In this document: piece after piece, positions 1-56,192 of the stretch
Position numbering within the stretch: the stretch's first letter is position 1
Layout of the letters: each line of letters starts with the position of its first letter
NCBI GenBank assembly: GCA_014860115.1
Contig: JACZKK010000208.1
Coordinates: forward strand, 1 to 56,192
Origin: Ignavibacteriaceae bacterium
GTDB taxonomy: Bacteria; Bacteroidota; Ignavibacteria; Ignavibacteriales; Ignavibacteriaceae
DNA length: 56,192 nucleotides
Direction: 5' to 3'
The notes under the pieces: model-generated
What the model was told of the DNA's origin: nothing
The model's input: the letters and a program-made list of their open reading frames with translations, nothing else
Database searches by the model: none
Made by a program: the position numbers and the translations under genes

Positions 1-1157
1 TAATAACTTATCTCAAAATCCCCTTCCCCCAAATTATACCTCTTCATATAATACTCTTTGCTGAATTTAACTCCCATATCAGTTAGTGTTTTATCTCTTT
101 CTACACTTTCTTCGATGATAGCTTCTTTTTTAGTCAGCTTGATTCTCGGTCTTTCAACATTTCCATAATTCAGTTCACAGAAATAATCTATTAACTTGTT
201 CAAAGATGATTCAACCAGCTTCTTATCGCTCACTCCAAGATAACCGAGCATCTCTTTATGAATTTCACTTGCTTTGTATGAACCAACTCCCTCAACCTCG
301 GTAGTCAGCGTTACAGTAAGAACTGCTTTGCTTATTTCTTTATTGTGGAATGATACAAGGTTTTCATACAACTGTCCGATTTCATACTTCGGACTTTCCT
401 TAATCTCAATCCCCAAACTTTCCTCAAAGATTGTAATATTATCCTTCACCATATCTTCAAGCTGTTCAAGAAACTCTTGTTTCTGTGGTTCTGTAAATGT
501 ATTTGGATAACGCCCAACCAGGTAAGGCATTCCGTAACGCTCCATCATCAATTGCCAGTATTCTATTCCACCTTTCTTTAATTGGACAGGCCAGTAGCAT
601 CTGCTTAGTATCTTTTCACCGTAAGGATTGGTGAAAGTTGGTTTGTGTTGCGTTAGTATGAATTTATACGGTGGGAGCTTTTCACCTTCCTCAAAAAAAT
701 AATATCCATTCCTGTACTTTCTCATTCTCAGTTCATTTAGCTTATCGAAGATGAACCACTCCTGCGGTTTGCCAATCAGCTTTTGGGGGAATAGTTTTGA
801 TTGTTCTTTCGCCCATTCGATCTCCTGAACCGCGTAGCCAAAAAATATTGCATCCATAATATCACCGATTATCTCGCTAACCGGCAGTTTCTTAAAAATA
901 CCTTCAACATCCTTTTTAATGCTGCTTTCACCATTAAAATCAATTTGATAATCCATCTGCATCACTTGCATTTTTCTCTGTTGGATTGTTGCCATCAAAT
1001 GAGGATCCGTCAGAATATCTCTGTAAACAGTATAGTCGTAATTATTTTCAGTAAATATCGTATCTGGATCAGGAAGAACACTCATCATTTTAGTTGCTGC
1101 ATCTTCAAATCGTTCTCTGGTTGCAATCTGTGTTGTCAATAATCCTGAATTTTTCAT
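1..1157 (-). CDS. Mu gp29-like portal protein (DUF935), 3' end outside window
   Basis: The frame opens at ATG 1157 and stays open to base 1, so about 385 residues are visible and the C-terminus is missing. The translation begins MKNSGLLTTQIATRERF and contains FFGYAVQEIEW and YGMPYLVGRYP, which look like the DUF935 / Mu gp29 portal family. Portal proteins form the dodecameric ring at one capsid vertex through which DNA is packaged and to which the tail connects. A strong ribosome-binding site (AGGAGG, 1163-1168 on the minus strand) lies 5 bases before the ATG. A 7-bp hairpin (1170-1186) sits between it and the terL stop. It is third in the minus-strand arm terS-terL-portal. Family assignment is from remembered sequence patterns. 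Confidence 0.85.
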   Translation of the reverse strand, partial: MKNSGLLTTQIATRERFEDAATKMMSVLPDPDTIFTENNYDYTVYRDILTDPHLMATIQQRKMQVMQMDYQIDFNGESSIKKDVEGIFKKLPVSEIIGDIMDAIFFGYAVQEIEWAKEQSKLFPQKLIGKPQEWFIFDKLNELRMRKYRNGYYFFEEGEKLPPYKFILTQHKPTFTNPYGEKILSRCYWPVQLKKGGIEYWQLMMERYGMPYLVGRYPNTFTEPQKQEFLEQLEDMVKDNITIFEESLGIEIKESPKYEIGQLYENLVSFHNKEISKAVLTVTLTTEVEGVGSYKASEIHKEMLGYLGVSDKKLVESSLNKLIDYFCELNYGNVERPRIKLTKKEAIIEESVERDKTLTDMGVKFSKEYYMKRYNLGEGDFEISY

Positions 1158-1169
1158 TCTTCCCCTCCT

Positions 1170-1186
1170 GTCCGCCTCTGGCGGAC
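1170..1186. repeat. perfect short hairpin between terL and portal
   Basis: The sequence is a 7-bp perfect inverted repeat with a 3-base loop (GTCCGCC-TCT-GGCGGAC). It starts at the last base of the terL stop codon and ends just before the portal ribosome-binding site. It could modulate translation between the two genes, stabilise mRNA, or be a small mobile palindrome. It has no U-run, so it is not a standard terminator. Confidence 0.6.
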
Positions 1187-2502
1187 TATGATCTCTGTTT
1201 ATTAAACTTATGATACTTAGTTTTTATTTTTCCCCTTGGAATGTGCTTTATGCTTTTATAATCCCCGGTAGGTTTCCCTTTTTCATTTAATAAAAACTGA
1301 CTCATACTATCAACAACATCATCAAATTCACCATTAGGGAATTCCTCACACTCATCAGTAAAACTTTTAAGCCAGTATTTATTTTGTGGTAGGATAATTC
1401 TGCCAGCTTCAATAAAAGGAGTAATCGCATTAACTCTTGCTATTTTATCTTGCTCAACTTTAATAGGTTTAATCGGCAGCCTTGTATTTCGCTGCAGTTC
1501 CTGCAATAAACTTTGACCGCTTGCTTTATCTTCGATCAATATCTCATTTATTTTATGAAGTTCATAAAGCTCAACTACTTTCTTCTTTAATTCCGGAAAC
1601 TCAACTCTGCCCTTCCACATATCAATCAGATAAAAAGCATTAACACCAACTAACCACGTCGTACATACTGAATAATCATTCTCCTGGTTTTTCTTAAAAG
1701 CAGTGTCCCAGCTTTGCACCTTCTTTAATACTCTTTGCTCATACAGTTTATTCTCATCTTCATAATATCTCCACCAGTCGTGCTTAATTATTCCTGCAGT
1801 TTCAGCATCAACAAACTTCCCATATATCTCTTGATCTCTTAACGCAGGCGAAATCTCTTTCACCAATTCATCAATCTCTTTCGGGTCCAGTAAAGGATTG
1901 TCATATGAACTGTAATTGAATGCCTTCCATTCTTGTTTTAGACTTTGAACATTGGACTTTGAACCTTTCTCAAACAACTCATAAAACAAATGCTTCTCTT
2001 TTGTTCTCTTAACTGTTTTACCTTTCGGAGTTCCACCAATCAACACTCTCGCTTTTTGGTCAAGTATCATCGGCAGAATTGATTCGCTCCAAAGGTTTCT
2101 GTTCTTAAGTACAATACCCGCTTCATTTATTACTATCAAAGCATAGCCAAACCCCTCAATATTTTCAGGATTATCAGCACTTCTAAAATCACAAACACTA
2201 TTACCTATTTTTAGATCATTTCTATTCGCTCGATACTTCCATAAATTTTTTGGTAGACTTTTTAGAGTAGGGATAAAATATCTTTCCACATATCTCTCAA
2301 TATTGCCGTAAACAGTATCAACCCAAAGAATAGGTGATATTCCATCAAGCATTTGCTCAATAATGTAGTTTGCAAAACCCCTGGTAAGTCCAAATCTTCT
2401 TCCTTTTGCAATAACCTTAAACCTTGCTCCGCTCTCAAAGAATATCTTTTCCTGATTAGTGTGGTATCCTATTTCAAGTTCCAAATTTCTCATATTTATC
2501 AC
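1186..2502 (-). CDS. phage terminase large subunit
   Basis: This is the packaging motor ATPase plus nuclease that translocates phage DNA into the procapsid and cuts it. The 438-residue length is typical. The N-terminal P-loop reads KGRRFGLT (residues 33-40): the usual GK[ST] lysine is replaced by leucine, and a lysine instead sits at the first position, as in lambda gpA-type deviant Walker A motifs. The Walker B-like strand is LIVINEAG, with N where D is usual. The C-terminal RNase H-like nuclease shows WDTAF (about 270), LIEDKASG (about 325) and EFDDVVDS (about 395), giving the expected acidic residues. The first possible start is GTG 2502; ATG 2493 is three codons further in and equally plausible. 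It lies 9 bases after terS and before the portal gene. Confidence 0.9.
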   Translation of the reverse strand: MINMRNLELEIGYHTNQEKIFFESGARFKVIAKGRRFGLTRGFANYIIEQMLDGISPILWVDTVYGNIERYVERYFIPTLKSLPKNLWKYRANRNDLKIGNSVCDFRSADNPENIEGFGYALIVINEAGIVLKNRNLWSESILPMILDQKARVLIGGTPKGKTVKRTKEKHLFYELFEKGSKSNVQSLKQEWKAFNYSSYDNPLLDPKEIDELVKEISPALRDQEIYGKFVDAETAGIIKHDWWRYYEDENKLYEQRVLKKVQSWDTAFKKNQENDYSVCTTWLVGVNAFYLIDMWKGRVEFPELKKKVVELYELHKINEILIEDKASGQSLLQELQRNTRLPIKPIKVEQDKIARVNAITPFIEAGRIILPQNKYWLKSFTDECEEFPNGEFDDVVDSMSQFLLNEKGKPTGDYKSIKHIPRGKIKTKYHKFNKQRS

Positions 2503-2511
2503 GGCGTAGTC

Positions 2512-2832
2512 TTACGAAGCCGGACTGCCTACTTGTTTTCTCTTGATCATTATTTGATAGTCTCCCGTCTCAACTACCTTTTCGCTTTGATCCAGATACT
2601 GTTTCCCAAGCCAAATTAACATTGATACGTTACCCTGCATTGCAACTTCAATCTGTTTTCGCTTTAGTCTCTTTTTAAGTTCGCCCCTCCCTTTTATAAG
2701 AAAATTCTCAAACTTCCTTTTCAGGGTGGTGTCGTCATATCCTAAGACCTCTGCTATCTCCTTATTATTCAAGCCGTAAGCAGCAAGTCTTTCAACCTGC
2801 TTATCAATTGGTATATCCTTTTTACCTCTCAT
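2512..2832 (-). CDS. phage terminase small subunit (helix-turn-helix)
   Basis: This 106-residue basic protein is the likely DNA-recognition subunit of the terminase. An N-terminal helix-turn-helix is visible around residues 10-50 (VERLAAYGLNNKEIAEVLGY), followed by a basic helix (KGRGELKKRLKRKQIE) and the segment MQGNVSMLIWLGKQYL. That last pattern is seen in many small terminases of Mu-like and related phages. It is the first gene of the leftward arm. It starts at ATG 2832, facing the divergent control region at 2833-3001. Function is inferred from motif and from its place directly upstream of terL. Confidence 0.8.
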   Translation of the reverse strand: MRGKKDIPIDKQVERLAAYGLNNKEIAEVLGYDDTTLKRKFENFLIKGRGELKKRLKRKQIEVAMQGNVSMLIWLGKQYLDQSEKVVETGDYQIMIKRKQVGSPAS

Positions 2833-2889
2833 TTTCTAGTCTCCCCTTAATTATTTAGGTAAATTGATAAATAATACTAATTTAATAAG

Positions 2890-2939
2890 GCAAATATACA
2901 AATATATTTGCATATATTAAAGTAATTGCTTATATTTGC
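2890..2939. promoter_or_regulatory. candidate operator in the divergent phage promoter region
   Basis: GCAAATATA (2890-2898) and TATATTTGC (2903-2911) form a perfect 9-bp inverted repeat with a 4-base spacer. A third exact TATATTTGC half-site lies at 2931-2939, 28 bases further on. All lie between the divergent terS and protease genes, where a repressor controlling both head-gene arms would bind. The region is very AT-rich, so chance palindromes are likelier, but the three 9-base matches stand out. No cognate regulator is identified in the window. Confidence 0.5.
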
Positions 2940-3001
2940 ATTAGTTAGTTAAGTTTATACTATATATTACTTTAATTTGTTAGTTAAAAGGGAGATAACT
3001 A

Positions 3002-3979
3002 ATGACATTTGAAATATTCAAAACTGGCACTCATACAAGCGATAAGGGGATTTCTAAAGAATACACACTTGATGAACTCAACTTCATTGCAAACTCTTAT
3101 AAACCAGAAGAAGACGAAGCACCAATAGTTATCGGTCATCCTGAAGATAATGATCCCGCCTTTGGCTGGGTTAGTTCTCTTTCTGTCACAGATGATGGCA
3201 AACTCATTGCGGATGCTCCCGAAGATAAGCTCCATCCAGACTTTCTTAATGCATTAAAAGAAGGTAGATATAAAAAGCGTAGCATTTCTCTTACTCCGGA
3301 AGGTAAGCTTCGCCATATAGGCTTTCTAGGGGCGGCTAAGCCTGCTGTTAAGGGTTTATCAGATATTCAGTTCTCTTCCCTTTCCTCAGAAGTCTATGAA
3401 TTTGAGATTGCTGAAGAGAAAATATTTGAAAAAGAAACTGTAGAACAAGAGCCTGAAATTGATTCAACTAAATATTCTGAATTATCCCAGGAAATAAATC
3501 ATCTCAAGGAAACGATAAGCTCTATTCAACAGAATTTTACTGAATCTGATTCCACAAAAGCTATTTTATCAAAGTTATCATCTCAGGTCAATTCCATTCA
3601 GGCAAAGTTATCAAATACTGATTTTGAATCCCTGCTTGATTCTAAAGTCTCTGACGGAACTCTTACACCGGCTATTAAAGAAAAGGTGCTTGCTGTATCT
3701 AACTTCGCTCAAACACAAAACTTTTCAGCGGACTTCTCCCCTGCTAAGTTTCAATCAGATTTCACAAGGCACCTGATCGCATTGGTCAATTCGTTTCCTA
3801 AAATTATTTACTATGAAAACTTCGCTGAAAAACCTGCCAATCTTAAAATAAACGAAAACGAATTTGATGGTTTTACTCTTGATCAGGATTCGCTTCAAAT
3901 CCACAAGAAAGCTCTGCAATATATGCAGGCTAATGAAGGTGTTGAATACGTTGAAGCAATAAACTTTGTATCGAAATAA
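3002..3979 (+). CDS. prohead protease / scaffold, Mu gpI-like
   Basis: This 325-residue protein heads the rightward phage arm, with a strong ribosome-binding site (AAAGGGAG near 2987-2994) before ATG 3002. Its N-terminal 120 residues resemble the Mu-type I protein: TGTHTSDKG, then APIVIGHPEDNDPAFGWV, then GRYKKRSISLTPEG, where the serine is the likely protease nucleophile. Residues 140-230 are rich in E, K, S and Q with heptad-like spacing (SQEINHLKETISSIQQNF), as expected of an internal scaffold. Such proteins guide capsid assembly and then process themselves and other head proteins. It sits directly upstream of the capsid gene, the usual order. The fold and catalytic serine are inference. 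Confidence 0.8.
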   Translation: MTFEIFKTGTHTSDKGISKEYTLDELNFIANSYKPEEDEAPIVIGHPEDNDPAFGWVSSLSVTDDGKLIADAPEDKLHPDFLNALKEGRYKKRSISLTPEGKLRHIGFLGAAKPAVKGLSDIQFSSLSSEVYEFEIAEEKIFEKETVEQEPEIDSTKYSELSQEINHLKETISSIQQNFTESDSTKAILSKLSSQVNSIQAKLSNTDFESLLDSKVSDGTLTPAIKEKVLAVSNFAQTQNFSADFSPAKFQSDFTRHLIALVNSFPKIIYYENFAEKPANLKINENEFDGFTLDQDSLQIHKKALQYMQANEGVEYVEAINFVSK

Positions 3980-4013
3980 TAATCTATTAATATCATTTTA
4001 AGGGGAACACATA

Positions 4014-4937
4014 ATGGGTAGTCTTTCAACTAAACGTGTAGTCGATCCGGTTTTGACAAACCTTGCTCGTGGTTATCACAATTCAATGATGATTGCTTCT
4101 GCACTCTTTCCGTTTGTTACAGTTCAAAAGGAAGCTGGTAAAATTCCGCTATTCACAAAAGAATCTTTCAAGATTTACAACACGGAAAGAGCTATCCGTG
4201 CTAAATCTAACAGAATCAGTCCGGAAGATAGATCTTCGATTGATTTTGTCTTAACCGAGCACGATCTTGAATATCCAATCGATTATCGCGAAGAACAGGA
4301 AGATGCACTTCCCACAAAAATGAATGCAACAAAAGTTTGTGTTGATGGTATCGCTTTAAGGCTTGAAAAAATTGCAGCTGATATGGCTCAGGATTTAGCA
4401 AACTTTCCTGCAGGAAACAAAGTCACTCTTGCTGCTGGTGATAAATTCACAAACACTTCTTCCGATCCGTTCCCTATTTTTTCTGATGCTGTTGAAGCTG
4501 TGAGGGCTTCAATAGGTGTTCGTCCAAATGTTTGTGTTATGGGTGCGTCTGCTTACGCAGCTTTGAAAGAACATCCCGGCGTAATTGATCGAATCAAATA
4601 TTCACAAAAAGGAGTTATAACTCCAGAACTCCTTAAACAGCTTTTGGATTTTGAACAGCTTTACATTGGCGATGCTGTCTATGCTTCTGATGCAAATGTA
4701 TTCAGCGATGTTTGGTCTGATAACGTAATTATCGCTTACGTGCCTAATGCTCAAAGCAACATTCCTCGCTCTTATTTTGAGCCTGCGTTTGGTTACACTT
4801 TGAAAAAGAAAAATATGCCGGTTGTTGATACCTATACCGAAGGTGGTAAAGTTCTGATGATTCGTAATACTGACATCTTTGTTTCAAAGATTGTTGGCTC
4901 TGATGCCGGTTACATAATAAACGATACAAACGCTTAA
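4014..4937 (+). CDS. phage major capsid protein
   Basis: This 307-residue protein is the likely HK97-fold shell protein. Its position directly after the protease/scaffold gene and before a decoration protein supports this. So do its size and patterns typical of coat proteins in related phages: SALFPFVTVQKEAGKIPLFT, then PNVCVMGASAYAALKEHPGV, and the C-terminal IRNTDIFVSKIVGSDAGYI. It does not look like classical Mu gpT in its N-terminus, so the exact capsid family is uncertain. AGGGGA at 4000-4005 serves as ribosome-binding site for ATG 4014. The annotation as capsid protein is firm from context; the subfamily is not. Confidence 0.85.
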   Translation: MGSLSTKRVVDPVLTNLARGYHNSMMIASALFPFVTVQKEAGKIPLFTKESFKIYNTERAIRAKSNRISPEDRSSIDFVLTEHDLEYPIDYREEQEDALPTKMNATKVCVDGIALRLEKIAADMAQDLANFPAGNKVTLAAGDKFTNTSSDPFPIFSDAVEAVRASIGVRPNVCVMGASAYAALKEHPGVIDRIKYSQKGVITPELLKQLLDFEQLYIGDAVYASDANVFSDVWSDNVIIAYVPNAQSNIPRSYFEPAFGYTLKKKNMPVVDTYTEGGKVLMIRNTDIFVSKIVGSDAGYIINDTNA

Positions 4938-4966
4938 TATTTTCCAACTCATAAAAAGGTAATTCA

Positions 4967-5146
4967 ATGAAATTATTAAAAGGCACAGCAGCCTGGATTG
5001 AAGGTAAGAAATACAAGGAAGGTTCTACAATTCCTCAGAAGTATGAAAAGGAATTTGAACAATATCTTGTTGAAGTTCCGGCAACCACTTCTGCTGTGAA
5101 AACAAAAGAAGCTCCCAAAGTAAAAGATCCAAAAGATTTACACTGA
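4967..5146 (+). CDS. small phage head-region protein (59 aa), unknown
   Basis: This short frame begins MKLLKGTAAWIEGKKYKEG and ends KVKDPKDLH. It follows the capsid stop by 29 bases with an AAAAAGGT ribosome-binding site, and precedes the decoration gene by 53 bases. It is highly charged, with a globular-looking first half and a low-complexity lysine/proline tail. Small proteins in this position in other phages are structural or head-completion proteins, but no family is recognised here. Codon use and spacing fit its neighbours, so it is probably a true gene. Confidence 0.65.
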   Translation: MKLLKGTAAWIEGKKYKEGSTIPQKYEKEFEQYLVEVPATTSAVKTKEAPKVKDPKDLH

Positions 5147-5199
5147 GTTTTATCGCAGTGATCAAAGTAAATTTTTAACACTAACGAAGGACTAATAAA

Positions 5200-5541
5200 A
5201 TGAAAACTGAACAGCCAATATTAATAACTTCCATTGAAGCAGATGCTGATCTTTCAGCAAAGCAGAATCTCTTTATCGCTTTTGACGGAAATGTCTGCGG
5301 TAACGGTGCTAAACCTCTTGGCGTTCTTGCAGCTAATACAGAAATCGGTGAGCAGGCTCCGGTCTGTTGCATTGGAATTGCTCTTGTTTATTCCGGTGCT
5401 GCCCTTGCAGCTGGTGCTAAAGTTCAATCAAACGCTGCAGGTAAAGTCATAACTTATGCTGCCGGTGCTGTAGCTGGTTATGCCTTGGATGCTTCAACCG
5501 GAGCAGATGAATTGATTCGTGTTTTGCTCACTGGTCATTAA
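5200..5541 (+). CDS. capsid decoration protein, DUF2190-like
   Basis: This 113-residue protein contains NLFIAFDGNVCGNGAKPLGV, then GEQAPVCCIGIALVYSGAALAAGAKVQSNAAGKVI and ends in AGYALDASTGADELIRVLLTGH. That alternation of glycine/alanine-rich beta strands is typical of DUF2190-type proteins, which sit next to major capsid genes and trimerise on the capsid surface to stabilise it. ATG 5200 is preceded by GAAGGA (5185-5190). The position after the capsid gene agrees. Four cysteines (near 29 and 53-54) are slightly unusual for this small family. Confidence 0.75.
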   Translation: MKTEQPILITSIEADADLSAKQNLFIAFDGNVCGNGAKPLGVLAANTEIGEQAPVCCIGIALVYSGAALAAGAKVQSNAAGKVITYAAGAVAGYALDASTGADELIRVLLTGH

Positions 5542-5565
5542 TTTTTTTTTCTTAAAGGTATTCCA

Positions 5566-5844
5566 ATGGAAGTTACATTTACTCTAAACTTTGAATCTGA
5601 TTTCTTGCCGCAAAATGCTATTGATGCCGTTATAGCTTATATCTATGAATATTGTGCAATTGGTGCTTTTACTGATGATATAAATGTTTTATTGAATGCA
5701 AAAAACCAATGTTATTTGATCGGCAACAGCAGCGGTGCTGATTGGTTTAAGTTTTTAATTTTCCCTGGCACAGATAGCCCGGTAAATAAAGCCAAATCAC
5801 TTAGCACATTGGATAATATCAAACTAAGCAAACTTAACCCATAA
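5566..5844 (+). CDS. small phage protein of unknown function (92 aa)
   Basis: No family is recognised. The protein starts MEVTFTLNFESDF, has a predicted helix (NAIDAVIAYIYEYC) and the segment IGAFTDDINVLLNAKNQ. It follows the decoration protein by 24 bases and shares its orientation. Its outline (short beta-strand start FxLxFE, one amphipathic helix ending in F, then D and N) is repeated in the next gene, suggesting the two are diverged duplicates. A structural or head-completion role is possible but unsupported. Confidence 0.6.
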   Translation: MEVTFTLNFESDFLPQNAIDAVIAYIYEYCAIGAFTDDINVLLNAKNQCYLIGNSSGADWFKFLIFPGTDSPVNKAKSLSTLDNIKLSKLNP

Positions 5845-5863
5845 TTTTTTTCAGGTATTTACA

Positions 5864-6145
5864 ATGGCTTCTGCTTCATTTGAATTGCGCTTTGAAATCT
5901 CAGAGGACGAACCCTGGCCGGATCCTCCAACAATTGATTATCAGGAAGCTGTTATGGATTTTGTTCGTGAATTCATAGCTGCTAAATTTTTTCAGGACGA
6001 AGTTAATCAAGGTCTTCAGGTTGAAGCTAAAGTCTGCATTGCCGTTACATCTCACGATGCTACTGAAGCAGATTTTGAAGTTCTTGACGGTTACGCTTCA
6101 CCAAGTCTTCGTAATTCTGATACACAATTTGCAATAGATTCTTAA
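5864..6145 (+). CDS. small phage protein of unknown function (93 aa)
   Basis: No family is recognised. It starts MASASFELRFEISEDEPWPDPP and contains a helix (QEAVMDFVREFIAAKFFQDEVNQG) followed by a beta-rich, acidic second half. It is 19 bases after the preceding gene in the same operon. The FELRFE start and the F-x-D-E-V-N segment parallel FTLNFE and FTDDIN of the neighbour. The protein is strongly acidic, which sets it apart from its putative duplicate. Confidence 0.6.
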   Translation: MASASFELRFEISEDEPWPDPPTIDYQEAVMDFVREFIAAKFFQDEVNQGLQVEAKVCIAVTSHDATEADFEVLDGYASPSLRNSDTQFAIDS

Positions 6146-6168
6146 CTAATAATCTGAAAGGTCTTAAA

Positions 6169-6747
6169 ATGAAAACTCTTTTCTTATTCTTAATTCTTAA
6201 TTGTTCATTCTTAATTGGCACTGCAAATGCCCAATGGTGGGTTCGCGGTGGTAATCTTCTCTGGCCTTACGGCAATGTTGATATTGCGAAAGACTTAACC
6301 GTTTCCGGTGAAACTACTCTTGATTCTAATACTACAATTGATGGCAATCTTGATGTTACTGGAGATTTTACTCTTACTGGTGATCTTGTAGTTACTGGTA
6401 ATATTTCTGAAAATGGAATAAAAGAATATATTGCTCACATTGTGTGGAATACCAATAGTGATCCAACCGTAACTGAAATTAAAAACACTACCGGTGATAC
6501 TTTCACTTGGGATAACGTAAGTGATGTTGGAGAACGAATTGACATTACTGCTACTGGCAGTGTTTTTTCTGAAAACAAAACTTCTTTCGTTTCAATTTTT
6601 TCAAATTCTGCTAGTGTGGCTTACTATATCTTAGGTCAAAGAACTGCTGATGATACTTATAGATTAGAAAGTTTCACTTCTAACGGCGGTGGTTTGCAAG
6701 CTGTTCCCGATATTCCTTTTTTTATTGAAATAAAAATCTATCCATAA
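6169..6747 (+). CDS. exported protein with phage-fibre-like beta repeats
   Basis: This 192-residue protein has a clear signal peptide (about residues 1-21, ending TANAQ). It is followed at about 40-85 by short repeated strands (TVSGETTLDSNTTIDGNL, DVTGDFTLTGDLVVTGNI) of the type seen in tail fibres and bacterial trimeric surface proteins. The remaining 105 residues look like a beta-sandwich tip. It closes the rightward phage arm, 24 bases after the previous gene. A signal peptide on a virion fibre would be odd, so it may instead be a lysogenic-conversion surface protein expressed by the host. Function is not established. Confidence 0.7.
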   Translation: MKTLFLFLILNCSFLIGTANAQWWVRGGNLLWPYGNVDIAKDLTVSGETTLDSNTTIDGNLDVTGDFTLTGDLVVTGNISENGIKEYIAHIVWNTNSDPTVTEIKNTTGDTFTWDNVSDVGERIDITATGSVFSENKTSFVSIFSNSASVAYYILGQRTADDTYRLESFTSNGGGLQAVPDIPFFIEIKIYP

Positions 6748-6754
6748 TTTTTTG

Positions 6755-6845
6755 GTTTACCTCGGCGTAGCATTAACATAGCCAGGGCGTTACCCCCTTT
6801 TGCTTTTTGCACAAAGGGGGTCGGGCTTTTCGCCTATCGGTAAAC
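6755..6845. repeat. 91-bp imperfect palindromic element
   Basis: GTTTACC (6755-6761) and GGTAAAC (6839-6845) form the outer arms. CCCCCTTTTGC (6793-6803) pairs with GCACAAAGGGGG (6809-6820) inside, with one bulge. The GC-rich core contrasts with the AT-rich surroundings. It directly follows the last phage gene. The inner stem followed by a GGGC-TTTT-CGCC region may act as a transcription barrier. It resembles intergenic palindromes at 11881-11963 in using ...TTACCCC... and GGGTCGG blocks. Confidence 0.55.
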
Positions 6846-6886
6846 TCACTTCGTGTGTTTATGCAAGCACTCAATCCCTAACGCAA

Positions 6887-6918
6887 TAAAAAAGCCGCAT
6901 ATTTCAGCGGCTTTATAA
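6887..6918. terminator. bidirectional rho-independent terminator
   Basis: AAAGCCGC (6891-6898) pairs perfectly with GCGGCTTT (6907-6914) around an 8-base loop. On the minus strand the stem is followed by at least six U residues, so it ends transcription from 7051-8072. On the plus strand the U-run is shorter (TTTATA). It separates the rightward phage arm from the leftward genes. Confidence 0.8.
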
Positions 6919-6931
6919 ATCAATCTGTTTT

Positions 6932-7051
6932 TTATTTCATTAACACCGTCTTCTTTGTCTCAACAAAATCTCTTGCTTTAATTCTATACAAATTTTCACC
7001 TGAAGCAAATCCTGAAGCATTAAGCTCAACCTTATAATAATCTGCTTTCAT
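6932..7051 (-). pseudogene. relic of a type IX secretion C-terminal sorting domain
   Basis: The minus strand reads 39 residues, beginning MKADYYKVELNASGFASG and ending ETKKTVLMK. This is very close to the last strands of the type A sorting domain found at the end of type IX-secreted proteins (compare the pattern LASGxYxYRIxA...KKMVLMK). A stop lies two codons upstream of the ATG, so the rest of the original protein is gone. The relic sits directly before a strong terminator, as the true end of a gene would. It probably marks host sequence left after deletion or insertion at the edge of the mobile element. Confidence 0.75.
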
Positions 7052-7082
7052 TTTGTTTTAGCCAAATGTCTTAATGATTTCA

Positions 7083-8072
7083 CTATTTGGGATCATTTTT
7101 TAATCGAGCCATCGTCATTTCTACTGTTATTGAAGATTCATCAGGCACAAATATATTCAGTAACCAATTTGTAGCAAAGTAAGTCATTATAGCAATTGGG
7201 ATATACATCAATGGATTAGGTTTTGTCCCCCTTCCCCATTCTCCAGATTCAATTTGTATAATTGGTATCGCGCTAGCTATAAACGGTACACCATAATGTA
7301 CAGCATTTAAAACAGTAATATTCTGGTTTACTTTTATTTCTCCATATACTCCATCAAATCCTTCGTTTCTAATAATATCACTTACAAAAATTGCTCCTTC
7401 TCCCGTTCTACTTTGATTGAAGAAGAAACCTATTCGTGTAAAGCTATTATCATAATCTACTGTGTCAATGTCAACTCCTATTACACTTTGTATATAATCC
7501 TTTCTCGACGGCTTGTTCTCTCCAATATATTTTTTCTCATACTTCTTACTCGTTTCCCAAACTCCTCCGCGTGGTGATGTCCATTTATATACCTTTGGCA
7601 TATCTGGATCAGGTACCCAGCTCCACTCTGTAATTACTCCTCCTGGGTAAAGTAGAGTACCTTCTATATATTGGTAATATGTTATATGTTTTATTAATTT
7701 CATTGCCAGATCTTTGGTGTAGTCATACTCACTTACGAGCTTGTATTGTAAACAGTTTATATACATACTATTCTTTGGATTGTATCCATCAATGGTAAAA
7801 AAATTAACTCTTCTTATATCAGTATAATTGTGTTCTGAAATTGTATCTGGTGTAGTTTTTTTGCTAAATTCATCAGTTGAACAATTATCTATTAAATATT
7901 CACTTTTTATTTTTACAACGCCATCCGTGTAAACAGTTGTTTCCAGGTTAGCTGCGCATCCGTAGAATATAAGCAAAAATGCTTTCGCCGCTACGTACGG
8001 CTTTTCCCTAATTATGAAATGATTTTTTTTAAGAAAAATCTTTACACTATTTAATGCTATTCTAATATTCAT
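7083..8072 (-). CDS. unknown protein, probable lipoprotein or membrane-anchored
   Basis: No family is recognised for this 329-residue protein. Residues 30-45 (AAKAFLLIFYGCAAN) resemble a lipoprotein signal with cysteine near 39, but the FYG before it is a poor lipobox and about 28 residues precede the hydrophobic stretch. Near residues 270-310 are a weakly hydrophobic segment (HYGVPFIASAIPIIQI) and a probable membrane helix (LMYIPIAIMTYFATNWLLNIF). The middle is tyrosine- and aspartate-rich (KYEKKYIGENKPSRKDYIQ). It lies 31 bases upstream of the sorting-domain relic. A 15-bp direct repeat brackets its start region. It may be cargo of the element. Start choice is uncertain. Confidence 0.55.
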   Translation of the reverse strand: MNIRIALNSVKIFLKKNHFIIREKPYVAAKAFLLIFYGCAANLETTVYTDGVVKIKSEYLIDNCSTDEFSKKTTPDTISEHNYTDIRRVNFFTIDGYNPKNSMYINCLQYKLVSEYDYTKDLAMKLIKHITYYQYIEGTLLYPGGVITEWSWVPDPDMPKVYKWTSPRGGVWETSKKYEKKYIGENKPSRKDYIQSVIGVDIDTVDYDNSFTRIGFFFNQSRTGEGAIFVSDIIRNEGFDGVYGEIKVNQNITVLNAVHYGVPFIASAIPIIQIESGEWGRGTKPNPLMYIPIAIMTYFATNWLLNIFVPDESSITVEMTMARLKNDPK

Positions 8073-8095
8073 TAGTTTATTTTTCCCTAATTATG
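8002..8095. repeat. 15-bp direct repeat around the start of the 329-aa gene
   Basis: The 15-mer TTTTCCCTAATTATG occurs at 8002-8016 and again at 8081-8095, 79 bases apart. The first copy lies inside the proposed N-terminus of the minus-strand gene, next to a small palindrome (GCCG-TACGTAG-CGGC, near 7986-8002). The second copy is just upstream of the start. It may record a small insertion or recombination event. Confidence 0.5.
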
Positions 8096-8621
8096 GAATA
8101 TGTTCTTGGCTCATTTTTTTCTGCTTAACCAAAAAAGTAAAAAAACTAAACTACTTAATGAATTTTTTTTCATTAAATTTAATTAGTCTCAGGGTGGTCA
8201 ATAATTTAATATGACAAACTTCGTCATATAAGTTTAAAGTGTCAAACACTATCCCTTTATAATTAACAAGTAATAATTTTCATATTAACTGTAAACCTTT
8301 TCGTTTTAATCAAAATCTTTTGCTTTTTAAGTTAATTCACTGGTCTATTTTTTTAGTTTTTAATAATTCTTTTTTGCCCTTTCTATCCAATTTGCGTTTG
8401 GTTGTTTTATCTTTTCCTTTTCATCTCTCCTTTATTTCAGTTCTAACCTAACCTGGTAAAGGCAAAAAGTATCACCAATCTCTTTGCTATCGGCAATCCT
8501 TTTCGCCTTTCCTTCTCTCAGTAAATCAAACTTAAAACTGTTGTTTAAGGGGCAAAAAATGTTTTTTCGGAGGGGTAGTGTGCCCTTATCTGATTTACCA
8601 ACTAATAGAAGGAGTAAGCCA
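8073..8621. other. 549-bp AT-rich region without a convincing gene
   Basis: Both strands are T- and A-rich with no frame that looks coding. A 7-bp inverted repeat (ATATGAC 8209-8215, GTCATAT 8223-8229, 7-base loop) is the clearest structure and could be an operator for the divergent genes on either side. AAGGGG near 8547 before ATG 8559 offers an alternative start for the next gene. Confidence 0.5.
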
Positions 8622-8825
8622 ATGCAGGAAGTTAAAATACCTGGTGTCATCATAAAGTCTGAAATGTTTCCACAGCATAACTGTAAAGAGCATTTACGGG
8701 TTACTGAAGAAACTCATTCATTTGTTAATTCTCGTAATGTAGTTATCGGTCGGTATTTCAGATGCAAAATATGTTCAAAGATTTTTGAACAATATGATCC
8801 AAACGGATTGGATAAAATATTTTAA
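8622..8825 (+). CDS. small CxxC zinc-ribbon-like protein (67 aa)
   Basis: The protein begins MQEVKIPGVIIKSE and contains CKEH (about 21-24) and CKIC (about 49-52), a possible four-ligand zinc site spanning a short beta region. The start at ATG 8622 is chosen because AAGGAG (8609-8614) precedes it at good distance. In-frame ATG 8559, with AAGGGG upstream, would add 21 residues of low-quality sequence. No family is recognised. It lies alone between the AT-rich region and the tRNA and may be cargo or a regulator of the element. Confidence 0.5.
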   Translation: MQEVKIPGVIIKSEMFPQHNCKEHLRVTEETHSFVNSRNVVIGRYFRCKICSKIFEQYDPNGLDKIF

Positions 8826-8898
8826 TTAAGTTATCTTTGTTTATAATGTTTTCAAATCAACTAAATCATTCATCAATTCATAGATTGTATCTGCAAAA

Positions 8899-8942
8899 AG
8901 TCGGTACAAAGTCGTTACATAGTCGTCACACTGTCAGCGGGA
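8899..8942. repeat. tandem 11-bp repeats beside tRNA-Asp
   Basis: Four contiguous 11-mers are visible: AGTCGGTACAA, AGTCGTTACAT, AGTCGTCACAC and the weaker TGTCAGCGGGA. They lie 62 bases beyond the 3' end of tRNA-Asp. Tandem direct repeats beside a tRNA attachment site resemble arm-type integrase or excisionase binding sites. Confidence 0.6.
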
Positions 8943-8961
8943 TTTTTGGAAAGTCAGAAAA

Positions 8962-8998
8962 TAAAAAAAGCCTCAATACTTTTCATATTAAGGCTTTT
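8962..8998 (-). terminator. terminator of tRNA-Asp
   Basis: On the minus strand AAGCCTTAATA pairs with TATTGAGGCTT (one mismatch) around a short loop and is followed by seven U residues. It lies 6 bases past the tRNA 3' end. Confidence 0.8.
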
Positions 8999-9003
8999 GA
9001 GTG

Positions 9004-9077
9004 CGGGGCCGACGAGACTCGAACTCGCGACCTCCTGCGTGACAGGCAGGCGTTCTAACCAACTGAACTACGACCCC
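9004..9077 (-). tRNA. tRNA-Asp (anticodon GTC)
   Basis: The minus strand starts GGGGTCG and ends CGGCCCC plus discriminator G, giving a 7-bp acceptor stem with one G-T pair. The anticodon arm CCTGC-CTGTCAC-GCAGG carries GTC. The T arm contains GTTCGAGTC. CCA is not encoded. Its 3' end points toward the phage region, so the element may have integrated here. Confidence 0.95.
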
Positions 9078-9207
9078 ATCGTTAAAATGTCAAATAACAA
9101 AAATCAAATTACAGATAATAATCAAGCATCAATACTTAAAAAAAGCAACCCAAATATATAGGCTGGAACCCCTAAAATCAATAATAATTTTCCAATGAGT
9201 TAATTGC

Positions 9208-10308
9208 TTATTCATCTCCGAAACTTATGCCAACAGCCCTGGCGGCGAGCACACCCTGGTTATTAGGTTGCACTAACTTTTGCTTGGAAATAGCATCTGC
9301 AATATCAACATCGACAATCTCATTACCTTTGAGAGCCACCATCTTTCCAAATTTTTTCCTCGCCGCCAAACTAATTGCGAATGCACCAAACTTAGTTGCT
9401 AAAATCCTATCGTAGGGAGTTGGACTTCCTCCTCTTTGAAGATGACCTAATACTGTTACTCGTGTTTCCCTACCCGTGTTCTTTTCAATATTATCTGCTA
9501 CAACTTTTCCAATTCCGCCCAGCTGAATTGGATCAGTTCTTTTAACATCAGTTCCTTGAGTTACTAATTGTCCACCTATCGGTTTTGCTCCTTCAGCAAC
9601 GCAAACCAGGCTAAATCGCTTTCCTTTAAGTTCTCTTTTATGAATTTTATCATATACACTTTCCCATGAAAATGGTATTTCAGGAATTAGAATCACATCG
9701 GCACCACCGGATAATCCACCATGAAGTGCTATCCAGCCAGCATATCTTCCCATAACTTCGACAACAATCACACGATGGTGCGAGGAAGCAGTGGTGTGCA
9801 AACGATCAAGTGCCATCGAAACTACATACACTGCCGAATCATGACCAAAGGTTACATCGGTTGCATCAAGATCGTTGTCAATTGTTTTGGGAACCCCAAC
9901 CATATTGATACCCATTTCCATTAGTTTATTACAAATGTGCATAGTACCATCACCGCCGATAGCAATGACTGCATCAAGATCTAATGCTTTATAATTTCGT
10001 AAAACATTTTGGGACTTATCCACAATTTCTATTTTTCCATTTTTTTCGACTGGCCAGTGAAACGGATCACCTTTATTTGAAGAACCCAGAATTGTACCGC
10101 CGCGAGAAAGTATTCCTGAAACGTCTTCGTCTCGGAGTTCACTTGTTTTACCCTCAACAAAACCTTCGAAGCCATCTAAAATTCCAAATACAGTCATACC
10201 GTGGTCCTGAGCTGGTTTTGTAACACCGCGAATAACCGCATTTAAACCGGGACAATCACCGCCACCGGTTAGTACTCCTATTTTTCTCACCTCATTATTT
10301 TTAGCCAT
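9208..10308 (-). CDS. pfkA: 6-phosphofructokinase
   Basis: The enzyme phosphorylates fructose 6-phosphate at C1, the committed glycolytic step in the cytoplasm. The 366-residue sequence has the phosphoryl-donor motifs TGGGDCPGLNAVIRG (about 14-28), GGDGT (about 117) and PKTIDND (about 137), then the sugar-phosphate segment MGRYAGWIA. The glycine in GGDG with lysine in PKTIDND is the group III combination associated with ATP use in actinobacterial enzymes; pyrophosphate enzymes usually have aspartate at the first position. It lies 8 bases downstream of rnhC and is probably co-transcribed with it. Donor choice is inference. Confidence 0.93.
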   Translation of the reverse strand: MAKNNEVRKIGVLTGGGDCPGLNAVIRGVTKPAQDHGMTVFGILDGFEGFVEGKTSELRDEDVSGILSRGGTILGSSNKGDPFHWPVEKNGKIEIVDKSQNVLRNYKALDLDAVIAIGGDGTMHICNKLMEMGINMVGVPKTIDNDLDATDVTFGHDSAVYVVSMALDRLHTTASSHHRVIVVEVMGRYAGWIALHGGLSGGADVILIPEIPFSWESVYDKIHKRELKGKRFSLVCVAEGAKPIGGQLVTQGTDVKRTDPIQLGGIGKVVADNIEKNTGRETRVTVLGHLQRGGSPTPYDRILATKFGAFAISLAARKKFGKMVALKGNEIVDVDIADAISKQKLVQPNNQGVLAARAVGISFGDE

Positions 10309-10316
10309 TTTTTTCC

Positions 10317-11234
10317 TTATGAATTAAAAACTTTTTTAGAAGTTTTAAAGTGTATTTTAACCATTTTTCTCATCATCTCTTCTCCATATTTCTCAAACAA
10401 TTGTTTCCCCATTTTTTCAACTTCAGTAGATGATCCTTTTGGTATATCCAGTTTATATTTTCTGCTTTGACTATTAAACCACTTAACAACAGCATCACGT
10501 GCTAGTATCGAAGCTGCTGCAACTGCCATAAATTTTTCTGCTTTAGTAACCTGCTTTAAATTTATTGATCTTCCTCTTTGCTGCAATGCATCAATGATTA
10601 ATTTTTCGTTCCCAAATTTATCACTTATAACTTCACCGGCATCACATTTACCTAAAAGATTTTCAATAGCACGTGCATGTGCCCAACCCATTAATCTGTT
10701 CAGGTTACCCATTTTTTCATACAATTGATTATACTTTTCAGGTGAAATAAGAACAACATCAAATATGATTTCATTCACTTTTCCTATTTCATTTGCAAAC
10801 TCTTTAATCTGATAATCGCTTAATTCCTTACTATCTTTTATACCCAAAGCTTTCAAGAACTTGCCAGCTTCAGGAGTAAGATAGACAGCAGCAATTACAA
10901 GCGGACCAAAATAATCTCCTTTTCCTGATTCATCAGTTCCAGCATAAGGATAGGAAGGCTCTAGCTCAGGTTTAGAATCTGGAATTAGCGTCTCTCCAAA
11001 AATTAGTTCGTTAACTTTTTTATAAAGTTTTAAGTCCTTGTTCCCCTGAAGAACAATTTTATTCCCCTTTTTTCCAAAGAAAACATGGAGAGATATTTTT
11101 TCCTTATTATCATTTATTGCTACCTGATATGAATATTCATTTTTTATACGCTCAGATACTCGAAGGTGTACTTTGGTTAGATATTGAATATATCGATCCA
11201 GGATTTTTAAAGCAGTTTCTTCTTTATTATCCAA
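10317..11234 (-). CDS. rnhC: ribonuclease HIII
   Basis: The enzyme cleaves RNA in RNA/DNA hybrids and removes replication primers and R-loops. The 305 residues comprise an N-terminal TBP-like domain (about 1-90) that distinguishes HIII from HII, then the catalytic domain opening with AGTDESGKGDYFGPLVIAAVYL (about 98-119), where D and E are metal ligands. KDSKELSD and the later AASILARDAVVKW complete the signature. It is the first gene of a two-gene operon with pfkA, and diverges from the plus-strand gene at 11412. Confidence 0.92.
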   Translation of the reverse strand: MDNKEETALKILDRYIQYLTKVHLRVSERIKNEYSYQVAINDNKEKISLHVFFGKKGNKIVLQGNKDLKLYKKVNELIFGETLIPDSKPELEPSYPYAGTDESGKGDYFGPLVIAAVYLTPEAGKFLKALGIKDSKELSDYQIKEFANEIGKVNEIIFDVVLISPEKYNQLYEKMGNLNRLMGWAHARAIENLLGKCDAGEVISDKFGNEKLIIDALQQRGRSINLKQVTKAEKFMAVAAASILARDAVVKWFNSQSRKYKLDIPKGSSTEVEKMGKQLFEKYGEEMMRKMVKIHFKTSKKVFNS

Positions 11235-11335
11235 TTAATGTTTTGTCTTTTTTTGATAAATCATTTAATAGTTAAAATAACGCGTGTGAATATCTTAAAA
11301 ATAGTGTTCTTTTCAAATTATAATAGTTGAATGCA

Positions 11336-11364
11336 TTGACAAAAGGTTTAATGTATTGTAGTTT
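11336..11364 (+). promoter_or_regulatory. candidate promoter for the 119-aa exported protein
   Basis: TTGACA (11336-11341) is followed after 17 bases by TAGTTT (11359-11364), 47 bases before ATG 11412. The -35 matches the general bacterial consensus exactly, but the -10 is weak. Confidence 0.35.
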
Positions 11365-11411
11365 AAGGCTGTAATAATTTTAAGAATATTTTAAATAAAA
11401 TATATATCGAT

Positions 11412-11771
11412 ATGAAAAAGTTAGCAGTATTTATTTTTATGTTAGTCAGCTATATGACACTGATTGCACAAACGGATATGAAATCAAATTTAACTGATGA
11501 AGAGATTAATGATCTCACATCCAAACTCGCAATGAAACTTTTACTGAATGATTCACAGAAATCTGCGGTATCAGGATTGCTCAAAACCTATGGAAGTGAA
11601 TTGCAAAAAATAACTGCAGGTTCCGGGGAAATCAGATACAAGGATAAACAAGAACTTGTATCTTCGATTAATTCTCAGGTTGAATCTCTTCTCGATTCAA
11701 AGCAGAAAATGAAATACGATGTTCTGAAAAAAGAATGGTGGAATTCAATAAATTCAGAAGAAAACGATTAG
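11412..11771 (+). CDS. small exported helical protein, unknown
   Basis: The 119-residue protein has a signal peptide (MKKLAVFIFMLVSYMTLIAQ) and a mature part predicted to be mostly helical. KLLLNDSQKSAVSGLLKTYGSEL and LDSKQKMKYDVLKKEWW resemble the LTxxQ-type repeats of Spy/CpxP-like periplasmic proteins, though the match is loose. It stands alone on the plus strand between minus-strand genes and has its own terminator at 11928-11963. Function is not assigned. Confidence 0.65.
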   Translation: MKKLAVFIFMLVSYMTLIAQTDMKSNLTDEEINDLTSKLAMKLLLNDSQKSAVSGLLKTYGSELQKITAGSGEIRYKDKQELVSSINSQVESLLDSKQKMKYDVLKKEWWNSINSEEND

Positions 11772-11880
11772 AAATTAACCGGGGAGGATATTTTCTTGTT
11801 AATCTTTTAAAAGAATATTTTTAGATACTATTGACAAGAATCTTCATTCGAAGTATTTTAATCCCATAAATTTACATTTT

Positions 11881-11963
11881 GACCCTTTCAAAGGGTTCTC
11901 CCCTGCCCTTTGAAGTACAAGGGTCGGCGCCCAGTGTTACCCCAACACTGGGTCGTTTTTTTT
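11881..11963 (+). terminator. hairpin array and rho-independent terminator
   Basis: CCCAGTGTT (11930-11938) pairs perfectly with AACACTGGG (11944-11952) around ACCCC and is followed by TCG and eight T residues, a strong plus-strand terminator for the 119-aa gene. Just before it, GACCCTT (11881-11887) and AAGGGTC (11919-11925) form another pair. The GTTACCCC and GGGTCGG blocks recall the element at 6755-6845. Confidence 0.75.
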
Positions 11964-11988
11964 AAAGTGTAATATTGAAAATTAGTTG

Positions 11989-12687
11989 TTAAATCTTCAG
12001 GAGTGATGCGCACTTTATTATAGCGGTCTCGCTCCGCAGCCTGTTCTCGGTTAGACTAAAACGATTTTCCTGTGAAACAGATTCTAATTCAGTTTGATCA
12101 AATCCCCCCTCAGGACCAAACAAGTAGTATGTCGAACTATTACTAATTAATCTTCCATCGAAAACTTGCTTCGCATTTTGATCAAAAAGAATTTTCGCTC
12201 CATCAAATTGAAGAATCTCATTAAAACTTGCAGAAGTAATTTGAGGCAGAAATGCTCTTAACGACTGCTTCATAGCTGCCATGACTGTTTTCTGAAATTT
12301 TTCTGGTTTAACTTTTTTCGAAAGAGTGTGTCTTGACTTGAACAAAATAAAATTTGTTATCCCAAGCTCAACACATTTTTCAAAAGCGAATTTTAGTCTG
12401 TCAGGATTTTTTAACAATGGGATACAAAACCAAATATTACTGGCTTTGTTTTCGAAAACCCTTCCGTCTTTGATCTTTGCAGTTAGTTGATTTTCATTTA
12501 TGCTGCTAATTTTTGATGTGAATATTGAACCTCTTCCATCGGTGACATGTAAAATATCACCAATAGTGTTTCTCATTACATTTACTGAATGATGAAATTC
12601 ATCTCCTTTAAGAATCAGCTGATCTTCCTTAATTAATTCTTTCGAAGTGTAATATAACTCTATGTTAGAAAGAAGCTCCAAGATCAA
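11989..12687 (-). CDS. rsmE: 16S rRNA (uracil-1498-N3)-methyltransferase
   Basis: The enzyme methylates U1498 of 16S rRNA using S-adenosylmethionine. The 232-residue protein has the SPOUT-fold C-terminus with LFGPEGGFDQTELE (about 190-203) and LRSETAIIKCASLL near the end, both hallmarks of RsmE, and an N-terminal PUA-like domain beginning HHSVNVMRNTIGD. Its start overlaps the end of the upstream Omp85 gene by 23 bases, suggesting translational coupling. Confidence 0.92.
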   Translation of the reverse strand: MILELLSNIELYYTSKELIKEDQLILKGDEFHHSVNVMRNTIGDILHVTDGRGSIFTSKISSINENQLTAKIKDGRVFENKASNIWFCIPLLKNPDRLKFAFEKCVELGITNFILFKSRHTLSKKVKPEKFQKTVMAAMKQSLRAFLPQITSASFNEILQFDGAKILFDQNAKQVFDGRLISNSSTYYLFGPEGGFDQTELESVSQENRFSLTENRLRSETAIIKCASLLKI

Positions 12688-14038
12688 AAATCCATTCTGT
12701 GTTGCCGTTGTCGTTTATAGCATATTCAAGTCTGAAAATAAAATACGGAAGAAGAAGAAATGAAATGCCGGTACCATAACCTGAATTAAAATTCTTTATT
12801 GCTAATGGATCGCCGGAGTTCCTGGTAGTTCCGGTATCGCCGAATAAACCTGCAATAACTGCAACCCGATAGGATAAAAGTGAATTCGGTAGAAGAGGAA
12901 TCCAGTAAAGATTAATTCTTGTTTCCTGAATAATTGGATAATTTATTTCAACAGAAGCAAGAAGTCTATCATTACCTTCACTCTTCCCATCGTGAAAATA
13001 TCCTCTTATTCTCTCTGAATAACCAAGATAAGAATAATCATAATAAGGAACTGTTTCTCCTGCAGTATGTCGCATTGAGATTCTCCACTTGGCAGTAAAC
13101 TTCTCGACGATTTTTCTGTACTCTCTGAATTCTAAATCTGCAACACGATAATTAATTCCATCAATACCAAGTCCTTTAAATTCATAATTGAGAAGCGCAT
13201 AAATGCCATCCGCTGCGTACAGAGTTAAATCTCGAGTATCATAAACGTAGCTTGCACCAACAACCAAAGTTTTGTCAATATTATCATCCGAGGCATTTAT
13301 TCCCTGTTGATAAAACGGCGTTTCAATATAGTCGAAACCGGTTTTTAGGTAGGCCCAATGATAATTTCCAAATCTCTTACCAAGCTGCACTCTGGAAGAA
13401 AAAATCTTTTGCTCAAAAGAAGCTCCATATAAGTTTTCAGCTTCAGTACTTTTATTTGTCGAAGTTGAATAACTCAAACTAACTTGAAAGTTTAGGTTCT
13501 GATTGTATGATATGTTAGGATTAAAATATCTAAAACTGAATGATGGATCGTAACCGAACGCAGCAGAACCACTTAACGTTTCATTTCTGCCTCTGAAGTT
13601 CAACAGCGATACAGAAACTCCATACGATACTTTTTCCCAATCCCTGTCATTAAGTGTAACAAAAGGAATAGGATAAATGTACCAGCTTTCTTCGATCTCA
13701 ATATGCAAAATATTTTTTTCTTTGTATTGATAAGGTATCAGTTTGACTTCATTAAAAATTCGAAGACTATATATTCGTTCCCGATTGTAAGATGTAAGAT
13801 GATGATCCAGTGTATCACCAATTCCAAAATTAAGTTCTCTGAGGATAATAAAATCTTCAGTGATGTCATTACCAGTAATAAATATTGAATCAACTACGAT
13901 GTTGTAGTTACCTTCAAAGAATAGTGTGTCTGTCTGTGCGGATAAGTAAATAGGAAATAAAGTAAGGAAGACAATATTCCTTATCGAAAAGAATATTGTC
14001 TCCCTTTTCAAAGCAAATCCTGATATGTATTTAGTCAA
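12665..14038 (-). CDS. Omp85-family outer-membrane protein (POTRA plus barrel)
   Basis: The 457-residue protein has a hydrophobic segment (IVFLTLFPIYLSAQ, about 22-35) as signal peptide, one POTRA-like domain (VVDSIFITGNDITEDFIILREL to EVKLIPYQ) and a C-terminal barrel ending in F (EWIFDLGASF). YSERIRGYFHDG resembles the conserved [VI]RG-[YF] loop motif of Omp85 barrels. BamA has five POTRA domains, so this is a smaller relative, perhaps for protein or lipid assembly. The frame opens with TTG at 14038 and no clear ribosome-binding site; a 10-bp inverted repeat lies within the signal region. Start uncertain. Confidence 0.82.
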   Translation of the reverse strand: MTKYISGFALKRETIFFSIRNIVFLTLFPIYLSAQTDTLFFEGNYNIVVDSIFITGNDITEDFIILRELNFGIGDTLDHHLTSYNRERIYSLRIFNEVKLIPYQYKEKNILHIEIEESWYIYPIPFVTLNDRDWEKVSYGVSVSLLNFRGRNETLSGSAAFGYDPSFSFRYFNPNISYNQNLNFQVSLSYSTSTNKSTEAENLYGASFEQKIFSSRVQLGKRFGNYHWAYLKTGFDYIETPFYQQGINASDDNIDKTLVVGASYVYDTRDLTLYAADGIYALLNYEFKGLGIDGINYRVADLEFREYRKIVEKFTAKWRISMRHTAGETVPYYDYSYLGYSERIRGYFHDGKSEGNDRLLASVEINYPIIQETRINLYWIPLLPNSLLSYRVAVIAGLFGDTGTTRNSGDPLAIKNFNSGYGTGISFLLLPYFIFRLEYAINDNGNTEWIFDLGASF

Positions 14039-14094
14039 ACGTTTCAGCTTAATTTTCTAATTGTGGGAGGACAAAATACTCATTAAGCTGAAAC
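13970..14094. repeat. two inverted repeats around the Omp85 start
   Basis: GACAATATTC (13970-13979) and GAATATTGTC (13991-14000) form a perfect 10-bp repeat. GTTTCAGCTTAAT (14041-14053) and ATTAAGCTGAAAC (14082-14094) form a perfect 13-bp repeat with a 28-base spacer containing GGGAGGA. They lie between gcvP and the Omp85 gene, overlapping its start. Neither has a U-run. Confidence 0.6.
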
Positions 14095-14115
14095 ATTCAA
14101 GATAAAAATATTATT

Positions 14116-17016
14116 CTAATGACCAACCGTTTCCTGAGCATATTCTTCAATTGGAATACAGCTACAAACAAGGTTTCTGTCACCATAAGCATTATCTATT
14201 CGTCTGACAGTTGGCCAGAACTTACTCTCACGTGTAAATGGTAATGGATAAGCTGCCTTCTCCCTGGAATAGGTATACTTCCATTCATCGGAAATTACAG
14301 AGCCCATAGTATGAGGAGAATTCTTCAGGACATTTTCTTCTTTGCTGAATTTTCCTTGCTCGATTTCCCTGATTTCTTCTCTGATAGAAATCAATGCATC
14401 ACAATATCTGTCAAGTTCAGCTTTTGATTCACTCTCAGTGGGCTCAACCATAAGTGTACCATGAACAGGAAAAGAAACAGTCGGAGCGTGAAACCCAAAA
14501 TCCATCAATCTTTTTGAAATATCCTCAACTTCAATATTGCAGGAGAGTTTGAACTCGTGCATATCAAAAATTAACTCATGGCCGACTCTTCCATTTAATC
14601 CTGAATAGAGAACTTTGTAAGTGTCTTTCAGCTTTGCCATCATATAATTTGCATTAAGGATTGCTGCTTTAGAAGCTAAAGTTAATCCATCACCACCCAT
14701 CATTTTAATATAAGCATAAGAGATGAGAGTGATAAGTGCACTCCCCCATGGAGCTGCTGAAACTGCTGTAATAGATTTCTCGCGATTGATTGGAACAACC
14801 GGATGTCCGGGTAAAAACGTAACTAAATGTTTTGCAACTGCAATTGGTCCAGCACCCGGTCCACCTCCACCGTGAGGAATACAGAATGTTTTATGGAGAT
14901 TTAAGTGACAGACATCAGCACCAATTATTCCGGGATTTGTAAGTCCAAGTTGAGCATTCAGGTTTGCTCCATCCATATAAACCTGACCTCCACAGTCGTG
15001 AATGATTTTACAAATTTCTGTTACACTTTCTTCAAACACACCATGAGTGGATGGATAAGTGATCATCAAAGCTGAAAGATTTTGTTTGTGTTCTTCAGCT
15101 CTGGCTTTCAAATCTGCCACATCAATATTTCCGCGGTCATCACATTTCACAACGACTACTTTCATTCCCGCCATTACCGCACTTGCAGGATTTGTTCCGT
15201 GAGCAGATGAAGGAATCAAAACAACATTTCTATTCGATTGTCCTTTATCTTTCTGATATGCTCTGATTACCATCAGGCCGGTGTATTCACCTTGTGCACC
15301 TGAGTTTGGCTGAAGTGAAACTGCATCGAAGCCGGTAATCTCAGCAAGGTCTTTTTCCAGTTCATTAAATATTTCAATATATCCTTCTGCCTGATCTTTC
15401 GGAACAAAAGGATGAATGTGCGCAAACTCATCCCACGTTAAAGCGATCATTTCAGTTGTTGCGTTCAATTTCATTGTGCAGGAACCAAGTGGTATCATCG
15501 AATGAGCAAGTGATAAATCTTTATTCTCCAATTTTTTCATATATCGTAGCATTTCAGTTTCAGTTCTGTACATACTGAAAACAGGATGAGTCAAATAAGA
15601 TGAAGTTCTTGGTAACAGAATTTCAGGATTTTTATCCGCTTTTGATGAAAGTTCCCTGATCAATGTATCATCAACTGATTTACCAGCAACAGCAGCAAAT
15701 ATTTCCAATAGCTTAATGATATCTCTTTCCTCAACGGTCTCACCAAATGAAATTCCGATGTGAGTGTCATCTATGTATCTTAAGTTAACCCAGCGTTTTA
15801 ATGCTTCCGTTCTGATTTTTTCAAGAGTTGATTTACTGGTTTCAATAAGTAAAGAATCAAAATAATGTTTGTTGATTTGGTTGAATCCAAAATGAGCTAA
15901 AGCAAGATCAAGCATTCTTGCAAACTTATTTATTCTCAACGCAATTGCTTTCAAACCTTCTGCACCGTGATAAAGAGCATAGAACCCAGCCATTACAGCA
16001 AGAAGAACCTGTGCTGTGCAAATATTGCTTGTTGCTCTTTCACGTTTAATGTGCTGCTCTCTCGTCTGCAAAGCCATTCTCAAAGCTCTGTTGCCATCAG
16101 CATCGACTGAAACACCAATAATTCTTCCGGGTAAGCTTCTTTTGTATTCTTCTTTTGTAGCGAAGTATGCTGCATGCGGACCGCCAAGTCCCATCGGAAT
16201 TCCAAATCTTTGCGAGCTACCAACAACACAATCAGCGCCAAATTCTCCTGGTGGTTTTAATAATGTTAAGCTTAATAAATCAGCAGCGACAACTTTGAAT
16301 ATTTTCTTTTCACTTGCCTGTTGAAATAGCGAAGTGTAATCTCTGACTTCTCCGTAACCGGCAGGATACTGGACTAAAATTCCAAAAATATCATCCGTCA
16401 ATTGAGCATCTCTTGCTCGTCCGATTCTTATCTCAATTCCCAAAGGATTTGATCTGGTTTTTAAGACATCTAGTGTCTGTGGGTAAACTTCTTCTGAAAC
16501 AAAGAATACATTCGCATTCTTTTTTTCCTTTGGACGAAGAGAGTAAAACATACTCATTGCTTCAGCCGCGGCAGTTCCTTCATCGAGCAATGAAGCATTT
16601 GCAATTTCCATTGCGGTCAAATCAGAAATTACTGTTTGGAAATTCAGTAATGCTTCAAGTCTGCCTTGAGCAATTTCTGCCTGGTATGGAGTATACTGAG
16701 TGTACCATCCGGGATTTTCAAGAATATTTCTTTGAATTACCGTTGGAAGGATAGATGGATAATATCCCATTCCGATATATGATTTATAGACTTTATTCTT
16801 GAGTGAAATATTTTTTAAATCCTCTAGGAAGATATGTTCATTTACAGGAGGAGTTAATGCTAATGGATCTTTTAACCTGATATTTTTAGGTACGGTTTGA
16901 TCAATTAAATCATCTATTGAACTGGCACCGCAGGCTTTTGCCATTTCATTTCTTTCATCTTGATTTGGACCGATATGCCTGTTGACAAATTTATCGGGGT
17001 GGTCGAATTCTTTCAT
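14116..17016 (-). CDS. gcvP: glycine dehydrogenase (decarboxylating), P-protein
   Basis: This PLP enzyme decarboxylates glycine and passes the aminomethyl group to lipoylated GcvH. At 966 residues it is the single-chain form in which the two ancestral halves are fused. The N-terminal half shows [18 protein letters not shown] and [14 protein letters not shown]. The C-terminal half has the PLP lysine in [18 protein letters not shown] (about 705) and the substrate-binding [17 protein letters not shown]. The other cleavage-system genes (gcvT, gcvH) are not in the window. It ends 77 bases before the Omp85 gene, with a 13-bp inverted repeat in the gap. Confidence 0.96.
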
Positions 17017-17501
17017 TGGTTGCTCTCTTTGAATAATATGTGAGTGTTACGAACAGAAAAATTTTGTATTGCAAATTTAAGGAAATAAGGAAAGATTTCT
17101 TAGGCAGTATGTGATGTGCTTAACTGCTTATTATTAACACCACCCGCGCTAAAGTGGACCCCTCCTTATAAAGGACTGTATGAAAATTAGATTTTGAATG
17201 ATCCCGCTTATCCGGACAAATTTGATTATGGGATTTCTTTTACCAAACATTTAATATTGAACTCCTACGGAGTTCAGGTTTCTTTTTTTTGTTCCTTTTT
17301 CTACAAACATATCGCTCCTACGGAGCGAAAACAGATGATGAGCTAAACTCCGTAGGAGTTTAATATTTATAGAAACAAAATATCCCAAAATACCTGAACC
17401 CCGTAGGGGTTCAATAAATGATTAAAAATGAGTCTATAGTTTTTGAATTTTCACACAACCTCATAAATGAGGAGGGGATAATTTTTTGCTAAATTAATTT
17501 T
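17017..17501. repeat. intergenic region with four REP-like palindromes
   Basis: Four similar palindromes occur: GAACTCC-TAC-GGAGTTC (17259-17275), TCGCTCC-TAC-GGAGCGA (17312-17328), TAAACTCC-GTA-GGAGTTTA (17344-17362) and TGAACCCC-GTA-GGGGTTCA (17395-17413). The first two have loop TAC and the last two the reverse complement GTA, so they are arranged as opposite-facing pairs. Covariation of the stems preserves pairing. No gene is visible in the region. Confidence 0.8.
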
Positions 17502-19394
17502 TTACTTGAGGAGGATCATCTTTTCCGAATCGGTGAACACAGGAATATTTCTTTCATCAATTACTTGTATACTATATATATACATTCCGCTTGACATATG
17601 ACTGTATGTTTTTCCCATAGGGACTTCAAATTTGGTAATCTTATTCTTGTCTTCTGCATTTGGCTGGAAGACTACTTCATAGTATCCCCTTTCCTGCCAT
17701 TCATTTACCAATACTCGCACCAATTCTCCTTTCAAATCATAAATACTTAGTCTAACGTGTCCCCTTTCTTTTAACCGATATGGAATTATTGTAGATGGAT
17801 TAAAAGGATTCGGGTAATTGCTCAGCAGTCTGTATCCGTCATATCCTTTTGGGGGATGTTCTCCCAAACCTGTTACCAATACGTTTATCTCTTCACTTGG
17901 GTAGGATTGATTTCCCTGGTTGTCGAATGCCGTTATTACATAATAGAATCTTATCTCGTGGTTTACCGGTGGAAGATTATCATAAAACACAGTGTCCGGT
18001 GTTTCTCCAATTATCTTTGATGAATCATAAATAACTATTGTTACCGTGTCCCTGTAAATCCTGTAATGTGAGAAGTCCGCTTCAGTATTTTTATTCCAGG
18101 TTAGTTTTACAAATCCTTCCTCAATGACTGCGGTAACATTATGCGGTGGACGGGGAGCTAAATCCTCGTAAGTGTATGTCCATCCGTAAGGACCGCCATA
18201 AAGATCAATGTCGCTTCTGCTGCCGTCTCTGTCGAGAATAGTTGGGTCACCTGCATCTATTAAAGGTGAGTACATCTGAAGATGAAAATCCAATTCTCCT
18301 TGAGTTGTGTCATCATTTACGATCATTGGATCAACTGAGAGGTTTGTTGTGTCAGGCATAATTCCATAATAATTGATATCGTTATTCCAACTGTCGTTGT
18401 ATTGCAACTCAAGATTTTGAATAGTGCCTACTTGTATTCCTCTCCCCGTTTTAGTCACTACATTATTTTTAACTACGTTAGAACCCCCTGTTAGGATACC
18501 CCTTTGGTTGATGATAGAACTACCCTGTATGTAATTATTTGTTACTTGTAAGTATGGTACAGTTAAATTATTAATACCGCTGATCCCGGTGCCAATCAGA
18601 ATCAAATTATTATAAACAAATGCAGAATCTGATGACGATAGAGAAATGGCATCACTTCCAAACTGTATAAATTCAATTACATTGTTTTTTATTATTGGTC
18701 TAGCACCAATTGATTTTTCAATACCCTTTCCAATTCTTACCACGATATAGTTTGAATCTATGATAGGTTGGTAATAGTTGAAAAATGCGGTGATAAAAAT
18801 ACCTGCTGCACCTGATTGTGTTGTTTGGAAAATATCATTCTTTCTTACTATTGAATTTGAATTTGCTGCGGTTACCCCTCTCCTTACATTAAATAAGTAG
18901 TTATTGTATGCAGCTATTTTTGTATCGTATAAGTAGATGCCGGTATTAGCATCTGAAAATTTGTTTTCAGTTATTAGTCCGGTTTGTCCTATTGTATAAA
19001 TTCCATAACCATAGTTAAAATCATTAGATGTACGAATATAAAAACCTTTAATAAGGCAGCTATCTGCTATTTCAATTGTATGTAATCCTTGTGGTGGAAA
19101 ACTTCTGCTGTCCACTATGCAAGAATCTCTCCCCGCACCTATAAGTGATAATCCATCTATCATCACAACTTGTTCCTGGTATACTCCATTGGCTACGTAA
19201 ATGGTATCACCAAATACAGAAATGTTAATGCATTTTTGGATGCTGTCTGCGGCTGTTTCCCAGCTTGTGTAAGGCGGTGTGCTGTTTCCGGTTTTGCTTA
19301 CGAATCTGATCGTAGCGTTAAGCTGTAGGCTGTAAGCGATAAGCAGAACAATTGTTAGTAAAACTATGTTATAAATTTTAATTCTTTTTTTCAT
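17502..19394 (-). CDS. type IX-secreted parallel beta-helix protein
   Basis: The 630-residue protein has an N-terminal signal peptide (about 1-27), then a right-handed parallel beta-helix region (about 35-370) with repeated short strands such as NSIVRKNDIF, NNLILIGTGISGI and NNYIQGSS, as in pectate-lyase-like carbohydrate-active or adhesive proteins. A fibronectin type III-like module follows (APRPPHNVTAVIEEGFVKLTWNKN, about 410-500). The C-terminal sorting domain has LSNYPNPFNPSTIIPY (about 525) and ends in a conserved KMILLK, marking export through type IX secretion. No catalytic residues can be named, so adhesion and polysaccharide binding are both open. Confidence 0.85.
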   Translation of the reverse strand: MKKRIKIYNIVLLTIVLLIAYSLQLNATIRFVSKTGNSTPPYTSWETAADSIQKCINISVFGDTIYVANGVYQEQVVMIDGLSLIGAGRDSCIVDSRSFPPQGLHTIEIADSCLIKGFYIRTSNDFNYGYGIYTIGQTGLITENKFSDANTGIYLYDTKIAAYNNYLFNVRRGVTAANSNSIVRKNDIFQTTQSGAAGIFITAFFNYYQPIIDSNYIVVRIGKGIEKSIGARPIIKNNVIEFIQFGSDAISLSSSDSAFVYNNLILIGTGISGINNLTVPYLQVTNNYIQGSSIINQRGILTGGSNVVKNNVVTKTGRGIQVGTIQNLELQYNDSWNNDINYYGIMPDTTNLSVDPMIVNDDTTQGELDFHLQMYSPLIDAGDPTILDRDGSRSDIDLYGGPYGWTYTYEDLAPRPPHNVTAVIEEGFVKLTWNKNTEADFSHYRIYRDTVTIVIYDSSKIIGETPDTVFYDNLPPVNHEIRFYYVITAFDNQGNQSYPSEEINVLVTGLGEHPPKGYDGYRLLSNYPNPFNPSTIIPYRLKERGHVRLSIYDLKGELVRVLVNEWQERGYYEVVFQPNAEDKNKITKFEVPMGKTYSHMSSGMYIYSIQVIDERNIPVFTDSEKMILLK

Positions 19395-19483
19395 AGTTCT
19401 AAACTCGAGCAGTTTGAGATTCTTTCAGTCACTAAGTTTACACTGAGCAAAGCGAATGTGTTCCTTCAGAATGACATCACGCT

Positions 19484-19549
19484 TGTCACTCTGAGCGGAA
19501 AGCGAAGAGTCTCTGGAGATTCTTCGTCCCTTCGGGACTCAGAATGACA
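19484..19549. repeat. 66-bp inverted-repeat element
   Basis: TGTCACTCTGAG (19484-19495) and CTCAGAATGACA (19538-19549) pair at 11 of 12 positions. The inner part (GCGAAGAGTCT ... GATTCTTCGTC) also pairs partly. This has the form of short dispersed palindromic elements common in this bacterial group. It lies just past the end of rnc. Confidence 0.65.
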
Positions 19550-19626
19550 CTCGAAACTTAAAAAATTAAAATGAGAAAGGCGATAGTGAGATTGGAATAA
19601 TTAACATCAAGTTAGAAACGAAATAA

Positions 19627-20394
19627 CTAAACTTTCTTCAACGCAACCTGTGCAGCGTTTTGCTCGGCTTCTTTTTTGCTTTTGCCTTTCCCTTCTCCTA
19701 AAACCTTTTCACCAATTATTACTTCGGCAATAAAAGTTTTATCATGGTGAGGTCCTTCTTCACTTATGATCTGGTAAACAGGTATAGAAAATTTGTTTGC
19801 CTGTGCATATTCGAGAAGCTGGCTTTTGTAATTTTCATCAATAAGGTGCTCACCATTCTTTAATGCCGGTTCAATAATTTTTCTTTGAATGAATATCTTG
19901 CAGGTTTCAATTCCTTTATCAAGGTAGATTGCTCCAATCAGAGCTTCAAGCGCATCAGAGAGCATAGATTTTGAATTATGGGTAATTGACTTCGGGACAC
20001 TACTGCTGATTATTAAAAGCTCGCCCAGATTCATGTTCTCGGCAACCAAACTCAGAGCATTCCTGTTAACTAGTTTTGCCCTGACTTTTGTAAGAAAGCC
20101 TTCTTCCTCATTCGGGAATTTGTTAAACAAGTATTCTCCGATAATAAGATTAAGAACAGAATCACCTAAAAATTCAAGTCGTTCATTTGAGAGAGTAAAC
20201 TGATCATTTTCTTCAAGGTAGGAGCGGTGAATTAATGCTTCAACATAAATATTTTTATCAAGGATAGATGCGCCGATTATTTTTTCGAGTTTATTAAACG
20301 TTTCCTGCGGAAATGAGGTTTGAATTTCCTTTGAAGTGAATTCTTTTTTTTGCGGCTTGAAAAGATTAAACAGCCGCACGATATTTAGAGCCAA
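19627..20394 (-). CDS. rnc: ribonuclease III
   Basis: The enzyme cuts double-stranded RNA and processes rRNA precursors. The 255-residue protein has the signature ERLEFLGDSVL (about 73-83) with catalytic acidic residues, a second acidic cluster around SDALEALIGAIYLDKG, and a C-terminal double-stranded RNA-binding domain (DENYKSQLLEYAQANK to KKEAEQNAAQVALKKV). It is the last gene of the fatty-acid operon, 2 bases after fabF. Confidence 0.95.
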   Translation of the reverse strand: MALNIVRLFNLFKPQKKEFTSKEIQTSFPQETFNKLEKIIGASILDKNIYVEALIHRSYLEENDQFTLSNERLEFLGDSVLNLIIGEYLFNKFPNEEEGFLTKVRAKLVNRNALSLVAENMNLGELLIISSSVPKSITHNSKSMLSDALEALIGAIYLDKGIETCKIFIQRKIIEPALKNGEHLIDENYKSQLLEYAQANKFSIPVYQIISEEGPHHDKTFIAEVIIGEKVLGEGKGKSKKEAEQNAAQVALKKV

Positions 20395-20396
20395 AT

Positions 20397-21647
20397 TTAG
20401 TTCTCGAACTTTTTAAACAAGAGAGAAGCGTTGTGCCCGCCAAATCCGAAAGTATTGCTGATAGCGTATTTAATTTCTTTTTTAGTTGGTTTAAGCGGAC
20501 TATAATTCAAATCACATTCAGGATCAGGATGAGTAAGATTTATCGTTGGAGGAATTAAACTATTTTCAATTGCCAGAACTGTACCGATAGCTTCAATACC
20601 TCCAGCGGCGCCGAGCAAATGTCCGGTCATTGATTTAGTTGAATCAATAACAAGCTTATTTGCGTGTTCGCCAAAAAGATTTTTTATTGCCTTTGTTTCA
20701 TTAAGGTCGTTTAGCTCGGTTGATGTACCGTGAGCATTTACATAATCAATTTCTTCTTTAGTAATTCCGGCATCTTTAATTGCCTCTCTCATTGATCTAA
20801 AAGCACCGTCACCTTCGGGAGCGGGTGCTGTAATATGATGGGCATCGCCTGTAAGACCGACACCAACAATCTCTCCGTGTATTCTTGCACCTCTACTTAT
20901 TGCGTGCTCATACTCTTCAAGAATCAGAGTACCCGCACCTTCACCCATAACAAAACCGTTTCTGTCTTTATCAAATGGGCGTGATGCTTCTTTATAACGA
21001 TCATTCCATGTTGAAATTGCTCTCATTGAATTAAATCCGCCAATTGATATTTCAGTAATGGCTGCTTCGGAACCACCACACATCATTAAATCAACACTTC
21101 CTCTTTGTATAAGGAAAAAGGCATCTGCAATTGCGTGAGATGCCGTAGCGCAAGCTGAAGTGGTAGCGTAATTTGGTCCCTTCAAACCAAACCTTATAGA
21201 TATCTGTCCAGCAGCGATATCAGAAATCATCATGGGAACAAAAAATGGACTTATCTTGTGAGGGTCAAGTCCATTAAAAAAAGCAAAGTGCTGTTCCTGA
21301 AGAGTTCTCATTCCACCAATACCACTGCCATAAATAACACCAAAACGATCCCTGTCAATTACTTCAAGGTTAAGACCCGAATCCTGCATGGCCATCTCCG
21401 AAGTAGCAACTGCAAATTGGCAAAATCGATCCATTCTCCTGGCAGCTTTTTTATCAAGGTAATCATCAGGTTGAAAGTTCTTTACTTCAGCAGCAAATTT
21501 TGTATCGAACTTTGTCGTGTCGAAATGAGTTATAAGATCAACTCCATTTCTACCTTCAATAAGGCCTTCCCAATATTCCTGCACACCAATGCCAATTGGA
21601 GTAACAGCTCCCATTCCGGTTATAACAACCCGTCTTTTTTTATACAT
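20397..21647 (-). CDS. fabF: 3-oxoacyl-[ACP] synthase II
   Basis: The enzyme condenses malonyl-ACP with acyl-ACP during chain elongation. The 416-residue protein has the nucleophile cysteine in ATTSACATASHA (about 165) and the two histidines in NAHGTST (about 303) and GHLLGAAGG (about 340), with GFGGHNASL near the C-terminus. Its length and start (MYKKRRVVITGMGAVTPIG) match the family. It lies between acpP and rnc. The 78-bp gap after acpP could hold an internal promoter, but none is clear. Confidence 0.96.
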   Translation of the reverse strand: MYKKRRVVITGMGAVTPIGIGVQEYWEGLIEGRNGVDLITHFDTTKFDTKFAAEVKNFQPDDYLDKKAARRMDRFCQFAVATSEMAMQDSGLNLEVIDRDRFGVIYGSGIGGMRTLQEQHFAFFNGLDPHKISPFFVPMMISDIAAGQISIRFGLKGPNYATTSACATASHAIADAFFLIQRGSVDLMMCGGSEAAITEISIGGFNSMRAISTWNDRYKEASRPFDKDRNGFVMGEGAGTLILEEYEHAISRGARIHGEIVGVGLTGDAHHITAPAPEGDGAFRSMREAIKDAGITKEEIDYVNAHGTSTELNDLNETKAIKNLFGEHANKLVIDSTKSMTGHLLGAAGGIEAIGTVLAIENSLIPPTINLTHPDPECDLNYSPLKPTKKEIKYAISNTFGFGGHNASLLFKKFEN

Positions 21648-21725
21648 ATAATTCTCCCGGGAAATGAATTGAGTTCATCTTAATAATTTTAGAAAGAAAT
21701 GTAGAACCGTAATAACTGCTTAAGA

Positions 21726-21959
21726 TTAACTGAGTTTTTCAGTTAAATATGAAACAGCTGCACCAACGGTGCCTATTTTCTCTGCGTCTTCATCGGGGAT
21801 AGAAATTGAGAATGCACTTTCAAAACCCATTACCAGTTCAACGATGTCCAAGGAATCGGCACCCAAATCGTTAATGAATGAAGCTGTTGGTGTGATTTGA
21901 GATTCTTCGACACCAAGTTTATCCATAATTATTTCTTTTACTTTGGTTTCGACGTCCAT
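21726..21959 (-). CDS. acpP: acyl carrier protein
   Basis: This 77-residue acidic protein carries growing acyl chains on a phosphopantetheine arm. The attachment serine lies in [18 protein letters not shown] (Ser about 38). Length and charge fit the family. ATG 21959 is preceded by AGGAG on the minus strand. It sits between fabG and fabF, the standard order. Confidence 0.96.
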
Positions 21960-22071
21960 TTTAACTCTCCTATAATAGTTTGTGATTAGAGTCTGTTTTA
22001 TCTAATAATTGTTAATTATTGTTCAAATTTAAGAAAAATAGTTTTTATTAAACAAACGATGGATACTTTAT

Positions 22072-22830
22072 CTACATCGTCATTCCGCCATCAACGGCAA
22101 TTACCTGACCGGTAATATAATCTGCTTCAGGACTACAAAGAAATCCAACTACCTTAGCTATGTCTTCAGGCTTTCCCATCCTGCCCATTGGAATCATATC
22201 TGTTAATTTCTTTCTTTGTTCATCGGATAATTTGCTGGTCATATCCGTTTCGATGTAACCCGGTGCAACAGCGTTAACGGTTATATTTCTTGATGCAAGT
22301 TCACGAGCCATTGACTTTGTAAATCCAATTACTCCAGCTTTGGAAGCAGCATAGTTTGCCTGACCAGGATTGCCGATGATTCCAACTACAGATGCTATGT
22401 TAACTATTCTTCCATATCGCTGTTTAATCATATGCTTAATCACTGCTTTTGTGTAATTAAAAACACTTTTAAGATTTGCATTAATTACATCATCAAAATC
22501 TTTTTCAGTCATTCTGAGAAGCAAATTATCCCGTGTAATTCCTGCATTGTTGATAAGGATATCTACTCCACCCAATTTTTCAATTGCTTCCTGAACCGTT
22601 GCTTCAGCTTGATCAAGAGATGTTGCATCTGCCTTGAAGGCTAAAATTTTTGTTGCTGGATTATGAATTTCCTGCTGCAATTCTTCAGCACACTCATCAC
22701 AGCTGTTATAAATAAAAGCTACATCTGAAAACAAAACACCGCAACAGCTCTTAGAAGCCAACTCTTTTACAATTGCTCTTCCTATTCCCCTTGTACCACC
22801 AGTAACTATAGCTCTTTTATTTGGCAACAT
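22072..22830 (-). CDS. fabG: 3-oxoacyl-[ACP] reductase
   Basis: The enzyme uses NADPH to reduce the 3-keto group of acyl-ACP. It is a short-chain dehydrogenase with TGGTRGIGRAI (nucleotide-binding), NNAGITRDNLLLR, and the Ser-Tyr-Lys triad in NIASVVG and YAASKAG. A longer segment near residues 35-60, with several cysteines (SCCGVLF, NSCDEC), is unusual. ATG 22830 is chosen because TTGGAG precedes it at the right distance; a TTG five codons upstream would lengthen the protein. It overlaps the end of the DUF3109 gene by 14 bases, implying coupled translation. Confidence 0.93.
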   Translation of the reverse strand: MLPNKRAIVTGGTRGIGRAIVKELASKSCCGVLFSDVAFIYNSCDECAEELQQEIHNPATKILAFKADATSLDQAEATVQEAIEKLGGVDILINNAGITRDNLLLRMTEKDFDDVINANLKSVFNYTKAVIKHMIKQRYGRIVNIASVVGIIGNPGQANYAASKAGVIGFTKSMARELASRNITVNAVAPGYIETDMTSKLSDEQRKKLTDMIPMGRMGKPEDIAKVVGFLCSPEADYITGQVIAVDGGMTM

Positions 22831-23437
22831 CTTCGTTAACTCCAATCTTAATTTCGTTTAGATATTCTTCACGATAATTTTTCAACTCTTCGAACCCTTC
22901 CTCGCCAAAAAAATGTCTCAGTTCTTCTTCGCAAGCTTCAAACATTGTTAACCGGGTATTGGGATCCATATTACAATATGGCAGTCTGTCTATATGCTCA
23001 ATATCAATTGTGAGAACTCCTTCATACGTTGTCAGAGGGAAAAGAATACAATAAAGCGGTTTGTATTTCCACTTATGTTCGCCTTCCTTCATAGCAATTT
23101 TCTGGAGAGTGCACAGACCATTCTTATCTAAAAAAGTACATTTCCCATTAATTATTTCGGTTCCAACTGCAATTCCTGATGCAAAGTCATCATCCTTTTC
23201 TTCCGGCTCAAACCATCCATTTACATCTTTCGATTGAGTTTCATCCATATTTTCTTTTACTTTGTCCTGGATTGACAGGATATACTGATATTCTTTATGA
23301 TCGGTATAGACACCATAGTAGCAGCATTCACCGGGGCAATTACAAATAAATTTGTAAGTGAACATTGCCGGATCTATTAAAATACCGTTTATTTTCTTTG
23401 TGAATTTTTCAGCAAAATTGCTTGAGTGATCACTCAT
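22817..23437 (-). CDS. DUF3109 cysteine-cluster protein
   Basis: The 206-residue protein has the spaced cysteines FICNCPGECCYYG (about 31-39), CTFLDKNGLCTLQ (about 100-110), YCILFP (about 129) and LPYC (about 152). This arrangement is known from DUF3109 and the related YkgJ-type putative iron- or zinc-binding proteins. No reaction is known. It starts one base into the fabD stop codon (TAATG) and overlaps fabG, so it is tightly built into the fatty-acid operon and is not a chance neighbour. A role in lipid synthesis or metal sensing is inference only. Confidence 0.8.
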   Translation of the reverse strand: MSDHSSNFAEKFTKKINGILIDPAMFTYKFICNCPGECCYYGVYTDHKEYQYILSIQDKVKENMDETQSKDVNGWFEPEEKDDDFASGIAVGTEIINGKCTFLDKNGLCTLQKIAMKEGEHKWKYKPLYCILFPLTTYEGVLTIDIEHIDRLPYCNMDPNTRLTMFEACEEELRHFFGEEGFEELKNYREEYLNEIKIGVNEDVAK

Positions 23438-24351
23438 TATATATACTTCTCCACATTTTCGAATTTGTCTATTCCAAATCTTTTAGCATCAGGATTGATT
23501 CTTTTGACTAAACCCTGTAATACATTTCCGGGACCTATTTCGTAAAATTCTTCTATTCCATCAGCAATCATATTTCTGATTGCCTCTTCCCAACGAACAG
23601 GCGCGGTTATCTGTTCAGATAACAGTGACTTGATTTCAGAAATACTATCAGCGGGCTTTGAAGTTACGTTTGTATAAACAGGAAATTTTGATGTATAAAA
23701 ATTCGTACTGTCCAGTGCTGATTTTAATTTTTCTTTAGCAGATATCATCAATGGCGAATGAAAAGCAGCACTTACCACAAGTTCCTTTACCATTTTTGCT
23801 CCAGCGACTTTGCATAGCTCCATGGCTTTCTTTACACCCTCAACAGAACCTGATATAACTATCTGTCCGGTCGAATTAAAATTTGCACACTGCACAATTC
23901 CATCAGCTGAGGCTTCAGCACAAAGATTTTCAACTTTTTCCGGTTCCAATCCGATTATCGCAGCCATTGTTCCTTTATTATGATCACCAGCCTCCTGCAT
24001 CGCAACTCCGCGGGCCCTGACAAGTTTTATCGCTTCGTGAAACTGAATTGTTCCTGATGCAACATACGCAGAATATTCACCAAGCGAATGACCGGCTGCG
24101 GCATCGGCATCAATAGTTCTGATGATGCTTGCTAAAATTACACTATGCAGAAATATTGCGGGCTGCGTATACTGAGTTTGCTTCAATTCATCTTCAGGAC
24201 CATTAAACATAATGTATGAGAGATTGACGCCAAGTAAATCATCAGCAGTTCTGATCATTTCTCTTGCTTCTACGGATTTCTCGAAGATATCTTTAGCCAT
24301 CCCTACATACTGGGATCCTTGACCTGGAAATATGAAAGCTTTCTTACTCAT
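23437..24351 (-). CDS. fabD: malonyl-CoA:ACP transacylase
   Basis: The enzyme loads malonate from CoA onto acyl carrier protein. The 304-residue protein has FPGQGSQYVGM (about 8-18), the nucleophile serine in AGHSLGEYSAYV (about 89) and the partner histidine in SAAFHSPLM (about 198). It lies 3 bases after fabH and overlaps the start of DUF3109 by one base. Confidence 0.96.
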   Translation of the reverse strand: MSKKAFIFPGQGSQYVGMAKDIFEKSVEAREMIRTADDLLGVNLSYIMFNGPEDELKQTQYTQPAIFLHSVILASIIRTIDADAAAGHSLGEYSAYVASGTIQFHEAIKLVRARGVAMQEAGDHNKGTMAAIIGLEPEKVENLCAEASADGIVQCANFNSTGQIVISGSVEGVKKAMELCKVAGAKMVKELVVSAAFHSPLMISAKEKLKSALDSTNFYTSKFPVYTNVTSKPADSISEIKSLLSEQITAPVRWEEAIRNMIADGIEEFYEIGPGNVLQGLVKRINPDAKRFGIDKFENVEKYI

Positions 24352-24354
24352 TCC

Positions 24355-25359
24355 TTAATCGATAGCCCAAACAATGTAAGTAGCACCCCACGTATAGCCT
24401 GCACCGAATGCCGAGAGAATTAGTTTATCACCTTTTTTAATTTTACCAGCCCTGTAGTATTCAACCAAACATGAAGGGATTGTAGCGGCTGTTGTATTAC
24501 CATATCGGTCAATGTTAATCATTACTTTATCTCTGCTTAGTCCCATTCTTTCTGCTGTAGCATCTATAATCCTCATATTTGCCTGGTGAGGAACAAGATA
24601 AGCAATATCTTCTGATTTGAGATTATTTTTCTGCATCAATTCAACTGAAACATCCGCCATTCCTTTTACAGCTACTTTAAAAACGGCTTTACCATCCTGA
24701 TAAATGTAGTGCATTTTTTTATCAACAGTTTCATGCGAAGGAGGATTGAGACTTCCGCCGCCTTTCATATGCAAGGCTACCTCACCAGAACCATCAACGT
24801 GCAAAATAGAATCCTGCAGTCCAAAATTTTTATCTTCTATAGGTTCAAGAAGAACTGCAGCACCTCCATCACCAAATAGGATACAGTTATTTCTGTCTGT
24901 ATAATCGGTTATTGAGCTCATTTTATCAGCACCAATGATCATAACTTTTTTGTATTGACCGCTCTCAATTAATCCAGATCCTGTTTGAAACGCAAACAAG
25001 AATCCTGAGCAGGCTGCTTCAAGATCAAAACCCCATGCATTGACTGCACCAATTCTTTTCTGAACAAGACAAGCCGTTGGCGGGAAAAACATATCAGGTG
25101 TAACTGTCGCAACAATAATACAGTCAATTTCCTCTGCTTTTATGTTATGCTTTTGCATTAAATCCAAAGCAGCATTAGTAGCAAGAACACTTGTTCCCCC
25201 ATTTTCCAGAATCCTTCTTTCTCTGATACCGGTTCTGGTCAAAATCCATTCTTCGTTCGTATCTATGATTGATTCGAAGTATTTATTGTCGAAAACCTTA
25301 TCAGGGAAGTACATCCCAACTGCCGTTATAATTGCATTATATTTTTTTTCCTGAGCCAT
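24355..25359 (-). CDS. fabH: 3-oxoacyl-[ACP] synthase III
   Basis: The enzyme starts fatty-acid synthesis by condensing an acyl-CoA primer with malonyl-ACP. The catalytic triad is visible as Cys in DLEAACSGFLFAF (about 116), His in VPHQANMRI (about 259) and Asn in YGNTTAATIPS (about 289). The 334-residue length is usual. It lies 12 bases after plsX. Confidence 0.96.
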   Translation of the reverse strand: MAQEKKYNAIITAVGMYFPDKVFDNKYFESIIDTNEEWILTRTGIRERRILENGGTSVLATNAALDLMQKHNIKAEEIDCIIVATVTPDMFFPPTACLVQKRIGAVNAWGFDLEAACSGFLFAFQTGSGLIESGQYKKVMIIGADKMSSITDYTDRNNCILFGDGGAAVLLEPIEDKNFGLQDSILHVDGSGEVALHMKGGGSLNPPSHETVDKKMHYIYQDGKAVFKVAVKGMADVSVELMQKNNLKSEDIAYLVPHQANMRIIDATAERMGLSRDKVMINIDRYGNTTAATIPSCLVEYYRAGKIKKGDKLILSAFGAGYTWGATYIVWAID

Positions 25360-25371
25360 TTTATTCCGTAT

Positions 25372-26406
25372 TTAATTTTTAACTGAATATTCTGAAATAG
25401 CTTTAGTCATTTTTTGGACTAATTGTTTTTGGTGCATTTCATTTGCCCTCAGCACCATATTTTTCATTGCTTTAACGCTGCTTGAACCATGTCCGATTAT
25501 ACTGATTCCATTCACACCAAGTAACGGAACACCACCATATTCCTGGTAATCCAGACTTTTCAAAGATTTTTTAAGTACACCCTTTGAAAGTCCGATTAAC
25601 AATTTATCAATAAAACTTCTTTCTGCAGTCTTTGTTAATAAGTGCTTCAATAGCTTGGGAACCGACTCGCCAAACTTTAAAATTATATTGCCAACATAAC
25701 CATCACAAACAACAACATCAACATCTCCAGCTAGAATATCCCTTCCTTCAACATTTCCAATAAAGTTTAATTTGGAATCCTTCAGCAATTTGCCAGCAGC
25801 TTCAGTAACCTCATTGCCTTTGCCTTCTTCCTCACCCATACTAAGAACACCAACTTTCGGGTTAGAAACGCTTCCCATTTCTTTCGCAAAGATAGTCCCC
25901 ATAACAGCATATTCAAAGACATGAATTGGTTTTGAATCCTTGCTGGCACCAACATCATAGAGATAACATACACCATTTACGCTTGGCATTTCAGCTCCAA
26001 TAGTAGGACGACCCAGACCTGGAATTCTTCCGATAATCAAAGTTGAAGCAGCCATCATAGCACCTGTATTACCGGCACTAACGAATGCATCAGCTTTTTT
26101 ATCACGAACAAATTGAGCGCCGATAACAATAGAAGAATTTGGTTTTGTTTTCAAAGTAGCAGCAGGGCTATCCCCCATCTCAATTACTTCATCAGCATTA
26201 ACGATGAAATCTTTTTGAAAAGATAAATTATTGGAAGACAAAACTTCACTGATTCGTTTCTCTTTTCCGACAAGAAAGAGATCAAAGTTTTTCTTTTCAT
26301 TAAAAGCTTCAATAGCTCCAAGCACAGCATTAGCAGGAGCAAAATCTCCCCCCATTGCATCAACTACAATTCTGCAACGTGAAGAGTTGTTGCCGGAATT
26401 ATTCAT
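25372..26406 (-). CDS. plsX: phosphate acyltransferase
   Basis: The enzyme makes acyl-phosphate from acyl-ACP and so feeds phospholipid synthesis. The 344-residue protein shows VDAMGGDFAP near the N-terminus, then SAGNTGAMMAAS (about 107) and VCDGYVGNIILK, all conserved in PlsX. It lies 18 bases after rpmF, the order found in many bacteria. Confidence 0.96.
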   Translation of the reverse strand: MNNSGNNSSRCRIVVDAMGGDFAPANAVLGAIEAFNEKKNFDLFLVGKEKRISEVLSSNNLSFQKDFIVNADEVIEMGDSPAATLKTKPNSSIVIGAQFVRDKKADAFVSAGNTGAMMAASTLIIGRIPGLGRPTIGAEMPSVNGVCYLYDVGASKDSKPIHVFEYAVMGTIFAKEMGSVSNPKVGVLSMGEEEGKGNEVTEAAGKLLKDSKLNFIGNVEGRDILAGDVDVVVCDGYVGNIILKFGESVPKLLKHLLTKTAERSFIDKLLIGLSKGVLKKSLKSLDYQEYGGVPLLGVNGISIIGHGSSSVKAMKNMVLRANEMHQKQLVQKMTKAISEYSVKN

Positions 26407-26424
26407 TTAGTAATTACTGAAGTA

Positions 26425-26604
26425 TCAGCTTTTCGGTATGAACATCGAACGGCCGCTGTAATATCCGCAAGACGGACAGGCACGATGTGTTAGTTTTATT
26501 TCTCCACAGTTTGAGCAAACACCCATTGACGGCGCTGTAGCTTTGTAATGAGTTCTTCTTTTATCACGTCTGCTCTTAGACATTTTACGTTTTGGATTTG
26601 GCAT
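26425..26604 (-). CDS. rpmF: 50S ribosomal protein L32
   Basis: The 59-residue protein begins [20 protein letters not shown] and carries a four-cysteine zinc ribbon (CSNCG at about 30-33 and CPSCGYY at about 43-46), the zinc-binding form of L32. It lies between yceD and plsX, as in many genomes, which links ribosome and membrane synthesis. Confidence 0.96.
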
Positions 26605-26624
26605 ATTATTTCAGACCTTAATAA

Positions 26625-27134
26625 TTATTTATTCTTTGATTTCAATTTTTGAATTGGTTCCCATCTGGGATCAATTTCTTCTTCATTACAATTGCAAAGA
26701 CCTTCATTAAGATTCTTTCCGCATTTTGGACAAAGTCCCTTACAATCTTCAGAACATAAATTTTTCATAGGTACCGCTAATACCGCATAATCTCTTATAT
26801 CTTTATCCAGATCAATTTTATCGGTATCAGGGTGAATAAAAATCACATCCTCTTTTTCACCCTCAGCATCTTTGATATTCACTCTGAACAAATAAACATT
26901 CCTGAAATTACTTTTTATTACAGAATGAAATTCGTTAGCACATCTGTCACATATCAGATTAGCTTTTATTCCCGTTTCAGCGTCAATAATTATCTGATTG
27001 TCAAACTTTGAAAGAACCACATTGGTCACAAAATTACCAATATAAGGTTCATAAATCTCTAAATCGCTGGCTTTACCTTCAAAATCGTAATCATACCTGC
27101 CATTTGACAGGTTCGAAACCTTAATTTTTATCAT
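26625..27134 (-). CDS. yceD: YceD/DUF177 family protein
   Basis: The 169-residue protein has the DUF177 layout: N-terminal beta-rich part, CDRCANEFHSVI (about 87-98), the acidic segment LDKDIRDYAVLAVPMKNLCSEDCKGLCPKCGKNLNEGLCNC (the cysteines begin at about 134) and WEPIQKLK at the end. Members lie directly upstream of rpmF and are implicated in 23S rRNA accumulation. It is the first gene of the operon; the 260-bp region upstream (27135-27394) is the likely promoter zone, shared with the divergent ABC transporter genes. Confidence 0.92.
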   Translation of the reverse strand: MIKIKVSNLSNGRYDYDFEGKASDLEIYEPYIGNFVTNVVLSKFDNQIIIDAETGIKANLICDRCANEFHSVIKSNFRNVYLFRVNIKDAEGEKEDVIFIHPDTDKIDLDKDIRDYAVLAVPMKNLCSEDCKGLCPKCGKNLNEGLCNCNEEEIDPRWEPIQKLKSKNK

Positions 27135-27394
27135 TTTCTTAAGAATCCAGGTAAAAAATGGCTACAAATATATTCATTGAACAAAAGATATACAAGCAAA
27201 TAGCAGGTATCAATCAAGACTAATTAATGTAATAAAGTTCAATGCGTAGCCGTTAAATGAATAGATTAAAAATTATTTCATCTAAGATAAATTATTTCAT
27301 TTCTCAAACAAACTTTCCATTTCGTTAAGCTTACATTTTCCTTTATTTGCTATTTTAATGGATAAGATTAATAAAATTATAATTCAGTTAGTAT

Positions 27395-28297
27395 ATGCTT
27401 ATAGTAAATAACCTGGTGAAAAAATTTAATACCACTTTAGCTGTAAATAATATTTCACTTAAAGTTAGACCAGGCAAAATTTTTGGACTTTTGGGACCCA
27501 ATGGAGCAGGAAAAACTACAACAATCAGAACTATACTAAACATTATAAAACCAACTTCCGGAGAAATTATTTTTGACGGTAATCCCATCACTTATGAATA
27601 TTATAACATAATCGGGTATTTACCTGAAGAGAGAGGTCTCTACAAGAGAAGTAAAGTTATTGATGTCCTTATTTACTTTGGTGTGTTAAAGAACTTAAAT
27701 GTGAGGGATGCAATCAACTTTGCCGATTACTGGTTAAAGAAACTGAATATTTTGGAATACAGGGATAAAAGAATCGAGCAACTCTCCAAAGGAAATCAGC
27801 AAAAGATTCAGCTAATTGCAGCAATAATTCACAATCCAAGTCTTCTCATCCTAGACGAACCATTTACTGGTTTTGATCCGATTAATCAGCAGGAAGTAAA
27901 GGATTTAATTTTATCTTTTGTTTCAGAAGGCAAGACTATAATTCTTTCAACTCACCAAATGGAACTGGCTGAAAAATTATGCGAAGATATTCTATTAATT
28001 GATAACGGGAGTGCTGTCACTTCAGGAAATCTTACAGATATTAAAAAGAATTTTGGCGGTAACAATATCAGAGTTGGTTTGGCTGGCAGATTAATTTCTC
28101 AGAATCAATTTCCTGAGATAGTTAAAATTGATAATTACAACAATTACTCAGATATCCAGCTAAGAGACGAGATTGTGCCTTCAGAGTTTTTGAAAAAGTT
28201 GATTGGGAAAATTGAGGTGAACCACTTTTCAATTATTGAACCCACGCTAAACAAAATTTTTATCGATTTAATAAAAAAGAATTCCAATAACATATGA
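27395..28297 (+). CDS. ABC transporter ATP-binding protein, NatA-like
   Basis: The 300-residue protein powers an ABC-2-type exporter. Walker A is GPNGAGKTT (about 33-41), the signature is LSKGNQQK (about 130) and Walker B is LLILDEPFTGFDP (about 150), with the switch histidine in STHQM. The C-terminal extension (GGNNIRVGLAGRL ...) looks like DUF4162, common in NatA-like exporters. Its stop overlaps the start of the permease by four bases (ATGA), so the two are coupled. The substrate is not predictable. Confidence 0.92.
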   Translation: MLIVNNLVKKFNTTLAVNNISLKVRPGKIFGLLGPNGAGKTTTIRTILNIIKPTSGEIIFDGNPITYEYYNIIGYLPEERGLYKRSKVIDVLIYFGVLKNLNVRDAINFADYWLKKLNILEYRDKRIEQLSKGNQQKIQLIAAIIHNPSLLILDEPFTGFDPINQQEVKDLILSFVSEGKTIILSTHQMELAEKLCEDILLIDNGSAVTSGNLTDIKKNFGGNNIRVGLAGRLISQNQFPEIVKIDNYNNYSDIQLRDEIVPSEFLKKLIGKIEVNHFSIIEPTLNKIFIDLIKKNSNNI

Positions 28298-29535
28298 AAA
28301 AGATATTAGCAGTTGCCAAATGGGAATATCTTGAAAAAGTTAAGACAAAAGCTTTTATTATCTCACTAATAATTACTCCGATCATAATAATTATTTTTTC
28401 AGTTCTACCTTCTCTTTTATTCCGGCAAGAAGCGCCAAAGGTCGAATTAATAGGAGTCATTGATACCTCGGGAGTATACTTTAATGATCTCGTGAAAGAG
28501 ATGGATAATTATAAGCTGGAAAATGAACAAAAAAATTATTTGCTAATTAATTTTTCATTCGATAATAAAAATTTTGAAGAATTGTTAATTACTGCAAATA
28601 AAAATATTGAGAAGAATTTAATTGAAGGATGTTTGATTTTGTACCACGCTGGGAATGATTCAGTTTCTGCAGAATATAGGTCAAAATCATTGGGAAATTT
28701 TAAGAATGTTGAGAGACTTGAGGAAGCAATAAGATCTATCAAGTTAAAAATGAAACTTGAACGGGAGGGAGTAGACACAAGGCTAATAAGCTATTTTAAA
28801 GAAAGAGTAGTTGTTAAACAAACACAAGTAGATGAAGAAGGAAAAGTCTCTGAAGGAGATTTTATCACAACTTTTTTTATTTCGATTATTTTCATTCTAT
28901 TGCTGATGATGATGGTCGTTTACACCGGGCAAATGTTAGTAAGAAGTATGATAGAAGAAAAATCAAGTCGGTTGATCGAAATGCTTATCTCAAGCATAAC
29001 ACCAGATGAACTACTTACCGGTAAAATAATTGGACTTAGCTTACTTGGATTAACACAAATATTTATTTGGTCTGTCATAGGAATTAGCCTCGTGGCCGGT
29101 GCCATAATACCTCTAGCAGCTTTTAACAATATCGTTCCAATGCTGTTCTATTTTATACTTGGATTTTTATTTTATTCCAGTTTATTTGTTGGTATTGGTT
29201 CAACCGTAAACACTGAGCAGGAAGCTCAGCAAATTACCACGTATCTTAGTTTGATATTAATGCTACCGATAGTTATGGCAATACCCGCAATCCAAAACCC
29301 GGACTTTATAGTAACAAAAATATTTTCTTACATACCTCTGACTATACCAACAGTTATGATACTTCGTCTAAACATTGGAAACGTTTCTGAATTGGAAATA
29401 TTTTTGACATTTGCAATTTTGATTTTCTCAATTTTTATTGTTACAAAACTTAGTGCAAAGATTTTCAGGATCGGAATTTTATCTTACGGGAATAAACCTA
29501 CTCTAAAAGAAATTTTTAAATGGATAAAAGAATAA
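28294..29535 (+). CDS. ABC-2 type permease, NatB-like
   Basis: The 413-residue membrane protein has one N-terminal helix (AFIISLIITPIIIIIFSVLP), a large extracytoplasmic domain (about 45-190), and a C-terminal bundle of about five helices beginning FITTFFISIIFILLLMMMVVYTGQ. MIEEKSSRLIEMLISSITPDELLTGKIIG is the conserved cytoplasmic coupling segment of NatB-type permeases. It pairs with the ATPase encoded directly upstream. Sodium export is the name-giving role of the family but is not shown here. Confidence 0.9.
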   Translation: MKKILAVAKWEYLEKVKTKAFIISLIITPIIIIIFSVLPSLLFRQEAPKVELIGVIDTSGVYFNDLVKEMDNYKLENEQKNYLLINFSFDNKNFEELLITANKNIEKNLIEGCLILYHAGNDSVSAEYRSKSLGNFKNVERLEEAIRSIKLKMKLEREGVDTRLISYFKERVVVKQTQVDEEGKVSEGDFITTFFISIIFILLLMMMVVYTGQMLVRSMIEEKSSRLIEMLISSITPDELLTGKIIGLSLLGLTQIFIWSVIGISLVAGAIIPLAAFNNIVPMLFYFILGFLFYSSLFVGIGSTVNTEQEAQQITTYLSLILMLPIVMAIPAIQNPDFIVTKIFSYIPLTIPTVMILRLNIGNVSELEIFLTFAILIFSIFIVTKLSAKIFRIGILSYGNKPTLKEIFKWIKE

Positions 29536-29567
29536 AAATTAGCATTTTGATAGTCTGAGGTATTTTT

Positions 29568-30278
29568 TTGAATAATACACCCAATAGAAATTCAATTATA
29601 ATTGTTGCAGATTCACCAATTATAAATCCAAAAGAAATTAAATCATACCCGAATTTATCAGTCAACTATTCCGTCTACCTTAACACATTACTTTATTCCA
29701 ACTGGCTTGAAATTCTTTCAGGACTAAAAGAACAAGTTGAGATTTTTACGATACTTAATGAAAAAGATATGGAATTTATTCCCAAATACTTTTTACCCGA
29801 TAAAGATCATACCATAACTTATAATGAACCACAGCTTACTAATCTTACTGACTATCTTCTAAAGCGACCTATATCTCCCAATTCTAAATCACTCGTTTTG
29901 TTTTACAACTCGATTGGAATAATGCAAAATGATATTCTGAGAATATTCAACTTACTTCAGGCAGAAGAACCATCCATCGTAATTGGCAAGTCGGTTCGTG
30001 ACAAAATTATATTAGCCTGTACTAACGGACTGGATGTGGAATTAATTGATTCAATTTTAGCAGTGAAAAGAAATTATGACGATTACCTTAGCTATATATC
30101 CAGCAAAGATATTTTTATTCATACTCTTTCTGGTTTTTTATCGATTGACAATTTTGAAGACATTAAAAAGCTTTATATTGAACTATCAAAAAAAGAAAGT
30201 CTCTCATATTGCAGTCAAAAAATGCATGAGAATTTTAATGACCTTTTCATCGAATATAAAGAGCTGTTGAATGTCTAA
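29568..30278 (+). CDS. unknown protein, possibly DUF2064/nucleotidyl-sugar transferase-like
   Basis: The 236-residue frame starts with TTG 29568 after a CTGAGG ribosome-binding site. The only faint similarity seen is to TIGR04282/DUF2064 glycosyltransferase-like proteins: NSIIIVADSPII near the start, SKSLVLFYNS in the middle and GFLSIDNFEDIKKLYIELSKK near the end, in place of the DIDTPEDL motif. It overlaps nadD by eight bases and is likely co-transcribed with it. The family's metal-binding residues are not clear, so no function is claimed. Confidence 0.55.
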   Translation: MNNTPNRNSIIIVADSPIINPKEIKSYPNLSVNYSVYLNTLLYSNWLEILSGLKEQVEIFTILNEKDMEFIPKYFLPDKDHTITYNEPQLTNLTDYLLKRPISPNSKSLVLFYNSIGIMQNDILRIFNLLQAEEPSIVIGKSVRDKIILACTNGLDVELIDSILAVKRNYDDYLSYISSKDIFIHTLSGFLSIDNFEDIKKLYIELSKKESLSYCSQKMHENFNDLFIEYKELLNV

Positions 30279-30849
30279 AGTTGGAATCTTTGGTGGAACT
30301 TTTGACCCAATACATATGGGGCATTTAATCACAGCTCAATCAGTTAAAGAGCTTAGAAATCTGGAGAAGATTATTTTCATACCTGCATTTATTTCTCCTC
30401 ATAAAAGCGATGCAAAAACAAGTTCCCCTGAAGACAGACTTAATATGATCAAGCTTGCGATTGAAGCGATTCCGTTTTTTGAATATTCAGATATGGAAGT
30501 TAAAAAAGGCGGGATTTCTTATAGTGTTGATACTTTGATAGAACTTAAGAAACAGTATAGTGAGCTTGAGTTTATAATTGGTTATGATAATATTTTTACT
30601 TTCCACACCTGGAAAAAACCAGATGAAATTTTAAAGCTGGCAAAGATAATTGTTTTAAAAAGAAGGTCGTCTCATCCGCCAGAGTTTGAGGACAAATATT
30701 ACCATCAGGCAATTTTCGTGGAGACAAGAGGAATAGAGATTAGCGCAACTGATATTCGTGAGAGAGTTAAAAATGGTTTACCAATTAATTTTCTTGTTCC
30801 ACCGGATGTAATGGAATATATTTACAAACAAAAATTATATATCGATTAA
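30271..30849 (+). CDS. nadD: nicotinate-nucleotide adenylyltransferase
   Basis: The enzyme joins nicotinate mononucleotide and ATP to make deamido-NAD, a step in NAD synthesis. The 192-residue protein has GIFGGTFDPIHMGHLI (about 5-20), with the nucleotidyltransferase HxGH, and ISATDIRERV (about 156-165). It overlaps the upstream gene by eight bases and ends 1 base before the epimerase gene. Confidence 0.93.
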   Translation: MSKVGIFGGTFDPIHMGHLITAQSVKELRNLEKIIFIPAFISPHKSDAKTSSPEDRLNMIKLAIEAIPFFEYSDMEVKKGGISYSVDTLIELKKQYSELEFIIGYDNIFTFHTWKKPDEILKLAKIIVLKRRSSHPPEFEDKYYHQAIFVETRGIEISATDIRERVKNGLPINFLVPPDVMEYIYKQKLYID

Positions 30850-30850
30850 A

Positions 30851-31771
30851 ATGAAAATATTAGTCACAGGTGGTGCTGGTTTCATTGCCTCTCAGATTGC
30901 TGATGCTTACGTTCGTGATGGGCACGAAGTTCACATCCTCGATAATCTCTCCACTGGATTTGAAAAGAATATAAATCCAAAAGCGCATTTAATAAAATCA
31001 GATATTTCTTCTCCTGCGATATTAGATCTGTTTGCGAAAGAGAAGTTTGATGTTGTAAATCACCACGCTGCACAAATTGATGTCAGAAAATCAGTAAACG
31101 ATCCAATCTTTGATGCGAATACGAACATACTCGGCACTATCAATTTACTTCAAAGTTGCATAAAGACCGGGGTTAAGAAATTTATGTTTGCCTCAACTGG
31201 CGGTGCAGTTTATGGCGAACAGGAATACTTCCCTGCTGATGAAAAACATCCAACTAATCCTATATCACCATATGGAATAACCAAGCTCACGATAGAAAAA
31301 TATTTATATTTTTATAAGAATGAGTACGGTTTAAATCATACAATACTCAGGTATGCAAATGTTTACGGACCTAGGCAAAATCCATTTGGTGAGGCAGGTG
31401 TTGTTGCTATTTTTACAAGCAAATTGTTGAAAAATGAAAATCCAATTATCAATGGTGAAGGAAAACAAACAAGGGACTATGTTTTTGTTGAAGATGTCGT
31501 TAAAGCGAATGTCATTACTCTCAATGATGAAAATTCTGATATTTATAATGTAGGAACAAATGTTGAAACAAGTGTAAATGAATTATTCGCAAAATTAAAC
31601 GAAATTGCCGGAGATAAGGCCTCTGAAAAACACGGACCTGCTCCAAAAGGTGAACAGGCTAGAAGTGTAATAACATCTGAGAAACTTTTAAAAAAGTTTA
31701 ACTGGAAACCTTGGATTCACATTGACGAAGGCTTAAGAAAAACCTTCGATTACTTTAATTCAAAAATTTAG
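30851..31771 (+). CDS. NAD-dependent sugar epimerase/dehydratase
   Basis: The 306-residue protein is an extended short-chain dehydrogenase. It shows the NAD-binding TGGAGFIASQIA (about 6-17), NHHAAQIDVRKSV, STGGAVYGEQ and the catalytic YGITK (YxxxK, about 145). UDP-glucose 4-epimerase is the most likely activity by overall pattern, though relatives act on other nucleotide sugars. It lies immediately after nadD and 8 bases before the GTPase gene, so co-transcription is likely. It could supply sugars for the exopolysaccharide locus further right, but nothing in the sequence proves that. Confidence 0.82.
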   Translation: MKILVTGGAGFIASQIADAYVRDGHEVHILDNLSTGFEKNINPKAHLIKSDISSPAILDLFAKEKFDVVNHHAAQIDVRKSVNDPIFDANTNILGTINLLQSCIKTGVKKFMFASTGGAVYGEQEYFPADEKHPTNPISPYGITKLTIEKYLYFYKNEYGLNHTILRYANVYGPRQNPFGEAGVVAIFTSKLLKNENPIINGEGKQTRDYVFVEDVVKANVITLNDENSDIYNVGTNVETSVNELFAKLNEIAGDKASEKHGPAPKGEQARSVITSEKLLKKFNWKPWIHIDEGLRKTFDYFNSKI

Positions 31772-31779
31772 TAAGCGTT

Positions 31780-32742
31780 TTGTTTTACAAAGAACTATCA
31801 GAAAAAGTTTTTAGCAATGAAAGAAGAAAAGTTGCAAGAGCAATTTCAATTGTTGAGGATTATAACTCAGATGCGTCTGAACTACTGAAACAAATTCATT
31901 CCAGAGTCGGCAAAGCATATCGAATCGGAATCACCGGTCCTCCCGGTGCTGGCAAAAGTACAATCACAAATCAACTGACCAAATTATTTCGTCAAGAAGG
32001 AAAAAAAGTAGGGATTATTGCTGTTGATCCAACAAGCCCTTTCACTGGAGGTGCCTTGCTTGGTGATAGAATCAGGATGAACGAAATTGGAAACGATGAA
32101 GGAGTTTTTATAAGGAGTATGGCTACCAGAGGAAGCCTTGGTGGCCTAAGCAGAAAAGCAATTGACGCCGCTGATGTTCTGGATGCCGCTGGATATGATT
32201 ACATAATTCTTGAAACAGTAGGTGTTGGACAATCAGAACTTGACATCGTTCAAGCAGCAGATACTACAATTGTTGTGCTTGTCCCTGAATCCGGAGATTC
32301 TGTTCAGGCAATGAAAGCCGGTTTAATGGAAATTGCTGATTTTTTTATTCTCAATAAAAGCGATAGACCGGGAGCGGATCAAGCCGTTGCTTCACTCCAA
32401 ACAATTTTGATGATGAAAGATCATGATGAAAAATCCTGGATGCCCGGAATAATAAAAACTATTGCCTCAGAAAATAAAAGTATGAACGAAGTCCTTCTTG
32501 AGATAGAGAGACATAAAAAGTTTATGAACGATCAGAATCTCTTCCTGGCAAAAAGAGAAAATCAAACTAAGAACAGGATAAAGGAAATCGTTGAGAATAA
32601 AATTAAGGAAGAATTGTGGAGCGAAAGTGGTGAAAAATCTTTAAATTCAGCTTTAGAAAAAGTCATTCTCGGTAATTTATCACCCTATCATATTGCGGAA
32701 GAAATTATTGAAAACTTTATCAGCAAAAAAATATATAAGTAA
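31780..32742 (+). CDS. meaB: MeaB/ArgK-family GTPase (methylmalonyl-CoA mutase chaperone)
   Basis: These G proteins protect and reload cobalamin-dependent acyl-CoA mutases. The 320-residue protein has Walker A GPPGAGKST (about 51-59), VDPTSPFTGGALLGDRIRM, the switch-like ETVGVGQSE (about 145) and LNKSDRPGAD (about 188). The start is TTG 31780 without a strong ribosome-binding site; the N-terminus VFSNERRKVARAISIVED fits the family. No mutase is present in the window, but acyl-CoA genes follow directly, which suits propionate or branched-chain acyl-CoA metabolism. Confidence 0.9.
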   Translation: MFYKELSEKVFSNERRKVARAISIVEDYNSDASELLKQIHSRVGKAYRIGITGPPGAGKSTITNQLTKLFRQEGKKVGIIAVDPTSPFTGGALLGDRIRMNEIGNDEGVFIRSMATRGSLGGLSRKAIDAADVLDAAGYDYIILETVGVGQSELDIVQAADTTIVVLVPESGDSVQAMKAGLMEIADFFILNKSDRPGADQAVASLQTILMMKDHDEKSWMPGIIKTIASENKSMNEVLLEIERHKKFMNDQNLFLAKRENQTKNRIKEIVENKIKEELWSESGEKSLNSALEKVILGNLSPYHIAEEIIENFISKKIYK

Positions 32743-32780
32743 GTCAGCAATTTTTACAGACTATTGCAAGGGGTAATCTT

Positions 32781-33944
32781 ATGGAATCCACAAGCAACTC
32801 ATTTTTAATCGAACTCACCGAAAATCAGATACTTATTCGTGATACCATTCGTGACTTTGCTCAGAAAAAAATAAAACCAAAAGTGATGGAATGGGATGAA
32901 GCTCAATACTTCCCGGTTGAAATTTTCAAAGAGCTTGGCGAACTTGGATTTATGGGAATAATTTTCCCGGAAGAATATGGCGGAGCCGGTTTAGGTTATG
33001 TTGAGTTCGTAATCATCATTGAAGAACTTGGTATTGTTGACCCTTCAATCTCTCTTTCAGTTGCAGCACACAATGGTTTGTGTACAAATCATATTTACAG
33101 ATTTGGTAATGAACAGCAGAAGAAAAAATATCTCCCTGATTTAGTCTCAGGAAAAACTATCGGAGCCTGGGGATTGACAGAATCTTCTTCAGGTAGTGAT
33201 GCCGCATCGCTTAAAACTACTGCAGAAAAGAAAGGCAACAAATATATCCTCAATGGGAATAAAACGTTTACGACACATGGTGCTTCTGCAAAAACTATCG
33301 TTGTCGTTGCTATAACAAACAAAGACGCTGGTAAAAAAGGAATTTCAGCTTTCATTCTTGAACAGGGAATGTCGGGATTGATAGTTGGTAAAAAAGAAAA
33401 CAAGCTTGGTATGAGAGCAAGTGAAACAGTCCAGCTTACTTTTGAAAATTGTGAAGTGCCGGCAGAAAATTTATTAGGTGAAGAAGGAATGGGATTTATT
33501 AATGCCATGCAGGTTTTAGAAGGTGGTAGAATTTCTATTGCTGCTGTTAGTCTGGGTTTAGCGCAAGGTTGTCTTAATGAATCATTAAAATATTCTCAGG
33601 AAAGATTTCAATTTGGTAAACCGTTATCTTCTTTCCAGGCAACACAGTTTAAGTTGGCCGATATGAAAACACATCTTGAAGCAGCAAAATTGCTAACAAT
33701 GCGTGCTGCAAAAATGAAAGATGATGGTCTACCAAATATCAAAGAAGCAGCAATGGCAAAACTTTTTGCGAGTGAGATGGCTGAGAAAGCAGCAAGTGAA
33801 GCTGTTCAGATTCATGGCGGCTACGGATTCACAAAAGATTACCCTGTTGAAAAATATTTCAGAGATGTGAAGTTACTTACCATTGGTGAGGGAACTTCTG
33901 AAATACAAAGAATTGTCATTGCAAGAGAATTATTGAAGGATTAA
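32781..33944 (+). CDS. acyl-CoA dehydrogenase
   Basis: This FAD enzyme oxidises acyl-CoA to enoyl-CoA. The 387-residue protein has the family signatures GAWGLTESSSGSDAASL (about 127-143) and QIHGGYGFTKDYPVEKYFRDVKLLTIGEGTSEIQ (about 340-374), with the likely catalytic glutamate in GEGT. The short-chain or branched-chain subfamily is probable, but the substrate cannot be read from sequence alone. It lies between the GTPase and a small lipoprotein gene in an acyl-CoA block. Confidence 0.93.
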   Translation: MESTSNSFLIELTENQILIRDTIRDFAQKKIKPKVMEWDEAQYFPVEIFKELGELGFMGIIFPEEYGGAGLGYVEFVIIIEELGIVDPSISLSVAAHNGLCTNHIYRFGNEQQKKKYLPDLVSGKTIGAWGLTESSSGSDAASLKTTAEKKGNKYILNGNKTFTTHGASAKTIVVVAITNKDAGKKGISAFILEQGMSGLIVGKKENKLGMRASETVQLTFENCEVPAENLLGEEGMGFINAMQVLEGGRISIAAVSLGLAQGCLNESLKYSQERFQFGKPLSSFQATQFKLADMKTHLEAAKLLTMRAAKMKDDGLPNIKEAAMAKLFASEMAEKAASEAVQIHGGYGFTKDYPVEKYFRDVKLLTIGEGTSEIQRIVIARELLKD

Positions 33945-33979
33945 TTAATACTTAATAAAATTTTGTTAGGAGTAGTTAA

Positions 33980-34432
33980 GTGAAATTATTGATTTTAATT
34001 TTAATAACAATCTCTGTCTGCAGTTGTAGCAGTAGTCTGACAGAATCTCCAAAAATTGTGGAAGTTACTGGTTTCGATTTCACAAAATATACCGAACAGA
34101 ACTTTCTGTTCACACCCGAAGGATTTTCTGGAGAGTACGAATCAATTGGTATAATAAGAGCCTCAATATTCCCGGAAGTTAAAGAAGCTAAAGGTATGAG
34201 CATAACCAAGGAAATCACTAAAGATTATAATGTTGTATCGCTTGCAGGGTCTAATTGGTTGATTGAAAAAATAAAACCTGAGATGGCTGTAGAGGAAATT
34301 TTCCAGACCGCCAAAAAAATGGGTGCTGATGCAATTATTAATTTTGATGCGAGAATTTCACCTACTCAGAACGGAAAATTTACATTTTATGGTTACGAAG
34401 TATCTGGTTTTGCAATCAAAAGGAAAAACTAA
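33980..34432 (+). CDS. small lipoprotein, unknown
   Basis: The 150-residue protein has a short hydrophobic signal (KLLILILITISVCSCSS) with cysteines at 14 and 16 that could be lipidated. The start is GTG 33980, with TAGGAGT (33967-33973) as ribosome-binding site. The mature part ends VEEIFQTAKKMGADAIINFDARIS, a pattern loosely like YbjQ-type pentameric proteins. It is inserted between two acyl-CoA genes, and has no obvious metabolic role. Confidence 0.65.
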   Translation: MKLLILILITISVCSCSSSLTESPKIVEVTGFDFTKYTEQNFLFTPEGFSGEYESIGIIRASIFPEVKEAKGMSITKEITKDYNVVSLAGSNWLIEKIKPEMAVEEIFQTAKKMGADAIINFDARISPTQNGKFTFYGYEVSGFAIKRKN

Positions 34433-34462
34433 GACATTTTTAAAACCATTTAAAAATCAACA

Positions 34463-36130
34463 ATGAAAATAATTGGTACTCAAATAAAAGAAGACGAAAC
34501 TTTTCTGAAAAGAGCAGACTATCAGAAAGAACTTTTAAGAAAGCTCACAGCTGAGAAAGATAAAGTAAAACTCGGCGGCGGACTTAAAGCGATCGAGAAA
34601 CAAAAAGAAAAAGGTAAGCTGCCTGCTCGAGAAAGAATAAATTTACTTATCGATGACTCAAAAACTTTTATTGAGTTCAGTACTTTTGCTGCGTACGATA
34701 TGTACAAAGAATATGGCGGAGCTCCATCCTCAGGAACAATTTATGGTATTGGGAAAATCAGCGGAAGACAATGTGTTATTGTCGCAAACGATGCAACTGT
34801 AAAGGCGGGTGCATGGTTTCCAATCACTGCAAAGAAAAACTTACGAGCACAGGAAATTGCAATGGAAAATCACCTTCCAATAATTTATTTAGTTGACAGT
34901 GCCGGTGTTTTTCTTCCGCTGCAGGATGAAATCTTTCCCGATAAAGAACACTTCGGAAGGATATTTCGAAACAATGCTGTCATGTCTTCCAAAGGAATTC
35001 CTCAGATTGCAGCAATAATGGGTCCTTGTGTTGCTGGTGGTGCTTATCTCCCAATTATGAGCGACGAAGCTTTAATTGTTGAAGGCGAAGGTTCAGTTTT
35101 TCTTGCAGGAGCACATCTGGTTCGCGCTGCAATTGGTGAAAAGATTGACAATGAAAGTCTGGGTGGTGCTCGTGTCCAATCAAACATTTCCGGAGTTACA
35201 GATTATGTAATGAAAGATGATAAAGAATGTATTGCTCAAATCAGAAGTCTCGTTGATAAATTCGGCAGAAGAGACACAGCCGGATTTGATCGAATAGAAT
35301 CTAAACCTCCGAAGCTTTCGCCAAAAGAGATTTATGGGATTCTACCTGAGGACACAATTAAACAGTATGATATGTATGAAGTAATTGCAAGAATTGTTGA
35401 TGATTCTAAAATTGATGAATACAAAGGCGGATATGGCAAAACTGTAATTACAGCTTATGCAAGAATTGATGGCTGGGCTGTTGGAATAGTTGCGAATCAA
35501 AGAAGTGTGGTAAAAACTGAGTCAGCTAAAGGCGCCGGTGAAATGCAGGTTGGCGGAGTTATTTATTCCGATAGTTCTGATAAAGCGACACGATTTATAA
35601 TGAATTGTAATCAGAAAAAAATTCCTTTGGTGTTTTTACAGGATGTAACCGGATTTATGGTTGGAAGCCGTGCTGAACACGGTGGAATAATAAAAGATGG
35701 TGCAAAGATGGTTAATGCAGTTGCAAATTCTGTGGTTCCGAAAATTACAATTATAATAGGTAACAGTTTTGGTGCAGGTAATTATGCAATGTGCGGCAAA
35801 GCTTACGATCCCAGATTTATTTATGCTTATCCGAATGCAAAGATTTCTGTAATGGGTGGTTCTCAGGCTCACAGCGTTCTGCTCGATATTAAACTCAAAC
35901 AGGCAGATAAAGAAGGGAAAAAAGTTTCAGAGGAAGAAAAGCAGAAGCTTTTGAAAGAAATTGCCGCTGCTTATGATGAAAAGAATAATCCTTATTATGC
36001 TGCGGCAAGATTATGGATTGATGAAATTATTGATCCTGCTGAAACAAGAAAATATATTTCGATGGGAATTGAATCTGCTAATCACAATCCTGAAATACCA
36101 AGATTTAATCCGGGAGTGATTCAAACCTAA
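34463..36130 (+). CDS. acyl-CoA carboxylase carboxyltransferase subunit
   Basis: The 555-residue protein is the beta (carboxyltransferase) subunit of a biotin-dependent carboxylase. It has LLIDDSKTFIEFS, GAWFPITAKK, LPLQDEIFPDKEHFGRIFRNNA (about 151-172), GPCVAGGAYLPIMSDE and the C-terminal GNSFGAGNYAMCGKAYDPRF. The FPDKEHFGRIF segment is closest to methylcrotonyl-CoA carboxylase beta chains; the MeaB neighbour would also fit propionyl-CoA. The biotin carboxylase and biotin carrier are not in the window and must be encoded elsewhere. Confidence 0.9.
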   Translation: MKIIGTQIKEDETFLKRADYQKELLRKLTAEKDKVKLGGGLKAIEKQKEKGKLPARERINLLIDDSKTFIEFSTFAAYDMYKEYGGAPSSGTIYGIGKISGRQCVIVANDATVKAGAWFPITAKKNLRAQEIAMENHLPIIYLVDSAGVFLPLQDEIFPDKEHFGRIFRNNAVMSSKGIPQIAAIMGPCVAGGAYLPIMSDEALIVEGEGSVFLAGAHLVRAAIGEKIDNESLGGARVQSNISGVTDYVMKDDKECIAQIRSLVDKFGRRDTAGFDRIESKPPKLSPKEIYGILPEDTIKQYDMYEVIARIVDDSKIDEYKGGYGKTVITAYARIDGWAVGIVANQRSVVKTESAKGAGEMQVGGVIYSDSSDKATRFIMNCNQKKIPLVFLQDVTGFMVGSRAEHGGIIKDGAKMVNAVANSVVPKITIIIGNSFGAGNYAMCGKAYDPRFIYAYPNAKISVMGGSQAHSVLLDIKLKQADKEGKKVSEEEKQKLLKEIAAAYDEKNNPYYAAARLWIDEIIDPAETRKYISMGIESANHNPEIPRFNPGVIQT

Positions 36131-36790
36131 ATGATAGCTAAGAAGTTATCTCTTCATATCTTGATTTTAACTTTTCTGTCAACTCCATTCATATTTCCTC
36201 AGCAAAGTTCATTATCAAAAGGTGTCAACTATCTTTCTGATTTTATTGCTTCTGATTATTTTCTGGAATTAAAAAATGAAAATACAGATTTGGCGCTGGT
36301 TGATACCATTTATTTGAGATCAGTTAACTTTTACGAAAATGATTACGAAGAAGCTCTTCTCGCATTAACATTTACAACAATCCCATATCAAAGAATACCT
36401 ATAGTGCTTCCGATTATTAAAGCAAGGATTTACTATCCATTAATTTCTGCAAGTGATTCAATAGCAAATCTGAAAAATAGATACCTTCCAAGTAAATTAT
36501 TTTTTGATTCACCTGTCAATGATTATGGAGATAAAGATAAGCTTGCGCATTTTTTTGGTAATGCATTTATAGGATATGCTGAGAACATATTGAAATTAGC
36601 CGATGTATTTGGTTATTTTGTGGAAGCATTTGAAGAAGATTTTAAAGCACAGTCAGAAGTTGATTTCAGAGATGTGGACGTTAATTGGTTTGGAGTTTTA
36701 TTCGGAGAAATGCTGGAAATAAATAAAAGTGTTTTACCATCTCAAATAATGACTATAAGATCACTTAGATATTTTAGAATAATTTTATGA
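36131..36790 (+). CDS. exported protein of unknown function
   Basis: The 219-residue protein has a signal peptide (about 1-25, ending FPQQ) and starts directly after the carboxyltransferase stop. Its most regular segment is NDYGDKDKLAHFFGNAFIGY (about 133-152), whose DKxxHF resembles a motif in some small integral membrane or periplasmic proteins, but no family can be named. It overlaps the sigma-54 regulator by four bases (ATGA), so the two are co-translated and may be functionally tied. Confidence 0.6.
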   Translation: MIAKKLSLHILILTFLSTPFIFPQQSSLSKGVNYLSDFIASDYFLELKNENTDLALVDTIYLRSVNFYENDYEEALLALTFTTIPYQRIPIVLPIIKARIYYPLISASDSIANLKNRYLPSKLFFDSPVNDYGDKDKLAHFFGNAFIGYAENILKLADVFGYFVEAFEEDFKAQSEVDFRDVDVNWFGVLFGEMLEINKSVLPSQIMTIRSLRYFRIIL

Positions 36791-38142
36791 ATACAATACT
36801 TATAGTTGACGACGAAAAAGAAATTTGCGAAAGCATAAAAATGATCCTCGAATACGAGGGTTACAATGTGGAGTATTCCACTTCTGCTTTAAATGGTTTA
36901 AATATTATTGAGGAAAAACAGATATCCTGTTTACTTCTTGATATCCAAATGCCTGAAATGAGCGGCTTCGAAGTCTTGAAGAGAGTTAAAGAAGCTACTC
37001 CTTCCCTTTCAGTAATTATTATTTCAGCACATGGAAGTGTTGAGAATGCTATTAAAGCAACAAGGCTTGGAGCTTTTGATTTTATAGAAAAACCGATCGA
37101 CAGAGATAAGCTGCTCATCAGCGTTCGTAATGCCATTGAACAAGTAAAACTTCTCACTGAAAATATTGAAATTAAAAAAACTCTCGGGGTTGAAGGTGAA
37201 ATTCTTGGTTCAAGCAAAGGAATAAAATCCATACTTGAGCTAATTGAAAAAGTTGCACCACTTGATACGCGGGTTTTGATCACAGGAGAAAACGGAACCG
37301 GAAAAGAATTAGTAGCACGAGCAATTCATAAAAAAAGTCAGCGAAAAGATAAACCTTTTATTGAAGTTAACTGTGCAGCCATTCCAAATGAATTAATTGA
37401 GTCAGAATTATTTGGACACGAGAAAGGATCATTTACTGGGGCTGTCTCTCAGCGAATTGGCAGATTTGAATTGGCTAATAAGGGTACTATCTTTCTTGAT
37501 GAAGTTGGCGACATGAGTCCGCAGGCACAGGCTAAAGTGTTAAGAGCGATTGAGGATGGGAAAATAGAAAGAGTTGGCGGCGGTAAGAAAATTGATGTCG
37601 ATGTTCGGATAATTTCAGCTACTAATAAAGAACTCCTTGAGGAAATTGAAAAAGAAAAATTCAGAGAGGATCTTTATCACAGATTAAATGTGATTCCAAT
37701 AAACATTCCTCCTCTTAGAGATAGAAAAGATGATATACCGCTTCTTGTCGAAGCATTTGCTAAAGAGATAATAGCCAGGCATAAAAAACCACCAGTAAAA
37801 TTTCTTGAAGATTCAGTTAAACTTTTACAGGAAATGAATTGGAGTGGTAATGTTCGTGAATTGAGAAATATAGTTGAAAGAATCATCATCATAATTGATA
37901 AGCGGGAAATTTCTAGAAGTGATATTGAATTATTGTTAAAGCCTGGTCAAGCAACAATGGATGATATTATTGATGAATCAAACTCATTCCAGGAATTCAA
38001 AGAAAAAGCTGAGCGGGCATTTATACTTAAGCAATTAAATGAAAACAGCTGGAACATTAGTAGAACCGCAGAACTGCTTGATATTCAACGAAGTCATCTT
38101 TACAACAAAATGAAAAAATACGGAATAGAAAAGGAAGAGTAA
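36787..38142 (+). CDS. sigma-54-dependent response regulator, NtrC-like
   Basis: The 451-residue protein has a receiver domain (phospho-acceptor Asp in LLLDIQMPEMSG, about 52), a AAA+ domain with Walker A GENGTGKE (about 165), the sigma-54 contact loop as GSFTGA (about 217, a known variant of GAFTGA), Walker B IFLDEVGDM, and a C-terminal Fis-type helix-turn-helix (NSWNISRTAELLDIQRSHLYNKM). No partner kinase is next to it. Target genes would have -24/-12 promoters. It precedes the HIT gene by one base. Confidence 0.93.
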   Translation: MNTILIVDDEKEICESIKMILEYEGYNVEYSTSALNGLNIIEEKQISCLLLDIQMPEMSGFEVLKRVKEATPSLSVIIISAHGSVENAIKATRLGAFDFIEKPIDRDKLLISVRNAIEQVKLLTENIEIKKTLGVEGEILGSSKGIKSILELIEKVAPLDTRVLITGENGTGKELVARAIHKKSQRKDKPFIEVNCAAIPNELIESELFGHEKGSFTGAVSQRIGRFELANKGTIFLDEVGDMSPQAQAKVLRAIEDGKIERVGGGKKIDVDVRIISATNKELLEEIEKEKFREDLYHRLNVIPINIPPLRDRKDDIPLLVEAFAKEIIARHKKPPVKFLEDSVKLLQEMNWSGNVRELRNIVERIIIIIDKREISRSDIELLLKPGQATMDDIIDESNSFQEFKEKAERAFILKQLNENSWNISRTAELLDIQRSHLYNKMKKYGIEKEE

Positions 38143-38143
38143 T

Positions 38144-38488
38144 ATGGCTACAATTTTTTCCAAAATAATTGACAAAGAAATTTCTGCTGATATAGTATTT
38201 GAGTCTGATAATGTGCTGGCATTTAAAGACATAAAACCACAGGCACCAGTTCACATACTAATCATCCCTAAAATTGAAATACCAAAAGTAACTGATATCA
38301 AAGGGGAAGTACATGCTGTTCTTCTTGGTGAAATGTTTGATGCAGCAAATAAGCTAGCTAAAGATTTGGGAATTGATAAGAATGGTTTCAGGTTAGTTTT
38401 TAACTGTGGTAATGATGGCGGACAAGAAGTTTATCATATTCACATGCATCTTCTCGGTGGAAGGCATATGCAGTGGCCTCCGGGTTGA
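38144..38488 (+). CDS. hinT: HIT-family nucleotide hydrolase, HinT-like
   Basis: The 114-residue protein hydrolyses nucleoside phosphoramidates. It begins MATIFSKIIDKEISADIVFE and ends with the HxHxH triad in YHIHMHLLGGRHMQWPPG, typical of the HinT branch. It follows the NtrC-type regulator by 1 base and ends the plus-strand block; the repeat element at 38530 follows. Confidence 0.92.
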   Translation: MATIFSKIIDKEISADIVFESDNVLAFKDIKPQAPVHILIIPKIEIPKVTDIKGEVHAVLLGEMFDAANKLAKDLGIDKNGFRLVFNCGNDGGQEVYHIHMHLLGGRHMQWPPG

Positions 38489-38529
38489 AGGCTTCATCCC
38501 TTGTGGTTGACTAAAAAGTAAATTAATCG

Positions 38530-38609
38530 GTCATTGCGATGGCGATTAGCCGAAGCAATCTTTTGATTTTAATTAAAAAACGAGATCACTTCGTTTCACT
38601 CGTGATGAC
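38530..38609. repeat. imperfect inverted-repeat element
   Basis: GTCATTGCGA (38530-38539) and TCGTGATGAC (38600-38609) pair at 8 of 10 positions, and AGCAATCT/GAGATCACTTCG lie inside. It belongs to the same general class as the element at 19484-19549 (outer GTCA...TGAC arms). It separates the convergent hinT and dinB genes. Confidence 0.5.
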
Positions 38610-38635
38610 ATACTTACTTTTTAATCAACCAAGAA

Positions 38636-39832
38636 TTAAGTTTTAACTCTGAATGGGTTTACCATTGTCATTGATCTTTTATCGTGTTCTACAATTCCAA
38701 ACATCAATGCTTCATACCCAAACTTATCACGAATTTTTGTAACTGCACGAAGCATTCTTCTTCGCTTTACTTCTTCCCATTCAAACAGTTCCTGCTGCTC
38801 GGGAAATTTTGAAAATTTACTTACACCAATTCCGATTAATCTCACTGCTACTCTTCTTGTGTGTGCCTTCATCAGCATATCCCAGGCAGCTTCAAACACT
38901 GTTTTATCATCATCAGTTGGTTTGATCATTCTTGAACGTGTCAGCGTATTAAAATCTGAGTAGCGCAATTTTATATGTACATTTGAAGCCAGCCAATCCA
39001 TATCTCTCAGTTCCTGGCAGACCTTTCCGGTGAGTTTAAATAACTTTTCTTTCAGAAACTGCTTACTCGTAACATCTGCAAATGTTCTTTCGTGAGAAAT
39101 ACTCTTTTGTTCATAGTTATCAACTATCAAATACTCACTTCCTTCACCATAGGCTTTTCTGTAAAGATCAATTCCATACTTACCGTAGGCTGCTGCAAAA
39201 TAATCCTGTGGAAGTTTAGTGATATCACCTATCCTGTAAATTCCTTTTGAGTGAAAATCCTTCAAAGTAACTTTTCCAACGCCGGGAATTGCTTCAACCG
39301 GCATAGGAGCAAGAAATTCTTTTTCCATTCCGGGAAGAATGTAAGTGATTCCATTCGGCTTCATACAATCGGAACCAATCTTTGCAATTGTTTTGTTGCT
39401 GCCAATTCCAATTGAACTAGGAAGTGATAATCTTTCCCAAATTTCTTTTTGAAGGAATGAAGCAAATGTAAAGAGTGAACCATAAACATTTCTGCATCCT
39501 GTAAAATCCATATAGAATTCATCAATTGATGCTTGTTGAACAACCGGAGCGTACTGCTGAAGTATATTCTTTACAGCTTTTGAGAAGCGGGAATATTCAC
39601 CGTGACTTCCGTGAATATAAATTCCGTGCGGACAAAGTTTGTAAGCGGTTCTTATCGGCATAGCTGAGTGAAGCCCGTAAACTCTTGCTTCATATGAACA
39701 AGCAGCAACTACTCCCCTTCCGTACTTCGGATCACCGCCGACAATTACAGGCTTTCCTTTCAGTGAAGGGTCGAGTATCCTTTCAACTGAAACGAAGAAT
39801 GCATCGAGATCTAAGTGAAATATTGTACGCAT
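38636..39832 (-). CDS. dinB: DNA polymerase IV
   Basis: This Y-family polymerase copies damaged DNA. The 398-residue protein begins MRTIFHLDLDAFFVSVE with the metal-binding DLD, and has the second acidic motif in QASIDEFYMDFTG (about 102), VGSNKTIAKIGSDCMKPNG-like segments and the helix-hairpin-helix PVEAIPGVGKVT. The C-terminal little-finger domain is intact. The upstream 105 bases contain short GTCATT repeats but no copy of the lexA-type palindrome. Confidence 0.93.
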   Translation of the reverse strand: MRTIFHLDLDAFFVSVERILDPSLKGKPVIVGGDPKYGRGVVAACSYEARVYGLHSAMPIRTAYKLCPHGIYIHGSHGEYSRFSKAVKNILQQYAPVVQQASIDEFYMDFTGCRNVYGSLFTFASFLQKEIWERLSLPSSIGIGSNKTIAKIGSDCMKPNGITYILPGMEKEFLAPMPVEAIPGVGKVTLKDFHSKGIYRIGDITKLPQDYFAAAYGKYGIDLYRKAYGEGSEYLIVDNYEQKSISHERTFADVTSKQFLKEKLFKLTGKVCQELRDMDWLASNVHIKLRYSDFNTLTRSRMIKPTDDDKTVFEAAWDMLMKAHTRRVAVRLIGIGVSKFSKFPEQQELFEWEEVKRRRMLRAVTKIRDKFGYEALMFGIVEHDKRSMTMVNPFRVKT

Positions 39833-39937
39833 TTTTTGGTCATCAGTAATTAGTCATTGGTCATTCATTGCCAATTTAACAATTCAGCCCGTCTTTGACG
39901 AGGTCTCGACTCTGTCGGACAATAAAACAATTTTCTA

Positions 39938-40864
39938 TCAGTTAACTAACAGTTCTTCCAACCTCGGATAAGCTTTGAGTATCGTTCCCGGCATTTCAAC
40001 TTTATCTTTTTCTTCCAACAAATGAATCAGCTCAAATGCATTTGCAACTGCATCTCCCTGAGGATGGTTGTTCATAATAACGTGGACTTCTTTCACTTTT
40101 GTTTGGATGGATTTTATCTTCTGCTCAATTTCAATAAGCTCCCCGGGGGAATAAAGATATTTGTACCTCTCACTCCGCTCTTCATAAGACTGTTCTTTGC
40201 CAAAACTATTGATTGATTTCTTCCAGGCATTAACATTTCTTCCGTGAAAGCGAATATATGCTCTGTCGTTTGTAATAATTGGTTCAAAGGGTATTGCCTG
40301 TCCAATCTGCGGCTGATCAATTGTGCAGAAAGTCAGATCATTTTCTTTAAAGAACTCAAATGAGTTTTGATTATGCCAGGAAGAATGTCTTACCTCCACA
40401 AAACATTTGTAGTTCGAAAATGTATCTTTGAGTTGCTGAATATATTGTGTGGCTGAGTTATTAAACGGGAATGAATACGGAAACTGGATGAGCAATCCCC
40501 CAAGTCTTTCTGCATTTGCTAGAATATCCAGATTATATCTGAAAGCTTTTATGCTCTGCTCATCAATTTTTCTTTTGTGTGTAAAATCCTGGTGAAGCTT
40601 TACATGGAAAATAAAATCATCACAGTCAGATACTTTTTTTACCCATCCTTCAACTATTTTCGGACTGAGATAAGCATAGTAAGTTGAGTTCACTTCCACA
40701 CAATTAAAGTAGTGTGAATAGAATTGAAGCCAGTCAAACTTAGCTGATTGCTGCTTTGGATAAAATGACGGCACCCAGTCTTTATAAGACCATCCTGCAG
40801 TTCCGATGTAATATAATATTTTGGCATTACTAAACTCTATGTTGTAGCTGAACACTAAACACAC
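39938..40864 (-). CDS. DUF72 (YecE-like) TIM-barrel protein
   Basis: The 308-residue protein contains the DUF72 hallmarks YIGTAGWSYKDWVPSFYP (about 18-35), FNCVEVNSTYYAYLS (about 52-66), FHVKLHQDFTHKRK and AYIRFHGRN near the C-terminal third. The biochemical role of the family is not established. The frame begins MCLVFSYNIEFSNAK, of doubtful quality, so the true start may be a few codons later. It lies between dinB and an outer-membrane protein gene. Confidence 0.85.
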   Translation of the reverse strand: MCLVFSYNIEFSNAKILYYIGTAGWSYKDWVPSFYPKQQSAKFDWLQFYSHYFNCVEVNSTYYAYLSPKIVEGWVKKVSDCDDFIFHVKLHQDFTHKRKIDEQSIKAFRYNLDILANAERLGGLLIQFPYSFPFNNSATQYIQQLKDTFSNYKCFVEVRHSSWHNQNSFEFFKENDLTFCTIDQPQIGQAIPFEPIITNDRAYIRFHGRNVNAWKKSINSFGKEQSYEERSERYKYLYSPGELIEIEQKIKSIQTKVKEVHVIMNNHPQGDAVANAFELIHLLEEKDKVEMPGTILKAYPRLEELLVN

Positions 40865-40909
40865 TTAGTTAACACTTTTGTTAATTATCTGCATTTATTA
40901 GCTCCACAA

Positions 40910-41770
40910 TTAATAAATCGAAAACGATACACCAACAGAAGCACTGAAAACACGTTTTAACCCATCGGCATTTGTTTCCTGAGAAAGGAATGGGATTGCA
41001 AAATCTCCTATGATTGACATATTATCAGCAATTTTGTATCTGAGCACCGTTAAAAAATTTAGTTGAGGCTGATCACTTTTATCAACTTCAACAAATGTTT
41101 CCTCAACAGAAGTTGTATCCAGTATGCTTGATTTTGCCATAGGCTGAACATATAAAAGCTGAGGAGTAATGCTTAACTGTTCAAACGACAAATCATAGGA
41201 AGCTCTTAATAATAGGTCATCACCTTTCTCAAGGCGAGTGATGTTATTATTTCTTCCACCAGAAAGCTGATATCCTGCTCCGATGCTTATTTTATTGAAG
41301 GTATAGTTTAGTGCAAACAGCACATCATTCGTACCTAATCCACTTTGATATACTTGTGGAAGATTATCCTTATTATCGTCTCCCGTTCCCAGCTTAATTC
41401 CTATTGAAGCATCTAAAGAAGATCCTTTATCTGACAATAAATTTTGATTCAGGCTTAATATCAAATCACCTATTCCGTTTATATCACCGGCAGGACCGGA
41501 TTGAAGATTATACGGCACTAAAAACTGGATTGAACTATTACTAAAAGCATTATAGCTAACATTCAACTGAAGAGAATTAAATTGAACGTCATTTTCTTTG
41601 CCGCTGTAGCCATATTTATAGAACCCGGAAATACTAAGCAGTATTTCATCCTCATCTTCCATTGAATGCCCGCCAAGCTGACAAATTCCCGCATCGGAAC
41701 ATTGAGCATAGTTTTCAATTGAAGAAATAACTGCTAACAGGAATGTAGATAGAACTAGTATATATTTCAT
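40910..41770 (-). CDS. outer-membrane beta-barrel protein, transporter-like
   Basis: The 286-residue protein has a signal peptide (about 1-22) and then regular alternating strands such as SLQLNVSYNAFSNSSIQFLVPYNL, IGAGYQLSGG and SASVGVSFSIY, ending in an aromatic residue as in barrel proteins. GIGDLILSLN and GIKLGTGDDN resemble the family of putative outer-membrane transporters around MetA-like proteins. CSDAGICQLGGHSMEDED near the mature N-terminus is cysteine- and acid-rich and could bind metal. Substrate unknown. Confidence 0.7.
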   Translation of the reverse strand: MKYILVLSTFLLAVISSIENYAQCSDAGICQLGGHSMEDEDEILLSISGFYKYGYSGKENDVQFNSLQLNVSYNAFSNSSIQFLVPYNLQSGPAGDINGIGDLILSLNQNLLSDKGSSLDASIGIKLGTGDDNKDNLPQVYQSGLGTNDVLFALNYTFNKISIGAGYQLSGGRNNNITRLEKGDDLLLRASYDLSFEQLSITPQLLYVQPMAKSSILDTTSVEETFVEVDKSDQPQLNFLTVLRYKIADNMSIIGDFAIPFLSQETNADGLKRVFSASVGVSFSIY

Positions 41771-41845
41771 TTTTTACCTTTCAAGAATTTATTGATCTAT
41801 GAAGTAATTTTGCTCTAAGTATGATAAACTTCAATCACAAAATAT

Positions 41846-42472
41846 TTATCCTGCCTTCTTCTTCTCCATACTCCTGTAAACACCAACAACAATTCCAACC
41901 AGCTTAAATGAGGAATACTTCTTCTCGATAATGATTGGCTTATAATCAGGGTTTTCTGAAATAAGCTCTATTTCATTCTTCTTTTTATAAAATCTTTTCA
42001 CTACTGCCGCATCATCAAGAACAGCAGCAACAATCTGTCCGTTCTTTGGTTCAAGGTTTGGGTTCACGATAACGATATCACCGCTGAAGATGTATGCATC
42101 CTTTAAGCTGTCTCCTTTTACACGAAGCAGAAAAGAATCCTTCGGCATTCTTGCAATGGTTGGCAGCTCGATTGTATCAATTGCATCAGGATAAATTGTA
42201 AGCGGATTACCTGCCGCAACTTCTCCAAGAATAGGTTTCGGAACAAAGAATTTATCTTCAAGGGTCAGTTCAATACCGCGGGAAAGTTTTGGATTTTTTT
42301 TGATGAATCCTTTTTTCTCAATCGCACTAAAGTGCTGCTGAACTGTAGCCCTGTTCCTGTAACCAAAATGGTCTGCAACCTCAGCTAAAGTTGGAGGTAT
42401 TCCTTTCCCTTTTATTTGATCAATTAAAAAATCAAGAATATCTCTCTGGATTGTGGTTAATTCTTTTTTCAT
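41846..42472 (-). CDS. lexA: LexA repressor
   Basis: The 208-residue protein represses the SOS genes until RecA triggers self-cleavage. The N-terminus is a winged helix (TTIQRDILDFLIDQIKGKGIPPTLAEVADHFGY). The cleavage site is Ala-Gly in GEVAAGNP (about 87). The nucleophile serine is in KGDSLKDAY (about 119) and the general base lysine in AAVVKRFYK (about 157). A 16-bp palindrome at 42621-42636 in its upstream region may be its own operator. Confidence 0.95.
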   Translation of the reverse strand: MKKELTTIQRDILDFLIDQIKGKGIPPTLAEVADHFGYRNRATVQQHFSAIEKKGFIKKNPKLSRGIELTLEDKFFVPKPILGEVAAGNPLTIYPDAIDTIELPTIARMPKDSFLLRVKGDSLKDAYIFSGDIVIVNPNLEPKNGQIVAAVLDDAAVVKRFYKKKNEIELISENPDYKPIIIEKKYSSFKLVGIVVGVYRSMEKKKAG

Positions 42473-42620
42473 AATAATCCTCTAAGAAAAGTAAGAGTAT
42501 GAGAAAGCCGCCAAAAGCGAGCCTCGCCCGAGGCGGGAGTAAAAGTAAGATAGTATGTAGATTATGTAAGCTCTCATTTTCTTACTCTTTCTCTTTATCT
42601 TAATCCATTTTATCAAAATA

Positions 42621-42636
42621 CCATACATTTGTATGG
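42621..42636. promoter_or_regulatory. candidate LexA operator upstream of lexA
   Basis: CCATAC (42621-42626) and GTATGG (42631-42636) form a perfect 6-bp inverted repeat around ATTT, 148 bases upstream of lexA. The half-site/4-base-spacer geometry resembles the Gram-positive GAAC-N4-GTTC box. The surrounding region also holds a GC-rich palindrome (CCTCGCCCGAGG, near 42519). Confidence 0.45.
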
Positions 42637-42715
42637 CAAATTAATATATTAAACAGGATAAGTCAATAGGTGTAAGGATTAGAACAATTGAATTGCAGCG
42701 CAGTACGAAGGCAGC

Positions 42716-44842
42716 TTAGTTTACAAAAATCTTATTGAGTGATTCGAGCATCTTTTCACGAAAGATAGGCTTGGAGATAAAATCAGTAAAACCAGTGGCA
42801 ATGAATTTTTCTTTATCACCAGGAAGTACATAAGCGGTAACAGCAATAACAGGTATATTTTGGAAGCCAGACATTTGTTGTATTATTTTAAGAGCATCCA
42901 GACCATTATACTCTCCCTGCAAGTTTATATCCATAACAATGAAATCAAATTTTTGTGATTCCAGCAATGGCAGTGCTTCCTCAAAGCTTGCAGCAAATTG
43001 AATATTCTTCAGCTCTTTCATTTGAACCTTGAAGAGAATCTGTGAATCTATCTGATCTTCGATATAAAGACATTTTAGTGAAGATATACCTTTCTTACTG
43101 CTGGCAGGCTCAGGTTCAGGTGTTTCATCAATTGAGATCTCTTCTTCTATCAGAGTTTCTTCTTCCTGTTTAATTTCGGGCTTCTCTTCCACATCAATCA
43201 CTTCCGTAATCACGGTTTCTTCAATTGGTTCGACTTTAGTTTGCCCAGAGTTTACTTCTTCAATTTCTATCTCACCCTTAAAGCTAAAAGGTTCGGGCTC
43301 CTTCATTTCAATTTTATCAGCAGTAACTTCCGGCTCTTTGATTTCCTCAATTGAGGGGATCTCAAATTTTTTCGATAGTTCAATTGGAAACTTAAAGGCA
43401 AAATCATGCTTATCTGTATGTTCGTTAATATTAACAAATTGTCCTTCTAATATTTCCAGAAGTGAACTTATAATCTGAAAATTCAACTTTGAGATACCTG
43501 ACTCTTTTGGGTCATGTTTCTCAATGAATAAATTCTTTAAAGTATCGAGAAGAACACTTGAAGATCTGGCAAACCCATCGGAAACTGAAATATTAAAGTA
43601 ATCATCTTCAACAGGGTATGCCGAGAAGTAAATCTTTTTTTGAGCACTAATTTTACCTACAAGTCGAATTAGATTATTGAGAAAACTCTCAAACTTCTTT
43701 TTATCAGTTGAAAACTTTAGAGATGATGATATTTTACCATAAGCAAATTCAATGTCTTTTAATCCTGTTATATCTTTTATATTTTTATCCAACGGCTCAA
43801 CGATATCAACTATTGTAACTGAACTAATCTCATTTTCTGTTTTTTTCGATTGAAGATCTGAGAATTCAATTATTGAATTCATTAGTCCAAGTAATGAACT
43901 CCTGTTCTGATTTATTATATCTACAGCTTCTTTTTGTTCGGGCGACATATTCTGGATGCTTTCAGTCAGTTCCTGAGAGAATCCAAGGATGACATTCATA
44001 GGTGTGAGAATTTCGTGAAAAACGCTTGAAAGAAATGAAGTTCCGAGTTCAGAATCTTTTGCTTTCCCTGCAATAGGTTTTTCAACAATTACTTCTTTTA
44101 CAACCTCTTTAATAACTTCCTTCGTTGCCGGAAGAAAAGATTTTTGGCTTGACGAAACCTTTCCAATTAACGAGAAAGAATCAACCTCATTATTAACATT
44201 AATAATAGGGGTTGAAGTCATTTCAGTTTCGATAACATTTCCATCTGAAGTTTTTAATTTAATTGTGAAGGTCGCTATTTCTTTAATATGAGATTGGAAA
44301 ACAGAACTGTTTATAAAGATTCTGTCTTCATCATCGCAATGTGATGTTATTGAGGTATTAATCAATTCCAGTTTAGGAATTCCAAGATTTCTGGAAGTGG
44401 AATCATTAGTAAATGTTATCAAGCCCGTAGGATCAGTAACAAAAATCATATCATTCGTATTATCGAATGCAGATTTAAAAAGCTGGTTATATTTCTCTAA
44501 TTCCAATCGATCGGTTACGTCATCAATTATATTCAAGTAGGATTCAATACCATCAAATTCATAGTTGAATTTGCTTAATCTTACGAATACATAACTGCCA
44601 TCTTTCTTTCTATGTCTGAATGGTTTACTCAAATCTCCTTCTTTAAGACTTTGCTCTGAGGTTTCCAATAAGGTCTGGATATCTTCGGGTGTGTAAAGAT
44701 CTGTCAGATCCATTTGAAGAAATTCATCTTCAGAATAACCATAAAGATTTAAAGCAGCTTCATTCACTTCAAGAAATCTTAAATTCTCTTTGTCGTAAAT
44801 AAAAATTGGTTTCGGGTTATTTTTTAATATTAAGTCTAACAT
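42716..44842 (-). CDS. PAS-PAS hybrid sensor protein with degenerate kinase domain
   Basis: The 708-residue protein starts with a PAS domain (MLDLILKNNPKPIFIYDKEN), then a second (FKSAFDNTNDMIFVTDPTG, about 123-225). A histidine-containing dimerisation helix FHEILTPMNVILGFSQEL (about 277-294) follows. In the ATP-binding region the usual N box and G boxes are not evident (SDGFARSSSV replaces a normal DxGxG), so ATP binding is doubtful. An acidic, proline-rich linker (about 495-590) leads to a receiver domain with phospho-acceptor Asp in VMDINL (about 639), AVTAY and ISKPI. The same reading frame continues upstream through two TAA codons into the gene at 45167, so this is probably the C-terminal part of one longer sensor. 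Confidence 0.85.
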   Translation of the reverse strand: MLDLILKNNPKPIFIYDKENLRFLEVNEAALNLYGYSEDEFLQMDLTDLYTPEDIQTLLETSEQSLKEGDLSKPFRHRKKDGSYVFVRLSKFNYEFDGIESYLNIIDDVTDRLELEKYNQLFKSAFDNTNDMIFVTDPTGLITFTNDSTSRNLGIPKLELINTSITSHCDDEDRIFINSSVFQSHIKEIATFTIKLKTSDGNVIETEMTSTPIINVNNEVDSFSLIGKVSSSQKSFLPATKEVIKEVVKEVIVEKPIAGKAKDSELGTSFLSSVFHEILTPMNVILGFSQELTESIQNMSPEQKEAVDIINQNRSSLLGLMNSIIEFSDLQSKKTENEISSVTIVDIVEPLDKNIKDITGLKDIEFAYGKISSSLKFSTDKKKFESFLNNLIRLVGKISAQKKIYFSAYPVEDDYFNISVSDGFARSSSVLLDTLKNLFIEKHDPKESGISKLNFQIISSLLEILEGQFVNINEHTDKHDFAFKFPIELSKKFEIPSIEEIKEPEVTADKIEMKEPEPFSFKGEIEIEEVNSGQTKVEPIEETVITEVIDVEEKPEIKQEEETLIEEEISIDETPEPEPASSKKGISSLKCLYIEDQIDSQILFKVQMKELKNIQFAASFEEALPLLESQKFDFIVMDINLQGEYNGLDALKIIQQMSGFQNIPVIAVTAYVLPGDKEKFIATGFTDFISKPIFREKMLESLNKIFVN

Positions 44843-45169
44843 TGTTTCTCTACTTAACGAAAATTTATGGGCATTTATTTTTTTAGTTGATTTAGTGAAA
44901 CAAAGCGCAACTAAATCTTCCTTTTCCTTTTCTTTATAATACCTGGAAATCTGTAAATGATATCCATTTCCCGACTCAGGGATTACATCTAGACTTTCAT
45001 TTAATTCAATTATTATGCCATCTGAGGCACTTTTTGCGAAGTTTGAAATTACCTCGTATTATTTAGAAGGAAATAATCCTGTTAAATCAGAATTCAGTAT
45101 ATCTTCTGAATTTTTATTTATCAATTTACAAAATTCCTGATTACAAAGCTTGATTTTTGCATAATTTTA
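44843..45169 (-). pseudogene. interrupted PAS domain linking two frame-matched sensor fragments
   Basis: Between the two sensor frames the minus strand remains in one reading frame for 109 codons, broken only by TAA at 45169-45167 and TAA at 45061-45059. Ignoring these, it reads NYAKIKLCNQEFCKLINKN, then SEDILNSDLTGLFPSK, then YEVISNFAKSASDGIIIEL, a good PAS domain whose first strand is SLVPVPIAVI at the end of the upstream gene. There is no frameshift. Each stop could arise from one C-to-T change in a CAA codon. Confidence 0.8.
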
Positions 45170-46081
45170 AATAACTGCTATCGGGACAGGCACAAGAGAA
45201 ATAATATCTCTAAAGATTGCTTCATTTACCTTGCTTGTATTAATCGGTAGAGTTGAAGGAATTTCACGGGAAAAACCTACCAATGCGATAATTTTTCTAT
45301 CAATATCAATTACCGGTATTTCTAAGATCCCTTTCCCCTCGCTCAATGAAAAATTAAACATTGAAATTCCCTTTATAACAATTGGATTTTTTAACTCAGA
45401 CTGATACTTCTCAACTGCATTGAAAAATTTTTTCAGGTGAGCGGGAACAAACTCCATATAATTTTTCCCTTCAAGCTGAAATTTCTTGAAACCCAATATG
45501 TCACAAAATTTATTATTTACAATTAAAAAATTACCAGCACTATCTTTTATCCAGAACAATTCATTTAGAGCATCAACTTGCTTTTCTATTAATTCCATCT
45601 GAATAAAAGTGGTTGGATAACTAGAAGTAAAATCAGTTATAATTTTTTGAACATTTTCATCAGAAACAAGTTCTTGAAGATCAGCTGGCAATATTGAAAA
45701 ATTCTTTATTGAAGTTGAAGGTATGCTTACTTCATTTGGGACAATATCGATTAGAAAGATTTTTTTGTCATCAAAAGAATTTTTTTTGATAATAATATTG
45801 ACCGACAGAGATTCACCGCCTTTTAATTTTAAAGTGAATGCATCTAAATTGATTTCGGATTCTGTTTCAGCTTTTGATTTCAGAATTATATTTAGCTCCT
45901 GCCAGCAATCCAGAAGTAAATAATCCTTCAAGTATGTTTTGGATAAATCATATCTAAAAATTTTCTTTGCACACTTATTGATTAAAAGAATCTGATCTGA
46001 TTCTTCAATTAATAAAAAAGCTTCTTTAACGCTATCTATAATCGACTGAATTATTACTTTAATATTTTCGAAAGTATTCAT
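45167..46081 (-). CDS. PAS-domain sensor N-terminal fragment
   Basis: The 304-residue product contains one PAS domain at about 10-115 (DSVKEAFLLIEESDQILLINKCAKKIFRYD), a second at about 165-280 (VDALNELFWIKDSAGNFLIVNNKFCDILGFKKFQLEG) and then stops after the first strand of a third (ISLVPVPIAVI). Without a kinase domain it could not signal by the usual route. Continuing past the stop gives the rest of the PAS domain and then the 708-residue hybrid protein, about 1120 codons in total. It lies 194 bases downstream of the exopolysaccharide locus. Confidence 0.8.
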   Translation of the reverse strand: MNTFENIKVIIQSIIDSVKEAFLLIEESDQILLINKCAKKIFRYDLSKTYLKDYLLLDCWQELNIILKSKAETESEINLDAFTLKLKGGESLSVNIIIKKNSFDDKKIFLIDIVPNEVSIPSTSIKNFSILPADLQELVSDENVQKIITDFTSSYPTTFIQMELIEKQVDALNELFWIKDSAGNFLIVNNKFCDILGFKKFQLEGKNYMEFVPAHLKKFFNAVEKYQSELKNPIVIKGISMFNFSLSEGKGILEIPVIDIDRKIIALVGFSREIPSTLPINTSKVNEAIFRDIISLVPVPIAVI

Positions 46082-46275
46082 CAGTCATATCACGGGTCTA
46101 TGAATAATATCTGACGGGATTTAAGCGAGGGAATAAAAATAGCAGGAAATAAAAGTATAAGGTGAAATAAAATTTTAAGTCTATAAGTTTGAAGCATAGC
46201 ATTCCGATAACTCACTTTGTAAACCAAGAATATGAATTGGCTCTAGTAAAAATCTTTAGATTTAATTAGTCAATC

Positions 46276-48153
46276 CTAAAGATTATATTTATCGTAATCA
46301 ATATAATAAGTTCGCGATTCACCGGCAGCGAGTTCATCTATTAGCATGAAGACAAATTGTGAACCGTCTTCGTGTTTATAGTGTGCTTTTTTAGTCCCGA
46401 TAATCTCGGTATCAAGACTTACCCTCTCAGCTTTTTGATTTAAATCAACATCAACTACGAGATAATTGATATTGAAACTGCCGAAATTTGTAATTGTAAC
46501 CGCTACCCTGCTGCTTCCTCTTTTTTGAGTTCTTAATTCGATAAAATCTTTTTTGTCTGACCATTCAGCGATTTCTGATGCAGTAGCAATCCAGTAATCT
46601 TTTGATTTAATGTCTCGGATTAAATCTCTCACTACTTCAATATTTTCTGGCGCACATTGATAATTCATATGCATTTTAAAAAGATAAAGACCACTTTCGA
46701 ATGCAATCCGGTCAACGTCTTCCTGATAGGAATAAAATTGCAAATCTCTTTCTGTAAGATTAAAATCACGAATTACCTCATAATCATCACGAACAGTTCT
46801 TGAGATTGAAATGATTTTTTCATCTTTACGTTTGATCGTTTTAGGTACTGACCTGTCATCCAGGGAATCAGATATGAAATATTTAAACCCGCTTGCCATT
46901 AGAGTTTTAATAGTACTTTCTGCTAAAAAATTTACTGAAGGATAGATTCCATCAACAGATACTCCTGTGATCTTTTCCAGCATCATCTTATCATCAGAAA
47001 TAGTATTTAGCAAATTATTGTTATCTGAAATAGCATTTACAAATTCAAAATTGATATAAGCGGCCACCTCACCATGGTTAACCAAGTTCTTTATCAATTT
47101 AGGATCCTGCCCAACAATAGAAGGGCTAACAAAAAAAGTTGCTTTAGCTTTTGCTTCTCCTAAAACCGAAAGCAAGTAATTAATGTTTTTTAAACTATCG
47201 GAAATAACAGGTGCTAACATTGCAGCACCTCTGTAACCATTTGGCCAGTTTCTAAGATAAGCAATGGGTTTATAGGTTAACCAGCTGATGCAATTATTAA
47301 AAAGTCTGTCGAAATAAACATAATCATCCTGTCGCCCGAGAACTGAGTTGATTTCAAAACCCATCCAGACAAATCTTCCCTTTCCATAGTTACCATAAAC
47401 TATTCCAGCGGTCTCTTTAATTCCTTCTCTCACCAAACCATCTTCGAGCTGGTGATTATACCAGAAACTAATCTGAGTTGTACGCGGATCGAGGACTTCC
47501 ACAGCAATTGGATGATCCCAGGTTGCAATATTTAGTGAAAATCCGGTTGGGATATTTGCAGTTACTGGCAGTCCACCTCTCAAAGTATGAATTTTAGTTC
47601 TATCATCATTACCGATTTCTTTTCTGAAAGTAATTCCAAAAACATCTGATAGAAAATCCCATCCTCTCCATTTACCATCCTCAGAATATGAACCGGTACC
47701 GCCTGTTGCAAAAATGCTTCCGCCATTCTCAAGATATTTTTTTAATTGAATTACCTCTCTTTCACTTAAAGATTTACAGCCTGAAAGAACTATAAGATGA
47801 TAATCATTAATTCCTCCTAACTCAACATCTTCATCATTTATATGCTGATATTTTATATCAAGATTTCGTAAAGATTTTTGCCATGTCTTCAGGTTATCCT
47901 CAAACCAGCTGCTTTCTTCAGCAAGTATGTTCTTCGTGTAGTCTGAATTAAGTATAGCAGTGGAAGGAAAAGTTCCAAACACAAGATCATTAACTGCTTT
48001 TACACTTGGTACAAGCTGAGAAGCTGAAAATCTACCATATACTGTTCTGATTATAAGCAGATAAACAAGAGCTGAAAAAATCAGTACAATTAAGCCCGTC
48101 AGAAACAGAAAAAATATATGGGAACTGAATCTATTTTTATCGCCTATCGCCAC
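46276..48153 (-). CDS. membrane-anchored deacetylase-like exopolysaccharide protein
   Basis: The 625-residue protein has an N-terminal membrane helix (FFLFLTGLIVLIFSALVYLLII), then a flavodoxin/glutamine-amidotransferase-like domain (LIVLSGCKSLSEREVIQLKKYLENGGSIFATGGTGS, about 110-150), and from about 310 a polysaccharide-deacetylase-like fold (KAKATFFVSPSIVGQDPKLIKNLVNHGEVAAYINFEF). The canonical TFDDG and H-x3-H metal ligands are not visible (LAPVISDS and NHGEVAAY occupy those places). It may therefore be a non-catalytic relative of PgaB/PelA deacetylases. Its start overlaps the upstream small gene by 10 bases. Confidence 0.78.
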   Translation of the reverse strand: MAIGDKNRFSSHIFFLFLTGLIVLIFSALVYLLIIRTVYGRFSASQLVPSVKAVNDLVFGTFPSTAILNSDYTKNILAEESSWFEDNLKTWQKSLRNLDIKYQHINDEDVELGGINDYHLIVLSGCKSLSEREVIQLKKYLENGGSIFATGGTGSYSEDGKWRGWDFLSDVFGITFRKEIGNDDRTKIHTLRGGLPVTANIPTGFSLNIATWDHPIAVEVLDPRTTQISFWYNHQLEDGLVREGIKETAGIVYGNYGKGRFVWMGFEINSVLGRQDDYVYFDRLFNNCISWLTYKPIAYLRNWPNGYRGAAMLAPVISDSLKNINYLLSVLGEAKAKATFFVSPSIVGQDPKLIKNLVNHGEVAAYINFEFVNAISDNNNLLNTISDDKMMLEKITGVSVDGIYPSVNFLAESTIKTLMASGFKYFISDSLDDRSVPKTIKRKDEKIISISRTVRDDYEVIRDFNLTERDLQFYSYQEDVDRIAFESGLYLFKMHMNYQCAPENIEVVRDLIRDIKSKDYWIATASEIAEWSDKKDFIELRTQKRGSSRVAVTITNFGSFNINYLVVDVDLNQKAERVSLDTEIIGTKKAHYKHEDGSQFVFMLIDELAAGESRTYYIDYDKYNL

Positions 48154-48578
48154 TTTATCTCTTCATGAAAAGAATCTTTTGAAACAGTTTCATCCGAAGG
48201 TAAACTATATTTTTCAAATTTCATTTTAGGCATAACTACCTGATTCCTGGAAACTGACTTCACATCTGCTTTGCTGCCTAAATCTTCCACAACACGGTAT
48301 TTAGCCTCGGTTTGTTTTCCACTCACCGATTTAACTGGCTCAAAACCCTCAGAATTAATATTTGGCTTTGGTTCAATAGCTTCTTCAATGAAAACCTTGT
48401 GCTCCTTTTTCTCTCTGGGCACAAAATATTCAGCCTCTAGATAATCCGGTTTTTGCTCGGGAGAAACTTTTACTTGGCCTTCACGGATTTTATAAAGAAT
48501 ATAAGCACCTACAGCAAGTATAAATGTGCTTATTGTAGCAACCAGAATTATTGTAGATAATATTGGTATTAGTTCCAT
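48144..48578 (-). CDS. small single-pass membrane protein in the exopolysaccharide operon
   Basis: The 144-residue protein has one N-terminal helix (LIPILSTIILVATISTFILAVGAYILY), followed by about 110 charged, probably unstructured residues (KEHKVFIEEAIEPKPNINSEGF). No family is recognised. By position it corresponds to PgaD-like accessory subunits that stabilise the synthase, but PgaD has two helices, so the parallel is only positional. It lies 29 bases after the glycosyltransferase gene and overlaps the next gene. Confidence 0.65.
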   Translation of the reverse strand: MELIPILSTIILVATISTFILAVGAYILYKIREGQVKVSPEQKPDYLEAEYFVPREKKEHKVFIEEAIEPKPNINSEGFEPVKSVSGKQTEAKYRVVEDLGSKADVKSVSRNQVVMPKMKFEKYSLPSDETVSKDSFHEEIKWR

Positions 48579-48607
48579 TTTGTAACCCTCAAATAATTAT
48601 GACTTTA

Positions 48608-49996
48608 TTAACCGACCCTTTCAAGTTTGCCCCAGGTCATTTTAATTCCTAAAAATTCTTCAATAGTCGACATTGCTTTACAAATATCGATTATCAAAAT
48701 AAAAACCATTCTATAAATGATTGCATATCCAACCAATCTGAACTCTTCTTTTTCAGCAGCTACGCAATAAATAGCTGCAACAATATCAAGAAGTGCCAGA
48801 GCAGCCCACCAATAAAAAATTAGAGATGTAAAACCAAAGAATAAAGCAGCAAAGATAAAAAACAAGTGAGCCGCAATATTCATCGGCGGCCAGAGTAATG
48901 CTTCATAGAACATTGTCCAGAGTATAAATGAATCTCCGAATTTAATAGTTGGATTAAGCATTAGCTTTTTATGTTTCCTGATGGATTGAATTATACCGCG
49001 CGTCCATCTGTATCTTTGCTTTAAAAGCTGTTGAAGTTTTACAGGTGCTTCTGTGTATGAAATCGAGTTAGGTTCATAATAAATTTTCCAGCCGTGAGAA
49101 ATTAGACGCAGAGTTATATCTGCATCTTCAGCGAAAGTATCACCTGAATAATAATCAACACTTTGTACTGCTGCTCTTCTGAAAACTCCAATCGGACCGG
49201 GAATAATATTTACTAATCGAATAGCACTTTGAGCACCACGCGCCATATTTAATCCCTCTACATATTCCAGAGCTTGCAGATCTGTAAAAAACTTTTTTCT
49301 GTTGAGTACTTTAACATTTCCTGCAACCGCTCCGATTTCAGGATTAACAAAATGACGAATTGCCATTTTCAGGGAAAGGGGCGTTAGAATAGAATCTCCA
49401 TCCATACACAAAACAAATTCAGCTTTTGATACTTTTATTCCAAGATTAAGCGCACTTGCCTTTCCACCATTTGGTTTATTTATAAGTGAAACCTTTACGC
49501 TGCCATATTTTCCCTTCTGGTAACCAACAAATTTTTCAGCAACATTTATGGTATCATCTGTGGAACCATCATTTACTATTATTATTTCAAAATCTTTATA
49601 ATCAAGATTTAATAATGAACTGATAGATTTCTGCAGCACCCGCGCTTCATTGAAAACCGGGACAATTATCGAGACGAATGGTTTAAACCCGTTTATTGGT
49701 TTGAATGTATACTCATTCATGTAGAAATACGAAAAGAAAAGTATTCCGAAGTAGCGGATTAAAAGAATAAATAAAAATATTACTAAAGCTACTATTGTTG
49801 CATATTCAATCAATGATGAAATTGTTAAAACTGTAAGTGGTAAAGTAAAATAAATTACCAGTAATAGAATAATTGAAATGATCCCGCTGAAAATTATTCT
49901 CTTGATTAATTTCCACTCGTTGCCGTTAAAATCATTATTAACGGGTTCGTTTCTGAAATGTAATTTTAACTTTTTTATTGACTGATTTATATTCAT
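48608..49996 (-). CDS. family 2 processive glycosyltransferase, PgaC/IcaA-like
   Basis: The 462-residue protein is an inner-membrane polysaccharide synthase. Two N-terminal helices (about 34-85) precede the catalytic domain with VSIIVPVFNEARVL, NDGSTDDT (about 143), the metal-binding MDGDS (about 198), FAEDAD (about 290; general-base aspartate) and QRYRW (about 327). Several helices follow. The C-terminal TWGKLERVG resembles PgaC-type enzymes that make poly-N-acetylglucosamine, but other beta-linked polymers are possible. It lies 8 bases before the TPR/barrel gene stop, with the same orientation. No c-di-GMP-binding PilZ domain is visible. Confidence 0.88.
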   Translation of the reverse strand: MNINQSIKKLKLHFRNEPVNNDFNGNEWKLIKRIIFSGIISIILLLVIYFTLPLTVLTISSLIEYATIVALVIFLFILLIRYFGILFFSYFYMNEYTFKPINGFKPFVSIIVPVFNEARVLQKSISSLLNLDYKDFEIIIVNDGSTDDTINVAEKFVGYQKGKYGSVKVSLINKPNGGKASALNLGIKVSKAEFVLCMDGDSILTPLSLKMAIRHFVNPEIGAVAGNVKVLNRKKFFTDLQALEYVEGLNMARGAQSAIRLVNIIPGPIGVFRRAAVQSVDYYSGDTFAEDADITLRLISHGWKIYYEPNSISYTEAPVKLQQLLKQRYRWTRGIIQSIRKHKKLMLNPTIKFGDSFILWTMFYEALLWPPMNIAAHLFFIFAALFFGFTSLIFYWWAALALLDIVAAIYCVAAEKEEFRLVGYAIIYRMVFILIIDICKAMSTIEEFLGIKMTWGKLERVG

Positions 49997-50004
49997 AATA
50001 AATA

Positions 50005-52881
50005 TTAAAAACTCCAGAATGCAGAAAGTCCAAATGATGTGGAAGTATAACCCTTTCCAGATTGAGCAGTTGTGGTAAAAGTTAACCTTCCCTGGATAGT
50101 AAATGAATCTGTTAGTTTCACACTTGTAATTCCATAAAATTCACGAAGGACAAATTCGTCAGATGGAATGTAACCAAGTCTTCCTCCAATATTAGCTGTT
50201 GCGGTTGCGTCATTGACAATTTCCCAATCAGCCCAGATACTGTGAGTCTCAAAATTTTGCGGAGACCAGTACAAGTTAGTTTCATTCTTCACATCGAAAT
50301 AATAGTACTCATAACCAACACCAACAACCTTATCAAATATTTTTCCGAATCTTAATTGTAAGCGGTTAGCTTTGTTATCATCCGAAACTGTGATGAATGC
50401 ATAGGAGCCAGCGAACTTCCAGCCGGTATTGACGATATAATCGCCTATCATCAAAAAATAATTTGATCGTAATCTTGTGTTGACAAGGTTTGGCGAATAC
50501 AATATTTGTGCTGCATCCATCGAAAAAAAATTTGCAGAGAATGAATAGACCTTCGGCTGTTCGGCTTTTAAAGTAACTTCAGCTAAAAGTTGATTATTAT
50601 CATCCGGAAAAATTGTGCTGCCAAGCGATGCAGAGGCATAAACAGTTTTGGAAAACCGTCCAATTAGACTTCCCTTATAAATCGAAATATTATTTGTTAG
50701 CGAATCCGAATTAAGAACTCCACCATAAGCTGACGCACCTATAGTTAAATAATTTGTAATTCCTAAATCAAACCTCAGACCGTAAGTAGAATAAAGAAAT
50801 CCAAAGTTGTCCGTGAAATAGTTAAAATCAGGAGTCAGCATTGTATAAACAGGAAATCCACTTTGGTACGAAGGTCCTTCAATCCAGCTTAACCTTTCTA
50901 CTAGCATCGGTGAAGATGGTGATATTGCGAGTAGTTCTTCATAGACTTCTTTTGCTTTGTCGAAATCTCTCAAACCTGCATAAGAGTCTCCCAACAGAAG
51001 TAATACTTCAGCATCATCGGGATTAATTCTATTTAATTTTGTGAACTCATCTAAAGCCATTGTATAGTTTTTATTCCAGAGAAAAAGTTTTGCTCTTTGC
51101 TTGGCACTTAAATAATCATCCGGGCTTTCAAGAAGAAGCCTATTATAAATACTGATTGCACTCTCAAAATCACCTTTGCATATATAGGCTTCAGCTAATT
51201 CGTTTCTTACTTCTGGTTTTGCCTTTTCATCTGCGAGGTATAATTTGAATAGCTTTATGGCCTCATCACAATCTTTTTTGAGCAGGTGCTCTCTTGCACT
51301 TTCTGCAATTTTAAATAATTCAGCATCTTCATTTATTTTTTTCTGTGCTTCCATCATATAAGTAAGCTTTAAATATTCAGGATCTTTGGAATTAAGCTGT
51401 GAAAGTTCTCCCAAATATTTTTCTGCATCAGCAAGCTCATTATTCTGAATCAATAAAAGGGCTAACGTTGAAAGTGCGGAATAGTTCGATGGTTCCTTGC
51501 TCAAAACCTTCTCAAGATAAATTTTTGCTGACTCTGGATTTTTATTCAACCAGGTTGAAATCTGTCCAAACATAAGCTGATAATTCTTATTATCAGGATT
51601 TTTATTTATCAGGATTTCCGCATTTTCATAAGCTGTGTTTAAATCACCTGAAGCTAAGCTGATAATGGTAGACTTGTAAAGGATTTCTTCATCAGAAGGA
51701 TATTCTTTTAATAGTTTACCCAGAACTACTTGAGACGAATCATACTCTTTTTTTGCAGCTAATATCTGTGCCAGTTCCAGATTTAATTTTTTATCGAGGG
51801 GATTAACTAAAAGTTCTTTTTCTAAAATTGAAATACGCTTATCGTAATATTTAATTTTATTGAGCTCTAAAGATTTTTCCAGTTCCTCAACTTTATTCAG
51901 ATATGCTTCGGTGTTGGATAGAATTTTTAATTGTTCTTCTGCTTCAGCAAATCTGTTATTTTTAATTAGCTCGTTGATGAGTAGTATTCGTGTATCGTTA
52001 TTATTAGGGTTTTTGCGGAGAACCTTGTAGTATTTATCAATTGGATATTCACCTTTCCCAGTCGAAACAGGCAAACCATAATTGAATCGGGATGTTGTAT
52101 CGTTAACAGTATAAATGTAACCTTTACCCCGAACTAGATCGTATCCATCCAGAGCTTCCTTAAAATATGGTCTAAGCTCAAGCGCTTTTTCAAATGCTCT
52201 GATAGCAATTTCCTTTTTACCTAGCCACATAGTAAAGTAACCATATCTTGACCACAACCTGTGATCGTTCGGATTTTTTTCAGTATAACTTTTCAGCAGC
52301 GGTTCGCCCTTAGAAACGTTATTATTCTTCGCAAGAATTTCAGTATATCTGATCAATTCATCTGCTGAAAGGTTCTCTCTCTTAATATATTCATCATACC
52401 ATTTTTCAGCTTCCAACCAGTTGCCGAGATTTTTAAAACACTTACCGACTTCCAGATAATTATCCGGTTTGTCGGGATTTATTTTCATTTCACGTTTAAA
52501 ACCAACAATCTTGTTATAAAGAAGTGTTTCCCAGCTATTCACTACACGTTCAAGATTTTCGTTATAGGTTTTATTTTTCTGATCAAGCTTTACCGCCGAC
52601 CTGAAATCATAAACAGATTTCTCATAATCTTTTCTACTCTCATAACATAAACCACGCAGATTATATCCATTTGCATCCTGTGGATTGGCAGAGATGAATC
52701 GATTGAGAAGATTAATTGCTTCTCCAAATTTTCCCGCACTCATATGCTTTTCAGCTTGAGTCTTTAATAAATCGTCTTTGCTTTGTGAAATAAGGAAAGG
52801 ACTGGTAAAAAATAATATACCGGCTATGAAAATAAATACGGTTCGAAATCTAAATTCAATTAAGACCGATTTTATCTTCAT
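50005..52881 (-). CDS. TPR plus outer-membrane barrel export protein, PgaA/PelB-like
   Basis: The protein has a signal peptide (VFIFIAGILFFTSPFLISQS), then about 13 tetratricopeptide repeats up to about residue 690 (for instance AEKHMSAGKFGEAINLLNRF and AIRAFEKALELRPYFKEALD), and a C-terminal barrel (about 700-958) with strands such as FRLSY-like alternating segments and terminal FGLSAFWSF. This is the layout of PgaA, which guides deacetylated polymer to and across the outer membrane. ATG 52881 gives 958 residues with a clean signal peptide; an upstream ATG at 52926 would add 15 residues and place the hydrophobic segment less well. It overlaps the ATPase gene by 26 bases. Confidence 0.88.
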   Translation of the reverse strand: MKIKSVLIEFRFRTVFIFIAGILFFTSPFLISQSKDDLLKTQAEKHMSAGKFGEAINLLNRFISANPQDANGYNLRGLCYESRKDYEKSVYDFRSAVKLDQKNKTYNENLERVVNSWETLLYNKIVGFKREMKINPDKPDNYLEVGKCFKNLGNWLEAEKWYDEYIKRENLSADELIRYTEILAKNNNVSKGEPLLKSYTEKNPNDHRLWSRYGYFTMWLGKKEIAIRAFEKALELRPYFKEALDGYDLVRGKGYIYTVNDTTSRFNYGLPVSTGKGEYPIDKYYKVLRKNPNNNDTRILLINELIKNNRFAEAEEQLKILSNTEAYLNKVEELEKSLELNKIKYYDKRISILEKELLVNPLDKKLNLELAQILAAKKEYDSSQVVLGKLLKEYPSDEEILYKSTIISLASGDLNTAYENAEILINKNPDNKNYQLMFGQISTWLNKNPESAKIYLEKVLSKEPSNYSALSTLALLLIQNNELADAEKYLGELSQLNSKDPEYLKLTYMMEAQKKINEDAELFKIAESAREHLLKKDCDEAIKLFKLYLADEKAKPEVRNELAEAYICKGDFESAISIYNRLLLESPDDYLSAKQRAKLFLWNKNYTMALDEFTKLNRINPDDAEVLLLLGDSYAGLRDFDKAKEVYEELLAISPSSPMLVERLSWIEGPSYQSGFPVYTMLTPDFNYFTDNFGFLYSTYGLRFDLGITNYLTIGASAYGGVLNSDSLTNNISIYKGSLIGRFSKTVYASASLGSTIFPDDNNQLLAEVTLKAEQPKVYSFSANFFSMDAAQILYSPNLVNTRLRSNYFLMIGDYIVNTGWKFAGSYAFITVSDDNKANRLQLRFGKIFDKVVGVGYEYYYFDVKNETNLYWSPQNFETHSIWADWEIVNDATATANIGGRLGYIPSDEFVLREFYGITSVKLTDSFTIQGRLTFTTTAQSGKGYTSTSFGLSAFWSF

Positions 52882-54091
52882 CAGGGATATCTGCAGCAAG
52901 TAATTGCTTAAACATGTCTTCTGCATTCTGTGTTCCCTTATCCATCTTAATTGAATATAGAGAAATGAATTTGGTTACTTTATTTAAATACTGTGCGCTG
53001 CCCTTCGGAAGATTATTGATAATCAAAGGTACTAATGAATTTGCATCTTTATCTTCTTTTGTAAAAAGAATGAGAACAATATTTTTTAGAATACAAATTT
53101 TATCTTTTTTATCGATAAATAAATTGATAGCGCTTGCAAGTTGATCTATTGTAATCAACTTGTTATTTAATGCAGTCTCATCCAATTTGACTGCCACGAG
53201 AGTTGACTCCTTGCATGTTTCCCTGTAATAAGCAATCTGATTATTCAGTAATAATTTAAAATCTTCTACTGAGTAATAACTAAGAGGAGCAATGTTTGTC
53301 TGAGCTTGTGAAATGTCAGTAAGAGATAAATAAGAACTTCTTCTATCATCAACCGAAGAAATTTCCCGAACAGATATTTCGGGTAAATAATCAACCTGTA
53401 TCCCTTTATCAGGTTCAATATAGTAATTGCAGGCAAACTCACCTTCAACGTGTCCAACATTAGGAGTGATCTTAATCTTGCCGGGATTATTTTTATTAAT
53501 TAAACCTTCCTCTTTTTCTAAAACAATGTGACCGGTTGAAAGGCTTAACAGTGAAGAAACAATTTTGTTAGCTGACTGAGTTACAGGCTCGCTTAAAATA
53601 AATAAACTCGTTATTCCTTTTTCTTCAATATAGTCTATGGTTTCGAGGAAAGTATCTTTGAGAAGTCCTAAATCTTTAAACCCTACAAAAGGAGTTAATT
53701 CATCAAATACAATTCTGCTTGGATTGTATTGATCAATAACTGACTTTATATCCTTGATATACTCAACCATATAAGAATCCGGATCTTTCGCATATTCAAT
53801 ATTTTTAGCAGGTGTAACACGCACTAAAATAAACTGGTTCTGAGTTATAAAATGCTGCAAATCTACATCAATAGTTGCAGCATTAATCATCAAATCCCTG
53901 GGTCGAAAACTGGAAAAATAGAGACAAGTCTCCTTTTTGTTCACAGCTTCCAGGATGTACTGGAGTGCAAAGATTGTTCTTCCAGATTTTCTTGGACCTA
54001 AAAGAAAATACGTACCGCCCCTATAAAATCCTCCCCAAGATAAATCAACAAGCGGATTTCCGGAAGGGATCACTTGTAAATTAGTGTTCAT
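52856..54091 (-). CDS. KaiC/RecA-like ATPase with altered P-loop
   Basis: The 411-residue protein resembles KaiC-type regulators: VIPSGNPLVDLSWGGFYRGG (about 8-26), the P-loop GPRKSGRT (32-39), and Walker B SRIVFDELTPF (about 128). In the P-loop the invariant GK[ST] lysine is arginine (Arg38), though a lysine lies at 35. The C-terminal 120 residues (VEDFKLLLNNQIAYYRETCKE to ISLYSIK) have an outline like a decayed GGDEF domain (VAVKLDETALNN, IVLILFTKED) but no GGDEF motif. It lies just before the export protein and overlaps it. Role in polymer control is inferred from context. Confidence 0.72.
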   Translation of the reverse strand: MNTNLQVIPSGNPLVDLSWGGFYRGGTYFLLGPRKSGRTIFALQYILEAVNKKETCLYFSSFRPRDLMINAATIDVDLQHFITQNQFILVRVTPAKNIEYAKDPDSYMVEYIKDIKSVIDQYNPSRIVFDELTPFVGFKDLGLLKDTFLETIDYIEEKGITSLFILSEPVTQSANKIVSSLLSLSTGHIVLEKEEGLINKNNPGKIKITPNVGHVEGEFACNYYIEPDKGIQVDYLPEISVREISSVDDRRSSYLSLTDISQAQTNIAPLSYYSVEDFKLLLNNQIAYYRETCKESTLVAVKLDETALNNKLITIDQLASAINLFIDKKDKICILKNIVLILFTKEDKDANSLVPLIINNLPKGSAQYLNKVTKFISLYSIKMDKGTQNAEDMFKQLLAADIPDEDKIGLN

Positions 54092-54367
54092 TGCCCTTAA
54101 AATAGTTTAATCGATATTGCCAATAATTATGCCGTGAAGTCTTTTTTTGATTAGATGCTAAATCGACTTTTAACCCATTTTACTTGCACTAAAGAGAGAC
54201 AAGAAAAATAGCTATGTACTATATTGCAACAATAAAATTGTCCATTTTTTAATTATTTTGAGCACAATTTAGAGTGCTTTTTAGATTGGTGAACGAAGTT
54301 ACAAGATTACAATTACACTTAGGGAATTCCTGTAATGAATTTAACTGAGAGCGGTAATCGAGCAGAA

Positions 54368-54748
54368 TTAGTTTTTAACTAAGGCTTGTTTTATTGAGTT
54401 AAGAAGAATTTTTTTATCAAAAGGTTTTTGCACAAATCCATTAGCATTTACTTCGAAATATTTTTTATCCTCAGAACTCAAGTCATATGCAGTGGTAATA
54501 ACAACTGTGAGTTCTGAATTATGCATTTCTTCACGAATATTTTTTAGGATACTTTTTCCATTTCCCTGCCCATTCAAATTCAGATCCAATAATACAAGTC
54601 CAAAACTGTTTTCTGAAAGCAGCAACATAGCATCATCTGCACTATCTGTAATTCGAACATCGAAGTCGTCACGAAGAGCTACTTTAATAAGAAGTTGAGT
54701 TTCCTTATTGTCTTCCACGACCAAAAGTTTTGTCTGTTTCCCCTTCAT
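54368..54748 (-). CDS. single-domain response regulator
   Basis: The 126-residue protein is a bare receiver domain. VVEDN near the N-terminus gives acidic residues, LLDLNLNGQ carries the phospho-acceptor Asp (about 55), TTAYD the switch Thr and VQKPFDK the conserved lysine. It has no output domain and would act by protein contact or phosphorelay. It lies 276 bp upstream of the KaiC-like gene in the same orientation and near the hybrid sensor, so it may belong to the exopolysaccharide circuit. Confidence 0.9.
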   Translation of the reverse strand: MKGKQTKLLVVEDNKETQLLIKVALRDDFDVRITDSADDAMLLLSENSFGLVLLDLNLNGQGNGKSILKNIREEMHNSELTVVITTAYDLSSEDKKYFEVNANGFVQKPFDKKILLNSIKQALVKN

Positions 54749-54769
54749 TTTATTTTCAGAAAACCTTGA

Positions 54770-55396
54770 CTAGCTTTTCTTTTTACCGAAGCTAGTTCCG
54801 AATACCAAATCCCAGAAAGGTGAACTTACACCGTAACCTTTGTATTCATCCTGATAGTGATGAAGCATATGGTGATTCTTGATTGCCAGCCAGAATTTAC
54901 TGTGCATATTGAAATGATGGATGGCGTAATGAGATATGTCATAAAAAAGATAACCTGCTATAAACCCTGAGAAGAAGGGCATCATTAGCGACTCACCAAA
55001 AATTAATCTAAATAAAAAGAAGAAGAGCAATGCAAGAGGAATGCTTACGGATGGAGGCATAACTAATCGTTTCGAATCGCTTGGATAATCATGATGCACA
55101 CCATGAAACATAAAATGTATCTTTTTACCAAATTCGCTTGTAGCTTTAAAATGGAAAACAAATCTATGTAACAAATATTCTGCTAATGTCCAGGCAGCAA
55201 TTCCACCAATAAACAAAACAAAGATATTTAATGCTGATATACTATAAACGAAAATTGATAAATACATTAAAACAAGAATGACCGGGACATAAACGTACAG
55301 AGGTACTGTGTAGTGAACTCTGGAGAAAAACTCCATAAAATCACTTTCAAACATTCTTACGGTTTCATCCTTATTCGATACATAATTTTTTGCCAT
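54770..55396 (-). CDS. fatty acid hydroxylase / sterol desaturase-family membrane enzyme
   Basis: The 208-residue membrane protein contains the diiron histidine clusters HRFVFHF (about 92), HFMFHGVHHDYP (about 105), HYAIHHFN (about 162) and NHHMLHHYQDEYKGYGVSSPFWD (about 177). Four hydrophobic segments anchor it. Family members hydroxylate or desaturate fatty acids, carotenoids or sterols; the short length is closest to 2-hydroxylase or carotene-hydroxylase-like members. It is a monocistronic or two-gene unit with the following epimerase. Substrate unknown. Confidence 0.88.
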   Translation of the reverse strand: MAKNYVSNKDETVRMFESDFMEFFSRVHYTVPLYVYVPVILVLMYLSIFVYSISALNIFVLFIGGIAAWTLAEYLLHRFVFHFKATSEFGKKIHFMFHGVHHDYPSDSKRLVMPPSVSIPLALLFFFLFRLIFGESLMMPFFSGFIAGYLFYDISHYAIHHFNMHSKFWLAIKNHHMLHHYQDEYKGYGVSSPFWDLVFGTSFGKKKS

Positions 55397-55481
55397 TGAT
55401 TTTCCTCAATTGTTAATTTTTAGCAACTGAAATCTAAACATTTTTACTTAATAATAAATTCCACTTTTTATCCCATTATTT

Positions 55482-56192
55482 TCATTTTGTGATTTTTTCC
55501 ACACCTAATCCGGGCAAATTGGGAATATTTAGTGCACCATCTTTTATTTTCATTCCGGCGAACAAATCATTTGATATCAATTCTGCACCATCCAGATCCA
55601 CCCAATCAGCTAAAGGTGCTAAATGAGAAGCTGCAGTAATTGCACAGGAAGTTTCAGTCATACATCCAAGCATGATTTTTAGATTTAACTCTTTCGCATT
55701 CTGCATCATCCTGTATGCTTGCCTTATTCCCCCGGCTTTCATTAGCTTGATATTGACACCACTATAAAGGTGCTTAATATTTCTTAAATCGTTTATTGTT
55801 TGAACTGCTTCATCAGCAATTATTGGAAGAGGACTTCTTTCATTTAACCAATTTACATCTTCAAAATTTTCTTTGGGTAACGGCTGTTCAATTAACATGA
55901 CATTTTGCTCAGCAAGCCAACCAATCATATCGAGAGCAAAATATTTATCTGACCAACCCTGATTGACATCTATAAATAGATGCTTATCTGTTAACTCTCG
56001 AAGTTTTAAAATAATTTCCTTATCATTTTTAGATCCAAGTTTTATTTTCAGAAATTTAAATTCTGATGCATCTTCAACTTTTTGCTTTATTTTCAGTGAA
56101 TCAGAAATACCAATTGTATATAAGGAGTAAATATTATCTCTTTTATTAATACCAAGATATTTATGCAAAGGTACATCAAGAAACTTCCCTAA
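55482..56192 (-). CDS. enolase-superfamily dipeptide epimerase, 5' end outside window
   Basis: The frame is open at the right edge and the visible part is 236 residues. It shows FLKIKLGSKN (KxK), FIDVNQGW (metal ligand Asp, about 82), LIEQPL (Glu), IIADEAV (Asp) and VNIKLMKAGG (second lysine), the complete catalytic set of L-Ala-D/L-Glu-type epimerases of the mandelate racemase family. The pattern LGKFLDVPLHKYLGI near the right edge confirms that the gene extends beyond the window. It probably acts on cell-wall dipeptides; the exact dipeptide is not predictable. Confidence 0.88.
   Translation of the reverse strand, partial: LGKFLDVPLHKYLGINKRDNIYSLYTIGISDSLKIKQKVEDASEFKFLKIKLGSKNDKEIILKLRELTDKHLFIDVNQGWSDKYFALDMIGWLAEQNVMLIEQPLPKENFEDVNWLNERSPLPIIADEAVQTINDLRNIKHLYSGVNIKLMKAGGIRQAYRMMQNAKELNLKIMLGCMTETSCAITAASHLAPLADWVDLDGAELISNDLFAGMKIKDGALNIPNLPGLGVEKITK

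Follow-up and report, generated by a model that had tools for sequence, protein, structure and literature searches.

An interrupted multi-PAS sensor gene

Is a sensor gene that is cut by two in-frame stop codons still one gene in the course of losing a part, has it become a pair of cooperating proteins, or is it read through to a full-length product? Stop-split genes are commonly classed as pseudogenes or errors, and the question is raised here by a locus in the window, i.e. the complete stretch of 56,192 nucleotides from Ignavibacteriaceae bacterium (contig JACZKK010000208.1, assembly GCA_014860115.1) that we analyzed. Positions 46081-42716 of the minus strand make up a single frame of 1122 codons, in which mapping of in-frame stops returned exactly two before the terminal one, TAA at codon 305 (45169-45167) and TAA at codon 341 (45061-45059). 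This agrees with the initial annotation, which had seen in the locus one multi-PAS sensor gene cut by two nonsense codons without any frameshift. The open frame between the two ORFs (Table 1) is not a matter of chance because shuffles of the same bases give far more stops: the whole frame yielded a mean of 92 stops per 1122 codons and a minimum of 70 (200 shuffles), and the 108 codons that separate the ORFs would be expected to contain about 10 stops but contain one (probability of at most one stop 0.0005, 2000 shuffles).

Table 1. Coordinates of the sensor locus and its surroundings in the window.
Feature	Position	Strand	Basis
Front ORF, 304 codons plus TAA: PAS1, PAS2 and first residues of PAS3	45167..46081	-	ORF list, PAS matches
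First in-frame TAA, codon 305, Asp column of PAS3	45167..45169	-	Frame scan, orthologue column
Second in-frame TAA, codon 341, mostly hydrophobic PAS3 column	45059..45061	-	Frame scan, orthologue column
Interrupted PAS3 plus linker, 108 codons with one TAA	44843..45166	-	Alignment with G005, weak Pfam matches
Rear ORF, 708 aa: PAS4, PAS5, HisKA, weak/degenerate ATPase region, acidic linker, receiver	42716..44842	-	ORF list, Pfam
ATG of rear ORF, conserved Met column (joined-frame residue 414)	44840..44842	-	Orthologue alignment
LexA-like repressor, downstream neighbour, synteny anchor	41846..42472	-	Pfam; same order in G001, G002, G003 and G005
Upstream block	46276..54091	-	Absent along with the front half at the locus in G002 and G003

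Orthologues and sequence conservation

Orthologous loci were compiled in a first set of 56 and a second set of 60, which together represent 116 of the 139 other genomes matching at 1e-60; the loci of the second set were picked by hand from the search results and are skewed to better scores. Four loci (G108, G113, G117 and G161), in which the contig ends before 150 upstream residues, are left out of the following count. Among the remaining 112 orthologues, 104 hold a single long frame that extends past both stop columns, and the one-gene form is thus the usual form. It is exemplified by genus-mate G005, which encodes one open protein of 1135 aa with five PAS domains, HisKA and a receiver. That the rear part might be a separate gene in orthologues, as the initial annotation had considered, applies to the eight short forms that lack the front half in the same open frame (G001, G002, G003, G073, G077, G087, G137 and G138), but not to the other 104. 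In none of the eight does the open frame extend more than 10 residues ahead of the conserved Met column.

All 50 first-set orthologues with letters at the two stop columns feature sense codons there (first column: D 29, N 7, S 6, T 5, G 2, K 1; second column: I 19, L 17, V 6, F 5, Y 2, T 1). Orthologue rows are stop-free frames by construction, yet 104 of 112 extend past the stop columns. Not a single Gln is present at either column in these 50 sequences, and the suggestion that both stops arose from CAA thus finds no support. The third PAS domain had been called convincing from the window sequence; taken alone, the stretch 45166-44843 gives weak matches below the Pfam cut-off (PAS_9, E 0.0025; PAS, E 0.015), for which the word goes too far, but it does align with PAS3 of unbroken orthologues (43% identity with G005 over residues 3-94).

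The front ORF is 46% identical to residues 1-304 of G005 and the rear ORF 69-71% identical to the same protein; in the comparison by parts, the rear half is the better conserved one, identity being 75% for the rear parts counted and 45% for the front. Differences between the window and G005 in the rear amount to 0.19, 0.11 and 0.54 at codon positions 1, 2 and 3. Relative rates were computed without G001, G002 and G003 because these lack the front half. The ratio of the window to the G005 branch is 0.64 for the front 304 codons (bootstrap 0.37-1.18) and 0.80 for the rear; the ratio of 1.96 for the PAS3 stretch is suggestive of acceleration but does not differ significantly from either (bootstrap P 0.11 versus rear and 0.09 versus front). 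As it is free of stops and frameshifts and its branch is not over-long, the front ORF may still be under selection, or its loss may date back only a short time.

Loss of the front half in relatives

Close relatives lack the same half of the protein. In G001, a PAS3 remnant with an internal stop resides in a gap of 873 bases, in another frame than the intact gene for a rear protein of 758 aa. The remnant was detected with an E value of 7e-5 in the whole-genome search and of 4e-10 against the front half of G005 in a small local search, and the front half was lost here through decay. In G002, a 99% complete genome on a single contig, we found neither a clear match to the front half (best E 0.017) nor a deacetylase-like gene. 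The gene order is that of the window minus the block from 44843 to about 54380, and the short G003 contig agrees with it, such that the front half in G002 and G003 was lost through a deletion of about 9.5 kb. The genes of the upstream block in the window comprise one with a weak polysaccharide-deacetylase match and encode, furthermore, a 144-aa protein without any Pfam match, a family-2 glycosyltransferase, a TPR protein and a KaiC-like ATPase.

The disabling lesions differ, as the stops of the window are not shared and G001 as well as G002/G003 lost the front half by other lesions. A recurring pattern thus emerges among the relatives, with one sensor module being lost by varied lesions and the other being kept from the same start codon. 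How many independent losses this represents within the genus is uncertain because the rpoB and rear-half trees place the window differently. With rpoB, the genome of the window pairs with G003 (98/98). With the rear half, it is G002 and G003 that pair (100/100), and the window groups with G005 (0.90 in FastTree; 71/74 in IQ-TREE). For the rear half, a tree forced to the rpoB order was rejected; one with the window adjoining G002 plus G003 was not.

Interpretation of the interrupted gene

Of the three options that had been put forward initially (loss of a part of the gene, programmed readthrough and a split into two cooperating proteins), loss in the window lineage is best supported, genus-mates having lost the same half. 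The locus is a conserved single sensor gene encoding five PAS domains, a HisKA phospho-acceptor domain, a weak ATPase region and a receiver. Its front half (PAS1-PAS3, about 413 residues) was probably knocked out by the two nonsense mutations in PAS3, with the rear half being retained from the conserved internal Met. The intact 708-aa rear half (PAS4-PAS5-HisKA-receiver) would most likely still be made from the ATG at 44842, a Met present at this point in most of the family and serving as the first residue of other front-less members too. On this interpretation, translation of the rear half would start at 44842, its product would function in the absence of PAS1-3, and the front ORF of 304 codons would have ceased to be useful. 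The loss is most likely fairly recent.

An unlikely alternative is a functional split, in which a double-PAS protein of 304 aa and a HisKA-receiver protein of 708 aa are both made and cooperate, and only the PAS3 bridge has been lost. It would be in line with a front ORF that is intact across its 304 codons and not accelerated, and with the confinement of both stops to a span of 109 codons that opens with the first of them and runs up to the conserved Met. Moreover, there is a precedent in G138, which belongs to a different family within the order. Its gene has a single in-frame TAG, separated from the conserved ATG by one codon, and the front ORF of 386 aa matches positions 20-400 of the front-half profile (E about 1e-43); the gene is thus cleanly split at the conserved Met, with its front half intact. 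However, G138 is cut at a domain border, whereas the cut in the window lies inside PAS3 and leaves this domain broken, and genus-mates do without the entire front half.

Less probable still is that the stops were introduced in sequencing or assembly, or that only a part of the cells from which the draft assembly (222 contigs) derives has the stop allele; an error at a single one of the two positions is conceivable. While no second genome of the species was found among the six genus members searched, the stops are two separate substitutions and not indels, the residues around the first stop also deviate from the PAS consensus of the orthologues (as judged by eye) and loss of the front half recurs in the genus.

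Programmed or suppressed readthrough of both TAAs, yielding a full-length sensor, is highly improbable even though the frame is open across and beyond both stops, given the sense codons in the orthologues, the occurrence of two UAAs in series, the unremarkable z value of the local RNA fold (-0.70; a stem-loop had been considered as an aid) and the use of TAA as the commonest terminator, which ends 29 of the 42 window ORFs that are 150 aa or longer. Among the 39 tRNAs called of 40 hits (150 of 256 candidates scored), none has the anticodon TTA; the list is incomplete, as e.g. tRNAs Ile-GAT and Glu-TTC are missing from it, and may have missed a suppressor tRNA. The same count of terminators sustains the earlier view that a changed genetic code is unlikely, and we saw no sign of one. 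Our literature search found no work joining stop codon readthrough with bacterial PAS-domain sensor kinases.

The rear protein and comparison with known systems

With respect to domain composition, the family resembles hybrid histidine kinases of the PAS-HisKA-ATPase-receiver type in its tandem PAS domains, the invariant His of HisKA and the invariant Asp of the receiver: H276 and D638 of the 708-aa ORF are conserved in 21 of 21 aligned members. It differs from them in that, at E<=1, an ATPase domain was recognized in only five of the 21 members, with a best E value of about 1e-4, and kinase activity of the family is therefore doubtful. The protein of the window has no HATPase_c match up to E 10, and structure prediction without an alignment was uninformative for the 708-aa protein (pLDDT 33.5).

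Bacterial pseudogenes and interrupted genes, e.g. the pseudogene classes of PMC3711429, are similar to our case in that a conserved gene is broken in one lineage while relatives are intact or carry other lesions. That paper deals with frameshifts and not with in-frame stops, and in the window the front half alone is hit while the rear persists as an ORF that is complete, conserved and equipped with a conserved start codon.

A conserved internal methionine

The Met column (residue 414) contains M in 52 of 57 rows, the window counted, and in 51 of the 57 additional rows that are not blank at this position; G080, G108 and G161 of the second set have no letter at this column. Among unbroken forms alone, Met is found in 93 of 103 sequences (45/50 in the first and 48/53 in the second set), and the others have T, S, V, L or I. 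The conserved Met of unbroken forms is often preceded by a Shine-Dalgarno-like sequence. In the first set, the median is -5.8 kcal/mol at the conserved ATG (45 cases) versus -1.4 at other internal ATGs (703 cases), and the value at 17 starts of neighbouring genes is -4.3 kcal/mol. The new loci gave a mean of -4.4 kcal/mol (48 cases) versus -1.6 at other internal ATGs (408 cases). The signal is weak in the window (-3.1 kcal/mol before ATG 44842) and in G005 (-2.2 kcal/mol).

Synonymous resampling of the codons before the conserved Met resulted in z = -1.27 for the first set (n=45) and z = -1.22 for all rows of the new set (n=48), neither being significant. Control Mets ranged from -1.36 to +0.35, with three of five being similar to the conserved Met (-1.05 to -1.36). 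A subset without an RG peptide had been spotted post hoc in the first 45 rows, and the prediction was fixed and then tried on the new loci: the 30 rows without the peptide, some of which are related to each other, bore it out narrowly (z = -1.78; p about 0.04, one-sided), and those with it gave +0.31. Use of the internal start in unbroken forms is no more than suggested by these data, the resampling test being not significant overall and no better than at the control Mets.

In E. coli, CheA occurs in a long and a short form through an internal translation start. The situation is similar here in that the long form contains a Met, often preceded by a Shine-Dalgarno-like stretch, at which a shorter signalling protein could begin. 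In contrast to CheA, however, the short product is a prediction from sequence, and synonymous resampling gave no clear distinction between an RNA signal and the peptide encoded by it. It is conceivable, albeit rather doubtful, that we are dealing with a two-product family, in which an internal start, conserved across the order and situated exactly at the junction of PAS3 and PAS4, yields a short product (PAS4-PAS5-HisKA-receiver) in addition to the long protein. This would explain the repeated losses, since with a ready-made start the front half could be lost time and again and the rear half kept. We did not find any work on a histidine kinase with an internal start codon and a PAS domain in a search of the literature. 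Should unbroken members also make use of the internal start, the family would offer a testable case of a hidden second start easing the splitting or shortening of a large signalling protein.

As no more than a lead from the same data, we note an enrichment of A-ending codons for Arg preceding Gly ahead of the Met (28 of 32, as compared to 16 of 51).

The interrupted sensor frame

On the minus strand of the window, a single frame of 1122 codons is broken by two internal TAA codons only, as the initial annotation had claimed and a frame scan bears out. Shuffled sequences of the same base composition contain on average 92 stops per 1122 codons; the 108 codons that separate the two ORFs hold one stop, where shuffled bases give ten. 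In the draft genome (3.93 Mb, 222 contigs), the window corresponds to contig 55.

Features of the sensor gene and of related loci (window positions unless a locus is named)
Feature	Position	Strand	Size or codon	Content
Joined frame	46081-42716	minus	1122 codons	
First in-frame TAA	45169-45167	minus	codon 305	
Second in-frame TAA	45061-45059	minus	codon 341	
Front ORF		minus	304 aa	PAS1, PAS2 (Pfam)
Stretch between ORFs		minus		broken PAS3, weak Pfam match
Rear ORF		minus	708 aa	PAS4, PAS5, HisKA, receiver domain (Pfam)
ATPase region of rear ORF	about 43370-43820	minus		placed by eye
Block jointly absent at G002/G003 locus	44843-54380			genes for KaiC-like, TPR, glycosyltransferase-2, 144-aa and deacetylase-like proteins; sensor front half
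Deacetylase-like genes, G001	L035:11203-14800			two distantly related genes side by side
Split sensor gene, G138	L086:654-3299			front and rear ORF in one frame

In the rear half (PAS4 to receiver), the HisKA histidine and a receiver aspartate are kept in all 21 aligned members, and the ATPase domain HATPase_c is recognised in five of these but not in the window protein. Judged by sequence, the rear-half protein may be a sensor that carries a receiver but has little or no kinase activity, and the family possibly consists of kinase-dead hybrid sensors.

A single gene in related genomes

Of the 164 order genomes searched, 140, including that of the window, match the rear half at E 1e-60; in a class-wide draw of 391 genomes, all 84 that match at 1e-70 come from the same order. 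Our alignment of 56 loci, mostly from the first search (set 1), and 60 added loci of the order (set 2) covers 116 of the 139 other matching genomes. Of the 112 orthologues whose contig continues for at least 150 residues upstream, 104 are of the long form: the open frame of the rear half extends upstream by at least 150 and usually 280-440 residues. Genus-mate G005, which has the most similar gene within the genus, encodes a single protein of 1135 aa that combines five PAS stretches with HisKA and a receiver. In the 50 set-1 orthologues with letters at the stop columns, the first is occupied by Asp in 29 and the second by Ile or Leu in 36. The proposed origin of both stops from CAA is unsupported, because Gln is absent from either column in these orthologues.

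The interruption of this conserved sensor gene is genuine and specific to the lineage; the best reading, a fairly probable one, is a recent loss of the front half (PAS1 to PAS3) with survival of the rear half. The main rival, a functional split into two proteins, is rather unlikely, and the state of the front ORF bears on both. The length of the window branch relative to that of G005, measured on a fixed tree of ten taxa, is 0.64 for the front 304 residues (bootstrap 0.37-1.18), 0.80 for the rear half (0.55-1.36) and 1.96 for PAS3 (0.44 to very large), the excess in PAS3 not being significant (bootstrap P 0.11 versus rear, 0.09 versus front). These ratios give no indication of long decay in the front ORF, which was therefore either lost recently or may remain in use as a 304-aa piece, as a split would have it. 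A clean split is found in G138 from another family of the order, where an intact front ORF of 386 aa is followed by TAG, one codon and the ATG of the rear ORF in the same frame. Over positions 20-400, a front-half profile of 44 rows, the window being one of them, matches this front ORF (E about 1e-43), which shares 22% identity with the front half of G005; the two halves are possibly a translationally coupled pair. Readthrough of the window's stops, also considered initially, finds no support: a TTA anticodon is absent from the 39 tRNAs called by ARAGORN, an incomplete list that lacks e.g. Ile-GAT and Glu-TTC (a genome search gave 40 hits, 150 of 256 candidates scored), TAA terminates 29 of the 42 window ORFs of at least 150 aa, both sensor halves counted, and RNA folding around the stops is no stronger than in shuffled sequence (z -0.70).

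Loss of the front half in other genomes

In genus-mate G001, the rear gene is intact (758 aa) and the 873 bases upstream show a PAS3 remnant only (E 7e-5 genome-wide; 4e-10 when a small set of local sequence was searched with the front half of G005), with an internal stop and in a frame different from that of the rear gene; the gap has many stops in each of the three forward frames. The G001 deacetylase-like copy adjoining the sensor gene shares 21-24% identity with the deacetylase-like protein of the window and lacks a Pfam match at 0.01. No clear front-half match is present in G002, a genus-mate on one contig (99% complete). There, genes for an enolase-superfamily, a fatty-acid-hydroxylase-like and a small receiver protein, the short sensor and LexA follow each other as in the window, minus the genes listed in the table and the sensor front half, a block of about 9.5 kb in window coordinates whose end lies immediately ahead of the rear ATG. 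This arrangement recurs on a short contig of G003. The deacetylase-like gene has no match at 1e-10 in G002, G003, G004 and G005, the last three being 77-84% complete, and no sensor orthologue was found in G004 (84% complete). Further short forms, lacking the front half in frame, occur in G077, G073, G087 and G137 from another family of the order, preceded by a fibronectin-type repeat gene in all except G087, which has other genes there (by eye, without domain search). Within the genus, comparison of the window locus with those of G001, G002 and G003 shows that the front half went missing by several routes.

The rpoB tree, for which two fragments of G003 were merged and a single fragment of G004 was used, reads (G001,(G005,(G004,(G002,(window,G003))))) with all supports at least 88. 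The loss in G001 is independent of that in the window because G005, branching between them, is intact; the window loss and the G002/G003 deletion are likely separate since the lesions differ. The rear-half tree conflicts with rpoB and unites G002 and G003 (100/100) on a long stem. For the rear half, a tree forced into the rpoB order is rejected; one that places the window as sister of G002 plus G003 is not. Recombination or transfer may be involved at the sensor locus; the strength of the conflict (joined frame of the window, loci L036 and L037 of G002 and G003) points to one of these or to a burst of change.

A common restart point, possibly an internal start

The interruption event as such is ordinary, and the interest lies in one restart point used repeatedly across the family. 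All eight short forms have at most ten residues of open frame ahead of one column, residue 414 of the joined frame (ATG 44842 in the window). Met occupies it in 52 of 57 set-1 rows, window included, and in 51 of 57 set-2 rows with a letter (unbroken forms alone: 45/50 and 48/53); substitutes are T, S, V, A, L and I. An AGAGGA-like sequence often lies 5' of this ATG in unbroken forms. In set 1, anti-Shine-Dalgarno pairing there has a median of -5.8 kcal/mol; the values for comparison are -1.4 for 703 in-frame ATGs elsewhere, between -0.4 and -3.3 for a further five conserved Mets, and -4.3 for 17 neighbour-gene starts. Local RNA structure is also weaker around the conserved ATG in this set (-3.0 versus -4.4). 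Set-2 loci average -4.4 versus -1.6 at 408 other ATGs, and pairing is weak in the window (-3.1) and G005 (-2.2). The AGAGGA-like stretch encodes a conserved Arg-Gly in most set-1 rows, and on synonymous codon resampling the signal does not exceed the peptide's own contribution (z -1.27 in 45 rows, -1.22 in 48 new rows; control Mets -1.36 to +0.35). For rows without Arg-Gly, RNA-level enrichment had been predicted ahead of retrieving the set-2 loci, and these bore it out by a small margin (z -1.78 in 30 partly related rows, one-sided p about 0.04); p values of all these tests are optimistic because rows are related. The internal start is well placed and possibly used in unbroken forms.
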